Shown: piece by piece, positions 1 through 64,000 of the stretch
How positions within the stretch are numbered: the first letter of the stretch is position 1
Layout of the letters: each line of letters opens with the position of its first letter
Assembly (NCBI GenBank): GCA_021737275.1
Contig: JAIPEE010000012.1
Span: 1 to 64,000 of the forward strand
Direction of reading: 5' to 3'
Source of the DNA: Desulfobacterales bacterium
Lineage (GTDB): Bacteria > Desulfobacterota > Desulfobacteria > Desulfobacterales > JAIPEE01
DNA: 64,000 nt
The notes under the pieces: model-generated
Seen by the model: the letters and a program-made list of their open reading frames with translations, nothing else
Database searches by the model: none
Told to the model about the DNA's origin: nothing
Position numbers and translations under genes: made by a program

Positions 1-219
1 AAAATTCAAACCGCCAAATGAGCCATTTTGTACCTGACTGTAGTAAAGGGTGCACCGTTAATTGTAAAAGAGCAAATTGTTAAAAATCATCCACCTATAA
101 AATGAGATGCCAGGTGGAGCTGTAACTCTAAACTTTAGATCTTAATAAAAAGCTCTATTAAAAGAACATTAGGCGTTACTATAAAATCCAATTAATATTT
201 TTTTCAGAGGTCATTTTCC
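1..219. other. left-edge non-coding stretch
   Basis: I see no supportable gene in this AT-rich stretch. Only short open frames occur, all stopped within about 30 codons. It ends with the TTG start region of the first glycosyltransferase; a Shine-Dalgarno-like AGAGG sits at 206-210. Confidence 0.5.
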
Positions 220-1335
220 TTGTCAGAAAATAATTTGAATGTACTTTTTGTAGGAACAACATATCCTTTCAATAAAAAAGATTGGCGTGGTACATTTACA
301 GCAAATCTCGTTAATGCGCTTAGTTCTAAAGAAAATATCAATCTTGGCGTATGGTTGCCTCCTGGTGATTTGCCGGCAAATGCTAAAATTCTTTCATTAC
401 GATCTGAATCTGATTTTCTTTATAAACTCATGATGCAAGGAGGTATAGCACATCTCTTACGTTCTAAAAAACTTTTGGCAGCGGGTTCAATATGTAAATT
501 GCTTTTGAACCTTAGAAAAATGTATAAACGTGAACGTAATAATGATATTGCCCATATCAACTGGCTCCAAAATGCCATACCCCTCTATGGATATTCAATA
601 CCGGCAGTAATATCAGTATTAGGAAGTGATTTTGGCTTACTTAAATTTCCAGGAATGAAATGCTTGCTGCGAAATGTCATGAAACAAAGAAAATGCATTA
701 TTGCTCCTAATGCTGAATGGATGGTTACTGATCTTGAAAATTTTTTTGGAGATATAGCAAAAATTATAACGGTTCCTTATGGCGTTGATGTAAAATGGTT
801 TCAAATAAAAAGAAATTTTAAGGCTGAGGCCCCTTTGAAATGGATTTCTGTCATTCGTTTAACAAAAAACAAAATAGGACCCTTGTTTGAATGGGGGAAA
901 AATGTTTTTAATGAGAGAAATGAACTTCATCTTTTTGGTCCAAATCAGGAAAATATTGATATACCCGATTGGGTAAAATATCATGGACCTGTACGACCCT
1001 CAATTTTGAATAATAAATGGTTTCCTGAAGCAACAGGCTTTATTACACTAAGTCGACATGATGAAGGACGCCCCCAGGTTATTCTTGAAGCAATGGCCTC
1101 GGGGTTACCGGTTATCGCTTCAAACCTAAAAGCTCATACTGATGTTATTCAACATAGAGAAACGGGTTATATTGTTACATCTCAAAAACAATTATTAGAA
1201 TCGATTTGTTTTCTCTCAAACCCTGTCAACAACTTGTATGTTGGAAATAAATCTAAAAAACGGATAAAAAAACACATTGGCACCTGGGATGACTGCGCAA
1301 ATCGCTTTAATAATATTTATCAATCTCTAATTTAA
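220..1335 (+). CDS. glycosyltransferase family 4
   Basis: A 371-residue GT-B glycosyltransferase, probably cytoplasmic or peripheral, adding a sugar to a surface polysaccharide or lipid-linked intermediate. The C-terminal half has the GT4 signature: a donor-site stretch with EGRPQVILEAMASGLPVIAS near residues 285-305, and GVDVKWF in the middle, which resembles the usual 'PxGVD' loop. The start is TTG at 220, about nine bases after AGAGG. It is followed after 10 bp by an epimerase and then an overlapping GT2 gene, so the three form a polysaccharide operon whose earlier part lies outside the window. The sugar and acceptor cannot be told from sequence. Confidence 0.85.
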   Translation: MSENNLNVLFVGTTYPFNKKDWRGTFTANLVNALSSKENINLGVWLPPGDLPANAKILSLRSESDFLYKLMMQGGIAHLLRSKKLLAAGSICKLLLNLRKMYKRERNNDIAHINWLQNAIPLYGYSIPAVISVLGSDFGLLKFPGMKCLLRNVMKQRKCIIAPNAEWMVTDLENFFGDIAKIITVPYGVDVKWFQIKRNFKAEAPLKWISVIRLTKNKIGPLFEWGKNVFNERNELHLFGPNQENIDIPDWVKYHGPVRPSILNNKWFPEATGFITLSRHDEGRPQVILEAMASGLPVIASNLKAHTDVIQHRETGYIVTSQKQLLESICFLSNPVNNLYVGNKSKKRIKKHIGTWDDCANRFNNIYQSLI

Positions 1336-1345
1336 CAGGTGGTAT

Positions 1346-2269
1346 ATGAGCAGATCAAAAATATTACTTCTCGGTGGGTCCGGTTATATGGGCCGGAGCT
1401 TATCTTCTGCAATAAATAGCAATGATTATGAGATCCATGTAATTTCTCCACATTTACCTGACCCTAAAGATGATCTGATTATTTACCATCAAGGCAGTCT
1501 GGATAATAAAGCCTTATTAGAAGAGACAATCCCAATCTGTGATACAATTATTCACCTTGCATCCACAACCACTCCGGGCGATTCAGCAACTGATCCAACA
1601 ATTGAAGTTGATCAAAATATTTCTCCAACAATTAAATTTTTAGACTACCTAAGCAGTTATAAAAATAAAAACTTAATTTTTATCTCTTCAGGCGGTGCAA
1701 TATACAATTCATTTTTGGATTGTCCTATAAAAGAGTCACACCCATTTTATCCCTTATCTTTTTATGGTGCTGCCAAATTATCTTTAGAGTTTTTTTTGCA
1801 AACTTTTTCAAATAAATATAACTTCAACTTAAAAATATTAAGACCCTCTAATCTTTATGGGCCAGGCCAGCCGCTTCGTGAAGGTTTTGGATTAATCAGA
1901 ACGATACTTCAAAATCTTAAAGATGATAAAACAATGGAAATATGGGGTGATGGTGAAATTGTCCGTGATTATATATATATAGAAGATATGATCAATGCAA
2001 TTTTAACATTTATTAAATATCCCTCATTAAATGGGATATTCAATATTAGCTCTAATAGTGGATATAATATAAACCAGGTTATTCATATTATTGAAAATGT
2101 ATGTGATAAAAAGCTAAAATACAAATATACCAAACAAAGAAAAATTGATATAAAATCGGTTATTCTTGATAATACTAAAATTCAGAGCAAGTGTGACTGG
2201 AAAGCAAAAACAAATCTTGAAACAGGGATACGCAACACATGGAATTGGTTGATAAAAGAAAAAAAATAA
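1346..2269 (+). CDS. NAD-dependent epimerase/dehydratase (extended SDR)
   Basis: A 307-residue extended short-chain dehydrogenase of the UDP-glucose 4-epimerase/dehydratase type, acting on a nucleotide sugar. The N-terminus carries the Rossmann motif GGSGYMG (residues 9-15). The catalytic Tyr and Lys are in YGAAK (about residue 139), preceded by a Ser-rich ISSGG segment, and NLYGPGQ follows as in GalE relatives. The ATG at 1346 has CAGGTGG just upstream. The gene overlaps the next glycosyltransferase by 31 bp, indicating translational coupling. The exact reaction (4-epimerase, dehydratase or reductase) is not resolved. Confidence 0.85.
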   Translation: MSRSKILLLGGSGYMGRSLSSAINSNDYEIHVISPHLPDPKDDLIIYHQGSLDNKALLEETIPICDTIIHLASTTTPGDSATDPTIEVDQNISPTIKFLDYLSSYKNKNLIFISSGGAIYNSFLDCPIKESHPFYPLSFYGAAKLSLEFFLQTFSNKYNFNLKILRPSNLYGPGQPLREGFGLIRTILQNLKDDKTMEIWGDGEIVRDYIYIEDMINAILTFIKYPSLNGIFNISSNSGYNINQVIHIIENVCDKKLKYKYTKQRKIDIKSVILDNTKIQSKCDWKAKTNLETGIRNTWNWLIKEKK

Positions 2270-3279
2270 ACCCGATTTGTTCAATTTGTGTTGCAAATTA
2301 TAATGGAATTAAATTTATCGACGCTTGTATTGATTCGGTTCTCAATCAAGACTGCAATTTTGAAATTGAATTACTCATCCATGATGATGCTTCTACAGAT
2401 AATTCTGTTGAACACATTAAATCCAAATATCCTTTTTTAACATTAATTGAAAGTAAATCAAATGTTGGCTTTTGTGTGAGTAATAATCGGTTGGCTGCTA
2501 TTGCAAGAGGTGAATACATTCTTTTTCTTAATAATGATGCTGTTCTTTTCCCTGATGCCATTAAAACATTATTCCACCACGCCACTCAAAAGGATGGTTC
2601 AAATAAAATACTTGGTCTTCCGCAATATAACGCGTCAACGGATAAAATTATTGATATTGGAAGCACATTTGATATTTTTTTAAATCCCGTACCCAATTTA
2701 TCTCCTGTTAGAAAAGAAGTTGGAATGGTAATTGGTGCCTGCTTGTGGATACCAAAACCTTTTTGGGAAGAATTAGGCGGTTTCCCGGACTGGTTTAACA
2801 CGTTAGCTGAAGATATGTACATTTCCTGCCTGTCACGATTAAAAGGATTTCCGGTTAATGTGATTCATGCTTCAGGTTTTTATCATTGGGTTGGTCGTAG
2901 TCTTGGCGGAGGTAAAGTGACAAAGAATCGTTTAGTAACCTCAATTAAAAGAAGAACGTTGAGTGAATTAAACAAGACCTATGTAATGATTTTGTGCTAT
3001 CCCACAATTTTTTTTCAATTCATTTTTCCCCTGCATTTAATATTACTTTTTGGGGAAGGATTATTACTTTGCACTATTAAAAAAGATTCAACAATCTTTA
3101 AATCAATATACTTTCATGTATTCGTATCTCTTTGGTCTAACAGGAAAAGGTTGTTACGTTTACGAAAAAAATTTCAAAATGAAAAAAAAATTAATTCGTT
3201 AAATTATTTTTCTACTTTTAGTCTTATTCCACATAAATTACGAATGCTGTTAAAACATGGCATTCCAGAATTATTTTAA
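2239..3279 (+). CDS. glycosyltransferase family 2
   Basis: A 346-residue GT-A glycosyltransferase. It shows CVANYNG near the N-terminus, an HDDASTDNS segment equivalent to the usual 'DDgStD' nucleotide-sugar site, and FLNNDA as the metal-binding DxD-like motif. The C-terminal 100 residues contain a hydrophobic stretch (about 250-280) that may anchor it to the inner membrane. The start lies inside the preceding epimerase gene (31 bp overlap), with AGGGA before the ATG. It is the last gene of the + strand polysaccharide operon and converges on the VKOR-DsbA gene. The sugar specificity is unknown. Confidence 0.83.
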   Translation: MELVDKRKKINPICSICVANYNGIKFIDACIDSVLNQDCNFEIELLIHDDASTDNSVEHIKSKYPFLTLIESKSNVGFCVSNNRLAAIARGEYILFLNNDAVLFPDAIKTLFHHATQKDGSNKILGLPQYNASTDKIIDIGSTFDIFLNPVPNLSPVRKEVGMVIGACLWIPKPFWEELGGFPDWFNTLAEDMYISCLSRLKGFPVNVIHASGFYHWVGRSLGGGKVTKNRLVTSIKRRTLSELNKTYVMILCYPTIFFQFIFPLHLILLFGEGLLLCTIKKDSTIFKSIYFHVFVSLWSNRKRLLRLRKKFQNEKKINSLNYFSTFSLIPHKLRMLLKHGIPELF

Positions 3280-3313
3280 CAATATTCGTAAGTATACTGC
3301 TACAGTTAAACAA

Positions 3314-4510
3314 TTATTTCTTTCCAAATTTATACTTCTCAATAATATCAGAAGGAATTACCCCTGCATATGTTTTACCGTCTATTTCGTATGTAGGCGT
3401 GCCCACAATACCTGCCTTAATACCAATTGCAATATCCTTTTTAAGTAATAGCCTTATCTGAGTATTATTCAAAGCCCAGCGCAACTCATTATCTTTAAAG
3501 TTTGTTTTATCAGCAATGTCCTTTAAACTGATTGAACCTTCAGAGTGATCTATATTAAAAAGGACATCATTCATTTCCCAGAAATGACCATTCATCCCCG
3601 CGTAAATTGCAAGCATTGCCATCCGCCCGGCACCCTTATGAAGATCTTCATTAATAGCAGCATTGAACTCCTTGTCCAATGGAAAATTAACATGCACCAA
3701 TCTTATTTTGTCTGAATTTTCAGCAACAAAATTTCTTAAATAAAAATGCATCTTCTTACATTGAAAACATAAATAATCAGTATATTCAACTATTGTAATT
3801 TCCGGAACTTCTGCGCCGATCCAGGGATGACCATCCTCGGTAATCCCCTGTGAAATGCCAGAAACTGTTTCATGGATTTCCATATTCCAATAATCTTCAA
3901 AAGTTAAAAAAACGGTTGCCGATATGAGAAAGAATAATAAAAAAACAGGCGTTATTTTTTTTTGATTAACTCTGATATAGGTAATATCGGAAAGAATTCC
4001 ACTTAAAATGCGGCCATCGTTAAATCTTCTTATAATCAACCAGCTGTAAAACATCAACGCGAAATTTATTCCATAACTTAAAATACACATCAGGCAGTAG
4101 CTATGTATAAAAAAAGACGAAATTACTGATAGAATCAAACTGTAAAATGAATATAATGATGCCGTAATAAAAAAAATCGGCCAGATCTGTTTTCGTTTTG
4201 CTGTTGTATGATATGCATATGGTAACAACAATAACAAAAACATATATCCAAAAACGCCCCAGACCGGAACAGGAACTCCAAAAAAAATTGAATATGAGCT
4301 TTGTGAAACGGTATCACAGTTAAAACTTTTTGAAATTGCACAAAAACTACTATAATTTATATCAGTATATACCCTGTGATGAGAAAAGGATAAATAGCCG
4401 GCGTTAATCAACCCGGCCAATGTTAATAGGCATACCGGTATAAAATAAAAAAGGAAATGAAGTGATTTTTTTTGATTGTTGATTACAGGATCGATAATAT
4501 CATTATTCAT
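3314..4510 (-). CDS. VKOR-DsbA fusion, disulfide-bond-forming enzyme
   Basis: A 398-residue membrane protein that should oxidise periplasmic cysteines and pass electrons to quinone. The N-terminal half is a vitamin K epoxide reductase-type domain with several membrane segments, loop cysteines C57 and C65 and the active-site C139-x-x-C142. After a further membrane segment (about 187-205) comes a DsbA/thioredoxin-like domain with C248-x-x-C251 and a GTPTYEIDG cis-proline loop near the end. The fusion replaces separate DsbA and DsbB. It is the last gene of the pilin/GT39 block, so the two Cys-containing pilins are plausible substrates (inference). Confidence 0.9.
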   Translation of the reverse strand: MNNDIIDPVINNQKKSLHFLFYFIPVCLLTLAGLINAGYLSFSHHRVYTDINYSSFCAISKSFNCDTVSQSSYSIFFGVPVPVWGVFGYMFLLLLLPYAYHTTAKRKQIWPIFFITASLYSFYSLILSVISSFFIHSYCLMCILSYGINFALMFYSWLIIRRFNDGRILSGILSDITYIRVNQKKITPVFLLFFLISATVFLTFEDYWNMEIHETVSGISQGITEDGHPWIGAEVPEITIVEYTDYLCFQCKKMHFYLRNFVAENSDKIRLVHVNFPLDKEFNAAINEDLHKGAGRMAMLAIYAGMNGHFWEMNDVLFNIDHSEGSISLKDIADKTNFKDNELRWALNNTQIRLLLKKDIAIGIKAGIVGTPTYEIDGKTYAGVIPSDIIEKYKFGKK

Positions 4511-4589
4511 TTTTAGATTTCTACTTATCTTTTATAAAATACGAAAAACCTTACCCTCAATCAGATAAAACCGTATCATGAAAAACAAA

Positions 4590-5027
4590 TTAAAAGTCTT
4601 TTGAATAAACACCATTCTGAGCAGCATTTGACCAATCAGATGCCTGAGATCGATATGATAAGGGACAACGATTACTTCCATCTTTCACCGCGATTATATA
4701 GCTGTCATTTGAATTATTAGAAACGGTTGCCGTGTTCGTTCCATTACACGTGTAAACAATATTTTTCGGAGAGGACGGGAATGTCACATTTCGGGTTCCA
4801 TTTGTCGGGTTTTGATAACTCTCATTTGTCGGTATGGAAAAGTAGCCGGATAAAAACACCGAAATAGCATTTGCATCGGATTCAGCTTGTTTACAATATG
4901 CCTTATTTCGATAAACGATAAAATTCGGAATAACTATAGCTGTCAAAATGCCAATGATTCCAATTACAATTATGAGTTCGATCAGGGTAAAACCATACTC
5001 CTTTTGGATTCTGCACATATTTTTCAT
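4590..5027 (-). CDS. type IV pilin-like protein (second pilin)
   Basis: A 145-residue prepilin. The leader ends in ...EYG and is followed by FTLIELIIV, with the conserved Glu at mature position 5 and a long hydrophobic helix, so prepilin peptidase should cut after G12. Cysteines at 45, 94 and 121 allow a D-region-type disulfide, and the C-terminal half is rich in Asn, Ser and Thr, possible O-glycan sites. AGAGG lies about eight bases before the ATG. It lies 40 bp downstream of the GT39-like gene on the same strand and resembles the major pilin at 6897-7313 (shared NFI-YRNK and SDAN segments). It may be a minor pilin or alternative subunit. Confidence 0.88.
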   Translation of the reverse strand: MKNMCRIQKEYGFTLIELIIVIGIIGILTAIVIPNFIVYRNKAYCKQAESDANAISVFLSGYFSIPTNESYQNPTNGTRNVTFPSSPKNIVYTCNGTNTATVSNNSNDSYIIAVKDGSNRCPLSYRSQASDWSNAAQNGVYSKDF

Positions 5028-5067
5028 TAGTTAGCCTCTATGAATAAGTTTTGATAAATTACCATAT

Positions 5068-6786
5068 TCAATTTTGAACTTCAAGCGCCAGAAGCAGCAC
5101 ATTGTTCTTTTCATACAACACCCTGGTGTGCTTCTTAAACACATTTAAAAACACCGTCTGTTCAGCTTCAGGAAGTGTTCTGAGCCAGTTGAAAAACGTA
5201 CCCTTGTTAATAATCACATGGGTAGTCCCATATCGCATCAGTTTTCTTAAAAGATCTTTTTCCAAATATTGATCTGCTGTTTTCTTGTAAAAATCTTCTG
5301 CAAGGTGAACCTTTCTATCGACATAATAGGTTCTGTCTCCAATAGAAAGACATAAAACCCGCGCATCCATGGGTAAAGTATTGTTGGCATAACAAATCAC
5401 CGGATGCTCTATGCGGAACCGGCTGATATAGGCATCACGATCCACCGCGCCGGAAAGGTAATCAAGGGGCCGTATATGGTGGAACAGTTCATGGATATAA
5501 TTAGCATTGTAGGCAAAAGCAGACAATATCACAGCGGTAAAAACGGCCAGTCCGAGTTTTTTCTTGTGTCCGGATAACAATGAAATTCTGTCTGCCATAT
5601 TCCTGATACCGAAAATTGACAAGACCACAAGCGGCGGAATGGCCGGTGCCATATACCTGATACGGAAATCAGCCTTGAAAAAAACAAACAACATAAATAA
5701 TGTCGTAAAAATGACAAATACGGTCCTATGTACCTTAAACGCTTCAAAAGGAAGCCGTCTAAAACGGACAAAGGCCATCAAGGGGAGCAGCAGTAAAAAT
5801 GGATTCAGCTTACCGTCAAAATACTTTGGAACGTCATCCTTCCCTTGAAAAAATGCCCGGATAGGAATGGACAGGGTTTGCACAAAAGATTCCCCGTAGA
5901 CATGGCGCCGCATCCAAAAGGCGTTTTTCGGTAAAGACTTTTCTTTTCCAACTTCAATGGGTACAGGCGTAGCGGGACGGTTAAAAACATTATTATAAAG
6001 GGGGTAAACAGGATTATATTTCCAGATAATATTTCTGACCATCCAGGGAGAAAAGAATACCAGTGCGATCAATATAAAGACAGTGGCCCAGCCCAGCCCG
6101 GAAAAAGAGTGCTTGTATCGCAGCCGAATCTCCTTTTTTGGAACAAGCCTGTTTTTTTTTGATGAATATAAAATTGGGATAATTCCTCCCATGATGGGAA
6201 GTAAAATCAGGCCATTATATTTGGTTCCTAATGCAAGGCCGCAAGCGATCCCTGCCGGTATTAGAAAACGCAGTGAAAAATCCGTATCGTACCATTTAAT
6301 CAGCAGATAAAGGGAGGCCCATGAAAAAAAAACCAACCCCAAATCCACGTAAACGGTCACAGAAAGCTTGATAATCACCGGGATGGTCAAAAAAAAGAGA
6401 GCCCCAATCAAACCATAAACCTTATTCAGCACCTGTTTGAGGTATCGATAGATCAGTCCGGCTGTGAGCAGCGCAAAAATAAAGTGAAGATATTTGGCTG
6501 CAATATCATTTTTAAAATACAGGGCCGACAGATAAAGCAGATCCAGATTCATGGGGAAATAAGAGAACTGGATGGATGGGATCTCGTAGATTCCGCCATG
6601 AGCCAGATACATTTTGGGGATGGTCAGATGGTGGGTCAGTGCATCCCGGCTGACAGGCGGCACACTTGCCAAGGTTAAAACACACAAAATAACAATGACA
6701 ATACCAGCCAAAAGTAACAGGCACAAACGAAAATGCCATGCAGATTTATTTAACGGTGGGTTGGGATAATTAAATGAAATGCCCAT
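5068..6786 (-). CDS. GT39/ArnT-like membrane glycosyltransferase
   Basis: A 572-residue integral membrane protein of the dolichyl-phosphate-mannose mannosyltransferase (GT-C) superfamily. After the first membrane segment there is a periplasmic loop with SRDALTHH, where an acidic residue is expected for lipid-linked sugar transfer, followed by about ten hydrophobic segments to residue 430 and a soluble C-terminal domain. Such enzymes move a sugar from a polyprenyl carrier to lipid or protein outside the membrane. It lies between two pilin genes, so pilin glycosylation is an attractive role but is inferred from context only. The ATG at 6786 has AAGGCAGGG upstream. Confidence 0.8.
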   Translation of the reverse strand: MGISFNYPNPPLNKSAWHFRLCLLLLAGIVIVILCVLTLASVPPVSRDALTHHLTIPKMYLAHGGIYEIPSIQFSYFPMNLDLLYLSALYFKNDIAAKYLHFIFALLTAGLIYRYLKQVLNKVYGLIGALFFLTIPVIIKLSVTVYVDLGLVFFSWASLYLLIKWYDTDFSLRFLIPAGIACGLALGTKYNGLILLPIMGGIIPILYSSKKNRLVPKKEIRLRYKHSFSGLGWATVFILIALVFFSPWMVRNIIWKYNPVYPLYNNVFNRPATPVPIEVGKEKSLPKNAFWMRRHVYGESFVQTLSIPIRAFFQGKDDVPKYFDGKLNPFLLLLPLMAFVRFRRLPFEAFKVHRTVFVIFTTLFMLFVFFKADFRIRYMAPAIPPLVVLSIFGIRNMADRISLLSGHKKKLGLAVFTAVILSAFAYNANYIHELFHHIRPLDYLSGAVDRDAYISRFRIEHPVICYANNTLPMDARVLCLSIGDRTYYVDRKVHLAEDFYKKTADQYLEKDLLRKLMRYGTTHVIINKGTFFNWLRTLPEAEQTVFLNVFKKHTRVLYEKNNVLLLALEVQN

Positions 6787-6840
6787 TGCCCTGCCTTTGT
6801 AAAAAAAGTAGAACTTAAATCAACTGAGAAATATCAATAA

Positions 6841-6872
6841 AAAAAAGGGGAAGTAATCTTCCCCTTTTTTTT
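6841..6872 (-). terminator. Rho-independent terminator after the major pilin
   Basis: The arms GGGGAAG and CTTCCCC enclose a 4-base TAAT loop and are flanked by A and T runs on both sides, so the hairpin can work in either direction. It lies 25 bp past the stop of the major pilin and before the GT39 gene. It probably makes the pilin message abundant and lets only part of transcription continue. Confidence 0.85.
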
Positions 6873-6896
6873 ATTTTCATTAGTAAATTCAGATTA

Positions 6897-7313
6897 TCAG
6901 TTTGACAGTATCTTTATATACGTGCCGTTACCATCCCAATACCCGGTTGGGTTAGCAGTAGCATCCATAGCATCTTGGTATTCATCCGGACAACGTCCAC
7001 TTGCATCGTCAACAGTAATTTCAATTTCGTTTACATCCGTTGCATCAAGGTCCCATGTATTGTTATTGGAAAGGTTATCCCTCACATCGAGACTGCCCTT
7101 GGTTACAGATTGATTGACCGGAATGGAGAAATAATCTGCTACAGCAGCCGTAATGAAGTTGGCATCAGACTCTGTTGAAGAACAAAAAGTCTTGTTTCGA
7201 TAAGCAATAAAGTTAGGAATGGCTATAGCTGCCAGAATACCGATAATTGCAATAACGATCATCAGCTCGATCAGGGTAAAACCTTTTTGATTGTTCAGTT
7301 TAAATTTTTTCAT
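6897..7313 (-). CDS. pilA: type IV major pilin
   Basis: A 138-residue type IV pilin precursor. The short basic leader ends at G11, followed by [18 protein letters not shown] with Glu at mature position 5 and NFIAYRNK at the end of the helix. C44 in the helix and C108 near the C-terminus could form the stabilising disulfide. It is longer than the roughly 60-residue Geobacter conductive pilin, so a nanowire role cannot be assumed. A near-perfect sigma-54 promoter at 7451-7466 and the adjacent pilR gene show how it is controlled. A strong terminator follows. Downstream come the GT39 gene, a second pilin and VKOR-DsbA. Confidence 0.93.
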
Positions 7314-7408
7314 GTGTTGGCCTCCTTTAAAAATGTGAATGTTTTAGTATTAAGTAAATTGTTAAAAAAAAACCTCTTAAATGATGCTGTTTTGCTCACC
7401 CTCTTTTG

Positions 7409-7435
7409 AATAACTTTTAAGTAGTAAAAGTTATT
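7409..7435 (-). promoter_or_regulatory. 5'-UTR stem-loop of pilA
   Basis: A perfect 10-bp inverted repeat (AATAACTTTT and AAAAGTTATT) with a 7-base loop lies just downstream of the predicted transcription start of pilA. A hairpin at the extreme 5' end could stabilise the long (about 125 nt) leader. The function is inferred. Confidence 0.5.
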
Positions 7436-7450
7436 ATCAGGAAAGTATAA

Positions 7451-7466
7451 AGCAAGTCACGTGCCA
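7451..7466 (-). promoter_or_regulatory. sigma-54 (-24/-12) promoter of pilA
   Basis: Read on the - strand the site is TGGCAC, five bases (GTGAC), then TTGCT, matching the sigma-54 consensus TGGCAC-N5-TTGCW. The predicted start is near 7440, leaving a leader of about 125 nt before the pilA ATG. It fits control by the NtrC-family activator encoded directly upstream. Confidence 0.9.
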
Positions 7467-7596
7467 TTTTTGAAGTACAGTGTATTAATTTTTGTTAAAA
7501 TATTGATAATATTGTGTTTTTTATGTGTTTATACCATTTCTAATTTAAATCTTTTTTATATTATATTTGATTGTTGGTTCTTATTTTTGTAAATGG

Positions 7597-7613
7597 GTGA
7601 CAAAAATTGTCAC
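7597..7613 (-). promoter_or_regulatory. candidate PilR enhancer palindrome
   Basis: GTGACAA, three A residues, then TTGTCAC form a perfect 7-bp inverted repeat about 160-170 bp upstream of the predicted pilA start, the usual distance for an NtrC-type enhancer site. Each half contains TGTC, the core reported for PilR sites in Pseudomonas. It also lies close to the end of pilR, but has no T-run of a terminator. Confidence 0.5.
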
Positions 7614-7639
7614 TTTTGGGTTTATCATAAGTTTTTCAT

Positions 7640-9034
7640 TTATCGTTCAATACCTAGCTTGTCAAGCCTGTAACGTAACGATCTGAATGTAATTCCAAGT
7701 AGTTCCGATGCTTTATTTTTATTGTTTTTTGTACAATCAAGCGCTTTGTTGATATATGCCTTTTCAATGTCTGACAAAATACTGTCTATCATAACCCCAT
7801 GGCTAACATCATCCAGGTCAAATCGTTTGTCGTGTATACCCTCTACCCATCTGCGTTTCCTGACAGATAAAGCAAGACTGTCCGGCAAAAGAATATTGGT
7901 ACTTGAAAGCGCCACACTGCGCTCAATCAGGTTCTCAAGCTCACGAATATTTCCGGGAAAATCATATTTATTCAACAAATCAATGGCATATGAAGATATT
8001 TTTTTAACACCTTTCCCCATCTCATCAGCGTATTTATCCAGAAAATGCTGGGCAAGGGATTTTAGATCCTGTTTTCTTTCACGAAGTGGCGGCAGTTTAA
8101 TTTCGACAACATTCAGCCGATAAAACAGATCTTCTCTAAACTGTCCGGCCAGGACTTCATCAGCCAGATTTTTGTTTGTTGCTGAAATGATTCTGACATT
8201 TACAGAAATATCTTCATTGCTGCCGACAGCCTTGAATGTTCTTTCCTGAACCACCCTTAGCAGTTTAACCTGAAAGGGTGTACTCAGTTCACCAATTTCA
8301 TCCAAGAATATGGTTCCAAGGTTAGCGGCCTCAAACAACCCCATTTTATCCTGGGTAGCGCCTGTAAATGAACCCTTTTTATGGCCAAAAAGTTCACTTT
8401 CCATTAAATTTTCAGGGATACCGCCACAGTTAATCGTAACAAAGGGTTCATTTTTTCGATCACTTTGTTCATGAATGGCTTTGGCAATCAGCTCTTTTCC
8501 CGTACCGCTTTCACCGGTTATCAGAACATTGGTTTTTGTTTTTGAAAGCTGGCGGATCATGTCATAAACATGCATCATTTTAGGACTGTTACCGACAATC
8601 TTACCATAATGAACCGTTTTCTTCAGTTCATCCGTAATGATTTTTCTCTCATGATCGAGATTTTTAATATTAAGGGCATTTGATATGGTCTGTTTTAACT
8701 CTTCATTATCAAATGGTTTCGGCACATAATCATAAGCACCGAAATTCATGGCATCAACGGCCGTTTCTGTGGAAGCGTATGCTGAAATCATAATAACAAG
8801 CGTATTACGGTTTTTTTCCTTTGCCGCTTTCAACACTTCAAGACCGGTTATATCCCCAAGCCTGATATCACAAAGCAAAAGATCAAAGTTTTGTGATTCT
8901 ATCCTGGATAAGGCATCTTTGCCGTTTTCAGCACATGAGATATCATAACCTTCTTTTGTCAGCATGAACTCAAGCAGTTCACGCATGCTGGGTTCATCAT
9001 CAATGACCAGTATATGAGGTTTTTTTTCAGGCAT
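7640..9034 (-). CDS. pilR: PilR-like NtrC-family sigma-54 activator
   Basis: A 464-residue response regulator with three domains. The receiver (about 1-120) has D12/D13, phosphoacceptor D56 and K106. The central AAA+ domain has Walker A GESGTGKE (174-181) and the sigma-54 contact loop as GSFTGA (221-226, where GAFTGA is most common). The C-terminal Fis-type helix-turn-helix is at about 415-460. It should bind upstream of the -24/-12 promoter and start pilA transcription after phosphorylation. No partner kinase (PilS) is next to it; the upstream gene is pyrC, so the kinase must be encoded elsewhere. Confidence 0.88.
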   Translation of the reverse strand: MPEKKPHILVIDDEPSMRELLEFMLTKEGYDISCAENGKDALSRIESQNFDLLLCDIRLGDITGLEVLKAAKEKNRNTLVIMISAYASTETAVDAMNFGAYDYVPKPFDNEELKQTISNALNIKNLDHERKIITDELKKTVHYGKIVGNSPKMMHVYDMIRQLSKTKTNVLITGESGTGKELIAKAIHEQSDRKNEPFVTINCGGIPENLMESELFGHKKGSFTGATQDKMGLFEAANLGTIFLDEIGELSTPFQVKLLRVVQERTFKAVGSNEDISVNVRIISATNKNLADEVLAGQFREDLFYRLNVVEIKLPPLRERKQDLKSLAQHFLDKYADEMGKGVKKISSYAIDLLNKYDFPGNIRELENLIERSVALSSTNILLPDSLALSVRKRRWVEGIHDKRFDLDDVSHGVMIDSILSDIEKAYINKALDCTKNNKNKASELLGITFRSLRYRLDKLGIER

Positions 9035-9074
9035 AAATATTTTAGTCTTCTGAAGTTGGAGATTATTTCAATTA

Positions 9075-10358
9075 TTAGCTTTCAAATACAATTATACCGC
9101 CTACCATTGTAAGAACTGCTTTTCCCTTTAATTCCCACCCTTCAAAGGGTGTGTTTATAGCAAGGGACCTGAAATGTTCTGAGGAGACTGTAAAAATCAA
9201 ACCGGGATCAATAATTGTAAGATCTGCATTCATACCTTTTGAGAGACCGCTATCCAGACCAAGGATTTTGGCGGGATTTTTTGACATTTTCTCAACCAGT
9301 TCATACATTGAAAGAATACCCTTTTCTACAAGCTTCAGGGATACCGGTAAAGATGTTTCAAGACCGATAATACCATTGGCTGCCCTGTCAAACGCAACAT
9401 CTTTATCAATTGGCGCATGAGGTGCATGGTCCGTGGCAATGGCATCCAGTGTCCCGTCAGCAAGCCCCTCGCATATGGCCATTCGATCTGCTTCAGTTCT
9501 CAATGGCGGGTTCATTTTGGCATGGGTATTATAACGAACAACCGCTTCATCGGTCAGTGTAAAATAATGGGGGGCTGTTTCAGCAGTAACATTTACGCCT
9601 CTTTTTTTGGCATCCCGTATTGCCGTAACAGATTCCCTGGTGCTTACATGAGCGATATGCAATGCGGCACCTGTCAGTTCGGACAATGCAATATCCCGCA
9701 ATACCATAATACTTTCACATGCATTGGGAATACCCTGTAAACCGAGTTTTGCTGAAATCTCGCCCTCATTCATGGAACCGCCGTTTGCAAGGAAGGGGTC
9801 TTCGCTGTGCGAAATAACAGGAATATTAAACTGTTTTGCACATTCCATCGACCGCCGCATAAGATTGCTGTTTAAGACCGGTAGTCCATCATCAGAGAAT
9901 GCAACAGCGCCGGCATCTTTAAGCTCGCCATAATTACAAAGCCCCTCACCTTTTTGACCTTTACTGATTGCTGCTACAGGAAACACCCGTGCGGCACCCG
10001 CCTTTTGGGCCTTATCTATAATAAATCTTGTAACTTCAGCACCATCATTAACCGGATCCGTATTCGGCATGGGACATACAGCAGTAAAACCGCCGGCTGC
10101 AGCAGCTTTGCATCCTGTTTCTATTGTTTCTTTATATTCAAAACCGGGCTCCCGAAGATGAACATGCATATCGATCAGACCCGGTGTGACATATTTACCT
10201 GCAGCATCAATGATTTTAATATCATCAGATATCGATAAAGCGTCATCAATACCATTTTCAATAATATCCTTAACTTTACCGTCTTCGATAATAATATCTG
10301 AAATTCCATCCAGATGTCCGGGGTCAATTACCCTTCCCCCTTTAATCAAAATCCGCAT
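9075..10358 (-). CDS. pyrC: dihydroorotase
   Basis: Third step of pyrimidine synthesis: reversible cyclisation of carbamoyl-aspartate to dihydroorotate, in the cytoplasm. About 427 residues of the amidohydrolase family, with DMHVHLREPG (zinc ligands and substrate Arg) near residue 60, ISHSED and HIAHVST in the middle, and ATDHAPH near residue 300 with the catalytic Asp. A longer frame opens at 10376, but GGAG lies over that codon and about ten bases before the ATG at 10358, so the shorter start is chosen. The neighbours are pilR and lepB; no other pyr genes are present. Confidence 0.93.
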   Translation of the reverse strand: MRILIKGGRVIDPGHLDGISDIIIEDGKVKDIIENGIDDALSISDDIKIIDAAGKYVTPGLIDMHVHLREPGFEYKETIETGCKAAAAGGFTAVCPMPNTDPVNDGAEVTRFIIDKAQKAGAARVFPVAAISKGQKGEGLCNYGELKDAGAVAFSDDGLPVLNSNLMRRSMECAKQFNIPVISHSEDPFLANGGSMNEGEISAKLGLQGIPNACESIMVLRDIALSELTGAALHIAHVSTRESVTAIRDAKKRGVNVTAETAPHYFTLTDEAVVRYNTHAKMNPPLRTEADRMAICEGLADGTLDAIATDHAPHAPIDKDVAFDRAANGIIGLETSLPVSLKLVEKGILSMYELVEKMSKNPAKILGLDSGLSKGMNADLTIIDPGLIFTVSSEHFRSLAINTPFEGWELKGKAVLTMVGGIIVFES

Positions 10359-10453
10359 CAGTTTATTTCTCCACATGCAAGGTATAAGACAACCATTCTG
10401 GCGGTTACACTGAAAACACGCCCTCCAGACATTTAAATCTCACCCTGTCTTTC

Positions 10454-11080
10454 TTATTTCAATAAATTACCCAGCCTGTTCCATCTGACATTAAATTTAT
10501 CTCTGTTCCATGACCAGTATATGATAAAGGCCTTTCCTTTCACCGCCTCCAGCTCAACAAACCCCCAAAAACGGCTGTCATTGCTCCTGTCTCTGTTGTC
10601 GCCCATAACAAACAGTGATTTTTTCGGCACAACAATCGGTCCGAAATTGTCTCTTCCGGGCATCATATGATAATCCAGATGAATCGCATAGTCAGGTTCG
10701 GCAAGCTTTTTATTGACATATACTTTTTTATTTATAATTTCAATCGTATCGCCGGCCACACCGACAACACGCTTGATATAATCGATGGAATGATCTTTGG
10801 GGAATCTGAATACGACGATATCGCCCCGCTTAGGGTTGGTAATCGGTATAATCGTTTTTTGAATAAACGGCAGCTTAACGCCGTAAATGAACTTGTTAAC
10901 TAAAATATGATCACCGATCTGAAGGGTTTCCAGCATGGATCCTGATGGAATTTTGAATGCCTGAACAATGAAAGTGCGAATGAAAAGCGCAAGCAGCACC
11001 GCAATAATAATCATTTCGATATTTTCACGAAGCTTGCCTTTTTTACCAATTTTAGGATCGAGATTATCTTTTTTTTTCAA
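10454..11080 (-). CDS. lepB: signal peptidase I
   Basis: Membrane serine protease that removes signal peptides from exported proteins. 208 residues: one N-terminal membrane segment (about 22-41), catalytic Ser48 in IPSGSML, general-base Lys103 in YIKRVVG, then the conserved MGDNRDRSNDSRFWG box. The start appears to be TTG at 11080, 22 bp after the pgpA stop codon, with only a weak ribosome site, so coupling to pgpA translation is likely. Its length is normal for the family. Confidence 0.94.
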   Translation of the reverse strand: MKKKDNLDPKIGKKGKLRENIEMIIIAVLLALFIRTFIVQAFKIPSGSMLETLQIGDHILVNKFIYGVKLPFIQKTIIPITNPKRGDIVVFRFPKDHSIDYIKRVVGVAGDTIEIINKKVYVNKKLAEPDYAIHLDYHMMPGRDNFGPIVVPKKSLFVMGDNRDRSNDSRFWGFVELEAVKGKAFIIYWSWNRDKFNVRWNRLGNLLK

Positions 11081-11102
11081 GCTTTTCTTTAGCCTTTCAT
11101 AG

Positions 11103-11564
11103 TTAATTAATAAAATGAAGCCCTATCCGTAATATTATATTTCCAATTATACCCGCCACAATATCATCAAGAACAATACCGGCACCGCCATGGAGATTCC
11201 TGTCAACATAACGTATTGGAAACGGCTTTATAATATCAAGGATTCTGAATATAATAAATCCTGAAATAACCATCCTGAAGTTTACCGGCAGCCCGATAAG
11301 AGTGACAAGCAGGCCTGCAATTTCATCAATAACGATGCAGCCGGGGTCCTGCTTTCCTAAAATTTTTTCAGCCCGGCCTGCAATCCGGATGGATAAAATT
11401 ATTACGGCTGAAACAATTATTGCCGCCGGCCAAAAATTCACATAAGAAAGCAGATAAACCAGAGGTATACCTGCTATTGTGCCGATTGTTCCGGGTGCAA
11501 AAGGAGAATAACCGGTATAACATCCCGTTGCAAGCAGCATTATAAGTTTATCCCGAAATGTCAT
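11103..11564 (-). CDS. pgpA: phosphatidylglycerophosphatase A
   Basis: Removes the phosphate from phosphatidylglycerophosphate to give phosphatidylglycerol at the inner membrane. 153 residues, with the family features GTIGTIAG near the N-terminus, the acidic IDEIAG motif in the middle, FRILDIIKPFPI, and HGGAGIVLDDIVAG near the C-terminus, spread over about four hydrophobic segments. It is followed closely by lepB, consistent with a small envelope operon. Confidence 0.93.
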   Translation of the reverse strand: MTFRDKLIMLLATGCYTGYSPFAPGTIGTIAGIPLVYLLSYVNFWPAAIIVSAVIILSIRIAGRAEKILGKQDPGCIVIDEIAGLLVTLIGLPVNFRMVISGFIIFRILDIIKPFPIRYVDRNLHGGAGIVLDDIVAGIIGNIILRIGLHFIN

Positions 11565-11610
11565 GTCAGGTTTTTATAGTCATAACGGTATTTTGTCAAG
11601 GCAATGTTAA

Positions 11611-11733
11611 TGGCGTCGTAAAAAGTCCAATCTACCGCGTTGCGGTAATTTTTCAGACACTCAACATACTACATGTATGCCTTCATGTCTGAAAAATTAC
11701 CACGCCTTGTATATTGAACTTTTAACTTAGCCA
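11611..11733. repeat. long imperfect palindromic element
   Basis: A 123-bp element whose two ~48-base arms are imperfect reverse complements. The outer ends read TGGC...GCCA, and the inner arms TAATTTTTCAGACA and TGTCTGAAAAATTA match perfectly over 14 bases. It lies between pgpA and larC and has no coding content. It looks like an interspersed palindromic repeat or a small non-autonomous element (MITE-like). From memory, similar sequences occur in other Desulfobacteraceae genomes, which would need a search. Confidence 0.75.
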
Positions 11734-11777
11734 TCGGTTTTACTTTTTCTGAGGTCATCAATGTTAACTATGACCAA

Positions 11778-12950
11778 TCAGGATTTACCTGTAAATTTAA
11801 TTATCGAATCATAAACATCTTTTATCGGAATATCTCTTTCAAGTGCAACCGCTTTGCAGCTTTCATATTCAGGAACAATAGAGACAACACCATCAGGACG
11901 TATAACTCTTTTGCATGTCATCTTCCCAAACTCAGTATCGATTGCAATGATTTCACGATCAAGAATCGTTCTTTCCGCCGAATAGGATCTGATACCAAGC
12001 GCTGTTGTTTCAGATAAAATCCTGTTGATAACACTATCCTTTGTTTTTTTGTCACAAATCACCTGAATCCGGGTTCCGGGTCTGTTCTTTTTCATAAAAA
12101 CAGGCTGCCAGCTTACATCCAGGGCACCATCTTCAAACAGGCGATCCATAACATATCCAAATATTTCAGGATTCATATCATCAATATTGGTTTCAACGAT
12201 CAATACACTGTCATGATTTATATGAGGCCGGGTTTGAAGTTGCTCTCCGGTAATAATTCGTAAAAGATTCGGTATCTTATCAAATTCCATTGATCCGGCA
12301 CCATAACCGGTTTTACATATTTTCATATCAGGAACAGCACCAAAAGATTCGGAAATTGTCGAAATAATAGCAGCACCGGTTGGTGTAACAAGTTCATGTT
12401 TCAGACCACTCCCATAAACCGGAACTCCCTGAAGAATAGAAACTGTGGCAGGGGCAGGAAGCGGTAATGTACCGTGTTGGCATTCTACAAAACCGCTTCC
12501 CATTGGAAGACTTGATGAATAAATGGTTTCAATACCGAGATAATCAAGGCAAAGTGATGTCCCGACAATATCAATAATTGCATCCATACTGCCCACTTCA
12601 TGAAAATGAACTTTTTCTTTTGGGCAGTTATGGATTTCGGATTCGGCAGATGCAATCCTTTCAAATATTTTGAGACTTCGTGTAACAACCGAAGCCGGAA
12701 GATTGCTTTTATTTATCAAAGAAATAATGTGAGTATAATCCCTGTGGGCATTATTATTTTCGATCTGAACATTCAGCTTTGTTGCCTGAATTCCATTTCG
12801 TGTAACAGATGAAACTGAAAGATCAAAATTACTTACCGGAAGGTTCCGGAGCTTTTCCTTTAACCAGCTAAGGGGTACGCCAAGATCAATAAATGCCGCA
12901 AGCGTCATATCGCCGCTGATACCGGAAAAACAGTCAAAATATGCAATCAA
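11778..12950 (-). CDS. larC: nickel-pincer cofactor biosynthesis protein LarC
   Basis: 390 residues of the DUF111/LarC family, the CTP-dependent enzyme that inserts nickel into the pyridinium pincer cofactor of lactate racemase and relatives. The N-terminus YFDCFSGISGDM is diagnostic, and KVHFHEVGSMDAI and ELVTPTGAAII follow. The TTG start at 12948-12950 overlaps the stop codon of the upstream peptidase (TTGA), so translation is coupled. No larA, larB or larE lies in the window. The peptidase-larC pairing has no obvious biochemical reason. Confidence 0.92.
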   Translation of the reverse strand: MIAYFDCFSGISGDMTLAAFIDLGVPLSWLKEKLRNLPVSNFDLSVSSVTRNGIQATKLNVQIENNNAHRDYTHIISLINKSNLPASVVTRSLKIFERIASAESEIHNCPKEKVHFHEVGSMDAIIDIVGTSLCLDYLGIETIYSSSLPMGSGFVECQHGTLPLPAPATVSILQGVPVYGSGLKHELVTPTGAAIISTISESFGAVPDMKICKTGYGAGSMEFDKIPNLLRIITGEQLQTRPHINHDSVLIVETNIDDMNPEIFGYVMDRLFEDGALDVSWQPVFMKKNRPGTRIQVICDKKTKDSVINRILSETTALGIRSYSAERTILDREIIAIDTEFGKMTCKRVIRPDGVVSIVPEYESCKAVALERDIPIKDVYDSIIKFTGKS

Positions 12951-14101
12951 GATTCTGCCGCCCTGTTATTTGAATTACATTTAATGATTTCTATCAGGAG
13001 CTCTGTTGTTTTCACAAGGTCATCAAGTGTTATCGACTCTCTTAACGTATGAACATCCGTCATACCGGTTCCCAGAACGCCTGTAAATATACCATGTTCA
13101 AAAAATACATTGGCATCTGCGCCGCCACCGGTTGTTTTTGTGGCCAGCTCTCTGCCGAGACGCTTTGCCGCTTCTTTAGCAATAGAAATAACAGGGTGAT
13201 CTTCCGGTATGTTTGTAGCGGAAAAATCCTTATAAATATTTATATCAAGTTCAGGCAGGTCATCATCATATTGTTTTCGAAAATTTTGGACCGTTTCAGA
13301 AAAAGCATCCTTTATACGATCTGTCACTTTCATAAGTTTAGTTTCATCGTGGCTTCGGACTTCACCTTCGACTGTAACAAGGCTCGGCACAATATTTGTT
13401 GCAATACCGCCATTGATAAAACCGATGTTGCATGTTGTCTCATGATCAATTCGTCCCAGAAAATCAAGTTTGGCAATGGCACTGCCTGCAACCTGAATGG
13501 CATTGATCCCCTTTTCCGGTTCGATGCCGGCATGGGCATCCTTTCCATAAACCGTAAATTCAAGTGAGTTGGCCCCGGGCGCTCTTGTAACAATGCCTTC
13601 AGTATCCATTGTATCCAGAACATAGCCATACTTCGACTCTATCAGGCCAAAATCAAGGTATTTTGCGCCAATTAGGCCAATTTCTTCACAAACGGTTATA
13701 ACCACTTCAATGGGACCATATTGGATTCCATTTTCCTGAATTACACGCACAGCCTCAATTATGTTGGCGATTGCGCTTTTATCATCTGCACCAAGAATTG
13801 TGGTACCATCACTGGTAAAAACACCATTTTTAAAAATAGGGTTAACACCTTTACCGGGCCCAACAGTATCCATATGGGCAGATAAAAGCAGCGGTGGGAT
13901 ATCAAGATTGCCTGCAAGCTTAATAACAAGATTGCCGGTGTTGCTTCCTGTTTTTTCTGAAGAATTATCAACCAGAATCTCGGCACCCATTTCAGAAAAT
14001 ATTTTTGAAATATTTTCAGCAATAGCGGCTTCATCTTTTGAGATACTATCAATCCTGACAAGATCTGTAAATGTTTGGGACAACCTGTCTTTGTTTATCA
14101 C
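12947..14101 (-). CDS. M20 family metallopeptidase (PepT-like)
   Basis: About 384 residues of the M20/PepT-like zinc aminopeptidase family, which cleaves short peptides or related amides in the cytoplasm. SAHMDTVGPG carries the first zinc ligand, GADDKSA the bridging Asp, TVCEEIGLIG the catalytic Glu pair, and TTGGGADANVF the C-terminal region. A GTG at 14107 also opens the frame, but AAAGG is correctly spaced before the GTG at 14099-14101, so that start is preferred. The stop overlaps the larC start. It is divergent from tRNA-Sec. Confidence 0.86.
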   Translation of the reverse strand: MINKDRLSQTFTDLVRIDSISKDEAAIAENISKIFSEMGAEILVDNSSEKTGSNTGNLVIKLAGNLDIPPLLLSAHMDTVGPGKGVNPIFKNGVFTSDGTTILGADDKSAIANIIEAVRVIQENGIQYGPIEVVITVCEEIGLIGAKYLDFGLIESKYGYVLDTMDTEGIVTRAPGANSLEFTVYGKDAHAGIEPEKGINAIQVAGSAIAKLDFLGRIDHETTCNIGFINGGIATNIVPSLVTVEGEVRSHDETKLMKVTDRIKDAFSETVQNFRKQYDDDLPELDINIYKDFSATNIPEDHPVISIAKEAAKRLGRELATKTTGGGADANVFFEHGIFTGVLGTGMTDVHTLRESITLDDLVKTTELLIEIIKCNSNNRAAES

Positions 14102-14128
14102 GGGCACCTTTCAAAATTGACAAATTCG

Positions 14129-14154
14129 TTGACATGTTATTGTTTATCTATAAT
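14129..14154 (+). promoter_or_regulatory. putative promoter of tRNA-Sec
   Basis: Exact TTGACA (14129-14134) and TATAAT (14149-14154) hexamers precede the tRNA, with a short 14-base spacer. A second TTGACA lies at 14117-14122 and a second -10-like TATAAA at 14154-14159. The position fits transcription starting a few bases before the tRNA at 14171. Confidence 0.5.
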
Positions 14155-14170
14155 ATAAACCACTCAAAAC

Positions 14171-14268
14171 GGAAGTGGACAGCTCACTGGTGGGGCTCCC
14201 GGACTTCAAATCCGGTGTGGGGCGCTAATCACGTCCCGGGTGGGTTCGATTCCCATGCACTTCCGCCA
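14171..14268 (+). tRNA. selC: tRNA-Sec (UCA anticodon)
   Basis: A 98-nt tRNA with encoded CCA. The acceptor arms GGAAGTG and CACTTCC pair, the anticodon loop CTTCAAA shows TCA (14206-14208), there is a long variable arm (about 14214-14240), and a standard T-arm with GGTTCGATTCC. The long acceptor/variable arm and UCA anticodon identify a selenocysteine tRNA, so the organism should decode some UGA codons. No selA, selB or selD and no obvious selenoprotein gene lies in the window. Its 3' end is the left edge of the accessory region. Confidence 0.95.
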
Positions 14269-14481
14269 TTTTTTTATAATTTCAATAACTTAACTTTCTA
14301 AAAATTATTCCTCCATAGTTCCCCAGTTAAATCAATTTTCGAAACCCAAGATACTCCAAGCTTTTCATTTTAAGCAAGAAGAAAAAAGGTGAATAATGTA
14401 TGATTATAACAGTGAAACAAACCACTGACTGCAGGACGGATCGGGTGTTGAACACGAGTCCTAAGATCTATCTTTATGATA

Positions 14482-14637
14482 TTATTGCCTATTTAAATTA
14501 TATGCACCACTTTCGGCCAATTTAGTATATATACTTATGCAAACATCTCTTCCGATTTGATTCAAAAAGCCAGCGCCTTCACCGTAAAAAAATATCACGC
14601 TGTTGTGGTTGGCGTATGTAATATACTCTTTTTTCAT
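14482..14637 (-). CDS. possible small protein, unknown
   Basis: A 51-codon open frame beginning MKKEYITYANHNS, with an aromatic and glycine-bearing centre (VIFFYGEGAGFLNQIGRD). The ATG at 14637 has only a weak ribosome-site candidate (GGGG). I do not recognise it. It lies in a debris-like stretch next to selC and may be a fragment of a longer lost gene. Confidence 0.25.
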   Translation of the reverse strand: MKKEYITYANHNSVIFFYGEGAGFLNQIGRDVCISIYTKLAESGAYNLNRQ

Positions 14638-14645
14638 AATGCCCC

Positions 14646-14771
14646 GATAAGCCTCATAAACTTGATCTTAAGGAAAGTTCAAATGGAAAGATAGATCCAG
14701 ATCGGCCGTTCTCAGGAAAAACACCTGATGAAGTGTAGTGGGGAAAGGAATTTGGCCAAATGGCGGCATGA
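14646..14771 (+). pseudogene. decayed transposase (rve/IS3-like) C-terminal fragment
   Basis: One frame reads DPDRPFSGKTPDEV, a stop, then WGKEFGQMAA and a final stop. RP...TPDEVY is the usual C-terminal end of IS3/IS481-type integrase-core transposases, and here the expected Tyr codon has become TAG. No start, no inverted repeats and no upstream catalytic part are visible. It suggests that the region next to tRNA-Sec once held a mobile element. The short length keeps confidence moderate. Confidence 0.42.
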
Positions 14772-14981
14772 ATGAATGCCAACCCTAAACAATGTATGCA
14801 CTACTTTGACTTGAGTTGCTTCGGGAAAAACAAGCATGCTACCGGGAAAAGGCTATATATACTTCAGAAAGGAGGTGAAACCTCATCAAGGCTGAGATTG
14901 TAGGCCCTTTTTGACATATTTTTTATGAAACACCGGTTTTACTTTGTGTTTAGATTATTCATTCAAGGTATCCGGACCGCC

Positions 14982-15206
14982 CTATCGGGGCTCCCAATTA
15001 CCTTCATCCTTTTTGTATTTATGTTTTACTGCTGCCCAGGCAACCTTGTGGGCAACCGTCTCCCGTGAATCATTGTCACGCCTGTCTTTTGGGTTTTTGT
15101 ACTCTTCCCAGGCATTGTTGAAAGCGGCCAGATAAATTTCCTGTGCATGTTTCGGCAATACTCCACTGACTGATTTCGGAAGATCCGTCAGATTATCATA
15201 GGGCAT
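14982..15206 (-). CDS. chaB: ChaB family protein
   Basis: 74 residues matching the ChaB family nearly end to end: MPYDNLTDLPKSV, LPKHAQEIYLAAFNNAWEEY, then DRRDNDSRETVAHKVAWAAVK. ChaB is a small cytoplasmic protein named as a putative regulator of the ChaA cation/proton antiporter; its actual role is poorly defined. GGAG lies seven bases before the ATG. A cation/proton antiporter of another family lies 6.7 kb away in the same accessory region. It is the first intact gene after tRNA-Sec. Confidence 0.9.
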   Translation of the reverse strand: MPYDNLTDLPKSVSGVLPKHAQEIYLAAFNNAWEEYKNPKDRRDNDSRETVAHKVAWAAVKHKYKKDEGNWEPR

Positions 15207-15292
15207 ATTTATCTCCTTTTTTAGCGGGTCTTAATGTTTTATGCTCACAGAGTTCAACACGCACATCAGCAAACAATGTTTTCTGTGATAAA

Positions 15293-15337
15293 ATTGAATA
15301 TCGGGCGGCGGCATAAACCTGCCGCCCGATATTCAAT
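15293..15337. terminator. strong 17-bp hairpin between two small genes
   Basis: Perfect 17-base arms (15293-15309 and 15321-15337; core TCGGGCGGC / GCCGCCCGA) enclose an 11-base loop. It lies 33 bp past the stop of the 66-residue gene and upstream of chaB, both on the - strand. The lack of a clear T-run makes it an atypical terminator; it could also be an mRNA-stabilising or repetitive palindrome. Confidence 0.6.
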
Positions 15338-15370
15338 TCAGACATGCAAATAGTAAGATTTGATTATCCG

Positions 15371-15571
15371 TTAAACATGCCCGCCCATACTACCCGGCGG
15401 ATTATTACGTCTTTCTGCGCCTGGCGCCTTGGGATAATCTCCGGAAGAATCCATATCTTCCTTTTCAAGGGAATCCTGGCGATCTTTTTCTCCCTCTTTT
15501 ACCCGATCACGACATTCACCTTCACAACCCCCACTGATATCTCTTTCCGGCATTTGTTTTGACTCTGACAT
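15371..15571 (-). CDS. small hydrophilic protein, unknown
   Basis: 66 residues, highly charged, rich in Glu, Asp, Lys, Arg, Gly and Pro, with a cysteine pair (GGCEGEC) at about residues 15-19 and no hydrophobic segment. A longer frame exists upstream, but TAAGGAGG stands seven bases before the ATG at 15571, making this start clear. Composition suggests a disordered, cytoplasmic protein of the kind induced by stress or desiccation; that is inference. I do not recognise a family. Confidence 0.65.
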   Translation of the reverse strand: MSESKQMPERDISGGCEGECRDRVKEGEKDRQDSLEKEDMDSSGDYPKAPGAERRNNPPGSMGGHV

Positions 15572-15728
15572 GATTTTCCTCCTTACTTTATGGTTGAAAG
15601 AAAATTTTCTGTAACTGTTTAAAAAATAAAAGATAAAACCATATTTTAAAATACCGGATAAAGAGTACTTCAGTTGGATGAAGTATGTATTGCAGCGGCT
15701 TGAGTTGATTAAAATTTTATGATCGTTG

Positions 15729-17375
15729 TCAACGATTATGCAGAATATCGAAGATAAGCCACAATCCGAGTACGGCAGAGATGAGATAGCCTGCCAGTCC
15801 CAGCAGAGGATATCCATAAAAAATCGGAGGGATGCCGGTCGTGATGATCAGAGAAGATCCGATGACCATCGCTCCCAAGATAATTCCCATGGTCAGCCGG
15901 CTGAAAATTTTTTCGAGTGTATTTTGAAGGCCGCCCAGATTGCGGTGTTCAAATCCGATTCGCAGATTACCCCTTTCCATTTTCTCAACAATATCAACGA
16001 TACGCCTGGGGAGTTGGGTGGGTGCGGCAGCTATTTTGAACAGAAAAGCACGTGCGCTACGCAAGATGGATTCCGGGCGGAAGCGCTGTGTCGCAAGGCG
16101 CTTCAGGTGGGGACGCATCTCGGCGACCAGATCCATGTCCGGGTCTATCAGTTGCACCGTTCCTTCTGCGGCGACCAAAGCTTTTATCATCATGAACAGA
16201 TCAGGTGGAATCTGTAAATGGTATTGGCGGATCATTTCAGCAACATCAAGTACCAGTTGCCCCAAACGCAGATCGGATAATGAATCTACCAGATAGGAAT
16301 CAAGAACACCGAGCAGGTCACGCTCAAGAGCGCGCCTGTCGATTTCAGTGTGCCCGGAAGTTATGGCCAGCAGGGTATCGACCAGCCGACGACTGTCTTT
16401 CTCAACAATTGCAGAAATCAGGCCAACGACTTCGTATCGGTCCCTGGCCGTGAGGCGACCGATCATTCCCCAATCAATCAGATTAATCGTGTTTCCATTC
16501 GAAATGAGCACGTTCCCCGGGTGTAGATCGGCGTGAAAAAAACCCACTTCAAACAGTTGTCTGACAGTGGCTTTCAAACCGTTGCGGGCCAACACTGCCG
16601 GATCTTCAAGAAGATCATGGTTTATGGTTCTCAGGCTTTGTCCATGAACAAATTCCATCACCAGAAGTTGCGGCGTACTGAGCTTCAAAAACGCTTTAGG
16701 GACATGAATTCCTTCCATACCCCTCATGTAACTGCGGGCGATCTGAATGGAGCGGGCTTCTCGGCTGAAATCCAATTCCCGCTCGAGCGATTTTCGTGTC
16801 AGTTTCACCAGGCGAGGCAATTCATAAATTTGCATTTCCGGTATGCGCTGATGCATACGTTCGGCAATCGTGTCCAGGATACTCAGATCCCGGTTGATCT
16901 TCGATTCAATATCCGGCCGCTGGACTTTAAGGGCAACTTCCGTACCGCACTCCTGCAATACTGCCCGGTGGACCTGGGAAAGTGAAGCAGCAGCCAGAGG
17001 TTGCTCGTCAAAAGAGAGGAACAGTCTTTCCCACGGCTGGTCTAAATTATCACAAATTACGGCTTTGATCAATTCGATGTCAACCGGAGCGGCATCGTCC
17101 TGAAGCTTCTGCAGCTCCTCAATCAGAGGCTTTGGCAACAGATCGGACCGAAGGCTCATTACCTGGCCGAATTTAACGAATGTCGGCCCTAACTGATCCA
17201 GCGCCATACGAAAACGTTCGTAAGGTGTCAGATCGGGATCGACATCCATAAATCGGTTCGCGAGATGATGACCCGGAAGATCAAGCAGGCGTATGACATC
17301 GGCAAACCCATATTTGACAAAGGTTGTAAGAATTTCTTTCAACCGGCCGAGGTTGACAATTGTTTTCAGCTTCAT
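15729..17375 (-). CDS. UbiB/AarF (ABC1) family atypical kinase
   Basis: 548 residues of the ABC1/UbiB family of atypical protein-kinase-like ATPases, linked to quinone or lipid metabolism at the membrane. KFGQVMSLRSDLLP is the family's KxGQ motif, A-A-S-L-S-Q-V-H is the alanine-rich nucleotide loop, ALKVQRPDI holds the Lys, and FHADLHPGN with NLIDWGMIG are the catalytic and metal-binding loops. Two C-terminal hydrophobic segments (about 490-545) anchor it. AGGAA precedes the ATG. It stands alone in the accessory region, away from quinone biosynthesis genes. Confidence 0.88.
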   Translation of the reverse strand: MKLKTIVNLGRLKEILTTFVKYGFADVIRLLDLPGHHLANRFMDVDPDLTPYERFRMALDQLGPTFVKFGQVMSLRSDLLPKPLIEELQKLQDDAAPVDIELIKAVICDNLDQPWERLFLSFDEQPLAAASLSQVHRAVLQECGTEVALKVQRPDIESKINRDLSILDTIAERMHQRIPEMQIYELPRLVKLTRKSLERELDFSREARSIQIARSYMRGMEGIHVPKAFLKLSTPQLLVMEFVHGQSLRTINHDLLEDPAVLARNGLKATVRQLFEVGFFHADLHPGNVLISNGNTINLIDWGMIGRLTARDRYEVVGLISAIVEKDSRRLVDTLLAITSGHTEIDRRALERDLLGVLDSYLVDSLSDLRLGQLVLDVAEMIRQYHLQIPPDLFMMIKALVAAEGTVQLIDPDMDLVAEMRPHLKRLATQRFRPESILRSARAFLFKIAAAPTQLPRRIVDIVEKMERGNLRIGFEHRNLGGLQNTLEKIFSRLTMGIILGAMVIGSSLIITTGIPPIFYGYPLLGLAGYLISAVLGLWLIFDILHNR

Positions 17376-17745
17376 TAGAAAATTCCTGTTATATTAAGCG
17401 ATATATAATATTGAATCTAAATTAAGCGTTCAAAATAATTTATTATACCAGTGATGGAACTATCCACATATAGGTTCTACCACCCAGCCCGAGGGTTCAG
17501 GGACAGTAGATTTCAAACCCGCAACTCATATTTCATAAAAAAGATCTGGTTTGATTTTTGAAATACCCACCAAAACATGGGGCAATACATGCCGGTACGT
17601 ATTGGAATTTCGGCATCGTTGGATATGGTGATGATTAAATTCGGTTTTAAAGCGTAATCGGATGGCTAAAATATCATTATCAACAATTAATTTTACATGA
17701 AAGAAAACAAGGTACACACCCATGTGTGCCGTAAGAGAGGTCAAT
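17376..17745. other. divergent intergenic region
   Basis: About 370 bases between the divergent UbiB-like and STAS-like genes. I see no convincing gene, RNA or repeat here; it presumably holds promoters for both genes. Confidence 0.45.
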
Positions 17746-18123
17746 ATGCCGATTGGATTCGATGAAATACAGGTGGATACAACTGCGGTGGGAACTGTCA
17801 TCACTCTCAAATTTCGTGAAAAGCTGGATAAAACTGATTACGAAACCTTTGTTCCGATGATCCAAAACCAGATACGAAAGGGTTCCTCCATCCGATTGCT
17901 GGCTGAATTGCATGACTTTAAAGGGTGGACGGCTGGAGCACTCTGGGAAGATACAAAATTTGCAGCAAAACACTTCAAGGATATTGAACGGTTGGCTGTG
18001 GCAGGTGAAGCCAGATGGCAAAAGGGGGTAACTATATTCGTTAAACCGTTTACCGCAGCCGATGTTCGCTATTTCGATATTCAGGAGATAGACAAGGCGA
18101 GGAAATGGGTTCGCGAAGCATAA
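17746..18123 (+). CDS. SpoIIAA-like (STAS-fold) protein
   Basis: 125 residues resembling the SpoIIAA-like/STAS family (DUF3478 type): a beta-alpha fold with VITLKFREKLDKTDYETFVP, IRLLAELHDFKGWT and VAGEARWQKGV. Such small cytoplasmic proteins are often found near stress genes, and their ligand is unknown. An in-frame start at 17722 exists, but AGAGAGG five bases before the ATG at 17746 favours the shorter form. It is monocistronic and divergent from the UbiB-like gene. Confidence 0.78.
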   Translation: MPIGFDEIQVDTTAVGTVITLKFREKLDKTDYETFVPMIQNQIRKGSSIRLLAELHDFKGWTAGALWEDTKFAAKHFKDIERLAVAGEARWQKGVTIFVKPFTAADVRYFDIQEIDKARKWVREA

Positions 18124-18246
18124 ATGATCATTTTAAAAACTACCGAATGATGAATATGGGGTGAGTCCGACGTATCTGGAGTATGCGATGCCTGGGATTC
18201 ATAAATATCGCAGAAATCGTATTTTCACCTGTAAATAAAAAAAGCA

Positions 18247-18867
18247 TCAACCGGCGGGTCCATGATCGAACTCGATAATTCGGGCGAATTGTTTGTCCGG
18301 ACCCGGTTCCACCGCATGATACAACGGACTGTCTGTGGTCACCCGTCCGCCCATGTCATAGTTAAACGACGCTTGGGCAACGTGTCGGAACCAATACCCG
18401 AATCGAACAGCACCACGATTGTCGTAGGCTGAGTGAAAGTGGACATATTCATTAAGGGGTGCCGGTCGTGAGTTCAGCCAGGATTTGGGTGCCTGTGAAA
18501 AAAAGACCGGTACGATACGTCTGCCGTCTGCCGGGATGACGGTTTGGGTGTCTTCCGGCAGGTGCCGCCAGCGGGCGTGGCCTGAGTACAACTGTGAGTT
18601 AGCCGGCAAGTCAAGTGTGTAAAAGGACCGTTCATTGAAACAGACAAAATCAAGCTGGCTCAGATCTTCAACAGACGAAGGTTTGAAGTAGTATCCCACA
18701 AACGGACCGAACGACAAAACACGATCGCCTACCTGAATTTCAAGGCGATCCACATAACCGACAGGCACCGGCGGTTTTTCAAAAAGAGCTTCAGTCGGTC
18801 CCGATCCGCATGCGCTAATAATAAACCACATTATAAGCCAGCCCGATTTAGTCAGTTGTCGAGTCAT
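18247..18867 (-). CDS. lipoprotein of unknown function
   Basis: 206 residues with an N-terminal signal and a lipobox ending FIISAC, so lipid attachment at Cys20 is expected. The mature part is mixed beta-like with many aromatic residues (YYF, HARWRHLPEDT, YVHFHSAYDN, YWFRHV). I recognise no family. The start overlaps the end of the YeeE/YedE gene by 20 bp, so it is the last gene of the rhodanese-YeeE-YedE operon and probably works in the same exported sulfur chemistry (inference). Confidence 0.7.
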   Translation of the reverse strand: MTRQLTKSGWLIMWFIISACGSGPTEALFEKPPVPVGYVDRLEIQVGDRVLSFGPFVGYYFKPSSVEDLSQLDFVCFNERSFYTLDLPANSQLYSGHARWRHLPEDTQTVIPADGRRIVPVFFSQAPKSWLNSRPAPLNEYVHFHSAYDNRGAVRFGYWFRHVAQASFNYDMGGRVTTDSPLYHAVEPGPDKQFARIIEFDHGPAG

Positions 18868-19393
18868 TTTTCCAGATCCTGCCGATCAAATAGATAATGA
18901 TGCATATAATGAATAAAACAATCACCAAAGCCAGAAAATGATTCCCGATCAAATCCGGTACAGTTAGCCGGCCCATATTGGTGGGATCATACAGCAGGGG
19001 GATCAACCGTTCATGCAGATGTGCGAATACCGCTGCGCCTGCCATACCCCCCACCAATGCAAATACTGCATCCAGCCGTCCTTCACCCACAGCCGCCCAG
19101 GTTGTACCGGGGCAATACCCACATAACCCCCAACCGATACCGAATATTGCTGCAGCCAAACCAGTTGCCACTAAGCTGATGGGCAGTATAACCGTATGTC
19201 CGATACCTGCTGTCTGCAGGCCGAAAAGCCCGACTGCTGAAAGAGCTACTGTGGCTAACATAAATTGCGGAATGTTGGCATCGATCATCAAGTGTGAGCG
19301 GGTCATGCGGTCGGGATCAGTGGCTCCGCTCCGCTGTATGACAAAGCCAAAAGCAATTCCTGAAAATAATCCGAGTAACAGTTTATCGATCAT
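18848..19393 (-). CDS. YeeE/YedE family membrane protein (second of pair)
   Basis: 181 residues with about four to five membrane segments and the family's signature GWGLCGYCPGTTWAA, whose cysteines are thought to handle sulfur atoms during transport. In related half-size pairs (PmpA/PmpB-like) two such proteins form one sulfur-compound transporter. The ATG overlaps the stop of the previous gene (ATGA). The operon also contains a signal-peptide rhodanese and a lipoprotein, all in one direction. Confidence 0.87.
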   Translation of the reverse strand: MIDKLLLGLFSGIAFGFVIQRSGATDPDRMTRSHLMIDANIPQFMLATVALSAVGLFGLQTAGIGHTVILPISLVATGLAAAIFGIGWGLCGYCPGTTWAAVGEGRLDAVFALVGGMAGAAVFAHLHERLIPLLYDPTNMGRLTVPDLIGNHFLALVIVLFIICIIIYLIGRIWKNDSTTD

Positions 19394-19914
19394 TTTTCCT
19401 CCTTGCCGTAGATCAGACGTGCCGTCAGCATGGCAAAACCAAAAATCAACACACCAAAATACAGTCCACTCAAGGCCAGCTGTGTTGACCCGGAAATAAA
19501 TAAACCCAGCGTACAGCCACCGGCCAGACGTGAGGCAAACAGGATAAGGAATCCGCCTAAAAAGGTGGCGGTGTATCGTGTTATTTGACTGTCGCCGAAA
19601 CGCCTGCGCCAGAGGGACGGCACATCCGTAATTGATCGTTTTAAGGTGCGCCCGCCGATGAAACCACCGATAGCCATGCCGAGAATAAATGTAAAAAGCC
19701 AGGAGCCCGGACCTGGTATTATTCGATAATGGACTTTGGATTGAACGTAGTCAGGGACAACGTTTGACAAGGCTCCCTTGAGTGTGCTGACAAAGCCGCT
19801 GGATGAGGCCGGTGGGCCGAAGGTAGCAAAGATAAACACAATCACTCCGGCCAGGGCAAAGGCGGCCGGCAGCCAATTCCAATATCTGTTATTCTTCAAT
19901 TGATGTTGATCCAT
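19390..19914 (-). CDS. YeeE/YedE family membrane protein (first of pair)
   Basis: 174 residues, four to five membrane segments, with GFIGGR and RLAGGCTLGLFISGS, the cysteine-bearing family motif. It should pair with the next gene to make a complete sulfur-compound (for example thiosulfate-derived sulfur) channel. The frame extends upstream to 19929, but GGAGG sits six bases before the ATG at 19914, so that start is used, leaving 2 bp to the rhodanese stop. Confidence 0.87.
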   Translation of the reverse strand: MDQHQLKNNRYWNWLPAAFALAGVIVFIFATFGPPASSSGFVSTLKGALSNVVPDYVQSKVHYRIIPGPGSWLFTFILGMAIGGFIGGRTLKRSITDVPSLWRRRFGDSQITRYTATFLGGFLILFASRLAGGCTLGLFISGSTQLALSGLYFGVLIFGFAMLTARLIYGKEEK

Positions 19915-19916
19915 TT

Positions 19917-21002
19917 TTAACCTCCGCAAGAAACATAACCGGCTTTGGGTGGTGTGTTGCCGTTAGACGAAGAATCCGGACGGCTTGCCGATTGATTGAT
20001 GTCAGATGACGTTCCCGGCAAACCGGAATCGACCAGGCTGTGGATCACAGTTTCAACCGGAAAGAAATTGGCAGGCTTGCCCCATTGTTTCCAGGACGGT
20101 TCGTAGGTCAACACATTATCGATACCCATCAGTCTGAGCACATAATAACTGAAAGAACTGCGACGTCCCGAGTTGCAATAAACGATAATTGTTTTCTCCG
20201 TATCCAGTCCGCGGTATAGATCCTGCAACATACTATAGGATTTGATCTTCTTTGCTATGGTGTCGCGCCAGTTTAGCGTATAGTCGATGTTGACAGCCGT
20301 GGGGATGTGGCCCATCTTCAATCCGTTGCCCTGAAGGTCCCGGGTGCCCTTTTCGCCTTTATACTCTTCTGGTGAGCGTACATCAATGATCTGATAGTGT
20401 AGGTCACCCAATTTACTGTAAACATCGTCCCCGTCGATCAGGCCCCTGCCACGGATCTCCTGCATGGGCGCCTGATATAGGATCGGTGTTAATTCTTTCT
20501 GTTTGGAGACAAGGTCGTAACCGGCGGATTCCCAGGCATCAATGCCGCCGTTCAGAATCTTTTTGCTTTCATGGCCTAAAATATCCAGTATCCAGAACAG
20601 ATAAGAAGCCGTTGCACCACCGTCACGGGCAACCGAGTCATAAAGTATAATGGTGTGAGTGCGACCGATACCCCGGCTCCCGAGAATTTCCTGTGCTCGA
20701 GCCACGCCGACGAAAAGGCTGCCCTCATTAGCTTCCGTTTTGTTATAACGAAAGAGCGACCACGGCAGCCGAATGGCACCGGGTATCAATCGTCCGTCAA
20801 AATGCTCATCGGTGCGAACATCAACGATTAATATGTGATCATCACCGGCATGTTGATCCAACCATTGCGGCGTGGCCATGAGATCGCCGTTAGGATAATC
20901 CGGGACGCTTCCCTGTTCAGCGGATGCCAGGGACCAGACCACACCCAGTAAGAGCAGGGTCGCCAAAATTAAATAGCGCAGCGCTCTTTTTTTATTTGCC
21001 AT
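19917..21002 (-). CDS. exported tandem rhodanese (sulfurtransferase)
   Basis: 361 residues with a signal peptide (about 1-28) and two rhodanese domains. The first (about 45-155) has VDVRTDEHFDGRLIPGAI but lacks a catalytic Cys. The second (about 180-315) has the active loop YCNSGRRSS. A low-complexity tail ends in VSCGG at the very C-terminus, an extra Cys that could carry sulfur. The start at 21002 is chosen because GGAG lies five bases before it. It begins the operon with the YeeE/YedE pair, so it probably loads or unloads sulfur for that transporter in the periplasm. Confidence 0.87.
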   Translation of the reverse strand: MANKKRALRYLILATLLLLGVVWSLASAEQGSVPDYPNGDLMATPQWLDQHAGDDHILIVDVRTDEHFDGRLIPGAIRLPWSLFRYNKTEANEGSLFVGVARAQEILGSRGIGRTHTIILYDSVARDGGATASYLFWILDILGHESKKILNGGIDAWESAGYDLVSKQKELTPILYQAPMQEIRGRGLIDGDDVYSKLGDLHYQIIDVRSPEEYKGEKGTRDLQGNGLKMGHIPTAVNIDYTLNWRDTIAKKIKSYSMLQDLYRGLDTEKTIIVYCNSGRRSSFSYYVLRLMGIDNVLTYEPSWKQWGKPANFFPVETVIHSLVDSGLPGTSSDINQSASRPDSSSNGNTPPKAGYVSCGG

Positions 21003-21122
21003 TTTTTCTCCTTTCAAAAAAAATCATGAGCGGACCTGCCTGCAAGCCCTTAGATGAATGAATCGATGATATATTTGAACATAATCATATTTAAATGATA
21101 CGTGATTGATAAACTTTTGAGA

Positions 21123-21242
21123 ATGGGGTGCAGTATTGATTTTGTGATTATTGAGCAAGTAGATACAAACAAAATCCCCGATATCAAAGATCTGACGGCA
21201 GCCTCTGCCACATTGAAAGCTTTCCGGGCTTTATTCTCTTAA
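21123..21242 (+). CDS. very short possible ORF, unknown
   Basis: A 39-codon frame (MGCSIDFVIIEQVDTNK...) ending in TAA before the coiled-coil gene. No good ribosome site is seen. It may be the remnant of a longer gene; I do not recognise it. Confidence 0.15.
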   Translation: MGCSIDFVIIEQVDTNKIPDIKDLTAASATLKAFRALFS

Positions 21243-21268
21243 TCGTTGGTCGTCATGGACCGGCCTTT

Positions 21269-21547
21269 TTATCCGAAATAAGCCAGCGCCTCTTTCAATT
21301 CTTTGTCAATGTCATTCATGAGACCATCCATTTCAGATTTGATTGTTTTCCAAGTACTTTCATCTGCTTTTTCCAGCTCCTCCTCTTTCGATCGGGCCTC
21401 CTGGTGTTTGCGGATGACAGCACCAACCTGTAAGGCGGGCCGGCGATCATTTATCAGCTCCTGTTTGATTTTAATCTCATTCAGTGTTTCACCAAATTTG
21501 GTGAGCCTGGCATTAATTTCAGCATTGTATTTCTCTTTTTCATTCAT
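21269..21547 (-). CDS. small coiled-coil protein (sll1863-like)
   Basis: 92 residues, almost wholly helical with heptads and highly charged, ending DGLMNDIDKELKEALAYF. It resembles the other small coiled-coil proteins of this region (29962-30255, 32157-32444, 32486-32941) in size and in the pattern of a charged helix followed by an S/A-W-K segment. I place it near the 'sll1863 family stress response' group with moderate confidence. GGAGAG lies five to six bases before the ATG at 21547, which is preferred to the upstream in-frame start. It has no signal peptide. Confidence 0.7.
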   Translation of the reverse strand: MNEKEKYNAEINARLTKFGETLNEIKIKQELINDRRPALQVGAVIRKHQEARSKEEELEKADESTWKTIKSEMDGLMNDIDKELKEALAYFG

Positions 21548-21874
21548 ATTTCTCTCCTTTTCCATTTTATTTCGTCAATCACAGACCTTTTAATTTTAGA
21601 ATAACATTACTCAGTAAAACCAGTAAGGGGGTATATTATGCATAGCGACCTGAAATGGACCTTATTTCGCATGCACTCAGGTTTTTTGGCTGCCTGATAT
21701 TATATATCCGGAGCCGTCTTCTCCAAATGACGGCATACCGGAAAATAGGGACAAAAAATAGGTTATATACGTTCCAAACACTATTGAAAAAAATGGTCAG
21801 AAAGGAAAATAGTGCATCCATGACAGAAATATTTATAATCTGATGCTTCTAAACTTTAATCAATAGGTTTTCCA
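21548..21874. other. divergent intergenic region
   Basis: About 330 bases between the coiled-coil gene and the antiporter operon. I see no gene with a ribosome site and no strong hairpin; it should hold the promoter of the antiporter operon. Confidence 0.45.
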
Positions 21875-23101
21875 ATGGAAATTTTTTATGTACTCCTCAT
21901 CCTTCTGGTGATAACACGCGTATTCGGAGAAGTGGCGGTTCGCCTGGGACAACCGGCTCTGGTAGGTGAACTGCTGGCCGGCATTGCTCTGGGGGCAGCC
22001 ATCCGGTTTTCGCCATCAAGCTTTCCGGTCATGCATGCCATCACGGAAAATGAGGTATTCACGACCATAACCGATCTGGGCATTTTTTTTCTGATGCTCA
22101 TGGCCGGACTTGAAATGCGCCCCGGGGAGGTCACTGAAAAGTCGAGAGCCGCCATGCTGATTGCCCTGGGCGGATTAGTCATCCCTCTGTTGGCAGGATT
22201 TTTACTTGGCCTGATTTTTCTGCCACAATCAAATATCAAATCCACACAAGCCCTGTTTATCGGCACGGCTTTGTCTATCACAGCCATACCCGTGGCTGCC
22301 AAAGTGCTGATGGATTTGGCCAAACTGAGATCCACCGCCGGTAAAATGATCGTTTCAGCAGCGATCGTCGACAACATTCTGGGGCTTCTTCTCCTGACCG
22401 TTTTAACCATGGTGATCCGCACCGGCAAAATGCCGGACCTGACCGGATTGTTGTGGTTGTCCGGTCAGATTTTACTGTTTATGGCCGTGGTGACAATTAT
22501 CGGGTCATATCTGCTGCCTCGCCTGGGACGCATTTTTCACCACAGTATGAGCGAAGAGTTCGAGTTCAGTATTCTGCTGGTGGTCGCTTTCGGTTTTTCA
22601 GTTCTGGCGGAAACGCTGCAGATTCATTTTATTTTAGGTGCCTTTGCCGCCGGGCTTTTTTTTACCAAGCGCACCATGGACTCGAACGTTTTTAAAGGAG
22701 TGCAGAACCGTATTTCAGGGATAACCACCGGGTTTTTGGCACCTGTTTTTTTTGCTTCGATCGGCCTGCACCTCGATGTCAGTGCGTTCACAAATATTCC
22801 CTTGTTTCTGGTGGTGCTGATTGTCACTGCAGTGTTGTGCAAGCTGATAGGAGCCGGCCTGCCGGCATATTTGATTGGCCTGTCCGGCAAGGACTCATTA
22901 ATTGTCGGCTTCGGTATGAGCGGGCGGGGAGCCGTGGAGCTGATTATTGCCGACATTGCTTTGCGTGCCGGCCTGTTTTCCCAACCTGATCCGACGCCGG
23001 CCATCGTGGCCAACATGTTTTCAGCCATCGTCATTATGGCGGTAGTGACTACGCTGATAACTGCGATTGGCCTGCGCTTGATCGTGTCACGGGAATCCTG
23101 A
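21875..23101 (+). CDS. CPA2-family cation:proton antiporter (KefB-like membrane domain)
   Basis: 408 residues, about 12 membrane segments, of the Na+/H+ exchanger superfamily (CPA2 branch). LGQPALVGELLAGIALG at the N-terminus and DLGIFFLMLMAGLEM are typical. AAIVDNILGLLLL holds the ion-binding Asp, and GRGAVELIIADIALRAG is the conserved late helix. It lacks the TrkA-N nucleotide-binding tail of full KefB/KefC. It should exchange K+ or Na+ for protons in the inner membrane, affecting pH and osmotic balance. It opens a six-gene, tightly packed + strand run and is clearly richer in GC than the flanks. Confidence 0.9.
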   Translation: MEIFYVLLILLVITRVFGEVAVRLGQPALVGELLAGIALGAAIRFSPSSFPVMHAITENEVFTTITDLGIFFLMLMAGLEMRPGEVTEKSRAAMLIALGGLVIPLLAGFLLGLIFLPQSNIKSTQALFIGTALSITAIPVAAKVLMDLAKLRSTAGKMIVSAAIVDNILGLLLLTVLTMVIRTGKMPDLTGLLWLSGQILLFMAVVTIIGSYLLPRLGRIFHHSMSEEFEFSILLVVAFGFSVLAETLQIHFILGAFAAGLFFTKRTMDSNVFKGVQNRISGITTGFLAPVFFASIGLHLDVSAFTNIPLFLVVLIVTAVLCKLIGAGLPAYLIGLSGKDSLIVGFGMSGRGAVELIIADIALRAGLFSQPDPTPAIVANMFSAIVIMAVVTTLITAIGLRLIVSRES

Positions 23102-23106
23102 AAAAT

Positions 23107-23808
23107 ATGAAAAGTAATAAAATAGCGCTCCGAATTGCCACTTACAACATTCACCGTTGTGTCGGTTGTGATGACGTTGAAGCACCGGAACGCATCGCTG
23201 AAATATTGCGGGATATCAATGCGGATGTAACGGCCATTCAGGAAGTAGCTTTCGATCGTGACAATCCGAATAATATTTTGGCCGGCCTTGCCCGGTCAAT
23301 TGGCGCCCAAGCGATTGAAGGCCCTACTCTCCTGGGGAAAAAGGGCCACTACGGCAATGCGATTCTTTCACGGATTGTTCCAAACCGTATAGAGCGTCTG
23401 GATATCAGTGTGCCGGGGCGAGAGCCAAGAGGCGCCATTGCGATAAATCTGCACCTGAACAACACTATCATCAGGGTCATAGCAACACACCTCGGACTGC
23501 ATCCCAGGGAACGCCGATATCAGGTGGGTCGTCTCCTGTCGTTGCTGGAGGATCCGAATGCAGGAATAACGATCCTGCTGGGGGATTTCAATGAGTGGTT
23601 TTTTCTGGGCCGCCCGTTGCGCTGGGTGAATCGGCGATTCGGCAGTATGCCGTCACCGACCACCTTTCCCAGCCGTCGACCGGTTTTAGCTCTTGATCGC
23701 ATATGGGTTGACCCTGCAGACCGCCTGATATCACTAAACCATCATCTTAACCTGCGAACATCCATCGCATCCGATCATCTTCCCTTGATAGCACAAGTGG
23801 CTATTTGA
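23107..23808 (+). CDS. endonuclease/exonuclease/phosphatase family hydrolase
   Basis: 233 residues of the EEP superfamily of metal-dependent phosphodiesterases. RIATYNIHRC, AIQEVAFDR (metal Glu), ATHLGLHPRERR, GDFNEW and ASDHLPL (catalytic His) are all present in order. No signal peptide or membrane segment. It starts 5 bp after the antiporter stop. Substrates in this family range from DNA to phospholipids; given the glycolipid-like neighbours, a phospholipid or nucleotide phosphodiester is possible (inference). Confidence 0.88.
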   Translation: MKSNKIALRIATYNIHRCVGCDDVEAPERIAEILRDINADVTAIQEVAFDRDNPNNILAGLARSIGAQAIEGPTLLGKKGHYGNAILSRIVPNRIERLDISVPGREPRGAIAINLHLNNTIIRVIATHLGLHPRERRYQVGRLLSLLEDPNAGITILLGDFNEWFFLGRPLRWVNRRFGSMPSPTTFPSRRPVLALDRIWVDPADRLISLNHHLNLRTSIASDHLPLIAQVAI

Positions 23809-24032
23809 TTCCAGGTATACCTGATATATTCATACCGTTGTCGGTAAGCACATTGTTCATATGGGTGTATGAAAGCAGGACAATAGAGTGAACCACCCAT
23901 ATCATTTTAATTGGTTTCGTCATTATAATAATTCGAAAAATCCGGTTAACGAATGAGGCACCGGAGACCCGGTCTGGCCTTTTCGGATACCATATTTTTT
24001 CTATCGATCAGTTTAGCAAAAAGGATGCTGGC
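23809..24032 (+). other. intergenic, probable promoter region
   Basis: 224 bases between the EEP hydrolase and the GT4 gene. It is the only sizeable gap in the + strand run, so a second promoter may lie here. No clear sigma-70 or sigma-54 motif was recognised. Confidence 0.35.
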
Positions 24033-25346
24033 ATGAAGATATGTTTTTTTACAAATACTTACCTCCCCCATGTGGGCGGGGTTGCCAGGTCGGTCTCATT
24101 TTTTACCCGGGATCTGAGGGATGCTGGCCATCGGGTGCTAGTCATTGCTCCGACTTTTCCAGGGTGTGAAGAACACGACTGTAATGAATCTGATGTATTC
24201 CGTGTGCCGGCCATCCAGAAATTTAACGGCAGTGATTTCTCGGTCCGTATCCCGTCGCCATTTCTCGTAGACGAAAAAGTCGACACCTTTGAGCCGGACA
24301 TTATTCACAGCCATCACCCCTATCTTATGGGAGATGCAGCATTGCGAATCGCCCGGCGCAGAAAACTTCCCCTCATTTTCACGCATCATACCCTGTATGA
24401 GGAATATACGCATTATATCGCCAAAAACCCGGATAATATGAAACGCTTTGCGACTTTTTTGTCCACCAACTATGCCAACCTGTGCGATCGGGTCGTAGCG
24501 CCCAGCCAAAGTATCAGGCAATTGATCGTGGAGCGTGGGGTATCTGTGCCGGTTTCAGAAATTCCAACCGGGGTGGATGCCGCTTTTTTCGCCAATGGGA
24601 ATGGAAAATTATTTCGGGAAAAGCAGGGAATTGACCAGCAATCGTTTATAATAGGCCACCTGGGCCGGCTTGCGCCGGAAAAAAACCTGATCTATCTGGC
24701 TACCGCAGTGGCCCGAGCCATGCTGCAAAACACCCACACACTTTTTCTGGTTGTGGGATCGGGCCCCAGTCAAGAGGCCATTGGGGAAATCTTTGACCGG
24801 TCGGGATTAAGCGGGCGGTTGATTCTGGCCGGCCAGTTGACCGGCCAGAACCTGGCGGATGCCTATAATGCAATGGACATATTTACATTTGCATCCAAAT
24901 CCGAAACACAGGGGATGGTTCTGACAGAGGCTATGGCAGCCGGCGTGCCGGTTCTGGCACTGGATGCCCCCGGAGTCAGAGAAGTACTGGACAATGGTGT
25001 GAACGGATGTCTTCTGGATAGTGATGCTTTGGAAGAACAGTTCGCCAATGTGCTTGCATGGGCTGTGGATGAGCCTGAAAAAGTTGCCGAGTGGTCCGAT
25101 GCCGCCCGCCAAACGGCGTCGGCCTTCAGTCGGAGACGCTTGTCGAGAAAGATGTTACGCCTGTATGCAGATACCGTTGGTGCCAGAATTGAGAGAGGGG
25201 ATTTTAAAACTACCGACCTTGATTTATGGGATAAATTTTTACTGGCTTGCCGCGCAGAGTGGGAGTTGATTACCGAAGTGGCAAGGAGTGCCATCCAGGC
25301 AGTAGACGATACCAGAGAAGTGGCCGGTCTCGATGAAACCGGTTGA
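24033..25346 (+). CDS. glycosyltransferase family 4 (diacylglycerol glycosyltransferase-like)
   Basis: 437 residues, GT-B fold. The N-terminus CFFTNTYLPHVGGVARSV, the HSHHPYLMGDAALRIAR and FTHHTLYEEY segments, and GRLAPEKNLIYLA with FTFASKSETQGMVLTEAMA resemble bacterial diacylglycerol or phosphatidylinositol glycosyltransferases more than polysaccharide enzymes. The last ~60 residues form an extra helical tail. It overlaps the phosphodiesterase gene by 14 bp. A broken relative lies at 36194-36398. Likely product: a membrane glycolipid (inference). Confidence 0.87.
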   Translation: MKICFFTNTYLPHVGGVARSVSFFTRDLRDAGHRVLVIAPTFPGCEEHDCNESDVFRVPAIQKFNGSDFSVRIPSPFLVDEKVDTFEPDIIHSHHPYLMGDAALRIARRRKLPLIFTHHTLYEEYTHYIAKNPDNMKRFATFLSTNYANLCDRVVAPSQSIRQLIVERGVSVPVSEIPTGVDAAFFANGNGKLFREKQGIDQQSFIIGHLGRLAPEKNLIYLATAVARAMLQNTHTLFLVVGSGPSQEAIGEIFDRSGLSGRLILAGQLTGQNLADAYNAMDIFTFASKSETQGMVLTEAMAAGVPVLALDAPGVREVLDNGVNGCLLDSDALEEQFANVLAWAVDEPEKVAEWSDAARQTASAFSRRRLSRKMLRLYADTVGARIERGDFKTTDLDLWDKFLLACRAEWELITEVARSAIQAVDDTREVAGLDETG

Positions 25347-27003
25347 TTCCATAGCAAGCGTTTATAGGCGTTTACGAAGAAAAATGTCCCGTGCCGAGTG
25401 GTCCGTGCGATTGCTGGGTCTGTCGCGCTGTATCGACACGAAAAATGAGCCGGGGCTGATCATGATTCAGATAGACGGACTGTCTTTGACCCAATTCAAG
25501 CGGGCGCTTACCCGCGGACGTTTACCGTTTATTCGAAAATTAATCCTAAATCGCGGATTCGTGATCCACTCATTTTATTCCGGTGTGCCGTCTTCAACAC
25601 CAGCCGTTCAGGGGGAGCTTTTCTACGGTGTCAAAACTTCGGTGCCGGCATTTGAATTCATTGATCGCAGAGCAAAAGAACACCATGCCATGTTTTACCC
25701 GGCATCAGCCAACCATGTGACCGCTCGGCTCAAACGTGCCGGGAATCCACTACTCCTCAAAGGCGGTTCAGCTTATTCTCACATTTATTCCGGTGGCGCG
25801 GACACTGCCAGGTATTGTTCCGAAACTATGAATCTGCAGTCATTGGCCGATGCTATCAATCCGTTGAAACTGGTCTCAATTTTTTTGTTTCATGTCCTGA
25901 AACTGTTCAGGGTGCTGGGTTTTGCGTGTATCGAGTTGATATTGGCCTTATACGATTTTTTCGGCGGTGTGTTCCAGGGAGAGAATGTTTTCAAAGAGCT
26001 GAAGTTCATCCCAACCCGTTTGTTTATATGCGTCATCTTGCGGGAAATGATCCGTTTTCGGGTAAAAATGGATGTTACATGTGGGGTTCCTATCGTTTCA
26101 GCCAATTTTCTTGGTTATGACGAACAGGCGCATCGCCGTGGCCCGCAATCGGCCTTCGCTCATTGGACATTGAAGGGTATTGACGAAGTGGTAAAGGATA
26201 TTTTTAAAACTGCGGCTCTTTCGGACAAACGGAATTATCAACTCGTCGTGTATTCGGATCACGGCCAGGAATCGGTTCAAAATTTTCAGGACCTTTTCGG
26301 CAAGTCTTTAAAACAGGCTGTGAATGAACATATCAATCAGTTTTATGGCGGCACCGGACATGGCTCAAGCGAACATGAGGAAAATATATTGGAACAAGGG
26401 TACAGGCAAGCGGCTAACCTTCTTTTTGATAACGCACTCTGGATAAAGAAAAAAGAGTTATCATCGCCCAACTGTTTTTCAGATCGTGTGGAAATTACGA
26501 CAATGGGACCAATCGGGCATGTATATCTGCCAAAAAGCGGCAACTACGGGAAAGATGGCAATTCCCATCCTGCAGGTCTGACCCGGTTGGCCTTCCTTCT
26601 CAATCGAAAAGCAAAAATTCCGCTGGTGCTTTTCCGTCAGGATGACAAAGTCATTGCTGTTAATGATACCGGCGCTTACGATCTTAAAAAAAATGGTGAG
26701 TATATTGTGGGCAGCAACCATCCATTTTTAGATCAAGTCGTTGAAGATTTAACGAGATGTTGCCTTCATCCCGATGCCGGGGATCTGGTACTTTCCGGAT
26801 GGAAGGCTGAAGGGACGCCGATCTCCTTCAATATCGAGAGCGGCTCCCACGGAGGCCCGGGAAGAGAGGAAACCCGGGGCTTTGCACTGTTACCACCTGA
26901 AATGATTATCGACAAACCGTTCATACGCCCCATGGATCTGAGAGATCAAATTTTTATTTATCGCGGAAAAAAACTGACAGGGAAAGGAAAAACGCTTGTT
27001 TGA
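25333..27003 (+). CDS. alkaline-phosphatase-superfamily phosphodiesterase
   Basis: 556 residues related to nucleotide pyrophosphatase/phosphodiesterases. MIQIDGLS gives the first metal Asp, SGVPSSTPAVQGELF the likely Thr nucleophile, NFLGYDEQAHRRGP and VVYSDHGQES further metal ligands, and SGSHGGPG a late His. An insertion at about 175-240 is hydrophobic and may dip into or cross the membrane, which is unusual for this fold. It overlaps the GT4 gene before it and the VTT gene after it, so translation is coupled. Probable substrate: a phosphodiester lipid or sugar headgroup (inference). Confidence 0.82.
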   Translation: MKPVDSIASVYRRLRRKMSRAEWSVRLLGLSRCIDTKNEPGLIMIQIDGLSLTQFKRALTRGRLPFIRKLILNRGFVIHSFYSGVPSSTPAVQGELFYGVKTSVPAFEFIDRRAKEHHAMFYPASANHVTARLKRAGNPLLLKGGSAYSHIYSGGADTARYCSETMNLQSLADAINPLKLVSIFLFHVLKLFRVLGFACIELILALYDFFGGVFQGENVFKELKFIPTRLFICVILREMIRFRVKMDVTCGVPIVSANFLGYDEQAHRRGPQSAFAHWTLKGIDEVVKDIFKTAALSDKRNYQLVVYSDHGQESVQNFQDLFGKSLKQAVNEHINQFYGGTGHGSSEHEENILEQGYRQAANLLFDNALWIKKKELSSPNCFSDRVEITTMGPIGHVYLPKSGNYGKDGNSHPAGLTRLAFLLNRKAKIPLVLFRQDDKVIAVNDTGAYDLKKNGEYIVGSNHPFLDQVVEDLTRCCLHPDAGDLVLSGWKAEGTPISFNIESGSHGGPGREETRGFALLPPEMIIDKPFIRPMDLRDQIFIYRGKKLTGKGKTLV

Positions 27004-27682
27004 CATGATAAATAAATATCGCACTCTGCTTTTGCCGGTAACGCTTATTATTGCTCTGGGGGCTGCGATTATCTTTTTTCACGAGGATATTCAATCGGGC
27101 TTATTACTGTTGAAAAGCGACCGGACACATCCCGCAGTAATCATTTTCTCGTTTCTGGTTTTACCGGCGATATTCTTTCCCGTCTCCGTACTGCTGGTGC
27201 TCATCGGCCTCCGATTCGGTGTAATATGGGGGATTGTAATCATGTTTCTGCTGATTCCCGCTCATCTTTTTTTCTCTTATTTTCTGATCCGCCGGGTATT
27301 TCATGACCGCCTTGAGTGGTTGGCCCGAAAAAAGAATTTTGGCATCCTTAATATACCCAAAGGCCGGCATATAAAATTCGGCATTCTGTTTATGGTCGTA
27401 CCGGGTTTGCCGTATACGATAAAAAATTATTTACTACCATTATCGGGTATCTCTTTCAGGCACTATTTCTGGATCAGCTGGTTGACCCAGGGCGTGATGG
27501 GGATCCCTTTTATTGTATTAGGTGAGGCTGCATCAATATGGAACATCTATTTCGTTTTTATCGCCATTTTGCTGTTTTTCGCTGGGTATTTAATAAACAG
27601 GCAGATCCGAAAGAGATACGGCCACATGGTTGAATCCGTTTTGGATCAGCATATAAGGCCTTATCAATCAGGAAAGGAGTAA
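26996..27682 (+). CDS. TVP38/TMEM64 (VTT-domain) membrane protein
   Basis: 228 residues with about six hydrophobic segments and the VTT/DedA-like core: FPVSVLLVLIGLRFGVIWG, then GILFMVVPGLPYTIKNYLLPLSGI, a re-entrant Gly/Pro-rich motif. VTT proteins are linked to lipid movement between leaflets. The TTG at 26996 overlaps the previous stop and has AAGGA seven bases upstream; an ATG at 27005 is the alternative. Its position between a phosphodiesterase and a glycosidase supports a lipid or glycolipid handling role. Confidence 0.83.
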   Translation: MFDMINKYRTLLLPVTLIIALGAAIIFFHEDIQSGLLLLKSDRTHPAVIIFSFLVLPAIFFPVSVLLVLIGLRFGVIWGIVIMFLLIPAHLFFSYFLIRRVFHDRLEWLARKKNFGILNIPKGRHIKFGILFMVVPGLPYTIKNYLLPLSGISFRHYFWISWLTQGVMGIPFIVLGEAASIWNIYFVFIAILLFFAGYLINRQIRKRYGHMVESVLDQHIRPYQSGKE

Positions 27683-27687
27683 CATCC

Positions 27688-29973
27688 ATGTTGAAAAAAT
27701 GGCTGCCCTGGAAGTTTATTATAAAAAGAGCCGCAAGAGCCTATGGATTCCTGGATCCCATAACATTGCTGGCCCGGTTGCGCCGATTCGGCCATCCCTC
27801 GGAAGTACATGAACCGATTGAATTGATCCGGGCCGGTGTGGTTTTTCATGCCAGAGGGCTGGTCAACACACGTGCCATACAATACAACTTGGATTGGATC
27901 TGGCCTTTTTGGATTGTCAAACAGTTCAAACCTAATGATATATCTTTTATTCCCAGAGGATTCGCTTTCAGCCATGTCAACCTGACCCACCGTAACTGGA
28001 CGGCCGTGGGACATCCGGACCTGCCGCATTACCCCATCGTGGATCCGAGGGGATTGGTGACGCCCTATCTTGACAGCTGGTCGATCGATTGCTGGTTGCT
28101 GCCGGAAAATGGTCCTATGCTTGTTCCCTCAGAGGTCGAAAAGGTGCACCAGCGCCTCAATCTGGAAGACGATGCACTTTCCGTTTTCACTCGGACGCAA
28201 AAAGCGGGGCTACGGCTCGATACAACCGTGCGTGTAGATGAAACATCGGATGGTTGTCAAACACATATCCACGCCAGCGGTTTTGCTGAAAACGGCGGAT
28301 ATCTCGTTCTGGCTTTACGCCCCTATAACCCGGAAGGTATTCAGTTTATCGATTCAATTGCCTTTGATCAAGAAGATTGCTGTTTTTTAATCAATGGGCA
28401 GACTGGTGTTCATTTTAATCACGAACCGGAAAAAGTTATCTTCTCCAATTATGAAAAAGGTGATGTCGCCCATATCCTGGACCAGGCGGAACAGGAAACT
28501 GCTGTGAAATGTGATATCGGTATGGCCACGGCTGCAGCCATTTTCCCCGTCGCTAAAAAACGGACAACTGAAATTACGGTGTCGATGCCCCTGGTGGATG
28601 CAGCCGCAGCCAGTTCATCATCCTCCGAAACAGTCATCGGTGAATCACCGGTTCAAGGCTGGCAAAGCTGTCTTGATAACACCGCACGATTGAAAGTACC
28701 TGATGAAAAGATCCGGTTTCTCTATGATGCCGCCGTACGTACTATGCTGCTGTTGAGCGCGGGTAATGCCTACCCCGGCCCATATACATACAAACGCTTC
28801 TGGTTCAGGGATGCATGCTTGATGATCCATGCGCTATTGGCAATTGGCTTGTCCAAACGGGCGTCACGCATGATTTTAGACTTTCCTTCACGACAGACAT
28901 TGACGGGATATTTTCAATCTCAGGAAGGCGAATGGGATTCCAATGGCCAGGTTCTGTGGATTGCCGGCAGACTACACGAGCTAACCGGTATCACCTATGA
29001 CACGGCTTTTATAAAATCGATTTTCAAGGGAGCAAACTGGATTATCAATAAACGCAGCCAACTGGACACGGATAAACCTCATCACGGACTACTGCCTGCC
29101 GGCTTCAGCGCCGAACACCTGGGGCCCAATGATTATTATTATTGGGATAATTACTGGGGTTTGGCCGGGCTGCGCGCAGCCGGGCGGATGGCCGGTGATT
29201 ATAATTTTCATAAAGATCAGGATGAATTTTATCGTCAGGCAGCTGCCTTTCATCAACACATCATGAATAGCATTGATAAGGTTTCTGAAAAGAAAAGGCA
29301 AGGAGGTATTCCGGCATCTCCCTATCGGCGGATGGATGCAGGAGCGGTCGGGTCTATTGTGGCCGACTATCCCCTGCAGCTGACATTACCCAATGATCCC
29401 ATGATCATGAAGACCATCGCTTACCTGATGGAAAACTGTTTCCATTCCGGGGCATTTTTTCAGGATATGATCCACTCGGGGATCAATGTCTATCTGACGC
29501 TCGCGATTGCCCAAAGTCTTCTGCGGGCCGGAGATCCGACCTATCGACAACTGATTCAAACCGTCGCCGATCTGTCCACTCCGACCGGGCAGTGGCCTGA
29601 GGCCATCCATCCGTTTACCAGGGGCGGCTGCATGGGTGACGGCCAGCACGGTTGGGCGTCTGCCGAGTGGTTGATGATGATGCGTAATCTGTTCGTACGT
29701 GAAGAGGGCAATACAATAATTATCGGTTCGGGTATTTTCCCCAAATGGATTGAAAGCGGCAAGGAAATATCCTTCGGCCCCACCCTGATTCCCGGTGGGG
29801 AATTGACGGTAACCATGCGTGGTTCCGGCTCAGCCGTTTTTTTGGATCTCGATGTTGACAACCGTAATGCCGCCATCAATATAGTTGTGGCAATTCCAGG
29901 TTACCAGACACACAAGCTCTTTAATACGTGTCATGCGCTGGAAATCAAACGATTGCCTTTATCATTGTTTTAA
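27688..29973 (+). CDS. six-hairpin glycosidase (GH15/glucoamylase-like)
   Basis: 761 residues, no signal peptide visible. The N-terminal ~330 residues form a beta-rich domain of the sort that precedes the catalytic barrel in bacterial glucoamylase-like proteins. The C-terminal (alpha/alpha)6 domain has YKRFWFRDACLMIHALLAIG, SQEGEWDSNGQVLW (a likely catalytic Glu), YYWDNYWGLAGLRAAG and GQWPEAIHP. It probably hydrolyses an alpha-glucoside in the cytoplasm, perhaps recycling the product of the GT4 enzyme or a storage glucan. It starts 5 bp after the VTT gene and ends the operon, its 3' end overlapping a convergent coiled-coil gene by 12 bp. Confidence 0.8.
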   Translation: MLKKWLPWKFIIKRAARAYGFLDPITLLARLRRFGHPSEVHEPIELIRAGVVFHARGLVNTRAIQYNLDWIWPFWIVKQFKPNDISFIPRGFAFSHVNLTHRNWTAVGHPDLPHYPIVDPRGLVTPYLDSWSIDCWLLPENGPMLVPSEVEKVHQRLNLEDDALSVFTRTQKAGLRLDTTVRVDETSDGCQTHIHASGFAENGGYLVLALRPYNPEGIQFIDSIAFDQEDCCFLINGQTGVHFNHEPEKVIFSNYEKGDVAHILDQAEQETAVKCDIGMATAAAIFPVAKKRTTEITVSMPLVDAAAASSSSSETVIGESPVQGWQSCLDNTARLKVPDEKIRFLYDAAVRTMLLLSAGNAYPGPYTYKRFWFRDACLMIHALLAIGLSKRASRMILDFPSRQTLTGYFQSQEGEWDSNGQVLWIAGRLHELTGITYDTAFIKSIFKGANWIINKRSQLDTDKPHHGLLPAGFSAEHLGPNDYYYWDNYWGLAGLRAAGRMAGDYNFHKDQDEFYRQAAAFHQHIMNSIDKVSEKKRQGGIPASPYRRMDAGAVGSIVADYPLQLTLPNDPMIMKTIAYLMENCFHSGAFFQDMIHSGINVYLTLAIAQSLLRAGDPTYRQLIQTVADLSTPTGQWPEAIHPFTRGGCMGDGQHGWASAEWLMMMRNLFVREEGNTIIIGSGIFPKWIESGKEISFGPTLIPGGELTVTMRGSGSAVFLDLDVDNRNAAINIVVAIPGYQTHKLFNTCHALEIKRLPLSLF

Positions 29974-30255
29974 TTTGGATTGTGCAGACTGGATCGCATA
30001 TTTGAGAGAACCGGCAGCATTTTCGAAACCGGCTCTTAATTCTTTCCAGGCACTTTCTCCGGCCTGACGCAGGTTGTCGAGTTCTTCTTCAGTCGATTTG
30101 CGAATTGTTTTCAAGACTTCAATCTGTTCATTATATCGTTCCTGAATGTCAGCCTGTTTTTGTTTAGCTTCAGCCTCCAGTCCGGCAATTTCGGCATTCC
30201 ATTCATCCAGCTTGGCTTTCATTTTTTTTACGTATGCATCTCTGGTATTACTCAT
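29962..30255 (-). CDS. small coiled-coil protein (sll1863-like)
   Basis: 97 residues, helical throughout: AKLDEWNAEIAGLEAEA, a charged middle, then QAGESAWKELRAGFENAAGS, which closely matches the C-terminal motif of the proteins at 32157-32444 and 32486-32941. Family members are described as stress-response proteins (sll1863 type); the mechanism is unknown. GGAGG stands nine bases before the ATG at 30255, so the longer frame is not used. It is the last gene of a - strand set with the zinc-ribbon and PRC-barrel genes. Confidence 0.8.
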   Translation of the reverse strand: MSNTRDAYVKKMKAKLDEWNAEIAGLEAEAKQKQADIQERYNEQIEVLKTIRKSTEEELDNLRQAGESAWKELRAGFENAAGSLKYAIQSAQSKLKQ

Positions 30256-30296
30256 AACCATCATCCTCCATAACATTCACCACTGAAAATCACCTA

Positions 30297-30842
30297 CTAC
30301 AATGGCAGCGATTTCTGTAGTCCCATAATGACACTTTTCAGCATAGGATGCTGAACAAATATCCGATGCCTGAGAAGTGCCAGCACCATTTTTAAATCTT
30401 GCCAATCGGAAACGATCGAATCTGATCCCGTCAGCATCTCTTTAGCTTGCTGCAGGCTGATTTTGACAAATTCAGGTGCTGATTTTTTATTAGCCTCATC
30501 AAGCAGAGCATTGACGAGATATAAAAACTGTCCGGCATCAAGCCACGTTCCATTACACGCCGTACAGATTTTGATTTCTACTGTAGATTGCGAATTCTTA
30601 ATCTTGGCCAAGGTAATATCGCGGCATTTCGGACATAAACTCAAAGCCTTGCCAGCCTGGAATTCGGCCTGCTCCTTCCAGGTTTCAATTTCCAGCCATC
30701 CCATATCCGGCAAGATCTCATCTTTAACATCCTCCAGTTGACCATTTTCAAACCACATTCCCTTGCAGCAGGAGCATTCACTGATGATGATGCCGTCGAT
30801 TGAGCTGCATTTCATAGGTTCTTTGCATTGAGGGCATTGCAT
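30297..30842 (-). CDS. zf-TFIIB-type double zinc-ribbon protein
   Basis: 181 residues with two zinc-ribbon units: CPQCKEPM...CSCCKGMWFENGQLE near the N-terminus and CPKCRDITL...CTACNGTWLDAGQ near residues 85-125. This is the zf-TFIIB family (often annotated as transcription factor zinc-finger proteins), with no proven role. A long in-frame extension exists upstream, but GGGAG sits about ten bases before the ATG at 30842 and the family normally starts at MxCPxC. It is 16 bp downstream of the PRC-barrel gene. Confidence 0.85.
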   Translation of the reverse strand: MQCPQCKEPMKCSSIDGIIISECSCCKGMWFENGQLEDVKDEILPDMGWLEIETWKEQAEFQAGKALSLCPKCRDITLAKIKNSQSTVEIKICTACNGTWLDAGQFLYLVNALLDEANKKSAPEFVKISLQQAKEMLTGSDSIVSDWQDLKMVLALLRHRIFVQHPMLKSVIMGLQKSLPL

Positions 30843-30858
30843 GGCAGACTTCTCCCTT

Positions 30859-31605
30859 TTAATCCCAGTATTTCGGGCGGCCGTAAAAATCATACATTCG
30901 TTCTTCATACTCACGATTCACCAGCATCGTCGGGTCATATTCCGGACTATTCCTGATTTGCTCACTGGTTAAATCAACACGCACATCTCTTTTCGCCCAG
31001 CTTACCTTATCAATCCAGTTGGGTGCTATCAGTACCTTCCTGCCCGGCAACCAATTGCGCGTATCAACAACCATATAATGGATGACCCATGTTTCGTCGT
31101 TTAGAATGAAATCCTCTACATGGCCCACAGCGTCGTCCAGGGCCTTGATGTGGTAGCCTGCCACCTCGTTTGCAGAACGAAGGTTGTCATTTCCTGAACG
31201 GGGCTCACTTTTTTCATTTTCTGATATTTTGTTACGATACAACAGGCCAGGATGGGTTGCAATTCCCCAAGGGTGTCTGCCAACCCAGTAATAAGGCCAT
31301 CCGTAATATCGGGTCCAGTTGAGTTCATGCTGGCGGCTGACCGGTGCGTCGCTGTCCAATACCGGTGCCCCTTCGATTCGTTCCTTGGTCAAGCGGATCG
31401 GAAAGGTTCTGGATTGCCAGTCCGGATCACCAAGTGATATCGGCGAAATAAGGACTTTTATTCCCGGCAGCCATTTTCCGGTATCCGCCACCATATAACG
31501 GATAGTCCACAGACGGTCGTCAAAGAGAAAATCTTTACAACGGCCGATTTCACCATCCTCTGCTAATAGAACATAATTATAAAGCCCTTTTACGCTTCGT
31601 AACAT
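30859..31605 (-). CDS. tandem PRC-barrel protein
   Basis: 248 residues containing two PRC-barrel units of about 75 residues. The first (about 1-80) has AEDGEIGRCKDFLFDDRLWTIRY, and the second (about 145-225) repeats the pattern with DDAVGHVEDFILNDETWVIHY. A tryptophan- and tyrosine-rich linker (WTRYYGWPYYWVG) joins them. PRC barrels bind RNA, protein or membrane partners, and tandem forms occur in stress gene clusters. GGAG lies seven bases before the ATG. It heads the - strand unit with the zinc-ribbon and coiled-coil genes. Confidence 0.87.
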   Translation of the reverse strand: MLRSVKGLYNYVLLAEDGEIGRCKDFLFDDRLWTIRYMVADTGKWLPGIKVLISPISLGDPDWQSRTFPIRLTKERIEGAPVLDSDAPVSRQHELNWTRYYGWPYYWVGRHPWGIATHPGLLYRNKISENEKSEPRSGNDNLRSANEVAGYHIKALDDAVGHVEDFILNDETWVIHYMVVDTRNWLPGRKVLIAPNWIDKVSWAKRDVRVDLTSEQIRNSPEYDPTMLVNREYEERMYDFYGRPKYWD

Positions 31606-32061
31606 TTTTTCTCCTTTCTGTGTTTAATGTGAATTGCAAACAGATAGCCTGCATCATCAATAACAAGCCACAGTTTTATTTATTCTTTTTCTCTCCGACA
31701 GAGGTTTAAGCCTGAAATCAGGAACCGCCGGATGCCGTCGAAACAGAATATGGTTTTCATAGTAACAGTATGCATAAAAAACAAAACCGGGTTTTCCATG
31801 TATATGGATCAGAAATTGACTGTATTTAAGGCCGATTGCCCGACCGTTCAGTCTTTTTAAGACGGCATATAACTGTGGAGATTAGGAAGAATTCGTCTGA
31901 ATAATAAATGCTGTTTTTTTTGAAGCAAACTAAACCCTTCACCTGATGGTTTTTTTTTATAGGTGAATTAATATAAACTAAAATTTAGAGTTTCATAAAG
32001 CAGACAGGAAAAGCTTCATCGCAAAATAGGAAATGCTTCGGCCTGCCGCTTATCTCCAATG
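31606..32061. other. intergenic region left of the cassette
   Basis: About 460 bases between the PRC-barrel gene and the cassette boundary. No gene could be supported. The right end includes an attC-like stem (31998-32067, described separately). The remainder shows short interrupted frames. Confidence 0.45.
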
Positions 32062-32067
32062 TTAGGC
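31998..32067 (+). repeat. degenerate attC-like recombination site (left cassette boundary)
   Basis: The right end reads CAATGTTAGGC, an exact attC R' core (GTTRRRY) at 32061-32067. Upstream, AAGCAGACAGG...AAGC can pair with GCTT...CCTGCCGCTT, giving a stem with an unpaired A and mismatches, as attC arms have. The matching left core (RYYYAAC) is not recognisable, so this is either a worn attC or another recombination site. Confidence 0.42.
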
Positions 32068-32156
32068 ATACAAAAGAAAGGGGGTACAAGCGAAAAATCC
32101 GAAATGTTGACAGTGCAGAAGTTCTATTAACAACCTTACTAAACAGGAGAAAAACC

Positions 32157-32444
32157 ATGAGCATGAAAGAAGCATACGAACAGAAACTTCAAGCGCAATT
32201 AGACAAGTGGAGTGCGGAGATCGACAAACTCAAGGCAAAAGCCGACAGTGCAGACGCTGATGCACAACTTGAATACTATAAGAAGATTGAGGAACTGCGG
32301 TCTATGCAGGAAACTGCCACTAATAAGCTTACCGAGCTTAAAGATGCTGGTGACGATGCTTGGGAGGACCTTAAAGCAGGTATTGATAGCGCGTGGAACT
32401 CTCTCGGTAATGCATTGAAGTCTGCTGCTTCGAGATTCAAGTAA
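32157..32444 (+). CDS. small coiled-coil protein (sll1863-like), cassette gene 1
   Basis: 95 residues, almost entirely amphipathic helix: AQLDKWSAEIDKLKAKAD, a charged centre, and LKDAGDDAWEDLKAGIDSAW. It aligns along most of its length with the protein at 29962-30255 and shares the AW-(K)DLK-AG motif. No signal peptide, so cytoplasmic. AGGAG precedes the ATG by eight bases. It is 41 bp before the second cassette gene and is probably co-transcribed with it. Assigned to the sll1863-type stress-response family; the biochemical role is unknown. Confidence 0.82.
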   Translation: MSMKEAYEQKLQAQLDKWSAEIDKLKAKADSADADAQLEYYKKIEELRSMQETATNKLTELKDAGDDAWEDLKAGIDSAWNSLGNALKSAASRFK

Positions 32445-32485
32445 ACATCATACTTGATCGCAACCAACAATTAAGGAGGTTACAA

Positions 32486-32941
32486 ATGAAATCAAACATC
32501 TGCGCATTGATGTTGATCGGCATACTTGGTGTTACTCCGCTCTGCTATGCCCAAACGGAAAACACAAACACTTCAATAGAAGAGGTTAAGAGAGAAACTC
32601 AGGATTTGCTTCAAACTATCGGTTCATATACTGCCGATAAAAGAGATGAAGCAGTTCAAAAAGCAAAACAGGGCCTGGATAGGCTGGATAAAAGTATCGA
32701 TGCGCTGGAGGCGAGGATTGATAAAAACTGGGACAAAATGAACGCGGCCGCGCGTAAAGATGCTCGTGAGAGCCTTAAGGCGCTTCGCAAGCAACGGAAT
32801 CAAGTTGCCGAATGGTATGGCAGCATGAAAACCAGCTCAGCCGATGCGTGGGACCACATAAAAAAAGGCTTCTCTGATGCATATAAGGCTCTTGAAGATG
32901 CCTGGGAAAAGTCAGAAAAAGAATTTAGCCCCAAAAAATAA
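32486..32941 (+). CDS. exported coiled-coil protein, cassette gene 2
   Basis: 151 residues. A signal peptide (about 1-22, ending LCYAQ) directs it to the periplasm. The rest is helical and highly charged, with ALEARIDKNWDKM and, near the end, SADAWDHIKKGFSDAYKAL, the same AW...KGF motif as the cytoplasmic coiled-coil relatives in this region. So a cytoplasmic and a periplasmic version of one fold sit side by side. AAGGAGG lies six to seven bases before the ATG. The stop codon is five bases from the attC site. Confidence 0.8.
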   Translation: MKSNICALMLIGILGVTPLCYAQTENTNTSIEEVKRETQDLLQTIGSYTADKRDEAVQKAKQGLDRLDKSIDALEARIDKNWDKMNAAARKDARESLKALRKQRNQVAEWYGSMKTSSADAWDHIKKGFSDAYKALEDAWEKSEKEFSPKK

Positions 32942-32945
32942 ACTG

Positions 32946-33032
32946 GCCTAACAACCGCTTTAACTCGGACTGGGAAAAGTTGCGCCGTTTCGCTATGCAG
33001 CTTTTCCCAGCCGATTATGTGAAGCGTTAGGC
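32946..33032 (+). repeat. attC site (59-base element)
   Basis: An 87-bp site with GCCTAAC (32946-32952) and GTTAGGC (33026-33032) as outer cores. The inner arms TCGG-A-CTGGGAAAAG and CTTTTCCCAG-CCGA pair perfectly apart from one extra A, the extrahelical base typical of attC. The end ...AAGCGTTAGGC and the start GCCTAACAA match well-known cassette sites. It lies immediately after a cassette-like gene. Confidence 0.82.
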
Positions 33033-33357
33033 TCAAAGAAAATAGCAGTTTTTTACAGCTTCAACAAAACGATGAATATGAAATAAGTAGAATATTTGCT
33101 TGTTAAGAACTTTGATTGGTGCTTTGTATTTTAATGGTGGTACTTGAAAATATAAAAAGGACCGAGAAACGTTTAATGATCGCCGTCATTTTTCAGATTT
33201 CCCGGTGGGGCAATATACTCATCTCCTTCGGGTTTAACGGTATCAAAAAAAGCATTTGTCGGATGACGGAGAACGTATTACAACAATTTAAAAACTGATG
33301 CTCATATATTGCGAAAACAACCCGTTATGAGAAGAAAAAATCGTTACAGGCCGGATC
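33033..33357. other. intergenic region after the attC site
   Basis: About 325 bases to the end of the histidine kinase gene. A 60-codon frame at 33116-33298 lacks a ribosome site and resembles nothing I know. No further attC core was found here. Confidence 0.4.
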
Positions 33358-34578
33358 CTAAATGGGAAGGATAGCTTTAATCCTGGTTCCCTTGCCAATT
33401 TGCGAATCAATATTAAAGGAACCACCGAAGATTTCACAACGTTCACGCATGGCGGTCAGGCCGTATCCGCTCAGGGGGTCTTTTTCAGAAAGTGCCTCTC
33501 TGACGTCAAAGCCCCGGCCATCGTCTTCAATAAACAGAGAGATCGATCGGTTTTCATCGCTATATACCAGCTGCAGACGGACCGAGACGGCCTCACTGTG
33601 CTTTTCGGCATTGCTCAAACCTTCCTGTATAATACGATAAATAATAATTTTCACCACTTCGGGGACATCTTCTTCAGCTATTTCCGTATTGTAATCGACA
33701 CGGATATTCCGATAAAGTCTTTGAAACTGACGGAGATACCACTGGATGGTGGCCATCAGCCCCAGATCGTCCATCGTCGTCGGACGGAGATTGGCAGAAA
33801 TTCGTTTGGTTTCTTTAATGGTCGCCAGAAGGTAGGCAATCTCCTGATCCAGAGATTCATCCAGCCGGTCATGATTTTGTTGCCGCTTCATCTCTTTTCC
33901 TTCAAGGCTGAATTTAATGGCCGCTAAACTGACACCGATGCTATCGTGCAGTTCCTTGGAAATTGTACGCCGATCTGCCTCCAGCACATCCAGCGTCCGC
34001 CTGGACATTTTTTTCAGACGTTCCCGGGAAAGGGTCAATGTATCACTCATTCTTTTTCGTTCGGCAACTTCACTTTCCAGGGCACTAATCGTGGCATTGA
34101 GCGCTTTTGTTCTTCTGGAAACTTCTGTTTCAAGCCGGCTCATTACAGATTCCAAATGCTGTTCGCGTTCCACGGTTTGAGTGGCATCTGATGCGATAAT
34201 AATGAACATACGCCGGTCGTCTGTAGTCAAGCCCAGTGATGAAATAAAGAGATCCCAGGTCAGCATTTGGCCATTGGGCGTTTTTAACGAAATATATAAT
34301 GGTTTCCGTCTTTTTTCCGGTTCGAACAGGCTGTTGAAATGCTTTTCGGTCCCATCGGTGGAAGACATCGAAAAGTGTTCGGCCCATAAGTCCATGGTCG
34401 GAATCTCTTGATGGGCTAACCCGGTTGCGGACTGAAAAGCACGGTTTATCATCAAAATATGTCCATCATCACACACTATGAGAATTGGTACTGGTGCACT
34501 AAGCAGTGCCTGAAAATAAGGGGTTTCGATGTTGAAACTGAAAACCTCACCATCATCGGGTCTTATTTTCTCTGACAT
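33358..34578 (-). CDS. PAS-containing NarX/DegS-type sensor histidine kinase
   Basis: 406 residues without membrane segments, so a cytoplasmic sensor. A PAS-like domain (about 20-140; LLSAPVPILIVCDDGHILMINRAF) is followed by a coiled-coil, the HisKA_3 dimerisation helix with the phospho-His in RRTISKELHDSIG (about 210), and an HATPase domain (NAEKHS as N-box, DDGRGFD as G1). It should phosphorylate the LuxR-type regulator encoded 77 bp upstream on the same strand. The signal sensed is unknown; PAS domains often bind haem, flavin or small molecules. Confidence 0.88.
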   Translation of the reverse strand: MSEKIRPDDGEVFSFNIETPYFQALLSAPVPILIVCDDGHILMINRAFQSATGLAHQEIPTMDLWAEHFSMSSTDGTEKHFNSLFEPEKRRKPLYISLKTPNGQMLTWDLFISSLGLTTDDRRMFIIIASDATQTVEREQHLESVMSRLETEVSRRTKALNATISALESEVAERKRMSDTLTLSRERLKKMSRRTLDVLEADRRTISKELHDSIGVSLAAIKFSLEGKEMKRQQNHDRLDESLDQEIAYLLATIKETKRISANLRPTTMDDLGLMATIQWYLRQFQRLYRNIRVDYNTEIAEEDVPEVVKIIIYRIIQEGLSNAEKHSEAVSVRLQLVYSDENRSISLFIEDDGRGFDVREALSEKDPLSGYGLTAMRERCEIFGGSFNIDSQIGKGTRIKAILPI

Positions 34579-34655
34579 AAAATTACCTTTCGAAAAATCA
34601 TGAAATAAAGGGGAAAAATATCTGTTACCCGTTCCGATACCGGTATTGGTATTTA

Positions 34656-35318
34656 CTATTTCTTCGTTTCAACGAGCCCGTTTTCAATGGCATAAACTGT
34701 CAGTTGAGCAATATTGTGCAGATTGAGTTTGCTGATCAGATTGGACCGGTGCTTTTCGACTGTTTTGACGCTGATGCATAGAAAATCAGAGATCTCTTTG
34801 TTGGTGTGTCCTTCAGCCAGAAGTTTTAACACCTCGCGCTCCCGCTGTGTGACCGTCTCCCATCGGGAGTTTTGTTTGAGTTCTTTTCTGCCGGTCAGAT
34901 ATCCATCCATGACCTGATCCGAAACGTCCGGGCTGATATAGGTTTTTCCTTCCAAGACACTGTCCACGGCCAGCATCAACTCTTCCCTGCTGGCATCTTT
35001 GATACAATATCCGTTGACACCCGCCTGAAAAGCCTCCAATATATACTGATCGGATTCATGAATAGTCAGTGCCAGAACACGTGTTTCCGGTAATTCTCTT
35101 TTTATCTCTTTCATCACCGAAATGCCGCCCATCTTGGGCATGGACAGATCCAGCAGCACCATGTCCGGTTTTGCTTTTCGGATACGACGTACCGCTTCCA
35201 GACCATCTTCAGCCTCTCCGATAATTTCGATATCCCCACGCTGGTTCAGCATGGATTTCAGGCCTTCCCGAAACAATTGATGATCCTCGACAATGAAAAT
35301 ACGATATTTTTTTTCCAA
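34656..35318 (-). CDS. NarL/FixJ-family response regulator
   Basis: 220 residues: a receiver with E11/D12, phospho-Asp57 and the LTIHES switch Thr, then a LuxR-type helix-turn-helix (about 150-215; LTQREREVLKLLAEGHTNKEIS-like with TVTQ, SVKTVEKHRSNLISKL). The start is TTG at 35318 with GGAGG nine bases before it. It is paired with the downstream kinase. It may regulate part of the surrounding accessory region (inference); no shared operator was identified. Confidence 0.9.
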   Translation of the reverse strand: MEKKYRIFIVEDHQLFREGLKSMLNQRGDIEIIGEAEDGLEAVRRIRKAKPDMVLLDLSMPKMGGISVMKEIKRELPETRVLALTIHESDQYILEAFQAGVNGYCIKDASREELMLAVDSVLEGKTYISPDVSDQVMDGYLTGRKELKQNSRWETVTQREREVLKLLAEGHTNKEISDFLCISVKTVEKHRSNLISKLNLHNIAQLTVYAIENGLVETKK

Positions 35319-35482
35319 TGTACTGGCCCTCCGGTGAATTTATGAATATTTATTGAGTGCCGAAACAACAGATGAAGATATCGGCTTGTCGCAACAGAAT
35401 TAAATTTAAAAATTTGTTATACGTCAGTGCGCTGTTTTTGACAATATATTCGTCGGATATTTCTGTTATGCAATTCCGAAGC

Positions 35483-35863
35483 TTATGTTCTGCGGATGGC
35501 GGATCGAAAAACATCCATCAGTTGTATGCTGCCGGATTGCTCTTTTGAAAGAAAATAATCCGCCCCCTTTTTGATCGAAGCCGCTTCGTATTCTGTTGAA
35601 TCGTGGCTGGTCAATACAACAACACGGCTATTTGGAACCAAATCCTTTATGGATGTAATAAAATCGATGCCGTTACTCCCGGGCATGGCAATATCAAAAA
35701 AAACAACATCCGAAAGATCACTTTTCAAAATATCCTCAGCCTCATCAATATTATGCGCCTCCCTTACATCGACATGCGTTTCATTCTTCTGGATTGCCTC
35801 TTTCAGGATGCGCCGATAGAGTGGTGAGGAGTCTATGATCAAAATTTTTTTACGGTTTAACAT
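35483..35863 (-). CDS. stand-alone receiver-domain protein
   Basis: 126 residues, only a CheY-like receiver. Phospho-Asp57 (FFDIAMPG), the Thr/Ser switch (VVLTSHDS) and the Lys (FLSKEQ) are kept. In the acidic pocket, normally DD, there is D11 followed by SS, so metal binding may be weakened. A GGGGG-containing ribosome site precedes the ATG. It is 164 bp upstream of the NarL-type regulator on the same strand. It could act as a phosphate sink or connector for the neighbouring kinase (inference). Confidence 0.85.
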   Translation of the reverse strand: MLNRKKILIIDSSPLYRRILKEAIQKNETHVDVREAHNIDEAEDILKSDLSDVVFFDIAMPGSNGIDFITSIKDLVPNSRVVVLTSHDSTEYEAASIKKGADYFLSKEQSGSIQLMDVFRSAIRRT

Positions 35864-36193
35864 CTGAACCCCCGTGTATTGAGATCATATCAAACGAGAT
35901 TAAAATATCCTGTTTCCCACTTTCTGACTATGGGTAATAGACTGTACATGTATGCGTACGGCAATGTATAAATCGTTTATAAGATCACTCTTGTTAAAAT
36001 ATTCAAAGTCTTGACACACCGATTTTCTCATTATTTTTATTTGATTAAGTTGTGCAAAATTCCAAAGACCGGAAATTCAATCGATCCAATTGCGGTAGCT
36101 TTTGTTGAAAAAAGTGTGCCAAAAACTTTTCACTCTTTTTTTTAATTAGAAAAAATTCCTGTTCTGTGAAGATTCATCACGGATATTTTGTCA
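35864..36193. other. intergenic region
   Basis: About 330 AT-rich bases between the receiver gene and the glycosyltransferase fragment. No gene, RNA or strong hairpin was recognised. Confidence 0.4.
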
Positions 36194-36398
36194 ATGAAAC
36201 GATTTGTTGTTGCATTGCCTACGAAATTTGCCAACCTGTGCGGCCATATTATTGCCCCGAGCCAGAGTATAAAAAAACTATTTGAAAAATGCGGTACTGA
36301 AAAACACGTTGACGGTATAACCACCGGATTTGATTTGGAGCTTTTTTGAAAAAGGTAATGGCTATAATTTTCGAGAAGAACACAGGCATTATGGTTAA
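36194..36398 (+). pseudogene. fragment of a GT4 glycosyltransferase, frameshifted
   Basis: The frame from ATG 36194 reads MKRFVVALPTKFANLCGHII, then APSQSIKKLFEKCG and TTGFDLELF. This matches about residues 135-190 of the GT4 at 24033-25346 (MKRF...NYANLCDRVV, APSQSIRQL, PTGVDAAFF). The frame then stops at TGA 36347, but a +1 shift in the T-run continues the similarity with EKGNGYNFREEHRHYG against NGNGKLFREKQGID. So it is a diverged, broken copy lacking both ends, lying between a receiver gene and a copper ATPase. Confidence 0.8.
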
Positions 36399-36523
36399 TC
36401 TGAAATGCCCCTTCTGTGCTTCTGAGATCGACTGTAAACGAAACAATGCATATTGAATAGCCGATAATACGAGAATAGCGATTTTCCCCAGCGTCCGATA
36501 TTTCCGAATCCATGGTACTATTT

Positions 36524-38643
36524 TCATTTATTTAACATTTTTGCATTAATTGCCACAATAACAGTTGAAAGCGACATTACCACGGCACCGGCTGCGGGAG
36601 GGAGAAGAAGCTGGTAAAACGGATATAAAATTCCAGCGGCCAGCGGTATGGCAAAGGCATTGTATCCAGTAGCCCACCACAGGTTCTGAACCATCTTTGC
36701 ATAGGTTACGATAGACAACTCAATGACGGTGGCAACATCTCCGGGATCGGAACGAACCAACACCATATCAGCGGCTTCCATGGCCACGTCTGTACCAGCC
36801 CCAATGCCGATACCAACATCGGCCTGGGCCAGGGCGGGGGCATCGTTTATTCCGTCTCCTACCATAGCGGTTTTCAGTCCTTTATCCATGATCTTTTTAA
36901 TTTGCGTCGCTTTTCCGTCCGGCAGAACTTCAGCAAAATAATCATCCAGATTCAGCTTCTTTGCCACTTTTTCTGCCACCGCTTTTGAATCGCCGGTGAG
37001 CATCATGACCTTCAATCCCATCTCCTTTAATCGGGATACCGCTTTTTCGGCAGACTGGCGAACAATATCTTCCAAGGCCAATGCGCCTTCAAGAAGGTTG
37101 TCCACTAAAAGATAAACAACCGTTTTACCCTCGTCTGCCAGTTGTTTAACCGTGTTATTGTCAATGCTGATATCATTTTCATCTAAATATCCGGGACTGA
37201 CGACCTTGATGTTTTTTCCATCAGCAATTGCTTCCGCCCCTTTTCCCGGAATAGCATTAAAATTTTTCGAATCGATAAGATCTATGTCGCGATCCATGGC
37301 CGCATCCACAATTCCGCGGGCAATGGCATGCTCGGAATGATTTTCCAGCCCGGCAGCCAGCTTAAGAATGTCGTCTTCGGACCGATCGTTTAAAGAAACA
37401 ATATTCGACACACCGAAACGCCCTTCCGTTAAGGTGCCGGTTTTATCAAAAACAATCACGTCAAGATCTTTTGCTTTTTCAAATGCCGTCCGGTTCCTGA
37501 TCAAAAGACCCTTTTTTGCGGCCATGGCAGTGGATACCGCCACCACCAGGGGTACGGCCAGACCCAGTGCATGAGGACAGGTGATTACCATCACTGTGAC
37601 CATCCGTTCCAGCGAAAATACAAACTCTCGGTCGGCCAGCAGCCAGGCAAGCAATGTCACTACCCCTGATGTCAGAGCAATGATGGTCAGCCAAAAGGCG
37701 GCCCGATCCGCTGTGTTCTGCGCTTTGGAGCCGGATTCCTGAGCCTTTTTAACCATATGGACCACCTGGGAGAGATAGGTTTCATCACCGGTTTTTTGAA
37801 TATTTATCTCAATGGCGGAATCTCCGTTGACACTGCCGCCGATCACTTCGTCGCCCTCGCTTTTTTCCACCTGCCTGCTTTCGCCGGTAACCATGGATTC
37901 ATCAATGCTTGTGCGTCCATCCACAATGACACCGTCCGTGGGAATTTTTTCCCCGGGTTTGACTGCCACACGGTCGTCAGGCTTCAGGTCGGAAACCGTC
38001 ACTTCCTCAGTTTTACCATCTTTAGTGATGCGATGCGCTTTTGACGGAATCAGCTTAACCAGTTCCTCTAAAGCCCCGGAAGCCCCCATCACGGACCGCA
38101 TTTCAATCCAGTGGCCGAGAAGCATAATGTCGATCAGGGTGGCCAGCTCCCAGAAAAAAACTTTTCCCGGCAAACCGAAGACAACTGCACTGCTATAAGT
38201 ATATGCCACAAGAACTGCCATACCGATCAGGGTCATCATGCCCGGTTCTTTTTTTTTCAGTTCATCAAAAAGCCCTTTTAAAAAAGGCCAGCCCCCGTAA
38301 AAAAAACAATGGTGGCAAAACCGAACTGGATATAGCTGTCGCCGGCAAAATCCCATTTGCTCTTAACATCCATAAATTCCTGGATGAGAGGCGCCAGCAG
38401 GACGACCGGGATGCTAAAAGCAAGAGAAACCCAGAACCGAAGCCTGAAGTCGACTACCATGTGTGCATGGTGGTTCTGATGGTCCTCGTGTTCACTATGA
38501 TCGCCATTATTTTCATGGCTCTTGTGATTTTTGTAATTCCCATGATCCTTATGGTTATTGCTATGTTGATTATTATGCTTTTCATGGTCACTACGGCCAT
38601 CTTGCGGAGTGTCATGATTCTGTTGATCTGAAGATTTACTCAT
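36524..38643 (-). pseudogene. copB: CopB-type copper P-type ATPase, split by a frameshift
   Basis: Two adjacent frames together encode a complete P1B-type ATPase. 38278-38643 holds the His-rich N-terminus (14 His in about 60 residues) and the first membrane segment, ending ATIVFFTGAGLF. The frame from about 38356 to 36524 continues with FFYGGWPFLKGLFDELKKK and carries TGES, the CPH motif (ITCPHALGL), DKTGTLTEGR and GDGINDAP. CPH plus the His-rich N-terminus points to the P1B-3 CopB group (Cu export). The break is at a run of 8 A (38300-38307; T8 in the message), where 9 would restore one frame. It may be a mutation, sequencing error, or slippage site. Confidence 0.82.
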
Positions 38644-38657
38644 AGTTTTTCAACCTT

Positions 38658-39578
38658 TTAGTTGAGAAATCCCTGTATAATCCGATTAACTGCTTCATCA
38701 TAAGTAAGCCCCAGGCTCATGAGCTTCATAAGCTGATCATTGGCGATTTTTCCGATAGATGCCTCATGTGTTAATTCTGCGTCCGGGTGTAGGGCCCTTA
38801 AGGCCGGAATGGTCTGATTGTTTCCATTATCCATAATAATAGCATCACATTCAATATGTCCATAGCATTTGGCTCGTGCTGTCAGATTGACATAAAAGTC
38901 CTGTTTGGAATCACCTTTCAGAACGGATCGGGAAACAATATTCGACTTACTGCCGTTTCCGGTCAGGGAAATTTCATTTTTAGATTCCGTCATCTGTGAA
39001 CCCTCAGTCATAACCCTTTCGGTAATCAGCAGCACACTTCTGGCACCAATTTCAGCCTCGTTGTATCGTTTGGCTTCATCCACGCCCCCGAGTTGGGTCA
39101 ACACCATCTCCGCCTGTGCATTTTCTTCCATAAATATTTTTGTGGTGGGATTTAAAATGCGCCGGCCTGAACCCTCACCAATGGCAATATGCTTTTCAAC
39201 ATATTTAACCTTTGCACCCGCCTTAATTTGGAACTCGTGAATCCCGGAATGACCCTCGGATTCTTTGCCTCCGCAATGAATTCCGCACCCGGCAATAATA
39301 GTCACATCCGCTCCTTCTCCAATGATAAATGTATTATAGACAGTGTCATGAAGTCCTGCCTGGGAGAGAATGACCGGAATATGAACGGATTCATTCTTCG
39401 TGTCCGGTTTGATGTCAATAAAAATGCCGTCTCCTTTTTCATTGGTCTCAATTTTGATATTTGCGGAGACCTCGCGTCCCAGAAGCTTCCCATTTTTACG
39501 GATATTATAAGCTCCTTTGGGAAGACCTTCCAGATCAGCAACTTCTTTTAAAATTTTTTTATCGGTAGCATCTATCAT
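38658..39578 (-). CDS. SufB/SufD-like Fe-S scaffold protein
   Basis: 306 residues, shorter than SufB or SufD of the full SUF system, made of the beta-helix core: FIIGEGADVTIIAGCGIHCGG, MEENAQAEMVLTQLGG, then a C-terminal LHPDAELTHEASIGKI, which keeps the conserved His/Glu region. Two ATG codons stand together, and the second (39576-39578) is better spaced from GGGAG. It overlaps the SufC gene by 20 bp. With SufC it forms the minimal SufBC ('SmsCB'-like) set known from archaea and anaerobes, probably assembling Fe-S clusters in the cytoplasm. Confidence 0.87.
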   Translation of the reverse strand: MIDATDKKILKEVADLEGLPKGAYNIRKNGKLLGREVSANIKIETNEKGDGIFIDIKPDTKNESVHIPVILSQAGLHDTVYNTFIIGEGADVTIIAGCGIHCGGKESEGHSGIHEFQIKAGAKVKYVEKHIAIGEGSGRRILNPTTKIFMEENAQAEMVLTQLGGVDEAKRYNEAEIGARSVLLITERVMTEGSQMTESKNEISLTGNGSKSNIVSRSVLKGDSKQDFYVNLTARAKCYGHIECDAIIMDNGNNQTIPALRALHPDAELTHEASIGKIANDQLMKLMSLGLTYDEAVNRIIQGFLN

Positions 39579-40323
39579 CATTTTCTCCCTGGCATGATTT
39601 ACTGAATGTGCATACGCTTAAATCCTCCAGCATGGGTATGGCTCCTTTCAAATTTCCTGAATAAGCGATCTTTCCATTCAGGATCAGCAAAAGCGTGTCT
39701 GCGGTTTCCAGAAATGCCTTGTTGTGGCTGACCACAATGGTGGTGGTGTTATTTTCTTTCTGCTCTCGCTTCAGCAGATCCACCATGGGACCGATGGTCC
39801 AGAGGTCGATGCCGGTGTCCGGTTCATCATAAATGGCCACCTTGGGATTTCTGGCAATCACTGTTGCCAATTCAATTTTTTTTATCTCTCCGCCGGATAA
39901 TTTGCCGTCCACGGGCTTATCCAGAAAATCCATGGAGCAAACGCCTACCCTCGCAATAATCCGGGCAAGTGTATCTTCGTCATCAGTCCCCGCAGAAATG
40001 GATAAAAGGTCCCGGAAATTGGTCCCCTTGAACCGTGCCGGGTGCTGAAATCCATAGACGACGCCCGCATTGGAGCGCTCATTTATAGGAAGGGCGCTGA
40101 TGTCTTTTCCGTTAAACATAATTTTCCCGGAACTTAATTCGTTTATTCCCATAATCAGCTTGGCAAGTGATGTTTTGCCGGACCCGTTCGGCCCGGTGAT
40201 AGTGTAAAATCCGCCCGGTTCAAAGGTAAAACTAACGTCATCTACAATCGTCTTTTGTGAAAGAGTTTTGTCTTTGGTTTTGGAATCCGGCGCTTTGAAT
40301 GTAACATTTTGTAGTTGCAGCAT
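39559..40323 (-). CDS. sufC: SufC-type Fe-S assembly ATPase
   Basis: 254 residues of the ABC ATPase fold: Walker A GPNGSGKTS near 48, the SufC hallmark FQHPARFKG, signature LSGGEIKK, Walker B KVAIYDEPDTGID, and the switch His in VVSHNKAF. It provides ATP-driven conformational change to the SufB-like partner encoded next. An in-frame start lies eight codons upstream; the family normally starts at MLxLxN, so 40323 is used. No sufS, sufU or sufE lies beside it. Confidence 0.9.
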   Translation of the reverse strand: MLQLQNVTFKAPDSKTKDKTLSQKTIVDDVSFTFEPGGFYTITGPNGSGKTSLAKLIMGINELSSGKIMFNGKDISALPINERSNAGVVYGFQHPARFKGTNFRDLLSISAGTDDEDTLARIIARVGVCSMDFLDKPVDGKLSGGEIKKIELATVIARNPKVAIYDEPDTGIDLWTIGPMVDLLKREQKENNTTTIVVSHNKAFLETADTLLLILNGKIAYSGNLKGAIPMLEDLSVCTFSKSCQGENDDRCYR

Positions 40324-40347
40324 GGCTGGTCTCTTTTTCTGAATCAT

Positions 40348-40629
40348 TAAAATTCGATTATACCGATCAAGGACTTTTGTTTTTTAAATCCTTTATGGCG
40401 TGAATAACATCTTCAATTGCCTCATGCTTTCCTTCACCGCCGGCTGTAATCTCGGATGATTTTTTTGATCTATTTTTTCAAAACAGACAGTTCGGACCAG
40501 GTCTGTTCAATCTTTCGGACCTGTTCTTCAAATCGCGGTGATGCGATTCCTGATGAAAATTCCTTTCTCCGCGGAAAGGGGACACGACCCCCTTCCCGCC
40601 CGATCAATCAGTCGTTCGGCAATGAATGA
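40348..40629 (-). other. gap with decayed-looking short frames
   Basis: Between SufC and desulfoferrodoxin, short open frames run on the - strand (for example one ending FEEQVRKIEQTWSELS and one ending AIEDVIHAIKDLKNKSP), broken by stops. They look like remains of one or two lost genes. I could not assign a family. Confidence 0.3.
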
Positions 40630-41004
40630 TCAACTCTTCCACAAACCATGAACATTACAGTATTCCCGGGCAGTCACACCGGTTTTGATGGATTTGAAGA
40701 TTGCTTCAGGGGATTGGCCGGGTTTGAGATACTGTTTGCAAACAATGTCGCCATCGGTAATCTCAATCCATTCAATATAATGTTTTTCCTCCATGGGATG
40801 AGGATTGCTTCCAACTTTAACCGTGACGCCTTCTCCGGACGGTTCGATCACCGGTACATGTTTTTCTTTTCCTTCATCAGCGGTTTTTGCCTCAAATAAT
40901 TTCATATCTTCACCGCAGCAGACCAGTTGACCGTCTCCGCTGTGCAGGACTTCCACAATGTTTCCACATATATCACATTTGTAAATCTCTTGTTTTTTTG
41001 CCAT
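40630..41004 (-). CDS. dfx: desulfoferrodoxin (superoxide reductase)
   Basis: 124 residues. The N-terminal desulforedoxin domain has CDICG and VCCGEDM, four Cys binding the first iron. The catalytic domain has KHVPVIE (with Glu and Lys lids), [14 protein letters not shown] and CNVHGLW, the His4Cys centre that reduces superoxide to peroxide without making oxygen, suited to anaerobes. GGAGG lies eight bases before the ATG. The length and all iron ligands are normal. It is next to Fe-S assembly genes, consistent with oxidative-stress defence. Confidence 0.95.
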
Positions 41005-41136
41005 TTCTTTGTCCTCCTTTTTTTATGATTCTTTTTTCTTTTAATCGAGCGTCTGCTTTTTTAGTTTATCGTTTGAATCGTTGTAATTATTAACGCTCAT
41101 ATGGCATATCAACTAAAAACACGGTTAATAGCCTTA

Positions 41137-41385
41137 TCACATAAGTATCATCTTTATCGGCAGTTCACGTGATGGCGGTTTGATCGGTGGCACTTCTTCC
41201 GAATCACGGCGAGGGGGCATTTCCTTCGGTGGTCTGCCTGGAACCGACGGATCTTCCATTGGCGGTGGCATTTCTTTCGGTTTTGGTGGATCTTCTATCG
41301 GAGGTTCTTTTTTTTTCTCCGACCGAATGCCATTATCATTCAAACAAATATAAATGCTATTTTTTTCAGGTTGGATGTCTTCCAC
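41137..41385 (-). CDS. proline-rich low-complexity protein
   Basis: 82 residues, with a short ordered start (MEDIQPEKNSIYICLNDNG) and a tail made of Pro, Glu, Lys, Met and Arg, with repeats such as EMPPPMEDPS and EMPPRRDSEEVPP. GGAGG lies five bases before the GTG at 41383-41385, which is preferred over the TTG twelve bases upstream. No signal peptide. Pro-rich disordered tails often mediate protein contact; I do not recognise a family. Confidence 0.55.
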   Translation of the reverse strand: MEDIQPEKNSIYICLNDNGIRSEKKKEPPIEDPPKPKEMPPPMEDPSVPGRPPKEMPPRRDSEEVPPIKPPSRELPIKMILM

Positions 41386-41964
41386 ATAGGCCTCCAATAT
41401 TCAATTTATTTTTTTTTATTTAAAATTTAGATGCTTACTCAAATTTAAATCACTATAGGATTTAGTTAACGAACGGCATCAACTGGAAATGACATTACAC
41501 TATATGTGAAAAATATAAATAATGGTAATTTTGTATTTTATTACAAATAAGTATGTATTGGCCTGCTGCGCAATTTTTTTATCATTACAAAATTTTTCTC
41601 GAAAAGTTCAAAAAATGGTGAGAAACTGATCTGATGAATTAAAAAATATTGGAACAACCCTGATGGATCACAATGGCAATTATCCTGAACATTTTTATTA
41701 TGTCCTTTTCAGTTGTGCATATTATTGCAGGGGCTTTCGGAATAAGGTGGTTTAAAGATTGAATTTTGGGTACGTTTATCAGTATGTTTCCCAAGATTAT
41801 TTTATTACCTGCCGGTTTGCTGATTTAATTCAACTGGGTATTTTTGTTGAATTAAAATACTGTGTTCAACTTATTGTTTTTCCGCCCAATGCATACATAT
41901 TTGGGATAAAAGTTTTTAAAACTGGAATAACAGTTAAAAATCTTTCTTAAAAGGAACATGATAA
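41386..41964. other. AT-rich intergenic region
   Basis: About 580 bases with only weak frames. A 29-codon frame at 41673 (MAIILNIFIMSFSVVHIIAG...) would be a single membrane helix but has no ribosome site. Nothing else could be supported. Confidence 0.4.
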
Positions 41965-42171
41965 ATGAAAAATAAAATTAATTATCGATGTGAAGTTTGC
42001 GGCCAAAATGTTGAAATCGTAGATGGTAAAATCAATATACCGGAATGTTGCAAAAGGCAAATGGTTAAGGTCGACGATCTCGACTTTTGTGAAAAACCAA
42101 GTGATCAGGAGTTTGCGAGACTGTATGATAATGACGGGCCCTGCGATGATGGAAGGCGTGGAAAAATATAA
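41965..42171 (+). CDS. desulforedoxin-like small protein
   Basis: 68 residues. CEVCGQNVEIV and PECCKRQM reproduce the CxxC...CC spacing of the desulforedoxin domain that also begins desulfoferrodoxin, so it should bind one iron or zinc atom. An acidic tail of about 30 residues follows, which the classic 36-residue desulforedoxin lacks. AAGGA stands about nine bases before the ATG. It is followed 34 bp later by another small CxxC protein. It may serve as an electron carrier to oxygen-defence enzymes. Confidence 0.8.
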   Translation: MKNKINYRCEVCGQNVEIVDGKINIPECCKRQMVKVDDLDFCEKPSDQEFARLYDNDGPCDDGRRGKI

Positions 42172-42211
42172 AAATCATTTTTTTTAACACGAATTAGAAA
42201 GGAATATGTTT

Positions 42212-42433
42212 ATGGTACAAAAGAAAGTAATTATTGATCTGGAAAAAATAAATGGTTCTCTTGCAGATGGATGTGCTGCCTGCGGAAGAAAATTTTTACT
42301 GGGGGAAACAGCCGTTCTTGCCATCGGATCATGGGAAGGCGGCCCGAGATATATTCATGAAAGTGAAGCGGTTTTTGACAGCAACATCTCACAATATTTT
42401 GAAAAAAAATATTATCCGCTACGCCTTAAATAA
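42212..42433 (+). CDS. small CxxC protein, unknown
   Basis: 73 residues from the ATG at 42212 (an ATG two codons earlier is possible; AAAGGA lies upstream). The central DGCAACGRKFLLGE looks like half of a metal-binding zinc-ribbon, followed by AIGSWEGGPRYIHESEA. I do not recognise the family, though it resembles conserved hypothetical proteins of sulfate reducers. It lies directly behind the desulforedoxin-like gene in the same direction, so the two probably share a transcript. Confidence 0.7.
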   Translation: MVQKKVIIDLEKINGSLADGCAACGRKFLLGETAVLAIGSWEGGPRYIHESEAVFDSNISQYFEKKYYPLRLK

Positions 42434-42703
42434 TTTTTTAAATGTAAAAAATTGCTAAAACACAGACCGCTAATGATATAGTGAACAATCAGTTAAGCTT
42501 GAGGTATTATCCCGTTAATTGCCTTTACAACTTCATAAGGTAGCGTTGTAAACATGGAAAGCTAAAACAGGCAGAAGGAGATAACTGTTTTTTATTTATT
42601 TTTCAGTCAGTCATAACGTAATATATCAGAGAAGAACCGCTGCCTCTTTCTTTTTAAAATTTGATTACTTGTAAATGGCATATCAATCTGATAAACCACC
42701 GCC

Positions 42704-43312
42704 ATGCAAATGCTTAACAACATACCGCCATTAATTCTGGCATCCAAATCTCCCAGGCGTAAGTATCTTCTGGAACAAGCCGGTCTGACGTTTTCAATTA
42801 TTCCAAGCGATTTTGATGAACGCAGCATTCCGATGACGGATCCGGAGCGCTATGTTAAGGTTCTGGCTGAAGCCAAGGCAATGGATATTGCCAGGCAGTA
42901 TCCGAAAAACTGGATTATAGGTGCAGATACAATTGTTTTGATTAATGACACCATTTTAGGCAAACCAAAATCAAGAAATGAAGCACGTCGGATGCTGAAT
43001 CAGCTCAGCGGAAATATTCACCATGTATATACCGGCTATACCATCTGCTGCATTGAAAAGAACGGCTATTTTACGGATGTTGCCAAAACGGATGTATTTT
43101 TTAAAAATTTGACCGAAGAAGAGATTGAATGGTATGTTCACACAAAAGAACCGTTTGACAAGGCCGGCGCCTATGCAATTCAGGGACTTGGTACTTTTCT
43201 GGTTAAAAAAGTTAACGGCTCTTATACCAATGTTGTCGGGCTTCCGGTTTGTGAAATTATTGAATATCTGATTAAAAGTGGCGTTGTCGGTTTTAAAAAT
43301 GACAATTCGTAA
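42704..43312 (+). CDS. maf: Maf-like nucleoside-triphosphate pyrophosphatase
   Basis: 202 residues of the Maf family, which hydrolyses non-canonical or modified nucleoside triphosphates (dTTP/UTP type) in the cytoplasm. LILASKSPRRKYLLEQAG is the phosphate-binding N-terminus, GADTIVLIND holds the catalytic Asp, and LGKPKSRNEARRML and YAIQGLGTFLV follow as usual. It opens a tight + strand operon with yggS and queH and marks the return to housekeeping genes. Confidence 0.94.
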   Translation: MQMLNNIPPLILASKSPRRKYLLEQAGLTFSIIPSDFDERSIPMTDPERYVKVLAEAKAMDIARQYPKNWIIGADTIVLINDTILGKPKSRNEARRMLNQLSGNIHHVYTGYTICCIEKNGYFTDVAKTDVFFKNLTEEEIEWYVHTKEPFDKAGAYAIQGLGTFLVKKVNGSYTNVVGLPVCEIIEYLIKSGVVGFKNDNS

Positions 43313-43335
43313 ATTAATTGTGGAGTGACCTGATT

Positions 43336-44019
43336 TTGAAAAACCGTATTGAGGAAATACAAAACCGAATTAAAACTGCAGCACTACGGTCCAGTCGCCG
43401 GCCTGAAGAGATTACACTTGTAGCGGTCAGCAAAACAAAACCGGTTGAAGATATTATTGAAGCCATTAATTCCGGAATTAACGTTATCGGTGAAAACTAT
43501 ATCCAGGAAGCTCGTGAAAAGTATGAACAGTTAAAAGATAGTGACCTATCATGGCACTTTATCGGCCACCTTCAGTCCAATAAAGCCAAATATGCTGTAA
43601 AAATATTTGACCTTATTCAAACGGTAGACAGTCTTAAACTTGCACGGGAAATTGATAAGCAGGCGAAAAAGATCAATAAAATTCAGGATATTCTTGTTCA
43701 GGTTAACATTGGAGAGGAAGCGTCAAAATCCGGTACCTCCTCAGAAAAAACACTTAATCTTATTAAAGAAATCAGCTTGCTTGAAAATATTGCCATAAAG
43801 GGATTAATGACAATCCCACCCTATTATGACGAACCGGATAAAGTCGGTCCTTTTTTCAAGGCGCTTCGTGATCTACGTGATAACATTATCAGGGAAAATA
43901 TTCCCGGCATTGATTTGAACGGGCTTTCCATGGGCATGAGCGGTGATTTTGAGGTTGCCATTGAAAATGGCGCAACACTGGTCAGAGTAGGAACTGCAAT
44001 TTTTGGAGAACGAAATTGA
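43336..44019 (+). CDS. yggS: PLP-binding homeostasis protein YggS
   Basis: About 227 residues, single-domain fold III PLP protein without a known catalytic reaction; it buffers pyridoxal phosphate. ITLVAVSKTKPVEDI carries the PLP Lys, GENYIQEA and HFIGHLQSNKAK are conserved, and GLSMGMSGDFEVAIENG with VRVGTAIFGERN binds the phosphate. The frame opens with a TTG at 43318, but the TTG at 43336 fits the family N-terminus better. It overlaps queH by four bases. Confidence 0.93.
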   Translation: MKNRIEEIQNRIKTAALRSSRRPEEITLVAVSKTKPVEDIIEAINSGINVIGENYIQEAREKYEQLKDSDLSWHFIGHLQSNKAKYAVKIFDLIQTVDSLKLAREIDKQAKKINKIQDILVQVNIGEEASKSGTSSEKTLNLIKEISLLENIAIKGLMTIPPYYDEPDKVGPFFKALRDLRDNIIRENIPGIDLNGLSMGMSGDFEVAIENGATLVRVGTAIFGERN

Positions 44020-44552
44020 AGCTGCTCCTCCATGCCTGCTGTGCACCCTGCCTGATTTATCCGTTAAGAGTGCTGCGCGAAAAAGATATTTCAATTATGG
44101 GATTCTTTTACCGGCATAATATTCATCCATATACCGAGTGTAAAAAGCGTGAAGACACATTACAAAGCTATGCCGAAGAAAAAGAACTTCATGTTATTTA
44201 CCAGGAAGATTATGACCCTGAAACATTTTTAAGAAATGTGGTATTCAGAGAATCAAAACGCTGTACATATTGTTATCATGACCGTCTCAAATCAACTGCA
44301 CTTCTGGCCAAACGGGGCAAGTTTGACAGTTTTTCCACCACACTTTTATACAGTAAGTTTCAAAATCATGATTTGATCAAATCTGTGGGCGAATCCATCG
44401 GAAAATCAGTTGGCATACCATTTTATTACCAGGATTTTCGTGAAGGATGGAAAGAAGGAATTAATACGTCAAAAGCCCTTGGCATGTATCGCCAGCAATA
44501 CTGCGGTTGTATTTATAGTGAAAAAGAACGATACCTGAAAAAAACAGTCTGA
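44016..44552 (+). CDS. queH: epoxyqueuosine reductase QueH
   Basis: 178 residues of the DUF208/QueH family, which performs the last step of tRNA queuosine synthesis. The N-terminal HACCAPC, the central CTYCYHDRL and the late QYCGCIYS provide the Cys ligands for the Fe-S cluster and metal site. The TTG start at 44016 overlaps the yggS stop (TTGA). QueH replaces cobalamin-dependent QueG in many anaerobes. No other queuosine gene is nearby. Confidence 0.93.
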   Translation: MKLLLHACCAPCLIYPLRVLREKDISIMGFFYRHNIHPYTECKKREDTLQSYAEEKELHVIYQEDYDPETFLRNVVFRESKRCTYCYHDRLKSTALLAKRGKFDSFSTTLLYSKFQNHDLIKSVGESIGKSVGIPFYYQDFREGWKEGINTSKALGMYRQQYCGCIYSEKERYLKKTV

Positions 44553-44561
44553 AAAATCATT

Positions 44562-46406
44562 ATGTTTGCAAATTTTTTATATTTTATAATTGCCCTGCTG
44601 ATCTATATTGTTCACCAGCCAAAGGCAGAAACCTACCTTGGCGGGATTGAAACCTTAGCTGCGTTTATATGCCTTATCATAATCTTTACGCTGATTGTTC
44701 GGTTCTTGTTTAACCGGCTGCAAAAAAAGGCAAAAACAGAAAACAGTATTTTTTCCGGTAACCGCTTTGATCGTCTGATGACAAGGATGTCTATTTTCTC
44801 TCTTTTCATTTTAGCAATCAATATTTACGGGCTCAGCCTCAAATCTTTTTTTATCGACATCACTTTTTTTACAAAATTCCCGACAGCACAGGCATTTATT
44901 TTCATGGGTCTGTTCATATTTTATTTATCAATTTTATGGCGCTTTGCCTACAAGACGTATCAAAAGGTTTATAATGTTGATGTTTCCAGAAAAGAATATA
45001 TTCTTTCTAACATATCTTTTTCCGTACCGGTTCTTCTTCCCTGGTTTGTACTCTCCATAATACTTGATATCATCAATAGCCTTCCATTTGAGACACCCAA
45101 ACACATTTTAGCAACCCCTGCTGGAGAGTTTGGTTATTTTCTCTTTTTCCTTATTATAATTGCTGTTTTTGCACCGCTGATCATTAAAACATTCTGGAAA
45201 TGCACACCGCTTAAGGCGTCTGCAAAACGATATCAAATTGAATCTTTATGTAAAAGGGCCGGCCTCGGTTATCGTGACATATTAGACTGGCCGCTCTTTG
45301 GCGGAAAAATGATTACAGCCGGTGTTATGGGACTTGTTCAGAAATTCAGATATATTCTTGTCACTGATGCCATGCTTAATTTTCTTCTTCCTGAAGAGAT
45401 TGATGCCGTCATTGCACATGAAATTGGTCATATTAAAAAAAAGCACCTTATATTCTACCTTCTGTTTTTTCTGGGTTTTATGCTGATAACCTACAGTTTG
45501 TTTGACCTGTTTTTTGTATTGTTTATATTTATAGACCCCTTATTTGTTATGCTCAGTAAAACAGGCATTGATCAGGGCACGGCAACATCCGTTCTGTTCA
45601 GCATTTTACTTGTAGCCACCTTTTTGATTTATTTCAGATATATCTTCGGTTATTTTATGCGCAACTTTGAGCGGCAGGCGGATGCCTATGTCTATACACT
45701 GTTTGACACAGCCCTTCCCATGATTTCAACATTCAGAAAGATAGCGGCTACAAGCGGCCAGTCTCCGGACAAACCCAGTTGGCACCATTTCAGTATATCC
45801 GAACGGGTTAATTTTCTGCAAAAATGTGAAACAAATCGAATATGGATAAAAAAACAGGATGGTAAAGTTAAAAGAAGCATCATCATCTTTATAACAGCCC
45901 TTACAGTTATAACCGGCTCAGGTATTTTTTTGAAAAATAGTGACGCCGGCAAGCTGATTACCAACCGACTAAATATGAAGATTGTAATTAATGAGCTTGA
46001 AAAGTCTCCGGATAACACCGATTTACTTCATCTGCTCGGTGATATCTATTATGGAGATAAAAAATTCGGCGATGCAATTTTAGCTTATGAAAAAGCCATT
46101 TCATTAAATCCACACCGGGCCGAAACAGTTAACAACCTTGCGTGGCTCTATGCAACCTGTGAAGAGAAAATTTTTATTGATCCCGAACGGGCACTTTTTC
46201 TGGCACGGCGGGCAGCTTCCTTAAAGCCGGCACCACATATCCTTGATACGCTTGCAGAAAGTTATTTTATAAATGGATTATATGATGAAGCTATAGAGAC
46301 AGAAATGCACGCCCTTGAACTTGTCAAAACGGAGCGCGCATATTATGAAGCTCAACTTAAAAAATTTAGAAAAGCAGCCGGCATGAATCGCAGTGATTTT
46401 ATTTAA
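44562..46406 (+). CDS. M48 metallopeptidase with C-terminal TPR repeats
   Basis: 614 residues. Multiple membrane segments occupy the first ~240 residues, then the zinc site HEIGH (about 288) with the third ligand in NFERQADAY, as in HtpX/Ste24-type M48 proteases. Two more membrane segments follow the HExxH region, then one at about 445, and the last ~130 residues are TPR repeats (LHLLGDIYYGDKKFGDAILAYEKA, AETVNNLAWLYATC). Likely a membrane-protein quality-control protease. Its 3' end overlaps the convergent ATPase gene by 8 bp. Confidence 0.87.
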   Translation: MFANFLYFIIALLIYIVHQPKAETYLGGIETLAAFICLIIIFTLIVRFLFNRLQKKAKTENSIFSGNRFDRLMTRMSIFSLFILAINIYGLSLKSFFIDITFFTKFPTAQAFIFMGLFIFYLSILWRFAYKTYQKVYNVDVSRKEYILSNISFSVPVLLPWFVLSIILDIINSLPFETPKHILATPAGEFGYFLFFLIIIAVFAPLIIKTFWKCTPLKASAKRYQIESLCKRAGLGYRDILDWPLFGGKMITAGVMGLVQKFRYILVTDAMLNFLLPEEIDAVIAHEIGHIKKKHLIFYLLFFLGFMLITYSLFDLFFVLFIFIDPLFVMLSKTGIDQGTATSVLFSILLVATFLIYFRYIFGYFMRNFERQADAYVYTLFDTALPMISTFRKIAATSGQSPDKPSWHHFSISERVNFLQKCETNRIWIKKQDGKVKRSIIIFITALTVITGSGIFLKNSDAGKLITNRLNMKIVINELEKSPDNTDLLHLLGDIYYGDKKFGDAILAYEKAISLNPHRAETVNNLAWLYATCEEKIFIDPERALFLARRAASLKPAPHILDTLAESYFINGLYDEAIETEMHALELVKTERAYYEAQLKKFRKAAGMNRSDFI

Positions 46407-48696
46407 TACAGACCTTTCTAACCTGGATCAAGTCTGTGTATCCTGCAAAAACTTTTTCAATTCCATCCTGTTTTAGCGTCGTCATCCCGTCCTTTATCGC
46501 CTGCTCCCTGAGCTCTTCCATATGGGCTTTGCTCTGGATAAAACGTTTCATTTCATCAGTTCCCAAAAGGAGTTCATGAAGTCCCATTCTGCCGCGATAG
46601 CCTGTATTATTACAGATACCGCAACCTTTAGGTTTGAAAAGTTTCAAGTCGTCAGAATAAGTAATACCGGTATTTTTTTCAAAAGATTCTTCATTATATT
46701 CCCGTACAAGTTCATCAAATTCTTCCCGGGTTGGATGATACGACTGTTTACACTCTTTGCATAGTGTCAGCACAAGGCGCTGTGCAAGAATACAAAGAAT
46801 AGCATCTGCGAAGTTGAATGGATCCATACCCATATCAAGCAGCCTTGTTATACTTTCCGGTGCACTGTTTGTATGAAGGGTTGAAAATACAAGGTGACCT
46901 GTCAGGGATGCTTCAATCCCAATATGGGTTGTTTCCCTGTCTCGCATTTCACCAACCATGATAACATCCGGATCCGCCCTTAAAAACGACCGCATGGCTG
47001 CAGCAAAATCAAAACCGATTTTGGGTCTCACCTGAACCTGTCTCAACCCTTTCTGGGTAATTTCTACAGGATCTTCAGCCGTCCAGATTTTCGTTTCAAC
47101 TTTATTTATATATCCTAATGCAGAATGAAGTGTTGTTGTTTTACCTGAACCGGTGGGGCCGCAAACAAAAATGATGCCGTATGGATTCGTAATACAACCG
47201 ATAAATTTATCATAGTTATGCTCTGAAAAGCCCATTTTATCAAGAGGTATCGGTTCACCGGCTGCAAGAATACGCATAACAACATCTTCAAGGCCACCCT
47301 GGGTTGGAATGGTTGCAACACGAAGTTCAATGTTTTTCCCGCCATATTTTTTGAACTTGATTTTACCATCCTGCGGTTTACGTCGTTCTGCAATATCAAG
47401 ATCAGACATAATCTTGATACGTGAAACGACCGCACTTTTATAATTATAGGGTATTGTCTGATATACATAACAATTGCCATCAACCCGGATACGAACCTGG
47501 GTGTTATTTTTACCGGGATAGGGTTCCACATGAATATCAGAAGCGCCCCGGGCATGCGCATCCAGAATAATTTTATTTACAAGCTGGACAACAGCGCTGT
47601 CCTGCTCATCCAATAGTCCTTCCTGGTCCTCAGTCTCGTCAGACTCGGCTTCAAGTTGGGAAAGGATATCGCCAATTTCAGCAAGTTCCTGAGAGTCCTG
47701 TGTAAACAGGGATATAAACTCTAAAATGTCCGGTTTTAATGCGACATGGAACGTTAATTTTTTACCTGAAAAAAGAGATTTTATCTCATCAATTTTTTGT
47801 AGATCTCCCGGGTTATCTACAACAATAACAATTTTATCCTCTTCTTTGCAAAGGGGAACCCAAAAATTGCTTCTCATAAAATTTAATTTAAGACCGACAA
47901 GCAGTTCTCCGGGAATCGCTGTCTGAGGGTTATATTCAACAAACCTTGTATTAAAAAACTTTGCCAGAGATTTTCCAACTTCTTTTTTGGGGATTTTAAA
48001 TTCATTAATCAGAACTTCTTCAACAGATTCTTTGCGCTGCCGACCTTCAGAAACCGCTTTTTCAAGCTCTTTCTGTGTCAGAAGATGATTTTCAAGCAGA
48101 TAAGCAAATTTATTATTTACCCGGCTTCTTGCAATTCGTTTCTGATTATAAAGTGCAATGCCCAGAATCTTCGATAGCTCGTTAACAGACTGTTCATCAA
48201 TCTCCGTAAACGCATCGCCCGAAGTTCTGTTTATAATCTGAACAACACCCAGCAGAAAAGTTTTAAAAAGAATTGGAACAGCGAGTACTTCTTTAGTTTT
48301 GAAGCCTGTTTTCTCATCCCAACTGCTGTCAAAATTAAGCTGATCATCTATGGACTCAAGTTCGTCTTTATTGTAAACATTCTTGATGTTAACCAGAGTC
48401 TGTTTATATGCAGAATATCCGGCTATACTATGTGTGGAAAGGGGGATTCTGATTTCAGAAATTTCTGCACCGGATTTAAAACGTGATACAAGTTCCCGTT
48501 TAACGCCATCAACCACATAAACAGTTAACCGTTCAGCTTCAAAAAGGGATGTAATATCATCTTTTAAATCAATCAGTATCTCATCAAGATTGGCTGCAGC
48601 GTATAGCTTATTGATAATGTCCTGAAGCTTGGTCCGATATTCAACTTCAGTTTTCAGGCTTTGAACATCAGATTCATCATACTGTGCATTTAACAT
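46399..48696 (-). CDS. GAF-domain PilB/GspE-type secretion ATPase
   Basis: 765 residues. An N-terminal GAF domain (about 20-185; AAANLDEILIDLKDDITSLF, VVQIINRT) precedes a GspE N-domain (about 195-330) and the AAA ATPase: GPTGSGKTTTLHSALG Walker A, Asp box TAEDPVEI, Walker B DPDVIMVGEMRDRETT, His box TGHLVFSTLHTNSA, and a tetracysteine zinc site (CKECK...CGICNNTG). It powers assembly of type IV pili or a type II-like secretion system. The GAF domain may let a small molecule regulate the motor. No pilC or pilT is adjacent. Confidence 0.9.
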   Translation of the reverse strand: MLNAQYDESDVQSLKTEVEYRTKLQDIINKLYAAANLDEILIDLKDDITSLFEAERLTVYVVDGVKRELVSRFKSGAEISEIRIPLSTHSIAGYSAYKQTLVNIKNVYNKDELESIDDQLNFDSSWDEKTGFKTKEVLAVPILFKTFLLGVVQIINRTSGDAFTEIDEQSVNELSKILGIALYNQKRIARSRVNNKFAYLLENHLLTQKELEKAVSEGRQRKESVEEVLINEFKIPKKEVGKSLAKFFNTRFVEYNPQTAIPGELLVGLKLNFMRSNFWVPLCKEEDKIVIVVDNPGDLQKIDEIKSLFSGKKLTFHVALKPDILEFISLFTQDSQELAEIGDILSQLEAESDETEDQEGLLDEQDSAVVQLVNKIILDAHARGASDIHVEPYPGKNNTQVRIRVDGNCYVYQTIPYNYKSAVVSRIKIMSDLDIAERRKPQDGKIKFKKYGGKNIELRVATIPTQGGLEDVVMRILAAGEPIPLDKMGFSEHNYDKFIGCITNPYGIIFVCGPTGSGKTTTLHSALGYINKVETKIWTAEDPVEITQKGLRQVQVRPKIGFDFAAAMRSFLRADPDVIMVGEMRDRETTHIGIEASLTGHLVFSTLHTNSAPESITRLLDMGMDPFNFADAILCILAQRLVLTLCKECKQSYHPTREEFDELVREYNEESFEKNTGITYSDDLKLFKPKGCGICNNTGYRGRMGLHELLLGTDEMKRFIQSKAHMEELREQAIKDGMTTLKQDGIEKVFAGYTDLIQVRKVCIK

Positions 48697-48745
48697 AATA
48701 ATACCGACCGTATTGTTTTGATTTAATAAAATGGTACGCTATCAA

Positions 48746-48958
48746 TTATTTCTTCCAGAGCTGATCATAAAGTTTTTTACCACCTGCACCGGAAAGAATA
48801 ATGCTGATGAAAAGATAACAGAAATATTTCCAGATTTCACCTTCAATTTTTTGCATAACAACAGGATGTTGAATAATTACGGAAACAATCATTGCAACAC
48901 CCATAACAATCAGTGCAACACCCCAGATAACCTGAAATCTATCAAAATCTTTATTCAT
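48746..48958 (-). CDS. small two-segment membrane protein, unknown
   Basis: 70 residues with hydrophobic segments at about 10-30 and 45-60, charged ends, and a C-terminal GGKKLYDQLWKK. It lies between the ACT-domain gene and the GAF ATPase on the same strand. No family was recognised; it could be a minor membrane component of either neighbour's complex. Confidence 0.55.
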   Translation of the reverse strand: MNKDFDRFQVIWGVALIVMGVAMIVSVIIQHPVVMQKIEGEIWKYFCYLFISIILSGAGGKKLYDQLWKK

Positions 48959-48984
48959 AAAATCTGCTAAATCCGTTTGTATAA

Positions 48985-49416
48985 TTACAGGGTATACAAC
49001 GTGCTGCCGCCGATAGCCCGAACACCCTTTTCCTCAAGCAGTTTGAGAGCGTCATCTATCTGATCAAATCTGAATATCATCACTGCATTATCACCGCTGT
49101 TACGTACAAATGCATACATATATTCAACATTGATACCAGCTTCAAATAAAAGCTGAAGGATATCATTGAGTCCGCCGGGCCTGTCTTCAACCTCTACAGC
49201 GGCAACCCTGTTTTTCCCAACAGTAAACCCGTGATTTTTAAGGGTTGTCTCCGCTTTTTCAATATCATCAACAATCAGTCTCAACACTCCGAAATCAGAA
49301 GTATCTGCCAGTGAAAGCGCTCTGATATTAATACTGTTTTCAGAAAGGATCGAGGTAACTTCAGCCAGTCGTCCGGCCGTGTTTTCAAGAAAAACAGATA
49401 TCTGTTCTACATGCAT
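48985..49416 (-). CDS. tandem ACT-domain protein
   Basis: 143 residues made of two ACT domains (about 1-70 and 71-143): [20 protein letters not shown] and [20 protein letters not shown]. Such proteins bind amino acids and often accompany phenylacetate-CoA ligase and indolepyruvate oxidoreductase genes in anaerobes. The upstream frame extension is set aside because GGGAGG sits six bases before the ATG at 49416. It is 25 bp downstream of paaK. It probably senses an aromatic or branched amino acid and regulates the ligase (inference). Confidence 0.88.
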
Positions 49417-49441
49417 ATTTGGCCTCCCGTTTATATCAAAA

Positions 49442-50752
49442 TCAGATCTTGCGATTATCAATCACGCGTATAGCTTTACCCTCACTTCTTTCAATAGCCT
49501 TTGGCTCTACAAGCTTAACCTTTGCAGATACACCAAGAAGATCTTTGATATTTTTTTCTATGTTTCGCTCCATATCCTGAAGCTGTTTTACTTCATCTGA
49601 AAAAATCCCCTCACCTACTTCAACCCTGACCGTAAGTTTGTCCAGATTATCCACCCGGTCAACGACCAGCTGATAGTGCGGTTCAACACCACTCATCTCC
49701 ATCAGAACACTTTCAATCTGTGATGGAAACACATTTACACCGCGAATAATCAGCATATCATCACTTCTTCCGGTCACACGATTCATTCTGACATGTGTTC
49801 TTCCGCAAACACACGGCTCCGGATTAAGAGATGTAATATCGCGGGTACGATACCTGATAATCGGAAAGGCTTCCTTGGTTATAGAAGTAAAAACAAGCTC
49901 CCCGGTTTCACCGTAAGGAAGCGTTTCTCCTGTTTCAGGATTAATGATTTCAGGTATGAAATGATCTTCAAAAATATGCAGTCCCTGCTGAGCTTCATGG
50001 CACTCAATGGCAACACCCGGTCCCATGACTTCACTCAGGCCGTAGATATCAACAGCAACAATATTAAGTTTTTTTTCAATTTCATGTCGCATATTTTCAG
50101 ACCAGGGTTCAGCACCGAATATACCGAATTTGAAATTAAGATTTTCAAAGGAAACACCCATTTCAGCTGCAACTTCTGCAAGATGAAGGGTGTAAGACGG
50201 AGTGGCAGTTAAAATAGTCGGACCAAAGTCCTTCATAATAACAATCTGTCTTTTTGTATTTCCGCCTGAAACCGGAATAACAGAGGCGCCCAGTCTTTCT
50301 GCCCCATAATGCACGCCCAGACCGCCTGTAAAAAGACCGTAGCCATAAGCATTGTGAATCATATCGCCACGTGTTGCACCACCGGCTGCAAGAGATCTGG
50401 CCATCAACATTGACCACGTCTGAACATCCCTTGCGGTGTAACCAACAACAGTGGGTTGGCCGGTTGTGCCCGAAGAGGCATGAATTCTGACAACATTTTC
50501 CATGGGTGTTGCAAACATACCAAACGGGTAATTATCTCGTAGATCCTGTTTTGTGGTAAAAGGAAGACGCTTTAAATCATTAAGGGACTTGATATCGGTG
50601 GGTTTAAGACCGGCTTCAGCAATTTTTTTCTGATAAAACGGGACGGTTGCACATACCCGTTCTATAGTTGCCTGAAGCCGTCTTGCCTGTATTGCTTCAA
50701 GAGCCTCTCTGGGCATAGTTTCAAATTCAATATCGTAAATCATTCCGGACAA
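49442..50752 (-). CDS. paaK: phenylacetate-CoA ligase
   Basis: 436 residues of the adenylate-forming PaaK family, activating phenylacetate or a related aryl acid with ATP and Co[18 protein letters not shown] is the P-loop, [10 protein letters not shown] and [12 protein letters not shown] are the AMP-binding motifs, and the C-terminal [20 protein letters not shown] is the hinge region. In anaerobes such genes process aryl acids from aromatic amino acids. The ACT gene follows directly. Confidence 0.93.
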
Positions 50753-50918
50753 CTCCTTGATTCTGTTCTTTTAGCTGTATTGATGTAACAGGATGTTTGG
50801 TATTAACATAAAAAAACAAATAGATGTTATATCCACCGGATATAAATTTCAATAAAAAAAGGGATTCGGCAACACTGACACCGTTTTTTTGTCATTGTTT
50901 TAACCGGTTACCTGACTG

Positions 50919-52997
<2,079 letters not shown>

Positions 52998-53004
52998 TTA
53001 TCCG

Positions 53005-55629
53005 TCAGCAGCTGCCTTTAGTCTTTTCCTGTAAATCACTCAGACAATTCATCGCTTCGAGCGGTGTCATCTTGAGAATTTCAAGGTTTTTCAGTTTATC
53101 AATTATTAACGTTTGTGGTGAACTGAACAGTTCAATCTGCTCATGTACCTTAGGTCTTGCAACCGTTTCCAGTATTTCATGGACAGCCGTTTTGATGTGC
53201 CGGCCTTCATTTTCAATATCAAACATAATCTTTTTGGCCCGCGTAATAACATCATCGGGTATGCCGGCCAGTCTGGCAACCTGTATACCATAGCTCCTGT
53301 TTGTTCCACCAGGAATAAGTTTTCGTAGAAATATTATCTCATCGTTCCACTCTTTTACGGCAATATTAAAATTTTTAACACGCGCCTTTTTCTCTTCCAG
53401 TTCAGTAAGCTCATGATAATGGGTAGCAAAAAGCGTTTTTACGCCAGTATTATTTTTATCATGAAGATACTCGGCAACGGCCCATGCAATGCTAAGGCCG
53501 TCATATGTACTGGTTCCCCGGCCAATCTCATCCATAATGACGAGGCTTCGGGCGGTGGCGTTATTCAAAATATTAGCTGTTTCCTGCATTTCCACCATAA
53601 AAGTACTCTGGCCTTGAGATAAATTATCCAGCGCCCCCACTCGTGTAAAAATCCGGTCCGTAATTGAAACGTCCGCTTTTTCCGCCGGTACAAAAGAACC
53701 CATCTGAGCCATAACAACCAGAAGCGCAACTTGCCTGAGCATGGTAGATTTACCTGCCATATTCGGGCCGGTAATAACCAGCACCTGGTTCTCATCATTA
53801 TCAAGGTTTATGGTATTGGGAACAAAACGTTCGCCGGATATCAGTTTTTCCACTACAGGATGGCGGCCGTCATCCAGGTTGATTCTGCCGTCCTCGTTAA
53901 TTTTCGGCCTGTTATAATCATTTTGTTCTGATACTTCACCAAGGCTCAAAAGACAATCCAGCCGTGCGAGAAATGCGGCTGCATCCTGAATATCCGTATT
54001 ATTTTCAATTACCATTTCCCGGATATCATTAAAAATCCGGCTTTCGAGCCGGGTCCGTTTATCTTCAGCGCCCAGAATCTTCAGCTCAAAGGATTTCAAC
54101 TCGTCCGTTATATAGCGTTCGGCATTAACAAGTGTCTGTTTCCTGACATAATCAGGCGGAACAGATGAAGCTTGTGCCTTGGGTACTTCAATATAATATC
54201 CGAAAACCTTGTTATATTTCACCTTCAGAGACTTTATGCCCGTGGCTGATTTTTCATCAACTTCAAGCTTTGCAAGAAAGCCCTTGCCATCACGGCTGAT
54301 CTGAATCAGCTCGTCCAGCTCGGCATTAAACCCGGTTTTAATGATGCCGCCTTCATTTATAGTCGGTGGCGCATCTTCACGAATTGAATTTTCAATGAGG
54401 TCCGCCAGTTCAATCAGGTTCTCCCGGTGCAGATCGCCCTGAAAAAGATCAGCCTTCAGCTCTTTAAGTAAATCACATATCGGTGAAATGGCCTGTATGG
54501 ATTTTTTCAACGCAACCAGATCCCTGGCGTTGGCATGACCCATGGTTATCTTGCTGCCCAAACGTTCAAGGTCATAAACATTTTTTAGCAGATCAATCAG
54601 TGAATCTCGTTGCGGGGTATTGTTTTTTGCCTCTTCAACCGCATCCAGACGGCGTGAAATCTCATCAATATCAAGCAGCGGATATCTGACCCAGTGATTT
54701 AATAATCGGCCGCCCATGGCTGTTGTGGTGTGGTCAAGGACACCAATGAGCGTTCCCTTCCGGGTTCCTGTTCTGATATTTTTAACCAGCTCAAGATTCC
54801 GGCTGCTTAAATCATCTACCAGCAGGTACTGATCCAGAGGATATGTCTCAATTTTTGATATGTGTTTGATTTGCTGTTTCTGGGTTTCCTGAATATAACT
54901 CAGTAAAGATCCGGCTGCCCGTGTTCCGGCGTTAAAAGCTTCACACCCGAAACCTTCAAGAGATAATGTTTTAAACTGTTCCAGAAGTCTCTCGCGGGAC
55001 CGGCTGTATTCAAATGTCCGATTTTCAAGAAAAGAGACGGCTTTGTCCGTCAGCAGGTCAAAAAGGGGTTTGAGTTTCTCATCTTCTTTGGCGGTTTCAG
55101 AAAAAAGGATCTCACTGGGATCAATCCGTAATACTTCATCAAAAATTCTCTGTATATCTTCAGTCTCTGCTATTTTAAATGTGCCGGTTGATATATCAAT
55201 GTAGGAGAGGCCGGTTCTGCCGTTATCCCGAAACACAGAAAGAAGAAAATTGTTTTTCCTGGCATCAAGGAGCTCGTTTTCAAATATCATTCCCGGTGTA
55301 ACAACCCGGATAACATCGCGTTTAACCAGACCTTTAGCTGTAGCCGGGTCTTCGACCTGATCACAGATTGCTACTTTATATCCATTGTCAATAAGACGGG
55401 AGATATAACCCTGGGCTGCTCTGTACGGGAATCCGCACATGGGTACGGGAATGGAATTATTTTTATTTCTTGACGTCAGTGTTATCTCAAGAACACGGGA
55501 TGCCACCTCGGCATCCTCAAAAAACATCTCATAAAAATCTCCCATCCGATAAAACAAAATAGCATCCTTATATTTATCTTTAATAGACAAATACTGCTTT
55601 ATCATGGGGGTAGCTTTAGATTTCGTCAT
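53005..55629 (-). CDS. mutS: DNA mismatch repair protein MutS
   Basis: 874 residues. The mismatch-binding FYEMF motif is at about 32, the connector, clamp and lever domains fill the middle, and the ATPase near residues 610-760 has GPNMAGKSTMLRQ, IMDEIGRGTSTYDGLSIAWA and the TLFATHYHELTEL His loop. Its length fits the family (E. coli 853). It starts methyl-independent or mutL-dependent mismatch repair. mutL is not in the window. The amidase follows after 7 bp on the same strand. Confidence 0.97.
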   Translation of the reverse strand: MTKSKATPMIKQYLSIKDKYKDAILFYRMGDFYEMFFEDAEVASRVLEITLTSRNKNNSIPVPMCGFPYRAAQGYISRLIDNGYKVAICDQVEDPATAKGLVKRDVIRVVTPGMIFENELLDARKNNFLLSVFRDNGRTGLSYIDISTGTFKIAETEDIQRIFDEVLRIDPSEILFSETAKEDEKLKPLFDLLTDKAVSFLENRTFEYSRSRERLLEQFKTLSLEGFGCEAFNAGTRAAGSLLSYIQETQKQQIKHISKIETYPLDQYLLVDDLSSRNLELVKNIRTGTRKGTLIGVLDHTTTAMGGRLLNHWVRYPLLDIDEISRRLDAVEEAKNNTPQRDSLIDLLKNVYDLERLGSKITMGHANARDLVALKKSIQAISPICDLLKELKADLFQGDLHRENLIELADLIENSIREDAPPTINEGGIIKTGFNAELDELIQISRDGKGFLAKLEVDEKSATGIKSLKVKYNKVFGYYIEVPKAQASSVPPDYVRKQTLVNAERYITDELKSFELKILGAEDKRTRLESRIFNDIREMVIENNTDIQDAAAFLARLDCLLSLGEVSEQNDYNRPKINEDGRINLDDGRHPVVEKLISGERFVPNTINLDNDENQVLVITGPNMAGKSTMLRQVALLVVMAQMGSFVPAEKADVSITDRIFTRVGALDNLSQGQSTFMVEMQETANILNNATARSLVIMDEIGRGTSTYDGLSIAWAVAEYLHDKNNTGVKTLFATHYHELTELEEKKARVKNFNIAVKEWNDEIIFLRKLIPGGTNRSYGIQVARLAGIPDDVITRAKKIMFDIENEGRHIKTAVHEILETVARPKVHEQIELFSSPQTLIIDKLKNLEILKMTPLEAMNCLSDLQEKTKGSC

Positions 55630-55671
55630 ACGTTATAGAACAACAAATATAATATTATCCTTCATGTAAAA

Positions 55672-56088
55672 CTATTCTATTTTTTCAGGATCTTCTTTAG
55701 GTGTTTCAGTTGTATCAGCGTCAGAAGAAGGTGCCATTTCAATAACATCCTGAGATGCGGCTTCTTCAGCAACTTCTGAACCGGATGCCGTATCATCCTG
55801 TGCGGTCGGCTGGGCAACTGCCAATACTGAGTCATATTGAGCCTGAAGAATTTTAATTTTCTTTTTAAGTTTAAGCCGGGAAGTCATGTTCAACAGATAA
55901 GCAACAATCAAACCGGCGGCAAAACAGATTAAAAGCCAATATCCGATAAAAAGTGCCTTTGTTTCAAAATGTTTTATTATATCAAGAGATATCGCTTGTT
56001 GTGTGCTGAAAAATTCAATGTTCTGATAGCCGATAAGTACCAGTAAAACAAAAATGATGATCCAAAAGCCGACTTTCAGTTTTTTCAT
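55672..56088 (-). CDS. LapA-like membrane protein
   Basis: 138 residues with two N-terminal membrane segments (about 8-25 and 45-68), a basic patch (SRLKLKKKIKIL) and an acidic, low-complexity C-terminal tail (Ala, Asp, Glu, Ser). It resembles LapA/DUF1049 inner-membrane proteins linked to envelope assembly. It is 11 bp downstream of the HIT-family gene. The acidic tail is longer than in typical LapA. Confidence 0.7.
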   Translation of the reverse strand: MKKLKVGFWIIIFVLLVLIGYQNIEFFSTQQAISLDIIKHFETKALFIGYWLLICFAAGLIVAYLLNMTSRLKLKKKIKILQAQYDSVLAVAQPTAQDDTASGSEVAEEAASQDVIEMAPSSDADTTETPKEDPEKIE

Positions 56089-56099
56089 TATTTTCTCCT

Positions 56100-56591
56100 T
56101 TATTTTAAGTCACTTATATCAACTTTATCAAAGTATGGTTTTAAGTTATTAAATGTCTCTTTAAGGTGTTCGGGAATCACACGGACATCTGCAAAAACGG
56201 ATAATGCATTAACGTCACCATACCACCTGGGTACAATATGAAAATGAAGATGTTCTTCGACACCGGCACCGGCGACTTTTCCAAGATTAAGCCCGACATT
56301 GAAACCGTCAGGTTTCATCGATTCCTTTATGATGCCAACTGCCTTTTCAATCGTCATCATCAGGGTTTTCATCTCGTTGCCGTCAAGTTCATCAAGCGAC
56401 GCAATATGTCTGACAGGTGCAACAAGCAGATGGCCGTTTATATAAGGATATTTATTCATAACAACCATCGAGATATCACCCTTGAACAGGGTTAGCGCAT
56501 CATGTGTTGTCACGGCATTGCAAAAGACACACCCCGGCTCTTTATCACCGAGAATGTAATCGATCCGCCATGGAGCCCACATGGTTTTCAT
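56100..56591 (-). CDS. HIT-family nucleotide hydrolase
   Basis: 163 residues with the histidine triad HLHFHIVPRW near residue 118, and the N-terminal CVFC...NKYPYINGHLLVAPVRH. The GalT/Ap4A-phosphorylase-like MWAPWRIDYI start resembles bacterial Ap4A-type hydrolases. AAAGGA precedes the ATG at 56591; an extended in-frame start at 56633 is not needed. Likely substrate: an AMP-containing or adenosine polyphosphate molecule. Confidence 0.9.
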   Translation of the reverse strand: MKTMWAPWRIDYILGDKEPGCVFCNAVTTHDALTLFKGDISMVVMNKYPYINGHLLVAPVRHIASLDELDGNEMKTLMMTIEKAVGIIKESMKPDGFNVGLNLGKVAGAGVEEHLHFHIVPRWYGDVNALSVFADVRVIPEHLKETFNNLKPYFDKVDISDLK

Positions 56592-56692
56592 AAATAATCC
56601 TTTATCTTTGTATGATACTGCAGATATTCTCATACCTCAGCATATTTTAACTATATATTGTACCTTTTTAGCTTGCAAAACACAACATCTTT

Positions 56693-57427
56693 TTACTGAT
56701 TTCCTATTGGAACCAGCTCTACATTGCCCCACAGGCCGATCTCATCTCCGGATATAATGAGGATGCCGTCAACACCTTCAATACTTGTCCCGAATTCAAC
56801 TGCAGCCTGAATATCCGTTTTTGTTTTCACATGATTTCCAATTGAGGTGGCTGCAGCGTCCGCAAGAGAACATGATTCTGAAATGACACAAACCGCATCT
56901 GCCCGACCCAGGCTTAATGAGTGGCCTATGGTGCCGGATGAGGTACAAACCGCTACAGGGTTTTTGTCGCTTTTAATAATGATACCAATCTTCATACTTA
57001 AAGGAGACGCACCGGCATAGATGCCGACAGTCAGGGGTTTATCGGTTTTGATAAAAAGATCACCACCATTTTCAACAATAATTTCATCAGAACTTTTAAG
57101 AAGTGCCTTTCCGACATATTCAGCCATAGCACCGGCTACGGCAGCCATGGGCCCGACACCTGACCGCTGTCCGGCTTCAGCCATGTCTGTTATAATTTGA
57201 GCCTCAGGTGTGTTGATCTGCCAGGGAACAAGTGTTTTTTGAAATCCGGGATACCGGCTGATATAGTTTTCAATATATCCTCTGTATTGCAGAATCAGAT
57301 CCTTTGCCAGAACGTCAAGCACCGCTTTCGCATAAATAGAGAGATCGGTCTCCTGAACAACAACATTAAAAGGAACAAGATTTTTTTTGGGTGTAATTAG
57401 GTGACGGTATGTTCTCTCTTCAGTCAT
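56693..57427 (-). CDS. UPF0280 family protein
   Basis: 244 residues of the UPF0280 family, related in fold to ApbE-like flavin transferases. RSGVGPMAAVAGAMAEYVG, DEIIVENGGDLFIK and SSGTIGHSLSLGRADAVCV are the conserved blocks. The function is not established; many archaea and anaerobic bacteria carry it. It is 9 bp downstream of the dGTPase gene, probably one operon. Confidence 0.88.
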   Translation of the reverse strand: MTEERTYRHLITPKKNLVPFNVVVQETDLSIYAKAVLDVLAKDLILQYRGYIENYISRYPGFQKTLVPWQINTPEAQIITDMAEAGQRSGVGPMAAVAGAMAEYVGKALLKSSDEIIVENGGDLFIKTDKPLTVGIYAGASPLSMKIGIIIKSDKNPVAVCTSSGTIGHSLSLGRADAVCVISESCSLADAAATSIGNHVKTKTDIQAAVEFGTSIEGVDGILIISGDEIGLWGNVELVPIGNQ

Positions 57428-57436
57428 AATTATTAT

Positions 57437-58606
57437 TTAGCAGACTATCGGTTGAGGTCTCATATTTTCAGGAAACTGTCTGAGAAAATAATGGTCTGTC
57501 ATACCGGCAATAAAATCTCTGACAATTTCTGCAGAAGAGAACATTTCCGTATATAGTTCAGACATATTACCTAAAAAACCGGTAAAAATAACTGAAGAAC
57601 GGTTTTCTTTTTCAAGATCTTCAAAAAACTTTTCGAAAAGTATTCCAAACAGCTGTTTAATTGCTGATGTATATTTTTTTATCTCGGCGTTCAGGTAGAT
57701 GCGCTCCATATTAAACAGTTTTAATTTTTTCAACGCATCGGATACTTCAGGACTGAAAGCGATACTGATCTTTCTATAACTGTTCCGGATCACATCCGTT
57801 ACCAGTGTGTAAACAATCTTCCCATTTGTATTCCCCAGAATATCAACACAATCTTCAGGCAAATCCGACCGCTTGATAATATTCAAGCGAATGGCATCTT
57901 CAATGTCCCGCCCGATATAACTAATCGTATCAGCCATACGAACGACACAACCCTCCATAGTCATAGGAACAAGTGCTGTTGCAGGTGACGCTTTTTTAGC
58001 TTCCATCAGTCTGTCAAAATCTTCAAAAGATTTATCTCTTTCGGGCTTAAGCATCTGATTATGCACCTCACCATCATGACACAGGATACCATCCAGTGTC
58101 TGAAGACAGAGGTTCCACCCCCTGCCGTCTCTCTCAACCCGGTCAAGAAACTGAACACTCTGAACATTATGAAGAAAGTAACCGATACCGTGTGACCTGC
58201 AAAGCTCCGAAAGGAAACGTTCACCGTCATGCCCAAAAGGTGTATGTCCGATATCATGCCCCAATGCAATCGCCTCAATAAGATCTTCATTCAGACCGAG
58301 AAAACGACCGATAGTACGAGCGATTTTGGAAACAAACTGAACATGTAGAACGCGATGTGTAATATGGTCATGCTCAATCAGTGAAAACACCTGCGTTTTG
58401 TCAATATAACGGGTGTAGGCCATGGAGTGCATAACCCTGTCAGTATCAATGGCATATGCCTGACGATAGTCGGATTCCAGACGGTCGTCATTCAGGCGCC
58501 GCTGCGCATCATGACTGAAAGCCGCCAGCGGATTAAAAATATTTTCTTCCCGCCTGTTCAGTGCAACGGTAATTTCATTTAAAACAGCGTCTTCAAATTT
58601 CTCCAT
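57437..58606 (-). CDS. dGTPase-like HD hydrolase
   Basis: 389 residues of the deoxyguanosinetriphosphate triphosphohydrolase-like family. HRVLHVQFVSKIARTI gives the first His, ALGHDIGHTPFGHDGE the HD pair, and RMADTISYIGRDIEDA the last Asp. These enzymes cut dNTPs to nucleoside and triphosphate, controlling the pool. The start overlaps the ATP-grasp gene by 14 bp. Confidence 0.9.
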   Translation of the reverse strand: MEKFEDAVLNEITVALNRREENIFNPLAAFSHDAQRRLNDDRLESDYRQAYAIDTDRVMHSMAYTRYIDKTQVFSLIEHDHITHRVLHVQFVSKIARTIGRFLGLNEDLIEAIALGHDIGHTPFGHDGERFLSELCRSHGIGYFLHNVQSVQFLDRVERDGRGWNLCLQTLDGILCHDGEVHNQMLKPERDKSFEDFDRLMEAKKASPATALVPMTMEGCVVRMADTISYIGRDIEDAIRLNIIKRSDLPEDCVDILGNTNGKIVYTLVTDVIRNSYRKISIAFSPEVSDALKKLKLFNMERIYLNAEIKKYTSAIKQLFGILFEKFFEDLEKENRSSVIFTGFLGNMSELYTEMFSSAEIVRDFIAGMTDHYFLRQFPENMRPQPIVC

Positions 58607-59378
58607 TTTGGATCATCTTTTCCATAAGTTTCAGATAATCTATACCGGCTTGCCGGAACCCTTCTTTTCCATACTTCATATTTGCTTCAAGGATATAAAA
58701 CTGTCCGTCATGCTCACATATATCGATTCCCACATCGTCCCATCGGCACAATGCTGATGCTTTCACGGCAAGTGCTATGGCTTTTTCCGGTAGTGGCTCA
58801 AAAGATATGGCGGCACCGGCACCGACATTTGTCCTGAATTCACCGGGCGCTGCAATTTTCCAATATGCATGAACAGCCCTGTTCCCGATTATCACAACCC
58901 GCATATCCCGATCCATCGGCAGGTATTCCTGAATATAGGCGACATGCGTCATGCCACAATACGCATCGAGATCCTTTCCGTTTTGAACAAGAAAAACACC
59001 CTGTCCCAGTGCCGACCCCCTGGGGATTTTAGCAATAAACGGATAGCTGAAATATTGAAGAATTAATCCTTTTTGCCGGTCACCATAAAAAACCCTGGTC
59101 CGTGGATGTGAAATACCGGCCAGATTAAAGAGTGCCGTCTGCTTGATCTTATCCTGCACACATTTATAGGTATGATATGATGGAAACGTTTTTTTCCCGA
59201 CAGCATCAAACAGGTCGGCATAAAATGTTGTCGGGTAATAGATCTTATCCGCTGCCCGGATTAAGTCTGCCTCCTGCGCAGAGTAAGCGCCAAAATTTGT
59301 TTTTACCCCAAGCGTCAGAACATTACTGCAGCCCCGAAGCCTTGATTCAAGCGCAATGACTTTGTTCATTTCCATCAT
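58593..59378 (-). CDS. RimK-type ATP-grasp enzyme
   Basis: 261 residues of ATP-grasp fold. FIAKIPRGSALGQGVFLV is the phosphate loop, IQEYLPMDRDMRVVIIG the hinge, and DVGIDICEHDGQFYILEANMKYG the metal-binding Glu/Asn region. It would ligate an amino acid or similar carboxylate to an acceptor amine. Two further ATG codons follow the first at two-codon spacing, so the exact start is uncertain. It is co-transcribed with the dGTPase-like gene. Confidence 0.82.
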   Translation of the reverse strand: MMEMNKVIALESRLRGCSNVLTLGVKTNFGAYSAQEADLIRAADKIYYPTTFYADLFDAVGKKTFPSYHTYKCVQDKIKQTALFNLAGISHPRTRVFYGDRQKGLILQYFSYPFIAKIPRGSALGQGVFLVQNGKDLDAYCGMTHVAYIQEYLPMDRDMRVVIIGNRAVHAYWKIAAPGEFRTNVGAGAAISFEPLPEKAIALAVKASALCRWDDVGIDICEHDGQFYILEANMKYGKEGFRQAGIDYLKLMEKMIQNGEI

Positions 59379-59402
59379 AGTAAATCAAAATCTTATAATT
59401 AT

Positions 59403-60173
59403 TTAATTTTCAAAAACAGCTGCTTCCGGTTGTTCAACAATAAAAACCGAATCAGATACTGATGCATTGGGCCAATATCTGTCAACCTGAATCCGAAACA
59501 AATTTCCATTATCATCTGATATGGCAATGATCCCCGGAAGGCCAAACCCATCAAAAACACTGTTTTTTTCAAATTGAACTCTGTAGCGTAAAGCATCATC
59601 CCTGCCGAACATTTCAATCTTACGGGGTGTCATTTTATCCGATTCAAAATATATTTTTTCAAGAAGGCGCGTTCTGCCGCTTAATATCAAAATTTCACTA
59701 TCCGGTTCAAACGTCGCTGAATAATGGTCCCGAACCGGTATCCGTCCTGAAAAAAGAAGCAAAACATCTTCAAAACTGATTGGAATAGATATCAACCGTT
59801 TCAAAATACCACTGGAGACGGTTTTTTCATAAAACTGTTGATCCGTATGGGATAAGAAATAAAAGCGGTTTCCATCACTGGCGGCTGTAGCAAGAGGCTT
59901 TCCTGAAACATCAAAAATATTCATTCTTATTCTGTCAGGGTTTGAAACCGCCCATGCAAATCTTGAACTCAGGTAAAAATCCGCATTAATAATTTTCACA
60001 TTGCCGATACCCTTAATGGAAAGAAGGCCAACATTCATTTTTTTTATGGCGTCAAGGGATTGTTGTGCATCTTCGCCGATATAAAGGGTATACGGTTTTT
60101 CTTTGAAACTTGCACATGAAGAAAAAAAGATGACGGATACAATCAGTACAACCGGCCAGACAGCAGCTTTCAT
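59403..60173 (-). CDS. LolB/DUF4292-like outer-membrane lipoprotein
   Basis: 256 residues with a signal peptide and lipobox FFSSC (Cys20). The rest has the beta-sheet pattern of the LolB/VioE-like fold (SIKGIGNVKIINADFYLSSRF, RIRMNIFDVSGKPLATAASDG), like DUF4292 proteins that bind lipid chains. It follows the TPR-LysM lipoprotein by three bases, so the two are coupled. Likely role: carrying or inserting lipids or lipoproteins at the outer membrane. Confidence 0.78.
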   Translation of the reverse strand: MKAAVWPVVLIVSVIFFSSCASFKEKPYTLYIGEDAQQSLDAIKKMNVGLLSIKGIGNVKIINADFYLSSRFAWAVSNPDRIRMNIFDVSGKPLATAASDGNRFYFLSHTDQQFYEKTVSSGILKRLISIPISFEDVLLLFSGRIPVRDHYSATFEPDSEILILSGRTRLLEKIYFESDKMTPRKIEMFGRDDALRYRVQFEKNSVFDGFGLPGIIAISDDNGNLFRIQVDRYWPNASVSDSVFIVEQPEAAVFEN

Positions 60174-60176
60174 GAA

Positions 60177-62120
60177 TCAGATTCCATTTTTAGTCAGATC
60201 TTTAATTTTTTTCTCAATTTCAGATTTATCATCTTCCCTGTTATCAAGAGATCGTTTGTAGAATTCAAGGGCCTGATCATGATCATTTTTTTTCAGGTAG
60301 GCATCTCCAAGGTGTTCCAATATCGTGGGATCATCCGGAACAAGTTCAAAAGCCTTCAGCAGATAAAGCACAGCCTTATCATAATCACCTTTTTTATAAT
60401 AAACCCATCCAAGACTATCTGTAATATAGCCGTCATCCGGTTTCTGTTTTAAGGCTTCAATAATAAGCTGTTCCGCCTCATCCAGGTTTTTACCCATATC
60501 TGCATAGGTATAGCCGATATAGTTCATGGCATTGGCATGTGCAGGATCAATTTTCAACACCTCTTTCATGGCAGCGATAGAGGCGTCCTTCCTTCCCCAT
60601 TTATCATAAATAACACCAAGCCTGAAATGCATACGAACATTCTCCGGTTCAAGCTTAATTCCTTTTTTTAAAATCGTCTCCGCTTTTTCAAACTCATCCG
60701 TATCCTCATAAAAAGAGCCGAGATATAACATCAGATCAATGTTATCAGGGGCTATCTCCAGTTCCTCATTCAAATATTTCACAGCGTTTTCTACCTGTCC
60801 CAATTCGTTATAGAGATAGGCAATATGAATAATTGCATCCTGGTAGAATGGGGAATCCCTTGAGATTTTTTTGAAACTCGCAAGTGCTGATTCCTTTTCA
60901 TTTTTCCCGTCATAGGAAAGACCTGTAAGGTAGTTAATAACGGAACTTTCAGGTGCGCCGACCCTCATACCATCCAGAATGAAAAGCGTTTCATCAAACC
61001 GTTCCTTTTCTATATAATACTGAACAATGTATCTGATAATATCAGTTTCAGTATCAATTCTCCGACCTAAATCTTTTAATATTGACGCCGCTTTATCTTT
61101 TTTCCCCACACGCTGATAATATCCGGAAAGCTCAATACCGGCCTCAACATTATTTGGATTCATTTCGAACAGCGCCATGTACTGCTCAAAAATCTTATCA
61201 TTTTTATCTAAAAGTAAACCCTTTTCAGACAATTGCCCGGGAAACCTTAATGTCTGCCCTATCTGAATATTATCAGCACTTTTCAATCCGGGATTATACT
61301 CTTTGATGACATTGAGTACGTTGTCGTTATAAAAACCATACCGGCCTATAGAGATTCGCCCGATTGTATCAGACGGTTTTACAGTGACAACAACAACCTC
61401 CGGGTCAACGCCGCTATAATCTTTATAAAGTTTAATCAGTGCCAGATGAGGTTCTTCAAGATCGGGCCTTAATTCAAGTGTCCGGTTAAATGCTTTTTCA
61501 GCTTTAAGGAAATGTCCCTGTTCCACATATATTTTTCCAAGAAAAAAATGACCGACATAAGCATCATCATATTGTTTTACAAGCTTGTCGTAGATTTGCT
61601 CCGCCTTTTCATATTCGCCTGCATCCAGGTAGATATTTCCCAGAAATATATAGACATCTCTCTGGGCAGGATCCAGTAAAAGCGCTTTTTCATAGGCTTT
61701 TTTTGCAGCGTCATCATCTTTAAGTGTTTGTTTGATCTTTCCATAAATCACTAACGTCTCAACATTGTCCGGTTCCAGTTCAAGCATTTTTTCTACAACC
61801 GCAAGCGCGGATGAAGTGTCCCGCTGGTTGAGATATAATATGGCAAGTTCTTTTTGAAGATAGAGTTCATAAGGGTCTATGTCGATTGCCTTTAAGAGGT
61901 AATGAACAGCCCGGGGAAGATCACCGTTAATCTCATTCATCTGGGAAAGAGAATAATAGTAATAGCTGTTTCCGGGTAACTCGCTGTTTTCAGAAGAATC
62001 TTCTGTCTGAAGGTCTTCCGGCATCTGTGATTGAACGGTATTATTATTTGAAACGGCACAACCAAATCCCATGCCGACAATAAGTGCTGCAAAAAACAGA
62101 TATCTTAAAAAGAATTTCAT
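60177..62120 (-). CDS. TPR-LysM lipoprotein
   Basis: About 647 residues. Signal peptide and lipobox (ALIVGMGFGC, Cys21 of the start chosen). About six TPR units follow, then a LysM-like domain (about 225-275; VTVKPSDTIGRISIGRYGFYN, LRFPGQ), then about nine more TPR units, ending LKKNDHDQALEFYKRSLDN. It could scaffold outer-membrane or peptidoglycan-linked assembly. A longer frame opens at 62165, but the ATG at 62120 begins the typical signal peptide. The DUF4292-like gene follows. Confidence 0.82.
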   Translation of the reverse strand: MKFFLRYLFFAALIVGMGFGCAVSNNNTVQSQMPEDLQTEDSSENSELPGNSYYYYSLSQMNEINGDLPRAVHYLLKAIDIDPYELYLQKELAILYLNQRDTSSALAVVEKMLELEPDNVETLVIYGKIKQTLKDDDAAKKAYEKALLLDPAQRDVYIFLGNIYLDAGEYEKAEQIYDKLVKQYDDAYVGHFFLGKIYVEQGHFLKAEKAFNRTLELRPDLEEPHLALIKLYKDYSGVDPEVVVVTVKPSDTIGRISIGRYGFYNDNVLNVIKEYNPGLKSADNIQIGQTLRFPGQLSEKGLLLDKNDKIFEQYMALFEMNPNNVEAGIELSGYYQRVGKKDKAASILKDLGRRIDTETDIIRYIVQYYIEKERFDETLFILDGMRVGAPESSVINYLTGLSYDGKNEKESALASFKKISRDSPFYQDAIIHIAYLYNELGQVENAVKYLNEELEIAPDNIDLMLYLGSFYEDTDEFEKAETILKKGIKLEPENVRMHFRLGVIYDKWGRKDASIAAMKEVLKIDPAHANAMNYIGYTYADMGKNLDEAEQLIIEALKQKPDDGYITDSLGWVYYKKGDYDKAVLYLLKAFELVPDDPTILEHLGDAYLKKNDHDQALEFYKRSLDNREDDKSEIEKKIKDLTKNGI

Positions 62121-62251
62121 AAGATCACTGTTAATAATATCTTTGTGAAAACAGAATTTATGCATAAATAGTAACTTTCAGTTTTATATGGCTTTGTGTT
62201 CTTTATTGATTTAACTTAGTCTAATAGAATTACTTTAGAAGTGGCCTTTAG

Positions 62252-63205
62252 TTAATCCGTTCCAGGTTTATTAGCGTAAGTATCAAAATCTTTTATCTCT
62301 CGCTTAAAAAACTCCCGCATTTTTTTTATGATATTTTTTTCAACCTGCCGAACCCTTTCCCTTGAAATATCGTATCTGTCACCGATTTCTTGCAGCGTAA
62401 CCGGTGAGTCTGTAAAAACACGCTGTTCAAAAATTTCAATTTCTCTATCGGTCAGTTTCTTTTTAAACTCATCAATTTTGGTATGTAAAAGCGATTCCAT
62501 CTCTTTTTGTGCAACCGTTTCCTCAATGGATTCGGTTGACGTGCTTAAAAATTCAATGCGTTCCGTATCGGAATCCTCCTTAAGAGGGGCATCAAGAGAG
62601 ACATCCCAGCCATCAAGACGCTGATCCATATCCACAATTTCACGTTCGGAAACACCAAGTCGTTCTGAAAGAAGTTTGGGCTTCGGATCAAACCCCTGTT
62701 CAACAAGTTTCTGTTTTTCCTTTTTCAGCTTAAAAAACAGTTTGCGCTGCCCCTGAGTTGTTCCTATTTTCACAAGACGCCAGTTATCCATTATAAATTT
62801 CAGGATATATGCCTTGATCCAGAATGAGGCATAATAAGAAAACTTTACATTTTTATAAGGATCAAACTTTTTTACAGCCTGCATCAAACCGATATTCCCC
62901 TCCTGAATTAAATCCAGCAGGTTCTGCATCCAGACTCGTTGAAACTCAAGCGCAATTTTAACAACCAGCCTGAGATTTGATGTTACAAGTGCATAAGCTG
63001 CATCCTGGTCTTCATCTTCCCTGACTTTTACAGCAAGCTCCTTTTCCTGTTCCCGGGTCAACAGTTTATACCGGCTGACCTCCATAAGATAGCGCTGAAG
63101 CGGGTCAAATTTTGCAACGGCCTTATCATCAGGATTTTTCAAGGCTTTTCTGGGATTATTTAATATCTCGTCAGCATCTTTATAATATTTATCATTATCT
63201 GTCAT
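62252..63205 (-). CDS. rpoH: RNA polymerase sigma-32 factor
   Basis: 317 residues. Region 1.2 has FDPLQRYLMEVSRYKLLT, region 2 has TSNLRLVVKIALEF and IQEGNIGLMQAVKKFDPYKNV, the RpoH box QRKLFFKLKK is present, and region 4 has LQEIGDRYDISRERVRQVEK. It directs the heat-shock and envelope-stress regulon. Its length and RpoH-box identity separate it from sigma-70. No own regulatory element was recognised upstream, only a 159-bp gap to tRNA-Arg. Confidence 0.93.
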   Translation of the reverse strand: MTDNDKYYKDADEILNNPRKALKNPDDKAVAKFDPLQRYLMEVSRYKLLTREQEKELAVKVREDEDQDAAYALVTSNLRLVVKIALEFQRVWMQNLLDLIQEGNIGLMQAVKKFDPYKNVKFSYYASFWIKAYILKFIMDNWRLVKIGTTQGQRKLFFKLKKEKQKLVEQGFDPKPKLLSERLGVSEREIVDMDQRLDGWDVSLDAPLKEDSDTERIEFLSTSTESIEETVAQKEMESLLHTKIDEFKKKLTDREIEIFEQRVFTDSPVTLQEIGDRYDISRERVRQVEKNIIKKMREFFKREIKDFDTYANKPGTD

Positions 63206-63364
63206 TTTTATTTTCCCGGCACCATTTTCTGCAATATCAAACTATCTGAAGCAAATGGGAATTTGAATTTTATTTACCAAATGGAAATCTTGATAAAACA
63301 TTTCTCTATTTTATTTTTTATAGACAATCAAAAATACATATGTTAATGACAGTCTCGTTTTTAA

Positions 63365-63441
<77 letters not shown>

Positions 63442-64000
63442 CAATTCACTTAATGATTTCAAATAGATAGCCCGATGTCTTTTTTATGTCATTATTATTA
63501 ATATCGAAAATTCCTGAATTAAAACGCAATATTCAAAAAATAGTATGTTTCTCCGGCAGCCTGCGATTATCTACAGAATTATGTACTATATCATTCACAA
63601 CGATAAATTAAAACCTAATTATTAAAAGGCTGTCTAAAAATACAAATCGGTTTGTGTGCCGGCGGTATTCGATAAGCATCGTTACTAACCAGGTATTAAG
63701 TAAATCAAAGAAATGTGCATTGCAGTTTCCCTTATAAATATCAAACGCTGATTATCGTTAAGACAATGCCTGTAAAACCATATTGCCGCTTGCAATCCAT
63801 TAATTTTTATCTTAATTTATAATTCATGTAATTATTTTTCAGCTTTTTAATGCGGTACTTTTAATTAAGATATTCTTTCACATTTTATTCATAACTGACC
63901 ACGACATTTCGTTTTTAGTTTCAAATTTACTTGTAATTCAACTTAAGGGTATCTCTATAAGATTTCCGACTTAAAATTAAACTCACCGGAGCATTATTAT
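63442..64000. other. AT-rich right edge
   Basis: About 560 bases to the window end without a supportable gene, repeat or RNA. Tracts like GGCTGTCTAAAAA (63629-63641) recall transposon ends but have no partner repeat here. Confidence 0.45.

Follow-up and report, generated by a model that had tools for sequence, protein, structure and literature searches.

A recurring Desulfobacterales gene unit combines an exported tandem rhodanese ending in Ser-Cys-Gly-Gly with a split YeeE/YedE pair and a new lipoprotein: a candidate periplasmic sulfur relay

The YeeE/YedE family includes the channel TsuA (YeeE), which takes up thiosulfate together with TsuB (YeeD) (6leo, 8j4c), and in which Cys91 and Cys293 are reported to be indispensable, according to excerpts of one study (PMC11582611). 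The same excerpts describe PmpA and PmpB as short YeeE/YedE halves that are proposed to form a heterodimer. As to the route by which extracellular sulfane sulfur reaches YeeE-type channels, they call a hand-over from the SoxY cysteine to the channel cysteines of SoxT merely conceivable (PMC11582611); excerpts of a second source state that the cysteine in the C-terminal GGCGG of SoxY binds the sulfur substrate (PMC6067878). Here we analyze a stretch of 64,000 nucleotides of Desulfobacterales DNA (contig JAIPEE010000012.1; hereafter the window) in which an exported enzyme with a conserved tail cysteine is encoded beside a predicted two-part YeeE/YedE channel and a new lipoprotein. The locus therefore has the appearance of a self-contained device that hands sulfur to a membrane channel. 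Since enzyme, probable arm, and channel form one compact linked set in genomes without a SoxY match (0 of the 96 order genomes, in a search that had no positive control and hence does not prove absence), arm-to-channel transfer becomes directly testable by point mutants. In the open-licence PMC literature, we found no paper on either the four-gene unit or a rhodanese bearing a tail of this kind.

The coordinates of the unit and its features are compiled in Table 1. According to the list of open reading frames and the sequence, the stop codon of the rhodanese gene is separated by 2 nt from the ATG of the first YeeE half (19914), the two YeeE halves overlap by 4 nt, and the second half overlaps the lipoprotein gene by 20 nt. 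A first-pass annotation of the sequence had described four genes that overlap or nearly touch, and all four minus-strand reading frames are present where it placed them; its sequence observation is thus confirmed. Inspection of the reading frames and their Pfam matches revealed no TusA, DsrE, or other cytoplasmic partner among the four genes. Among the first 20 genomes, the flanking genes beyond these four are shared only by a few close relatives.

Table 1. Features of the four-gene unit in the window
Feature	Coordinates	Strand	Evidence or remark
Four-gene unit	18247-21002	minus	ORFs overlapping or nearly touching
Exported tandem rhodanese, 361 aa	19917..21002	-	ORF; PF00581 in two stretches, E 1.3e-33
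Signal peptide, residues 1-28	20919..21002	-	read by eye: basic n-region, hydrophobic core, SLASA end
Codon of catalytic Cys276, domain 2	20175..20177	-	aligns with active-loop Cys of 8k55
Variable linker, residues 317-354, 38 aa	19941..20054	-	low identity, small/polar residues
C-terminal tail GYVSCGG	19920..19940	-	32/32 orthologues
Tail Cys359, third-last residue	19926-19928	-	invariant
GGAGG, probable ribosome-binding site of first YeeE half	19921..19925	-	inside rhodanese Gly-Gly codons
First YeeE/YedE half, 174 aa, PmpA-like (C-terminal half)	19390..19914	-	PF04143, E 1.6e-10, profile 173-305
Cys134 of first half	19513-19515	-	aligns with TsuA Cys293
Second YeeE/YedE half, 181 aa, PmpB-like (N-terminal half)	18848..19393	-	PF04143, E 5.2e-14, profile 24-149; also PF20398
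Cys94 of second half	19112-19114	-	aligns with TsuA Cys91
Lipoprotein of no known family, 206 aa	18247..18867	-	no Pfam, NCBIfam, or PDB family
Lipobox Cys20 (SAC/G cleavage)	18808-18810	-	sequence
Cys76, sole other lipoprotein cysteine	18640-18642	-	invariant

The lipoprotein was detected in 11 of 96 relatives, 11 of 395 genomes of the phylum, and 25 of 291 genomes of the order; these samples overlap and together comprise 34 distinct carrier genomes. A full-length rhodanese was found in the same 11 of the 96 genomes (E up to 6.7e-111) and in the same 11 of the 395 (E up to 6.8e-150; next best match near 1e-45). Any rhodanese match at E <= 0.001 occurred in 33 of the 96 genomes, and 18 of the 395 had matches passing 1e-40. 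The first-pass annotation had asked whether the lipoprotein co-occurs with YeeE/YedE genes; it does, since it resides in the same genomes as the rhodanese and the YeeE pair (11/96; 11/395). The rhodanese is intact in 32 of the 34 carriers; G552 contains a mere 40-residue remnant of the lipoprotein, and in G633 the lipoprotein gene is intact whereas the rhodanese and the YeeE pair are broken. In each of the 32 genomes whose unit is intact, both YeeE halves come consecutively after the rhodanese gene, although in G188 the series is split between two contig ends. The lipoprotein gene is positioned last in 24 of these genomes, before the rhodanese in seven, and elsewhere in one (G075). G083, whose lipoprotein is readable in two frames, is counted among the seven on account of a 127-nt overlap between its two contig ends. 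Since the same four families stand together in 32 genomes and the rhodanese tail is kept in each of them, the unit represents a recurring set beyond chance.

Its distribution is patchy, in that sister genomes of the same family lack it (e.g., G014 is without the unit and G079 carries it). Across 19 genomes, the pairwise distances obtained for any one of the four proteins correlate with those for the others (r 0.60-0.83), values which shared ancestry alone could yield. We rejected carriage by mobile elements: the lipoprotein had no match in plasmids or phages and no relative in viral contigs, and the rhodanese had no match in plasmids at E 1e-40. From the presence of dsrA in 89 of the 96 order genomes, we infer that these organisms are mostly sulfate reducers; the carrier G079 is one of those without a dsrA match. 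Proteins of the TusA family were found in all 20 carriers searched, one of them below the cut-off.

We place the start of the rhodanese gene at the ATG at 21002 (stop at 19917), which has an AGGAG just upstream; a TTG at 21017 is a less likely alternative. The N-termini of the rhodaneses of relatives resemble the signal peptide of the window's protein. PF00581 was matched in two stretches with 115.9 bits (gathering threshold 22.2) and was the only Pfam match at E <= 1; the closest PDB sequence is 8k55 (E 6e-33). Cys276, which lies in the sequence CNSGRRSS of domain 2, is invariant in 20 of 20 orthologues, and the matching place in domain 1 reads YDSVARDGG and possesses no cysteine. The protein therefore has one active and one inactive rhodanese domain, as had been proposed in the first pass. 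In 29 of 32 genomes, the mature rhodanese has no cysteines besides the catalytic residue and that of the tail; in the other three, there is one more. A structure predicted from four sequences (mean pLDDT 69.7) depicts the two rhodanese domains, with no structure at the end of the chain. Scanning of the genome collection uncovered four remote relatives with 27-33% identity, and the tail is absent from the three of them whose ends were read (L013, L014, and L015).

The window's rhodanese terminates with VSCGG, and hence with the Ser-Cys-Gly-Gly that the earlier annotation had read as a possible sulfur-carrying tail. G-Y-[VIAM]-S-C-G-G forms the terminus of all 32 intact orthologues, the variable position being V in 26, I in four, A in one, and M in one; this motif was fixed on the first 20 orthologues, and the remaining 12 were found afterwards. 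The tail cysteine is thus conserved throughout (32/32), and nowhere did we observe the freely varying tail that had been named as speaking against the proposal. A search of 395 genomes for the DNA pattern of the tail recovered the 11 orthologues; apart from these, the pattern turned up once each in G107 and G321, in non-coding frames, and in G009 within a CRISPR spacer. Its reversed version, used as a control, gave no hits in the 395 genomes. The linker that precedes the tail is 35-47 residues long across the 32 genomes and consists of small or polar residues to 77-95%. Its mean pairwise identity among the first 20 orthologues (columns 321-354) amounts to 0.26, compared with 0.96 for the tail and 0.60 and 0.61 for the two domains. 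The linker is presumably flexible; its pLDDT is about 30-45, and the end of the chain is not modelled with confidence, which is weak evidence since the shallow model rests on four sequences. A C-terminal Cys-Gly-Gly following a variable arm, as in SoxY, is therefore present in all 32 proteins.

Both YeeE halves belong to PF04143 (52.9 and 41.5 bits, against a threshold of 27), of which they match opposite halves of the profile, and each possesses a single cysteine that is invariant in 20 of 20 genomes. The equivalence of these residues to the TsuA cysteines (Table 1) derives from HMMER alignments to S. thermophila TsuA, with positions counted from the printed alignments. The pair can be regarded as a predicted split sulfur transporter of the PmpAB type. 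A second split YeeE pair is encoded on contig C20 of the window's genome. For the lipoprotein, the best Pfam match had an E-value of 0.37 and NCBIfam yielded none; ten relatives scanned singly gave no family, and a profile built from them had a best E-value of 0.45 against the PDB. The statement that it belongs to no known family thus holds for Pfam, NCBIfam, and PDB, where we found no significant match. A model of its structure from the single sequence reached a mean pLDDT of 33.7, too low to be of use. Cys76, His143, His145, His162, and His184 are invariant in all 19 aligned lipoproteins (a set without the frameshifted copy of G083), a clear signature by which the protein defines an unnamed family and which suggests a thiol or metal site.

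We consider it reasonably probable (roughly 0.6) that the unit constitutes a periplasmic sulfane-sulfur relay in which a swinging arm feeds a split YeeE-type channel. Cys276 of the rhodanese would take sulfane sulfur from a periplasmic donor such as thiosulfate, polysulfide, or a persulfide, and pass it as a persulfide to Cys359, which would move on its flexible tether of 35-47 residues in the manner of the SoxY arm. The arm may then offer the sulfur to Cys94 and Cys134 of the channel, from where it would continue, most likely inward, to TusA-type acceptors in the cytoplasm. The lipoprotein might dock the rhodanese or serve as a second site for sulfur or metal. The capture of reduced sulfur or selenium outside the membrane had been envisaged in the first-pass annotation, and this interpretation is partly supported: sulfur fits the cysteines and the YeeE-type channel, and the parts concerning the tail, the unit, and the lipoprotein likewise find support, whereas selenium does not. 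Speaking against the relay are the intact lipoprotein of G633 beside its broken partners and the isolated lipoprotein fragment of G552, as well as the lack of a TusA gene in the unit and the use of the Gly-Gly codons as a ribosome-binding site.

This double use offers a different explanation for the tail. In 29 of the 32 genomes (18 of the first 20 and 11 of the 12 found later), GGAGG resides in the Gly-Gly codons just upstream of the next start codon, and the conservation of Gly-Gly is therefore explained in part by the DNA. That the tail as a whole is a by-product of the neighboring gene's ribosome-binding site, translated as Gly-Gly and functionless as protein, is nevertheless very improbable. 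It leaves Gly-Tyr, Ser, and Cys unexplained, each of which is encoded by several codons; synonymous variation occurs at every tail position, including the codons for Gly, Tyr, Ser, and Cys, with the residues remaining constant. Moreover, G266, G390, and G555 have lost GGAGG and retained Gly-Gly. For Cys, Ser, and Tyr, we accordingly rejected an artefact of the ribosome-binding site. The tail cysteine could instead serve binding or disulfide formation, and the tail would then act as a docking peptide or disulfide anchor in which Cys359 pairs with Cys76 of the lipoprotein or with a channel cysteine, so that it would hold the rhodanese at the membrane and carry no sulfur. Lipobox aside, a single cysteine is indeed invariant in each partner, and the conserved Gly-Tyr and Gly-Gly on both sides of Cys359 would suit a bound peptide. 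Sulfur transfer is the more economical assumption, however, given that the chain also contains a catalytic rhodanese cysteine and is partnered with a sulfur channel, and the C-terminal Cys-Gly-Gly resembles a known sulfur carrier arm as described in excerpts of the SoxY source (PMC6067878); we thus regard a mere anchor as unlikely.

A metal-related role, which a plain import model does not explain, is suggested by copper ATPases. The second YeeE half is fused in frame to a CopB-type P1B ATPase with a CPH motif in three genomes (G083 L058, G500 L149, and G561 L154); the intervening linker bears His and is long in two of them and short in the third. In G069 and G595, a CopB-type ATPase starts about 200 and 35 nt, respectively, beyond the end of the lipoprotein gene. 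In the window itself, an ATPase core with 77% identity is encoded at 36524-38356, about 15.5 kb away from the unit. ATPases of the CPC type occur in the stretches around the units of four genomes (G042, G075, G083, and G500), and G586 has a partial one close to its decayed second copy. CopB-like matches with at least 60% identity were found in 6 of 11 carriers and in one of 12 non-carriers (p 0.027, Fisher test). This is a small sample, and its non-carriers, taken in order of handle from genomes that are at least 95% complete and no more than 2% contaminated, were not phylogenetically matched to the carriers. The unit could therefore belong to copper or metal defence: the YeeE pair and the rhodanese would move sulfur in either direction, periplasmic copper would be bound as a sulfur complex, the cysteine and histidines of the lipoprotein would form a metal site, and CopB would export copper. 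Yet no fused or adjacent CopB was seen in the stretches read, some of them short, of 29 of the 34 carriers, the fusions are confined to two families, and the lipoprotein matches no known metal-binding family, so that we view this explanation as rather doubtful. It is likewise only a tentative, improbable suggestion that all of this is one process, with a swinging-arm sulfurtransferase feeding a split YeeE channel that is coupled physically, in some species through gene fusion, to CopB-driven copper export, and with the lipoprotein acting as a Cys/His metal-sulfur site. Unexpectedly, the YeeE-CopB fusions hint at cooperation between sulfur channels and copper pumps, and the copper connection deserves attention.

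Selenium is not favoured. The earlier suggestion that it was worth testing relied on the nearby tRNA-Sec, which is genuine (14171-14268) and lies about 4 kb from the unit, and putative selenium transporters are found among YedE relatives. However, a tRNA-Sec was located near none of the 22 other unit loci examined, and SelD is present in 87 of the 96 order genomes irrespective of the unit, for which reason it cannot separate carriers from non-carriers. On contig C63, the window's genome furthermore encodes a separate selenium cluster, in which a YedE that scores 492.5 bits against a cut-off of 200 is accompanied by SelD and YedF-type proteins. The halves of the unit themselves do not qualify as selenium YedE (TIGR04112), one scoring 15.3 bits against the cut-off of 200 and the other yielding no match. 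That the unit captures and transports selenium is hence extremely improbable.

Several described systems bear comparison with the unit. Like SoxY of SoxYZ, the rhodanese is periplasmic and carries a C-terminal Cys followed by Gly-Gly on an arm, but its body is a rhodanese enzyme without the SoxY domain (PF13501), and the SoxY family was rejected as its identity since PF00581 is its sole match. ExtH (NF040901) of the selenite/tellurite operon of Geobacter has rhodanese domains, is an operon member, and is exported like the window's rhodanese; the latter attains only 44.2 bits against a cut-off of 200. The ExtH operon differs further in that it is described as containing a porin-like protein and cytochromes. 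With the YTD cluster of sulfur disproportionators and cable bacteria (YeeE, TusA, and type II DsrEFH), the unit shares YeeE-family sulfur transport in Desulfobacterota, as outlined in excerpts of two papers (PMC13293266, PMC13047784). Membership was rejected, since none of the four genes is TusA or DsrE and the flanks are not conserved; an exported rhodanese and a lipoprotein are found instead. The thiosulfate uptake system TsuA/TsuB has in common with the unit the channel family and both essential cysteines, but the unit is without a TusA-like partner, and the first TsuA cysteine is unmatched in the alignment of the second half, which also fell far below the TsuA cut-offs (NF041049 and NF052577; 34.5 versus 645 and 29.5 versus 400 bits). 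Similar in architecture are PmpA and PmpB, likewise two short C- and N-terminal YeeE halves with one conserved cysteine each, corresponding to TsuA Cys293 and Cys91. They are about 130 residues long, compared with 174 and 181 residues here, and what sets the halves of the present unit apart is that they are consistently linked to the new lipoprotein and to the rhodanese with its tail.

In three of the relatives' genomes that carry the unit, a YeeE half is fused in frame to a copper-type (CPH-motif) P1B ATPase. The window itself encodes a CopB-type ATPase that is apparently split between two reading frames (ORFs 38278-38643 and 36524-38356); the gene may be damaged, or the contig may be misassembled at this point.

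In the relative G009, a CRISPR array contains a spacer of about 40 nt that matches this genome's own tailed rhodanese gene. The spacer is identical to the 3' end of that gene together with the start of the next one, and it is present twice, inside a duplicated stretch. The spacer is self-targeting, and the unit may therefore have travelled on mobile DNA.

A probable channel and a rhodanese are also grouped in a Nitrospirae bacterium, where a YeeE/YedE-like ORF of 476 aa (assigned by eye) and a stress-protein-like ORF accompany a tandem rhodanese that looks exported and is devoid of the Cys tail. The pairing may thus extend beyond tailed rhodaneses.

Coordinates of the features in the window, its genome and other genomes (L, stretches of DNA read from genomes)
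Feature	Position	Strand	Source
YeeE-P1B ATPase fusion	L058 3089-6208		G083
YeeE-P1B ATPase fusion	L149 470-3688		G500
YeeE-P1B ATPase fusion	L154 1277-3919		G561
CopB-type P1B ATPase, His-rich N-terminus	window 36524-38643	minus	
Spacer copies	L115 7933-7973 and 8522-8562		G009 contig 1, about 2920932 and 2921521
YeeE/YedE-like ORF, stress-protein-like ORF and tandem rhodanese	L015 3239-7023		Nitrospirae bacterium CG1_02_44_142
Decayed second lipoprotein copy	L157 5673-6057		G586 contig 68
Second split YeeE pair	L123 4668-5836		window genome, contig 20

One relative, G586, possesses an intact unit plus a decayed extra copy of the lipoprotein gene. The window genome has a second split YeeE pair, which neither a rhodanese nor the lipoprotein adjoins among the ORFs listed for that stretch; by score, this pair is nearer to the known thiosulfate channel TsuA than is the pair of the window unit.

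Follow-up and report, generated by a model that had tools for sequence, protein, structure and literature searches.

A stranded integron-type gene cassette with a two-gene, sll1863-family cargo in a Desulfobacterales genome

In the 64-kb stretch of a Desulfobacterales genome that we analyzed (the window, on contig C37), there are only two + strand copies of the heptamer GTTAGGC, at 32061 and 33026. Is the DNA between the two copies a mobile gene cassette of an integron, and how would it have come to stand there? A reading made from the sequence alone had described it as an integron-type cassette with a cytoplasmic/periplasmic pair of stress coiled-coil genes and without an integrase. Our analysis supports the central part of this description, because an attC-type site was found at each end and a predicted cytoplasmic/exported pair of sll1863-family genes lies inside. 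The segment is very probably a 965-bp integron gene cassette with a two-gene operon, an intact attC behind it and, ahead of it, what remains of the attC of the preceding cassette. As these two sites bound it, we regard it as a surviving member of a former array. The relevant features are the following.

21275-21547, - strand: sll1863-like gene
29962-30252, - strand: sll1863-like gene, in a cluster with two others (zinc-ribbon, 30300-30845; PRC-barrel, 30862-31605)
31976-32002, + strand: outer ~25 bp at the end of an IS-like repeat that is dispersed in the genome (CTAAAATTTAGAGTTTCATAAAGCA); adjoins the truncated attC in place of its R'' side
31995-32067, + strand: truncated upstream attC, with L''-like AAGCAG-A-CAGG, L' (CCGCTT...) at 32046-32060, R' (GTTAGGC) at 32061-32067 and no R''
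32062-33026, + strand: very probable gene cassette, 965 bp, as excisable by cuts between G and TTAGGC at the two cores (32061 and 33026)
32157-32444, + strand: ORF1, 95 aa, sll1863 family, without signal peptide (NF052504, 127.4 bits, cut-off 35)
32486-32941, + strand: ORF2, 151 aa, sll1863 family, with a Sec-type signal peptide as judged by eye (NF052504, 46.5 bits, cut-off 35)
32946-33032, + strand: intact attC, with R'' at 32946-32952, extrahelical A at 32969, L' from 33011 and R' at 33026-33032

The site at 32946-33032 is a genuine attC site. Its cores are exact (GCCTAAC at 32946-32952 and GTTAGGC at 33026-33032), and its inner stem consists of CTGGGAAAAG/CTTTTCCCAG and TCGG/CCGA with a single extrahelical A at 32969. 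The stop codon of ORF2 (32939-32941) ends 4 bases before R'', and the site scores best on the gene's own strand. Cores, stem, extrahelical base and adjoining stop codon are thus all as the sequence-only reading had listed them. That reading had also named a low covariance score as something that would count against it. The score was high (34.3 bits, E 4.7e-6, + strand), and no other match up to E 10 was found in the window. To avoid circularity, the window site was kept out of the covariance model. Its training set was 11 other attC sites, taken from plasmid-borne class 1 integrons and from integrons that adjoin integrase genes in other genomes. The training sites were cut to equal length by shortening the central loop and by dropping, or padding with N, up to 3 bases in low-information spacers. 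In the whole genome (4.26 Mb) the model gave nine matches, among which the window site ranked first, followed by C49:2017-2100 (31.2 bits) and C12:3655-3733 (29.9 bits).

A second, independent custom scorer, which works on untrimmed sites, gave 52.5 for the same site and 25.5 for the next unrelated position in the window. Maxima in 15 random 64-kb sequences were 17-35, and left-out real cassette attC sites ranged from about 19 to 54. When folded as DNA, the bottom strand of the site reached -23.1 kcal/mol (z -5.7), and none of 200 shuffled sequences folded as well. The pattern GCSTAAC...GTTRGGC had no match in the genome besides this site. An Rfam scan of the window returned only two tRNAs and no attC family. 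A selenocysteine tRNA gene lies at 14171-14264 (+ strand).

The absence of an integrase holds for the contig and not for the genome. On C37, no match to TIGR02249 was found at E<=0.001; the assembly is fragmented (104 contigs), so linkage to a contig with an integrase is possible. Elsewhere the genome encodes three integron integrases that exceed the NCBIfam cut-off (C1:6147-7094, C32:77992-78930 and C63:203814-204734), and it has no fewer than two other attC sites with good scores. The cassette is therefore orphaned locally but not globally. Integron integrases over the cut-off are present in 92 of 194 relatives from the same order, so that finding them in the host says little by itself. The integrase on C1 (region L013:1-7735) has short cassette-like genes beside it, together with attC sites of the GTTATGC type and an ORF of reverse-transcriptase-like sequence. 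This ORF (562 aa) is inserted after an attC-like site, and the insertion resembles an attC-associated group II intron.

The upstream GTTAGGC core that the sequence-only reading had pointed out at 32061-32067 is real and belongs to a truncated attC. With a two-part profile, the position 32061 was the best right half of an attC (L' and R') in the entire window (20.3, next 15.4). The covariance model did not match the truncated site. In the same genome (G000), 31995-32067 was 84% identical over 58 bp to C12:212-269 and 80% identical to C3:243-305. Both places are attC-like, and that on C3 also matches the covariance model. Because of this resemblance, the left end, as far as its sequence tells, is the right part of the attC of a former neighbouring cassette, with the R'' side missing.

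These same parts bear on another explanation, in which an integrase acting in trans inserted the cassette at a lone non-classical (attG-type) site, so that it was never in an array. Among the described origins of integrase-less attC clusters is off-target insertion (PMC8618304), attG sites are on record (PMC12901181), and three integrases are present in trans here. The left boundary is, however, no bare GTT site. Preserved in it are L', the inner stem and a portion of L'', from an attC that is related to two others in the genome, and these fit a former neighbouring cassette better than an insertion at attG. We consider off-target insertion unlikely and prefer the former array.

In place of the R'' side, the end of a dispersed repeat was found at 31976-32002. 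At E<=1 it matched the genome at about 20 places, some 15 of which were repeat ends. They sit mostly ~110-130 bases from contig ends, so the repeat is probably an insertion sequence. The right flank (33033-33358) contained no repeat of note. Many contigs of the assembly (C49, C29, C50, C34, C15, C20, C16, C98, C83 and others; L225-L239) end in a repeat beginning with CTATAGTTTAGAGTTTCATAA or CTAAAGTTTAGAGTTTCATAA, which is probably an insertion sequence in high copy number at which the assembly breaks. A P-type ATPase gene at 36524-38356 (- strand) is listed in a frame with an odd N-terminus and may be frameshifted or truncated.

The cargo was only partly as first described. Both proteins belong to the sll1863 family and one is predicted to be exported, but compact helix bundles were predicted and not extended coiled coils. 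ORF1 was modelled as a three-helix bundle (pLDDT 90.8) and ORF2 as a signal peptide followed by a four-helix bundle (pLDDT 85; helices 25-47, 50-80, 87-116 and 122-147). The motif AEWYGSMK is conserved in the alignment of ORF2. Each ORF has its own ribosome-binding site, with 42 bases between the ORFs; a scan for sigma-70 promoters found nothing convincing inside the cassette. Sequence and fold searches against the PDB returned generic helix bundles only (FAT domains and designed proteins, for example), which were uninformative on function. We infer a stress role from family membership. In Synechocystis, the founding proteins Sll1862 and Sll1863 are among the most salt-induced ones, yet their inactivation led to no salt-sensitive phenotype (PMC8670252).

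The closest relatives of the pair are in distant taxa. ORF2 was 85% identical to a homologue in a Desulfobacteraceae genome, 83% in Candidatus Nitrotoga (a betaproteobacterium), 79% in Motilimonas cestriensis (a gammaproteobacterium) and 75% in a Desulfobulbaceae genome, and ORF1 was 84-87% identical to copies in other, distant bacteria. At the DNA level, the pair was 80-84% identical over about 800 bases to Motilimonas, Nitrotoga, Desulfobacteraceae and Desulfobulbaceae. These matches stay inside the cassette (32119-32959). The alignments stop at 32926-32959, at or just past R''; only that with L076, whose contig starts within ORF2, reaches 32998. In two samples drawn from the window's order and phylum, all relatives were at most 52% identical except G075 (85%) and G070 (66%). 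In the tree, the window's copy fell in a clade (support 99/98) that mixes Pseudomonadota, Campylobacterota and Thermodesulfobacteriota. From these comparisons we infer that the cassette arrived by horizontal transfer and has moved between phyla. No ORF2 relative was found in phages and viral contigs, and plasmids gave a single one, with 49% identity, on a Photobacterium replicon of 1.7 Mb. The assembly of an environmental nitrite oxidiser, Candidatus Nitrotoga sp. M5 (L078), contains a complete integron integrase that is 100% identical over 337 aa to the clinical class 1 IntI1, which may be contamination.

Many other relatives of ORF2 lack a neighbouring attC (in Chromatiaceae, Photobacterium, Alteromonadaceae and the greater part of the window's order), so these genes also live as ordinary chromosomal genes. 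The pair might then be a non-mobile chromosomal stress operon that came to lie by chance between an attC-like hairpin and a GTTAGGC heptamer. We regard such a coincidence as very improbable. It is contradicted by the E value of the attC (4.7e-6, for the highest-scoring site of the genome), by the second core, whose surrounding sequence is homologous to further attC-like sites in this genome, and by the cross-phylum DNA identity of 80-84% that is confined within the cassette boundaries. A cassette remains our reading.

The sequence-only reading had further proposed that a locally duplicated stress gene was packaged into a cassette. The window indeed has the two further sll1863-like genes listed above, and its PRC-barrel gene (30862-31605) is of the kind that directly precedes the pair in two relatives, L047 and L049; the window's gene lies outside the cassette in the opposite direction. 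The nearer paralogue (29962-30252), although of the same family, is only 39-40% identical to ORF1, as against 84-87% for the copies in distant taxa, so the cargo did not come from this gene. In the tree the paralogue sits on a long branch of its own, weakly grouped with L053 and not with ORF1. With the distant homology lying inside the cassette boundaries, local packaging is refuted for these paralogues and can hardly have occurred.

Traces of attC were found beside some relatives of the pair. R''-like boxes lie 7-10 bases after the stop codon of the ORF2 homologue in L047, L048, L051, L055, L070 and L076. L047 retains a whole stem with other arm sequences (CTCCCCAAA/TTTGGGGAG instead of CTGGGAAAAG/CTTTTCCCAG), and L049 still has the L'-R' part ending in GTTAGGC. 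In L070, the ORF2 homologue is preceded by a cassette-type, Lcl_C-like gene (labelled after the family of its counterpart in L050) and an attC of 23.1 bits. The R''-like boxes of L051 and L055, like one in L071, came with no convincing fold. Local blastn of the downstream regions against the window attC gave weak results except for L076 and L070. Beside more distant homologues, no attC was found at 37 loci (38 in the set, with L050 counted apart).

An empty site would read ...CTCCAATG joined to TTAGGCTCAAAG. No close relative with such a site was found, nor did a syntenic look-up through the PRC-barrel neighbour return one. In the comparison of related genomes, as suggested in the sequence-only reading, the pair recurs in distant phyla with attC sites or remnants after ORF2, and in L070 with the attC of an upstream neighbour, but an empty site with clean ends did not appear.

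Several states of the pair were seen: a plain chromosomal operon, a pair preceded by a PRC-barrel gene with partial attC (L047 and L049), decayed attC remnants (L048 and L070), and a complete attC in the window and perhaps also in L076. It is possible, and we put this forward tentatively, that the pair has been caught at stages of becoming and ceasing to be a cassette, as a two-compartment stress module spread between phyla by integrons. If the proposal is true, the pair would be a natural series for the birth and death of cassettes. In most chromosomal cassettes the cargo has no known role, and it is an open question how a gene comes by its attC. Here relatives have no, partial and complete attC, so the order of events can be compared directly.

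The history of the locus was probably as follows. The cassette would have come by horizontal transfer, and IntI would have inserted it beside another cassette of an array of the host. Later, an IS-like element and a deletion may have taken the left part of the neighbouring attC, resulting in a short orphan array; this order of events is our reconstruction. With IntI supplied by another part of the genome, the intact attC could still be cut in its folded bottom strand, between G and TT. The left boundary without R'' should now be a poor recombination partner, which probably leaves the cassette fixed or almost fixed. Its products, ORF1 in the cytoplasm and ORF2, once exported, in the periplasm, may serve as small helical-bundle proteins of the general stress response.

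How does the locus compare with known systems? Like the cassettes of chromosomal and class 1 integrons, it has a short unit, a stop codon beside attC, the R''/L''/L'/R' boxes, one extrahelical base, a cut between G and TTRRRY, a coding sequence that ends near attC in cassette orientation, a second core at the other end, and a score within the range of class 1 attC sites. In contrast to them, it has two genes where one is usual, and its contig has neither an integrase nor an attI, so that no intI and attI adjoin the cassette as in a complete integron. The earlier view that two-gene cassettes outside an intact integron are uncommon has to be softened, since two-ORF cassettes and attC clusters without an integrase have both been described (PMC8618304, PMC9024848).

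Like a CALIN, the locus has attC sites with no adjoining integrase and with integrases elsewhere in the genome. IntegronFinder 2.0 calls a CALIN from at least two detectable attC sites with no integrase nearby (PMC9024848), whereas here a single site passes the threshold of the covariance model, the other being truncated; as the left attC has no match to the model, the strict two-attC call fails. The locus is thus a short, damaged, integrase-less, CALIN-like remnant that holds a stranded cassette, which is a known kind of element. It shows a cassette stranded beside an IS-like end while the genome still encodes integron integrases.

Both cassette proteins exceed the cut-off of the sll1863 family (NF052504), the best-known case of which is the Synechocystis pair Sll1862 and Sll1863; Sll1862 may also be a relative of ORF2. 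The known Synechocystis genes are chromosomal, whereas here the pair is cassette-borne and one member has a predicted signal peptide. The cassette is unusual in its cargo and in its trans-phylum spread: it carries a recognisable stress-family cargo that is common to Desulfobacterota, Betaproteobacteria and Gammaproteobacteria at 80-84% DNA identity.
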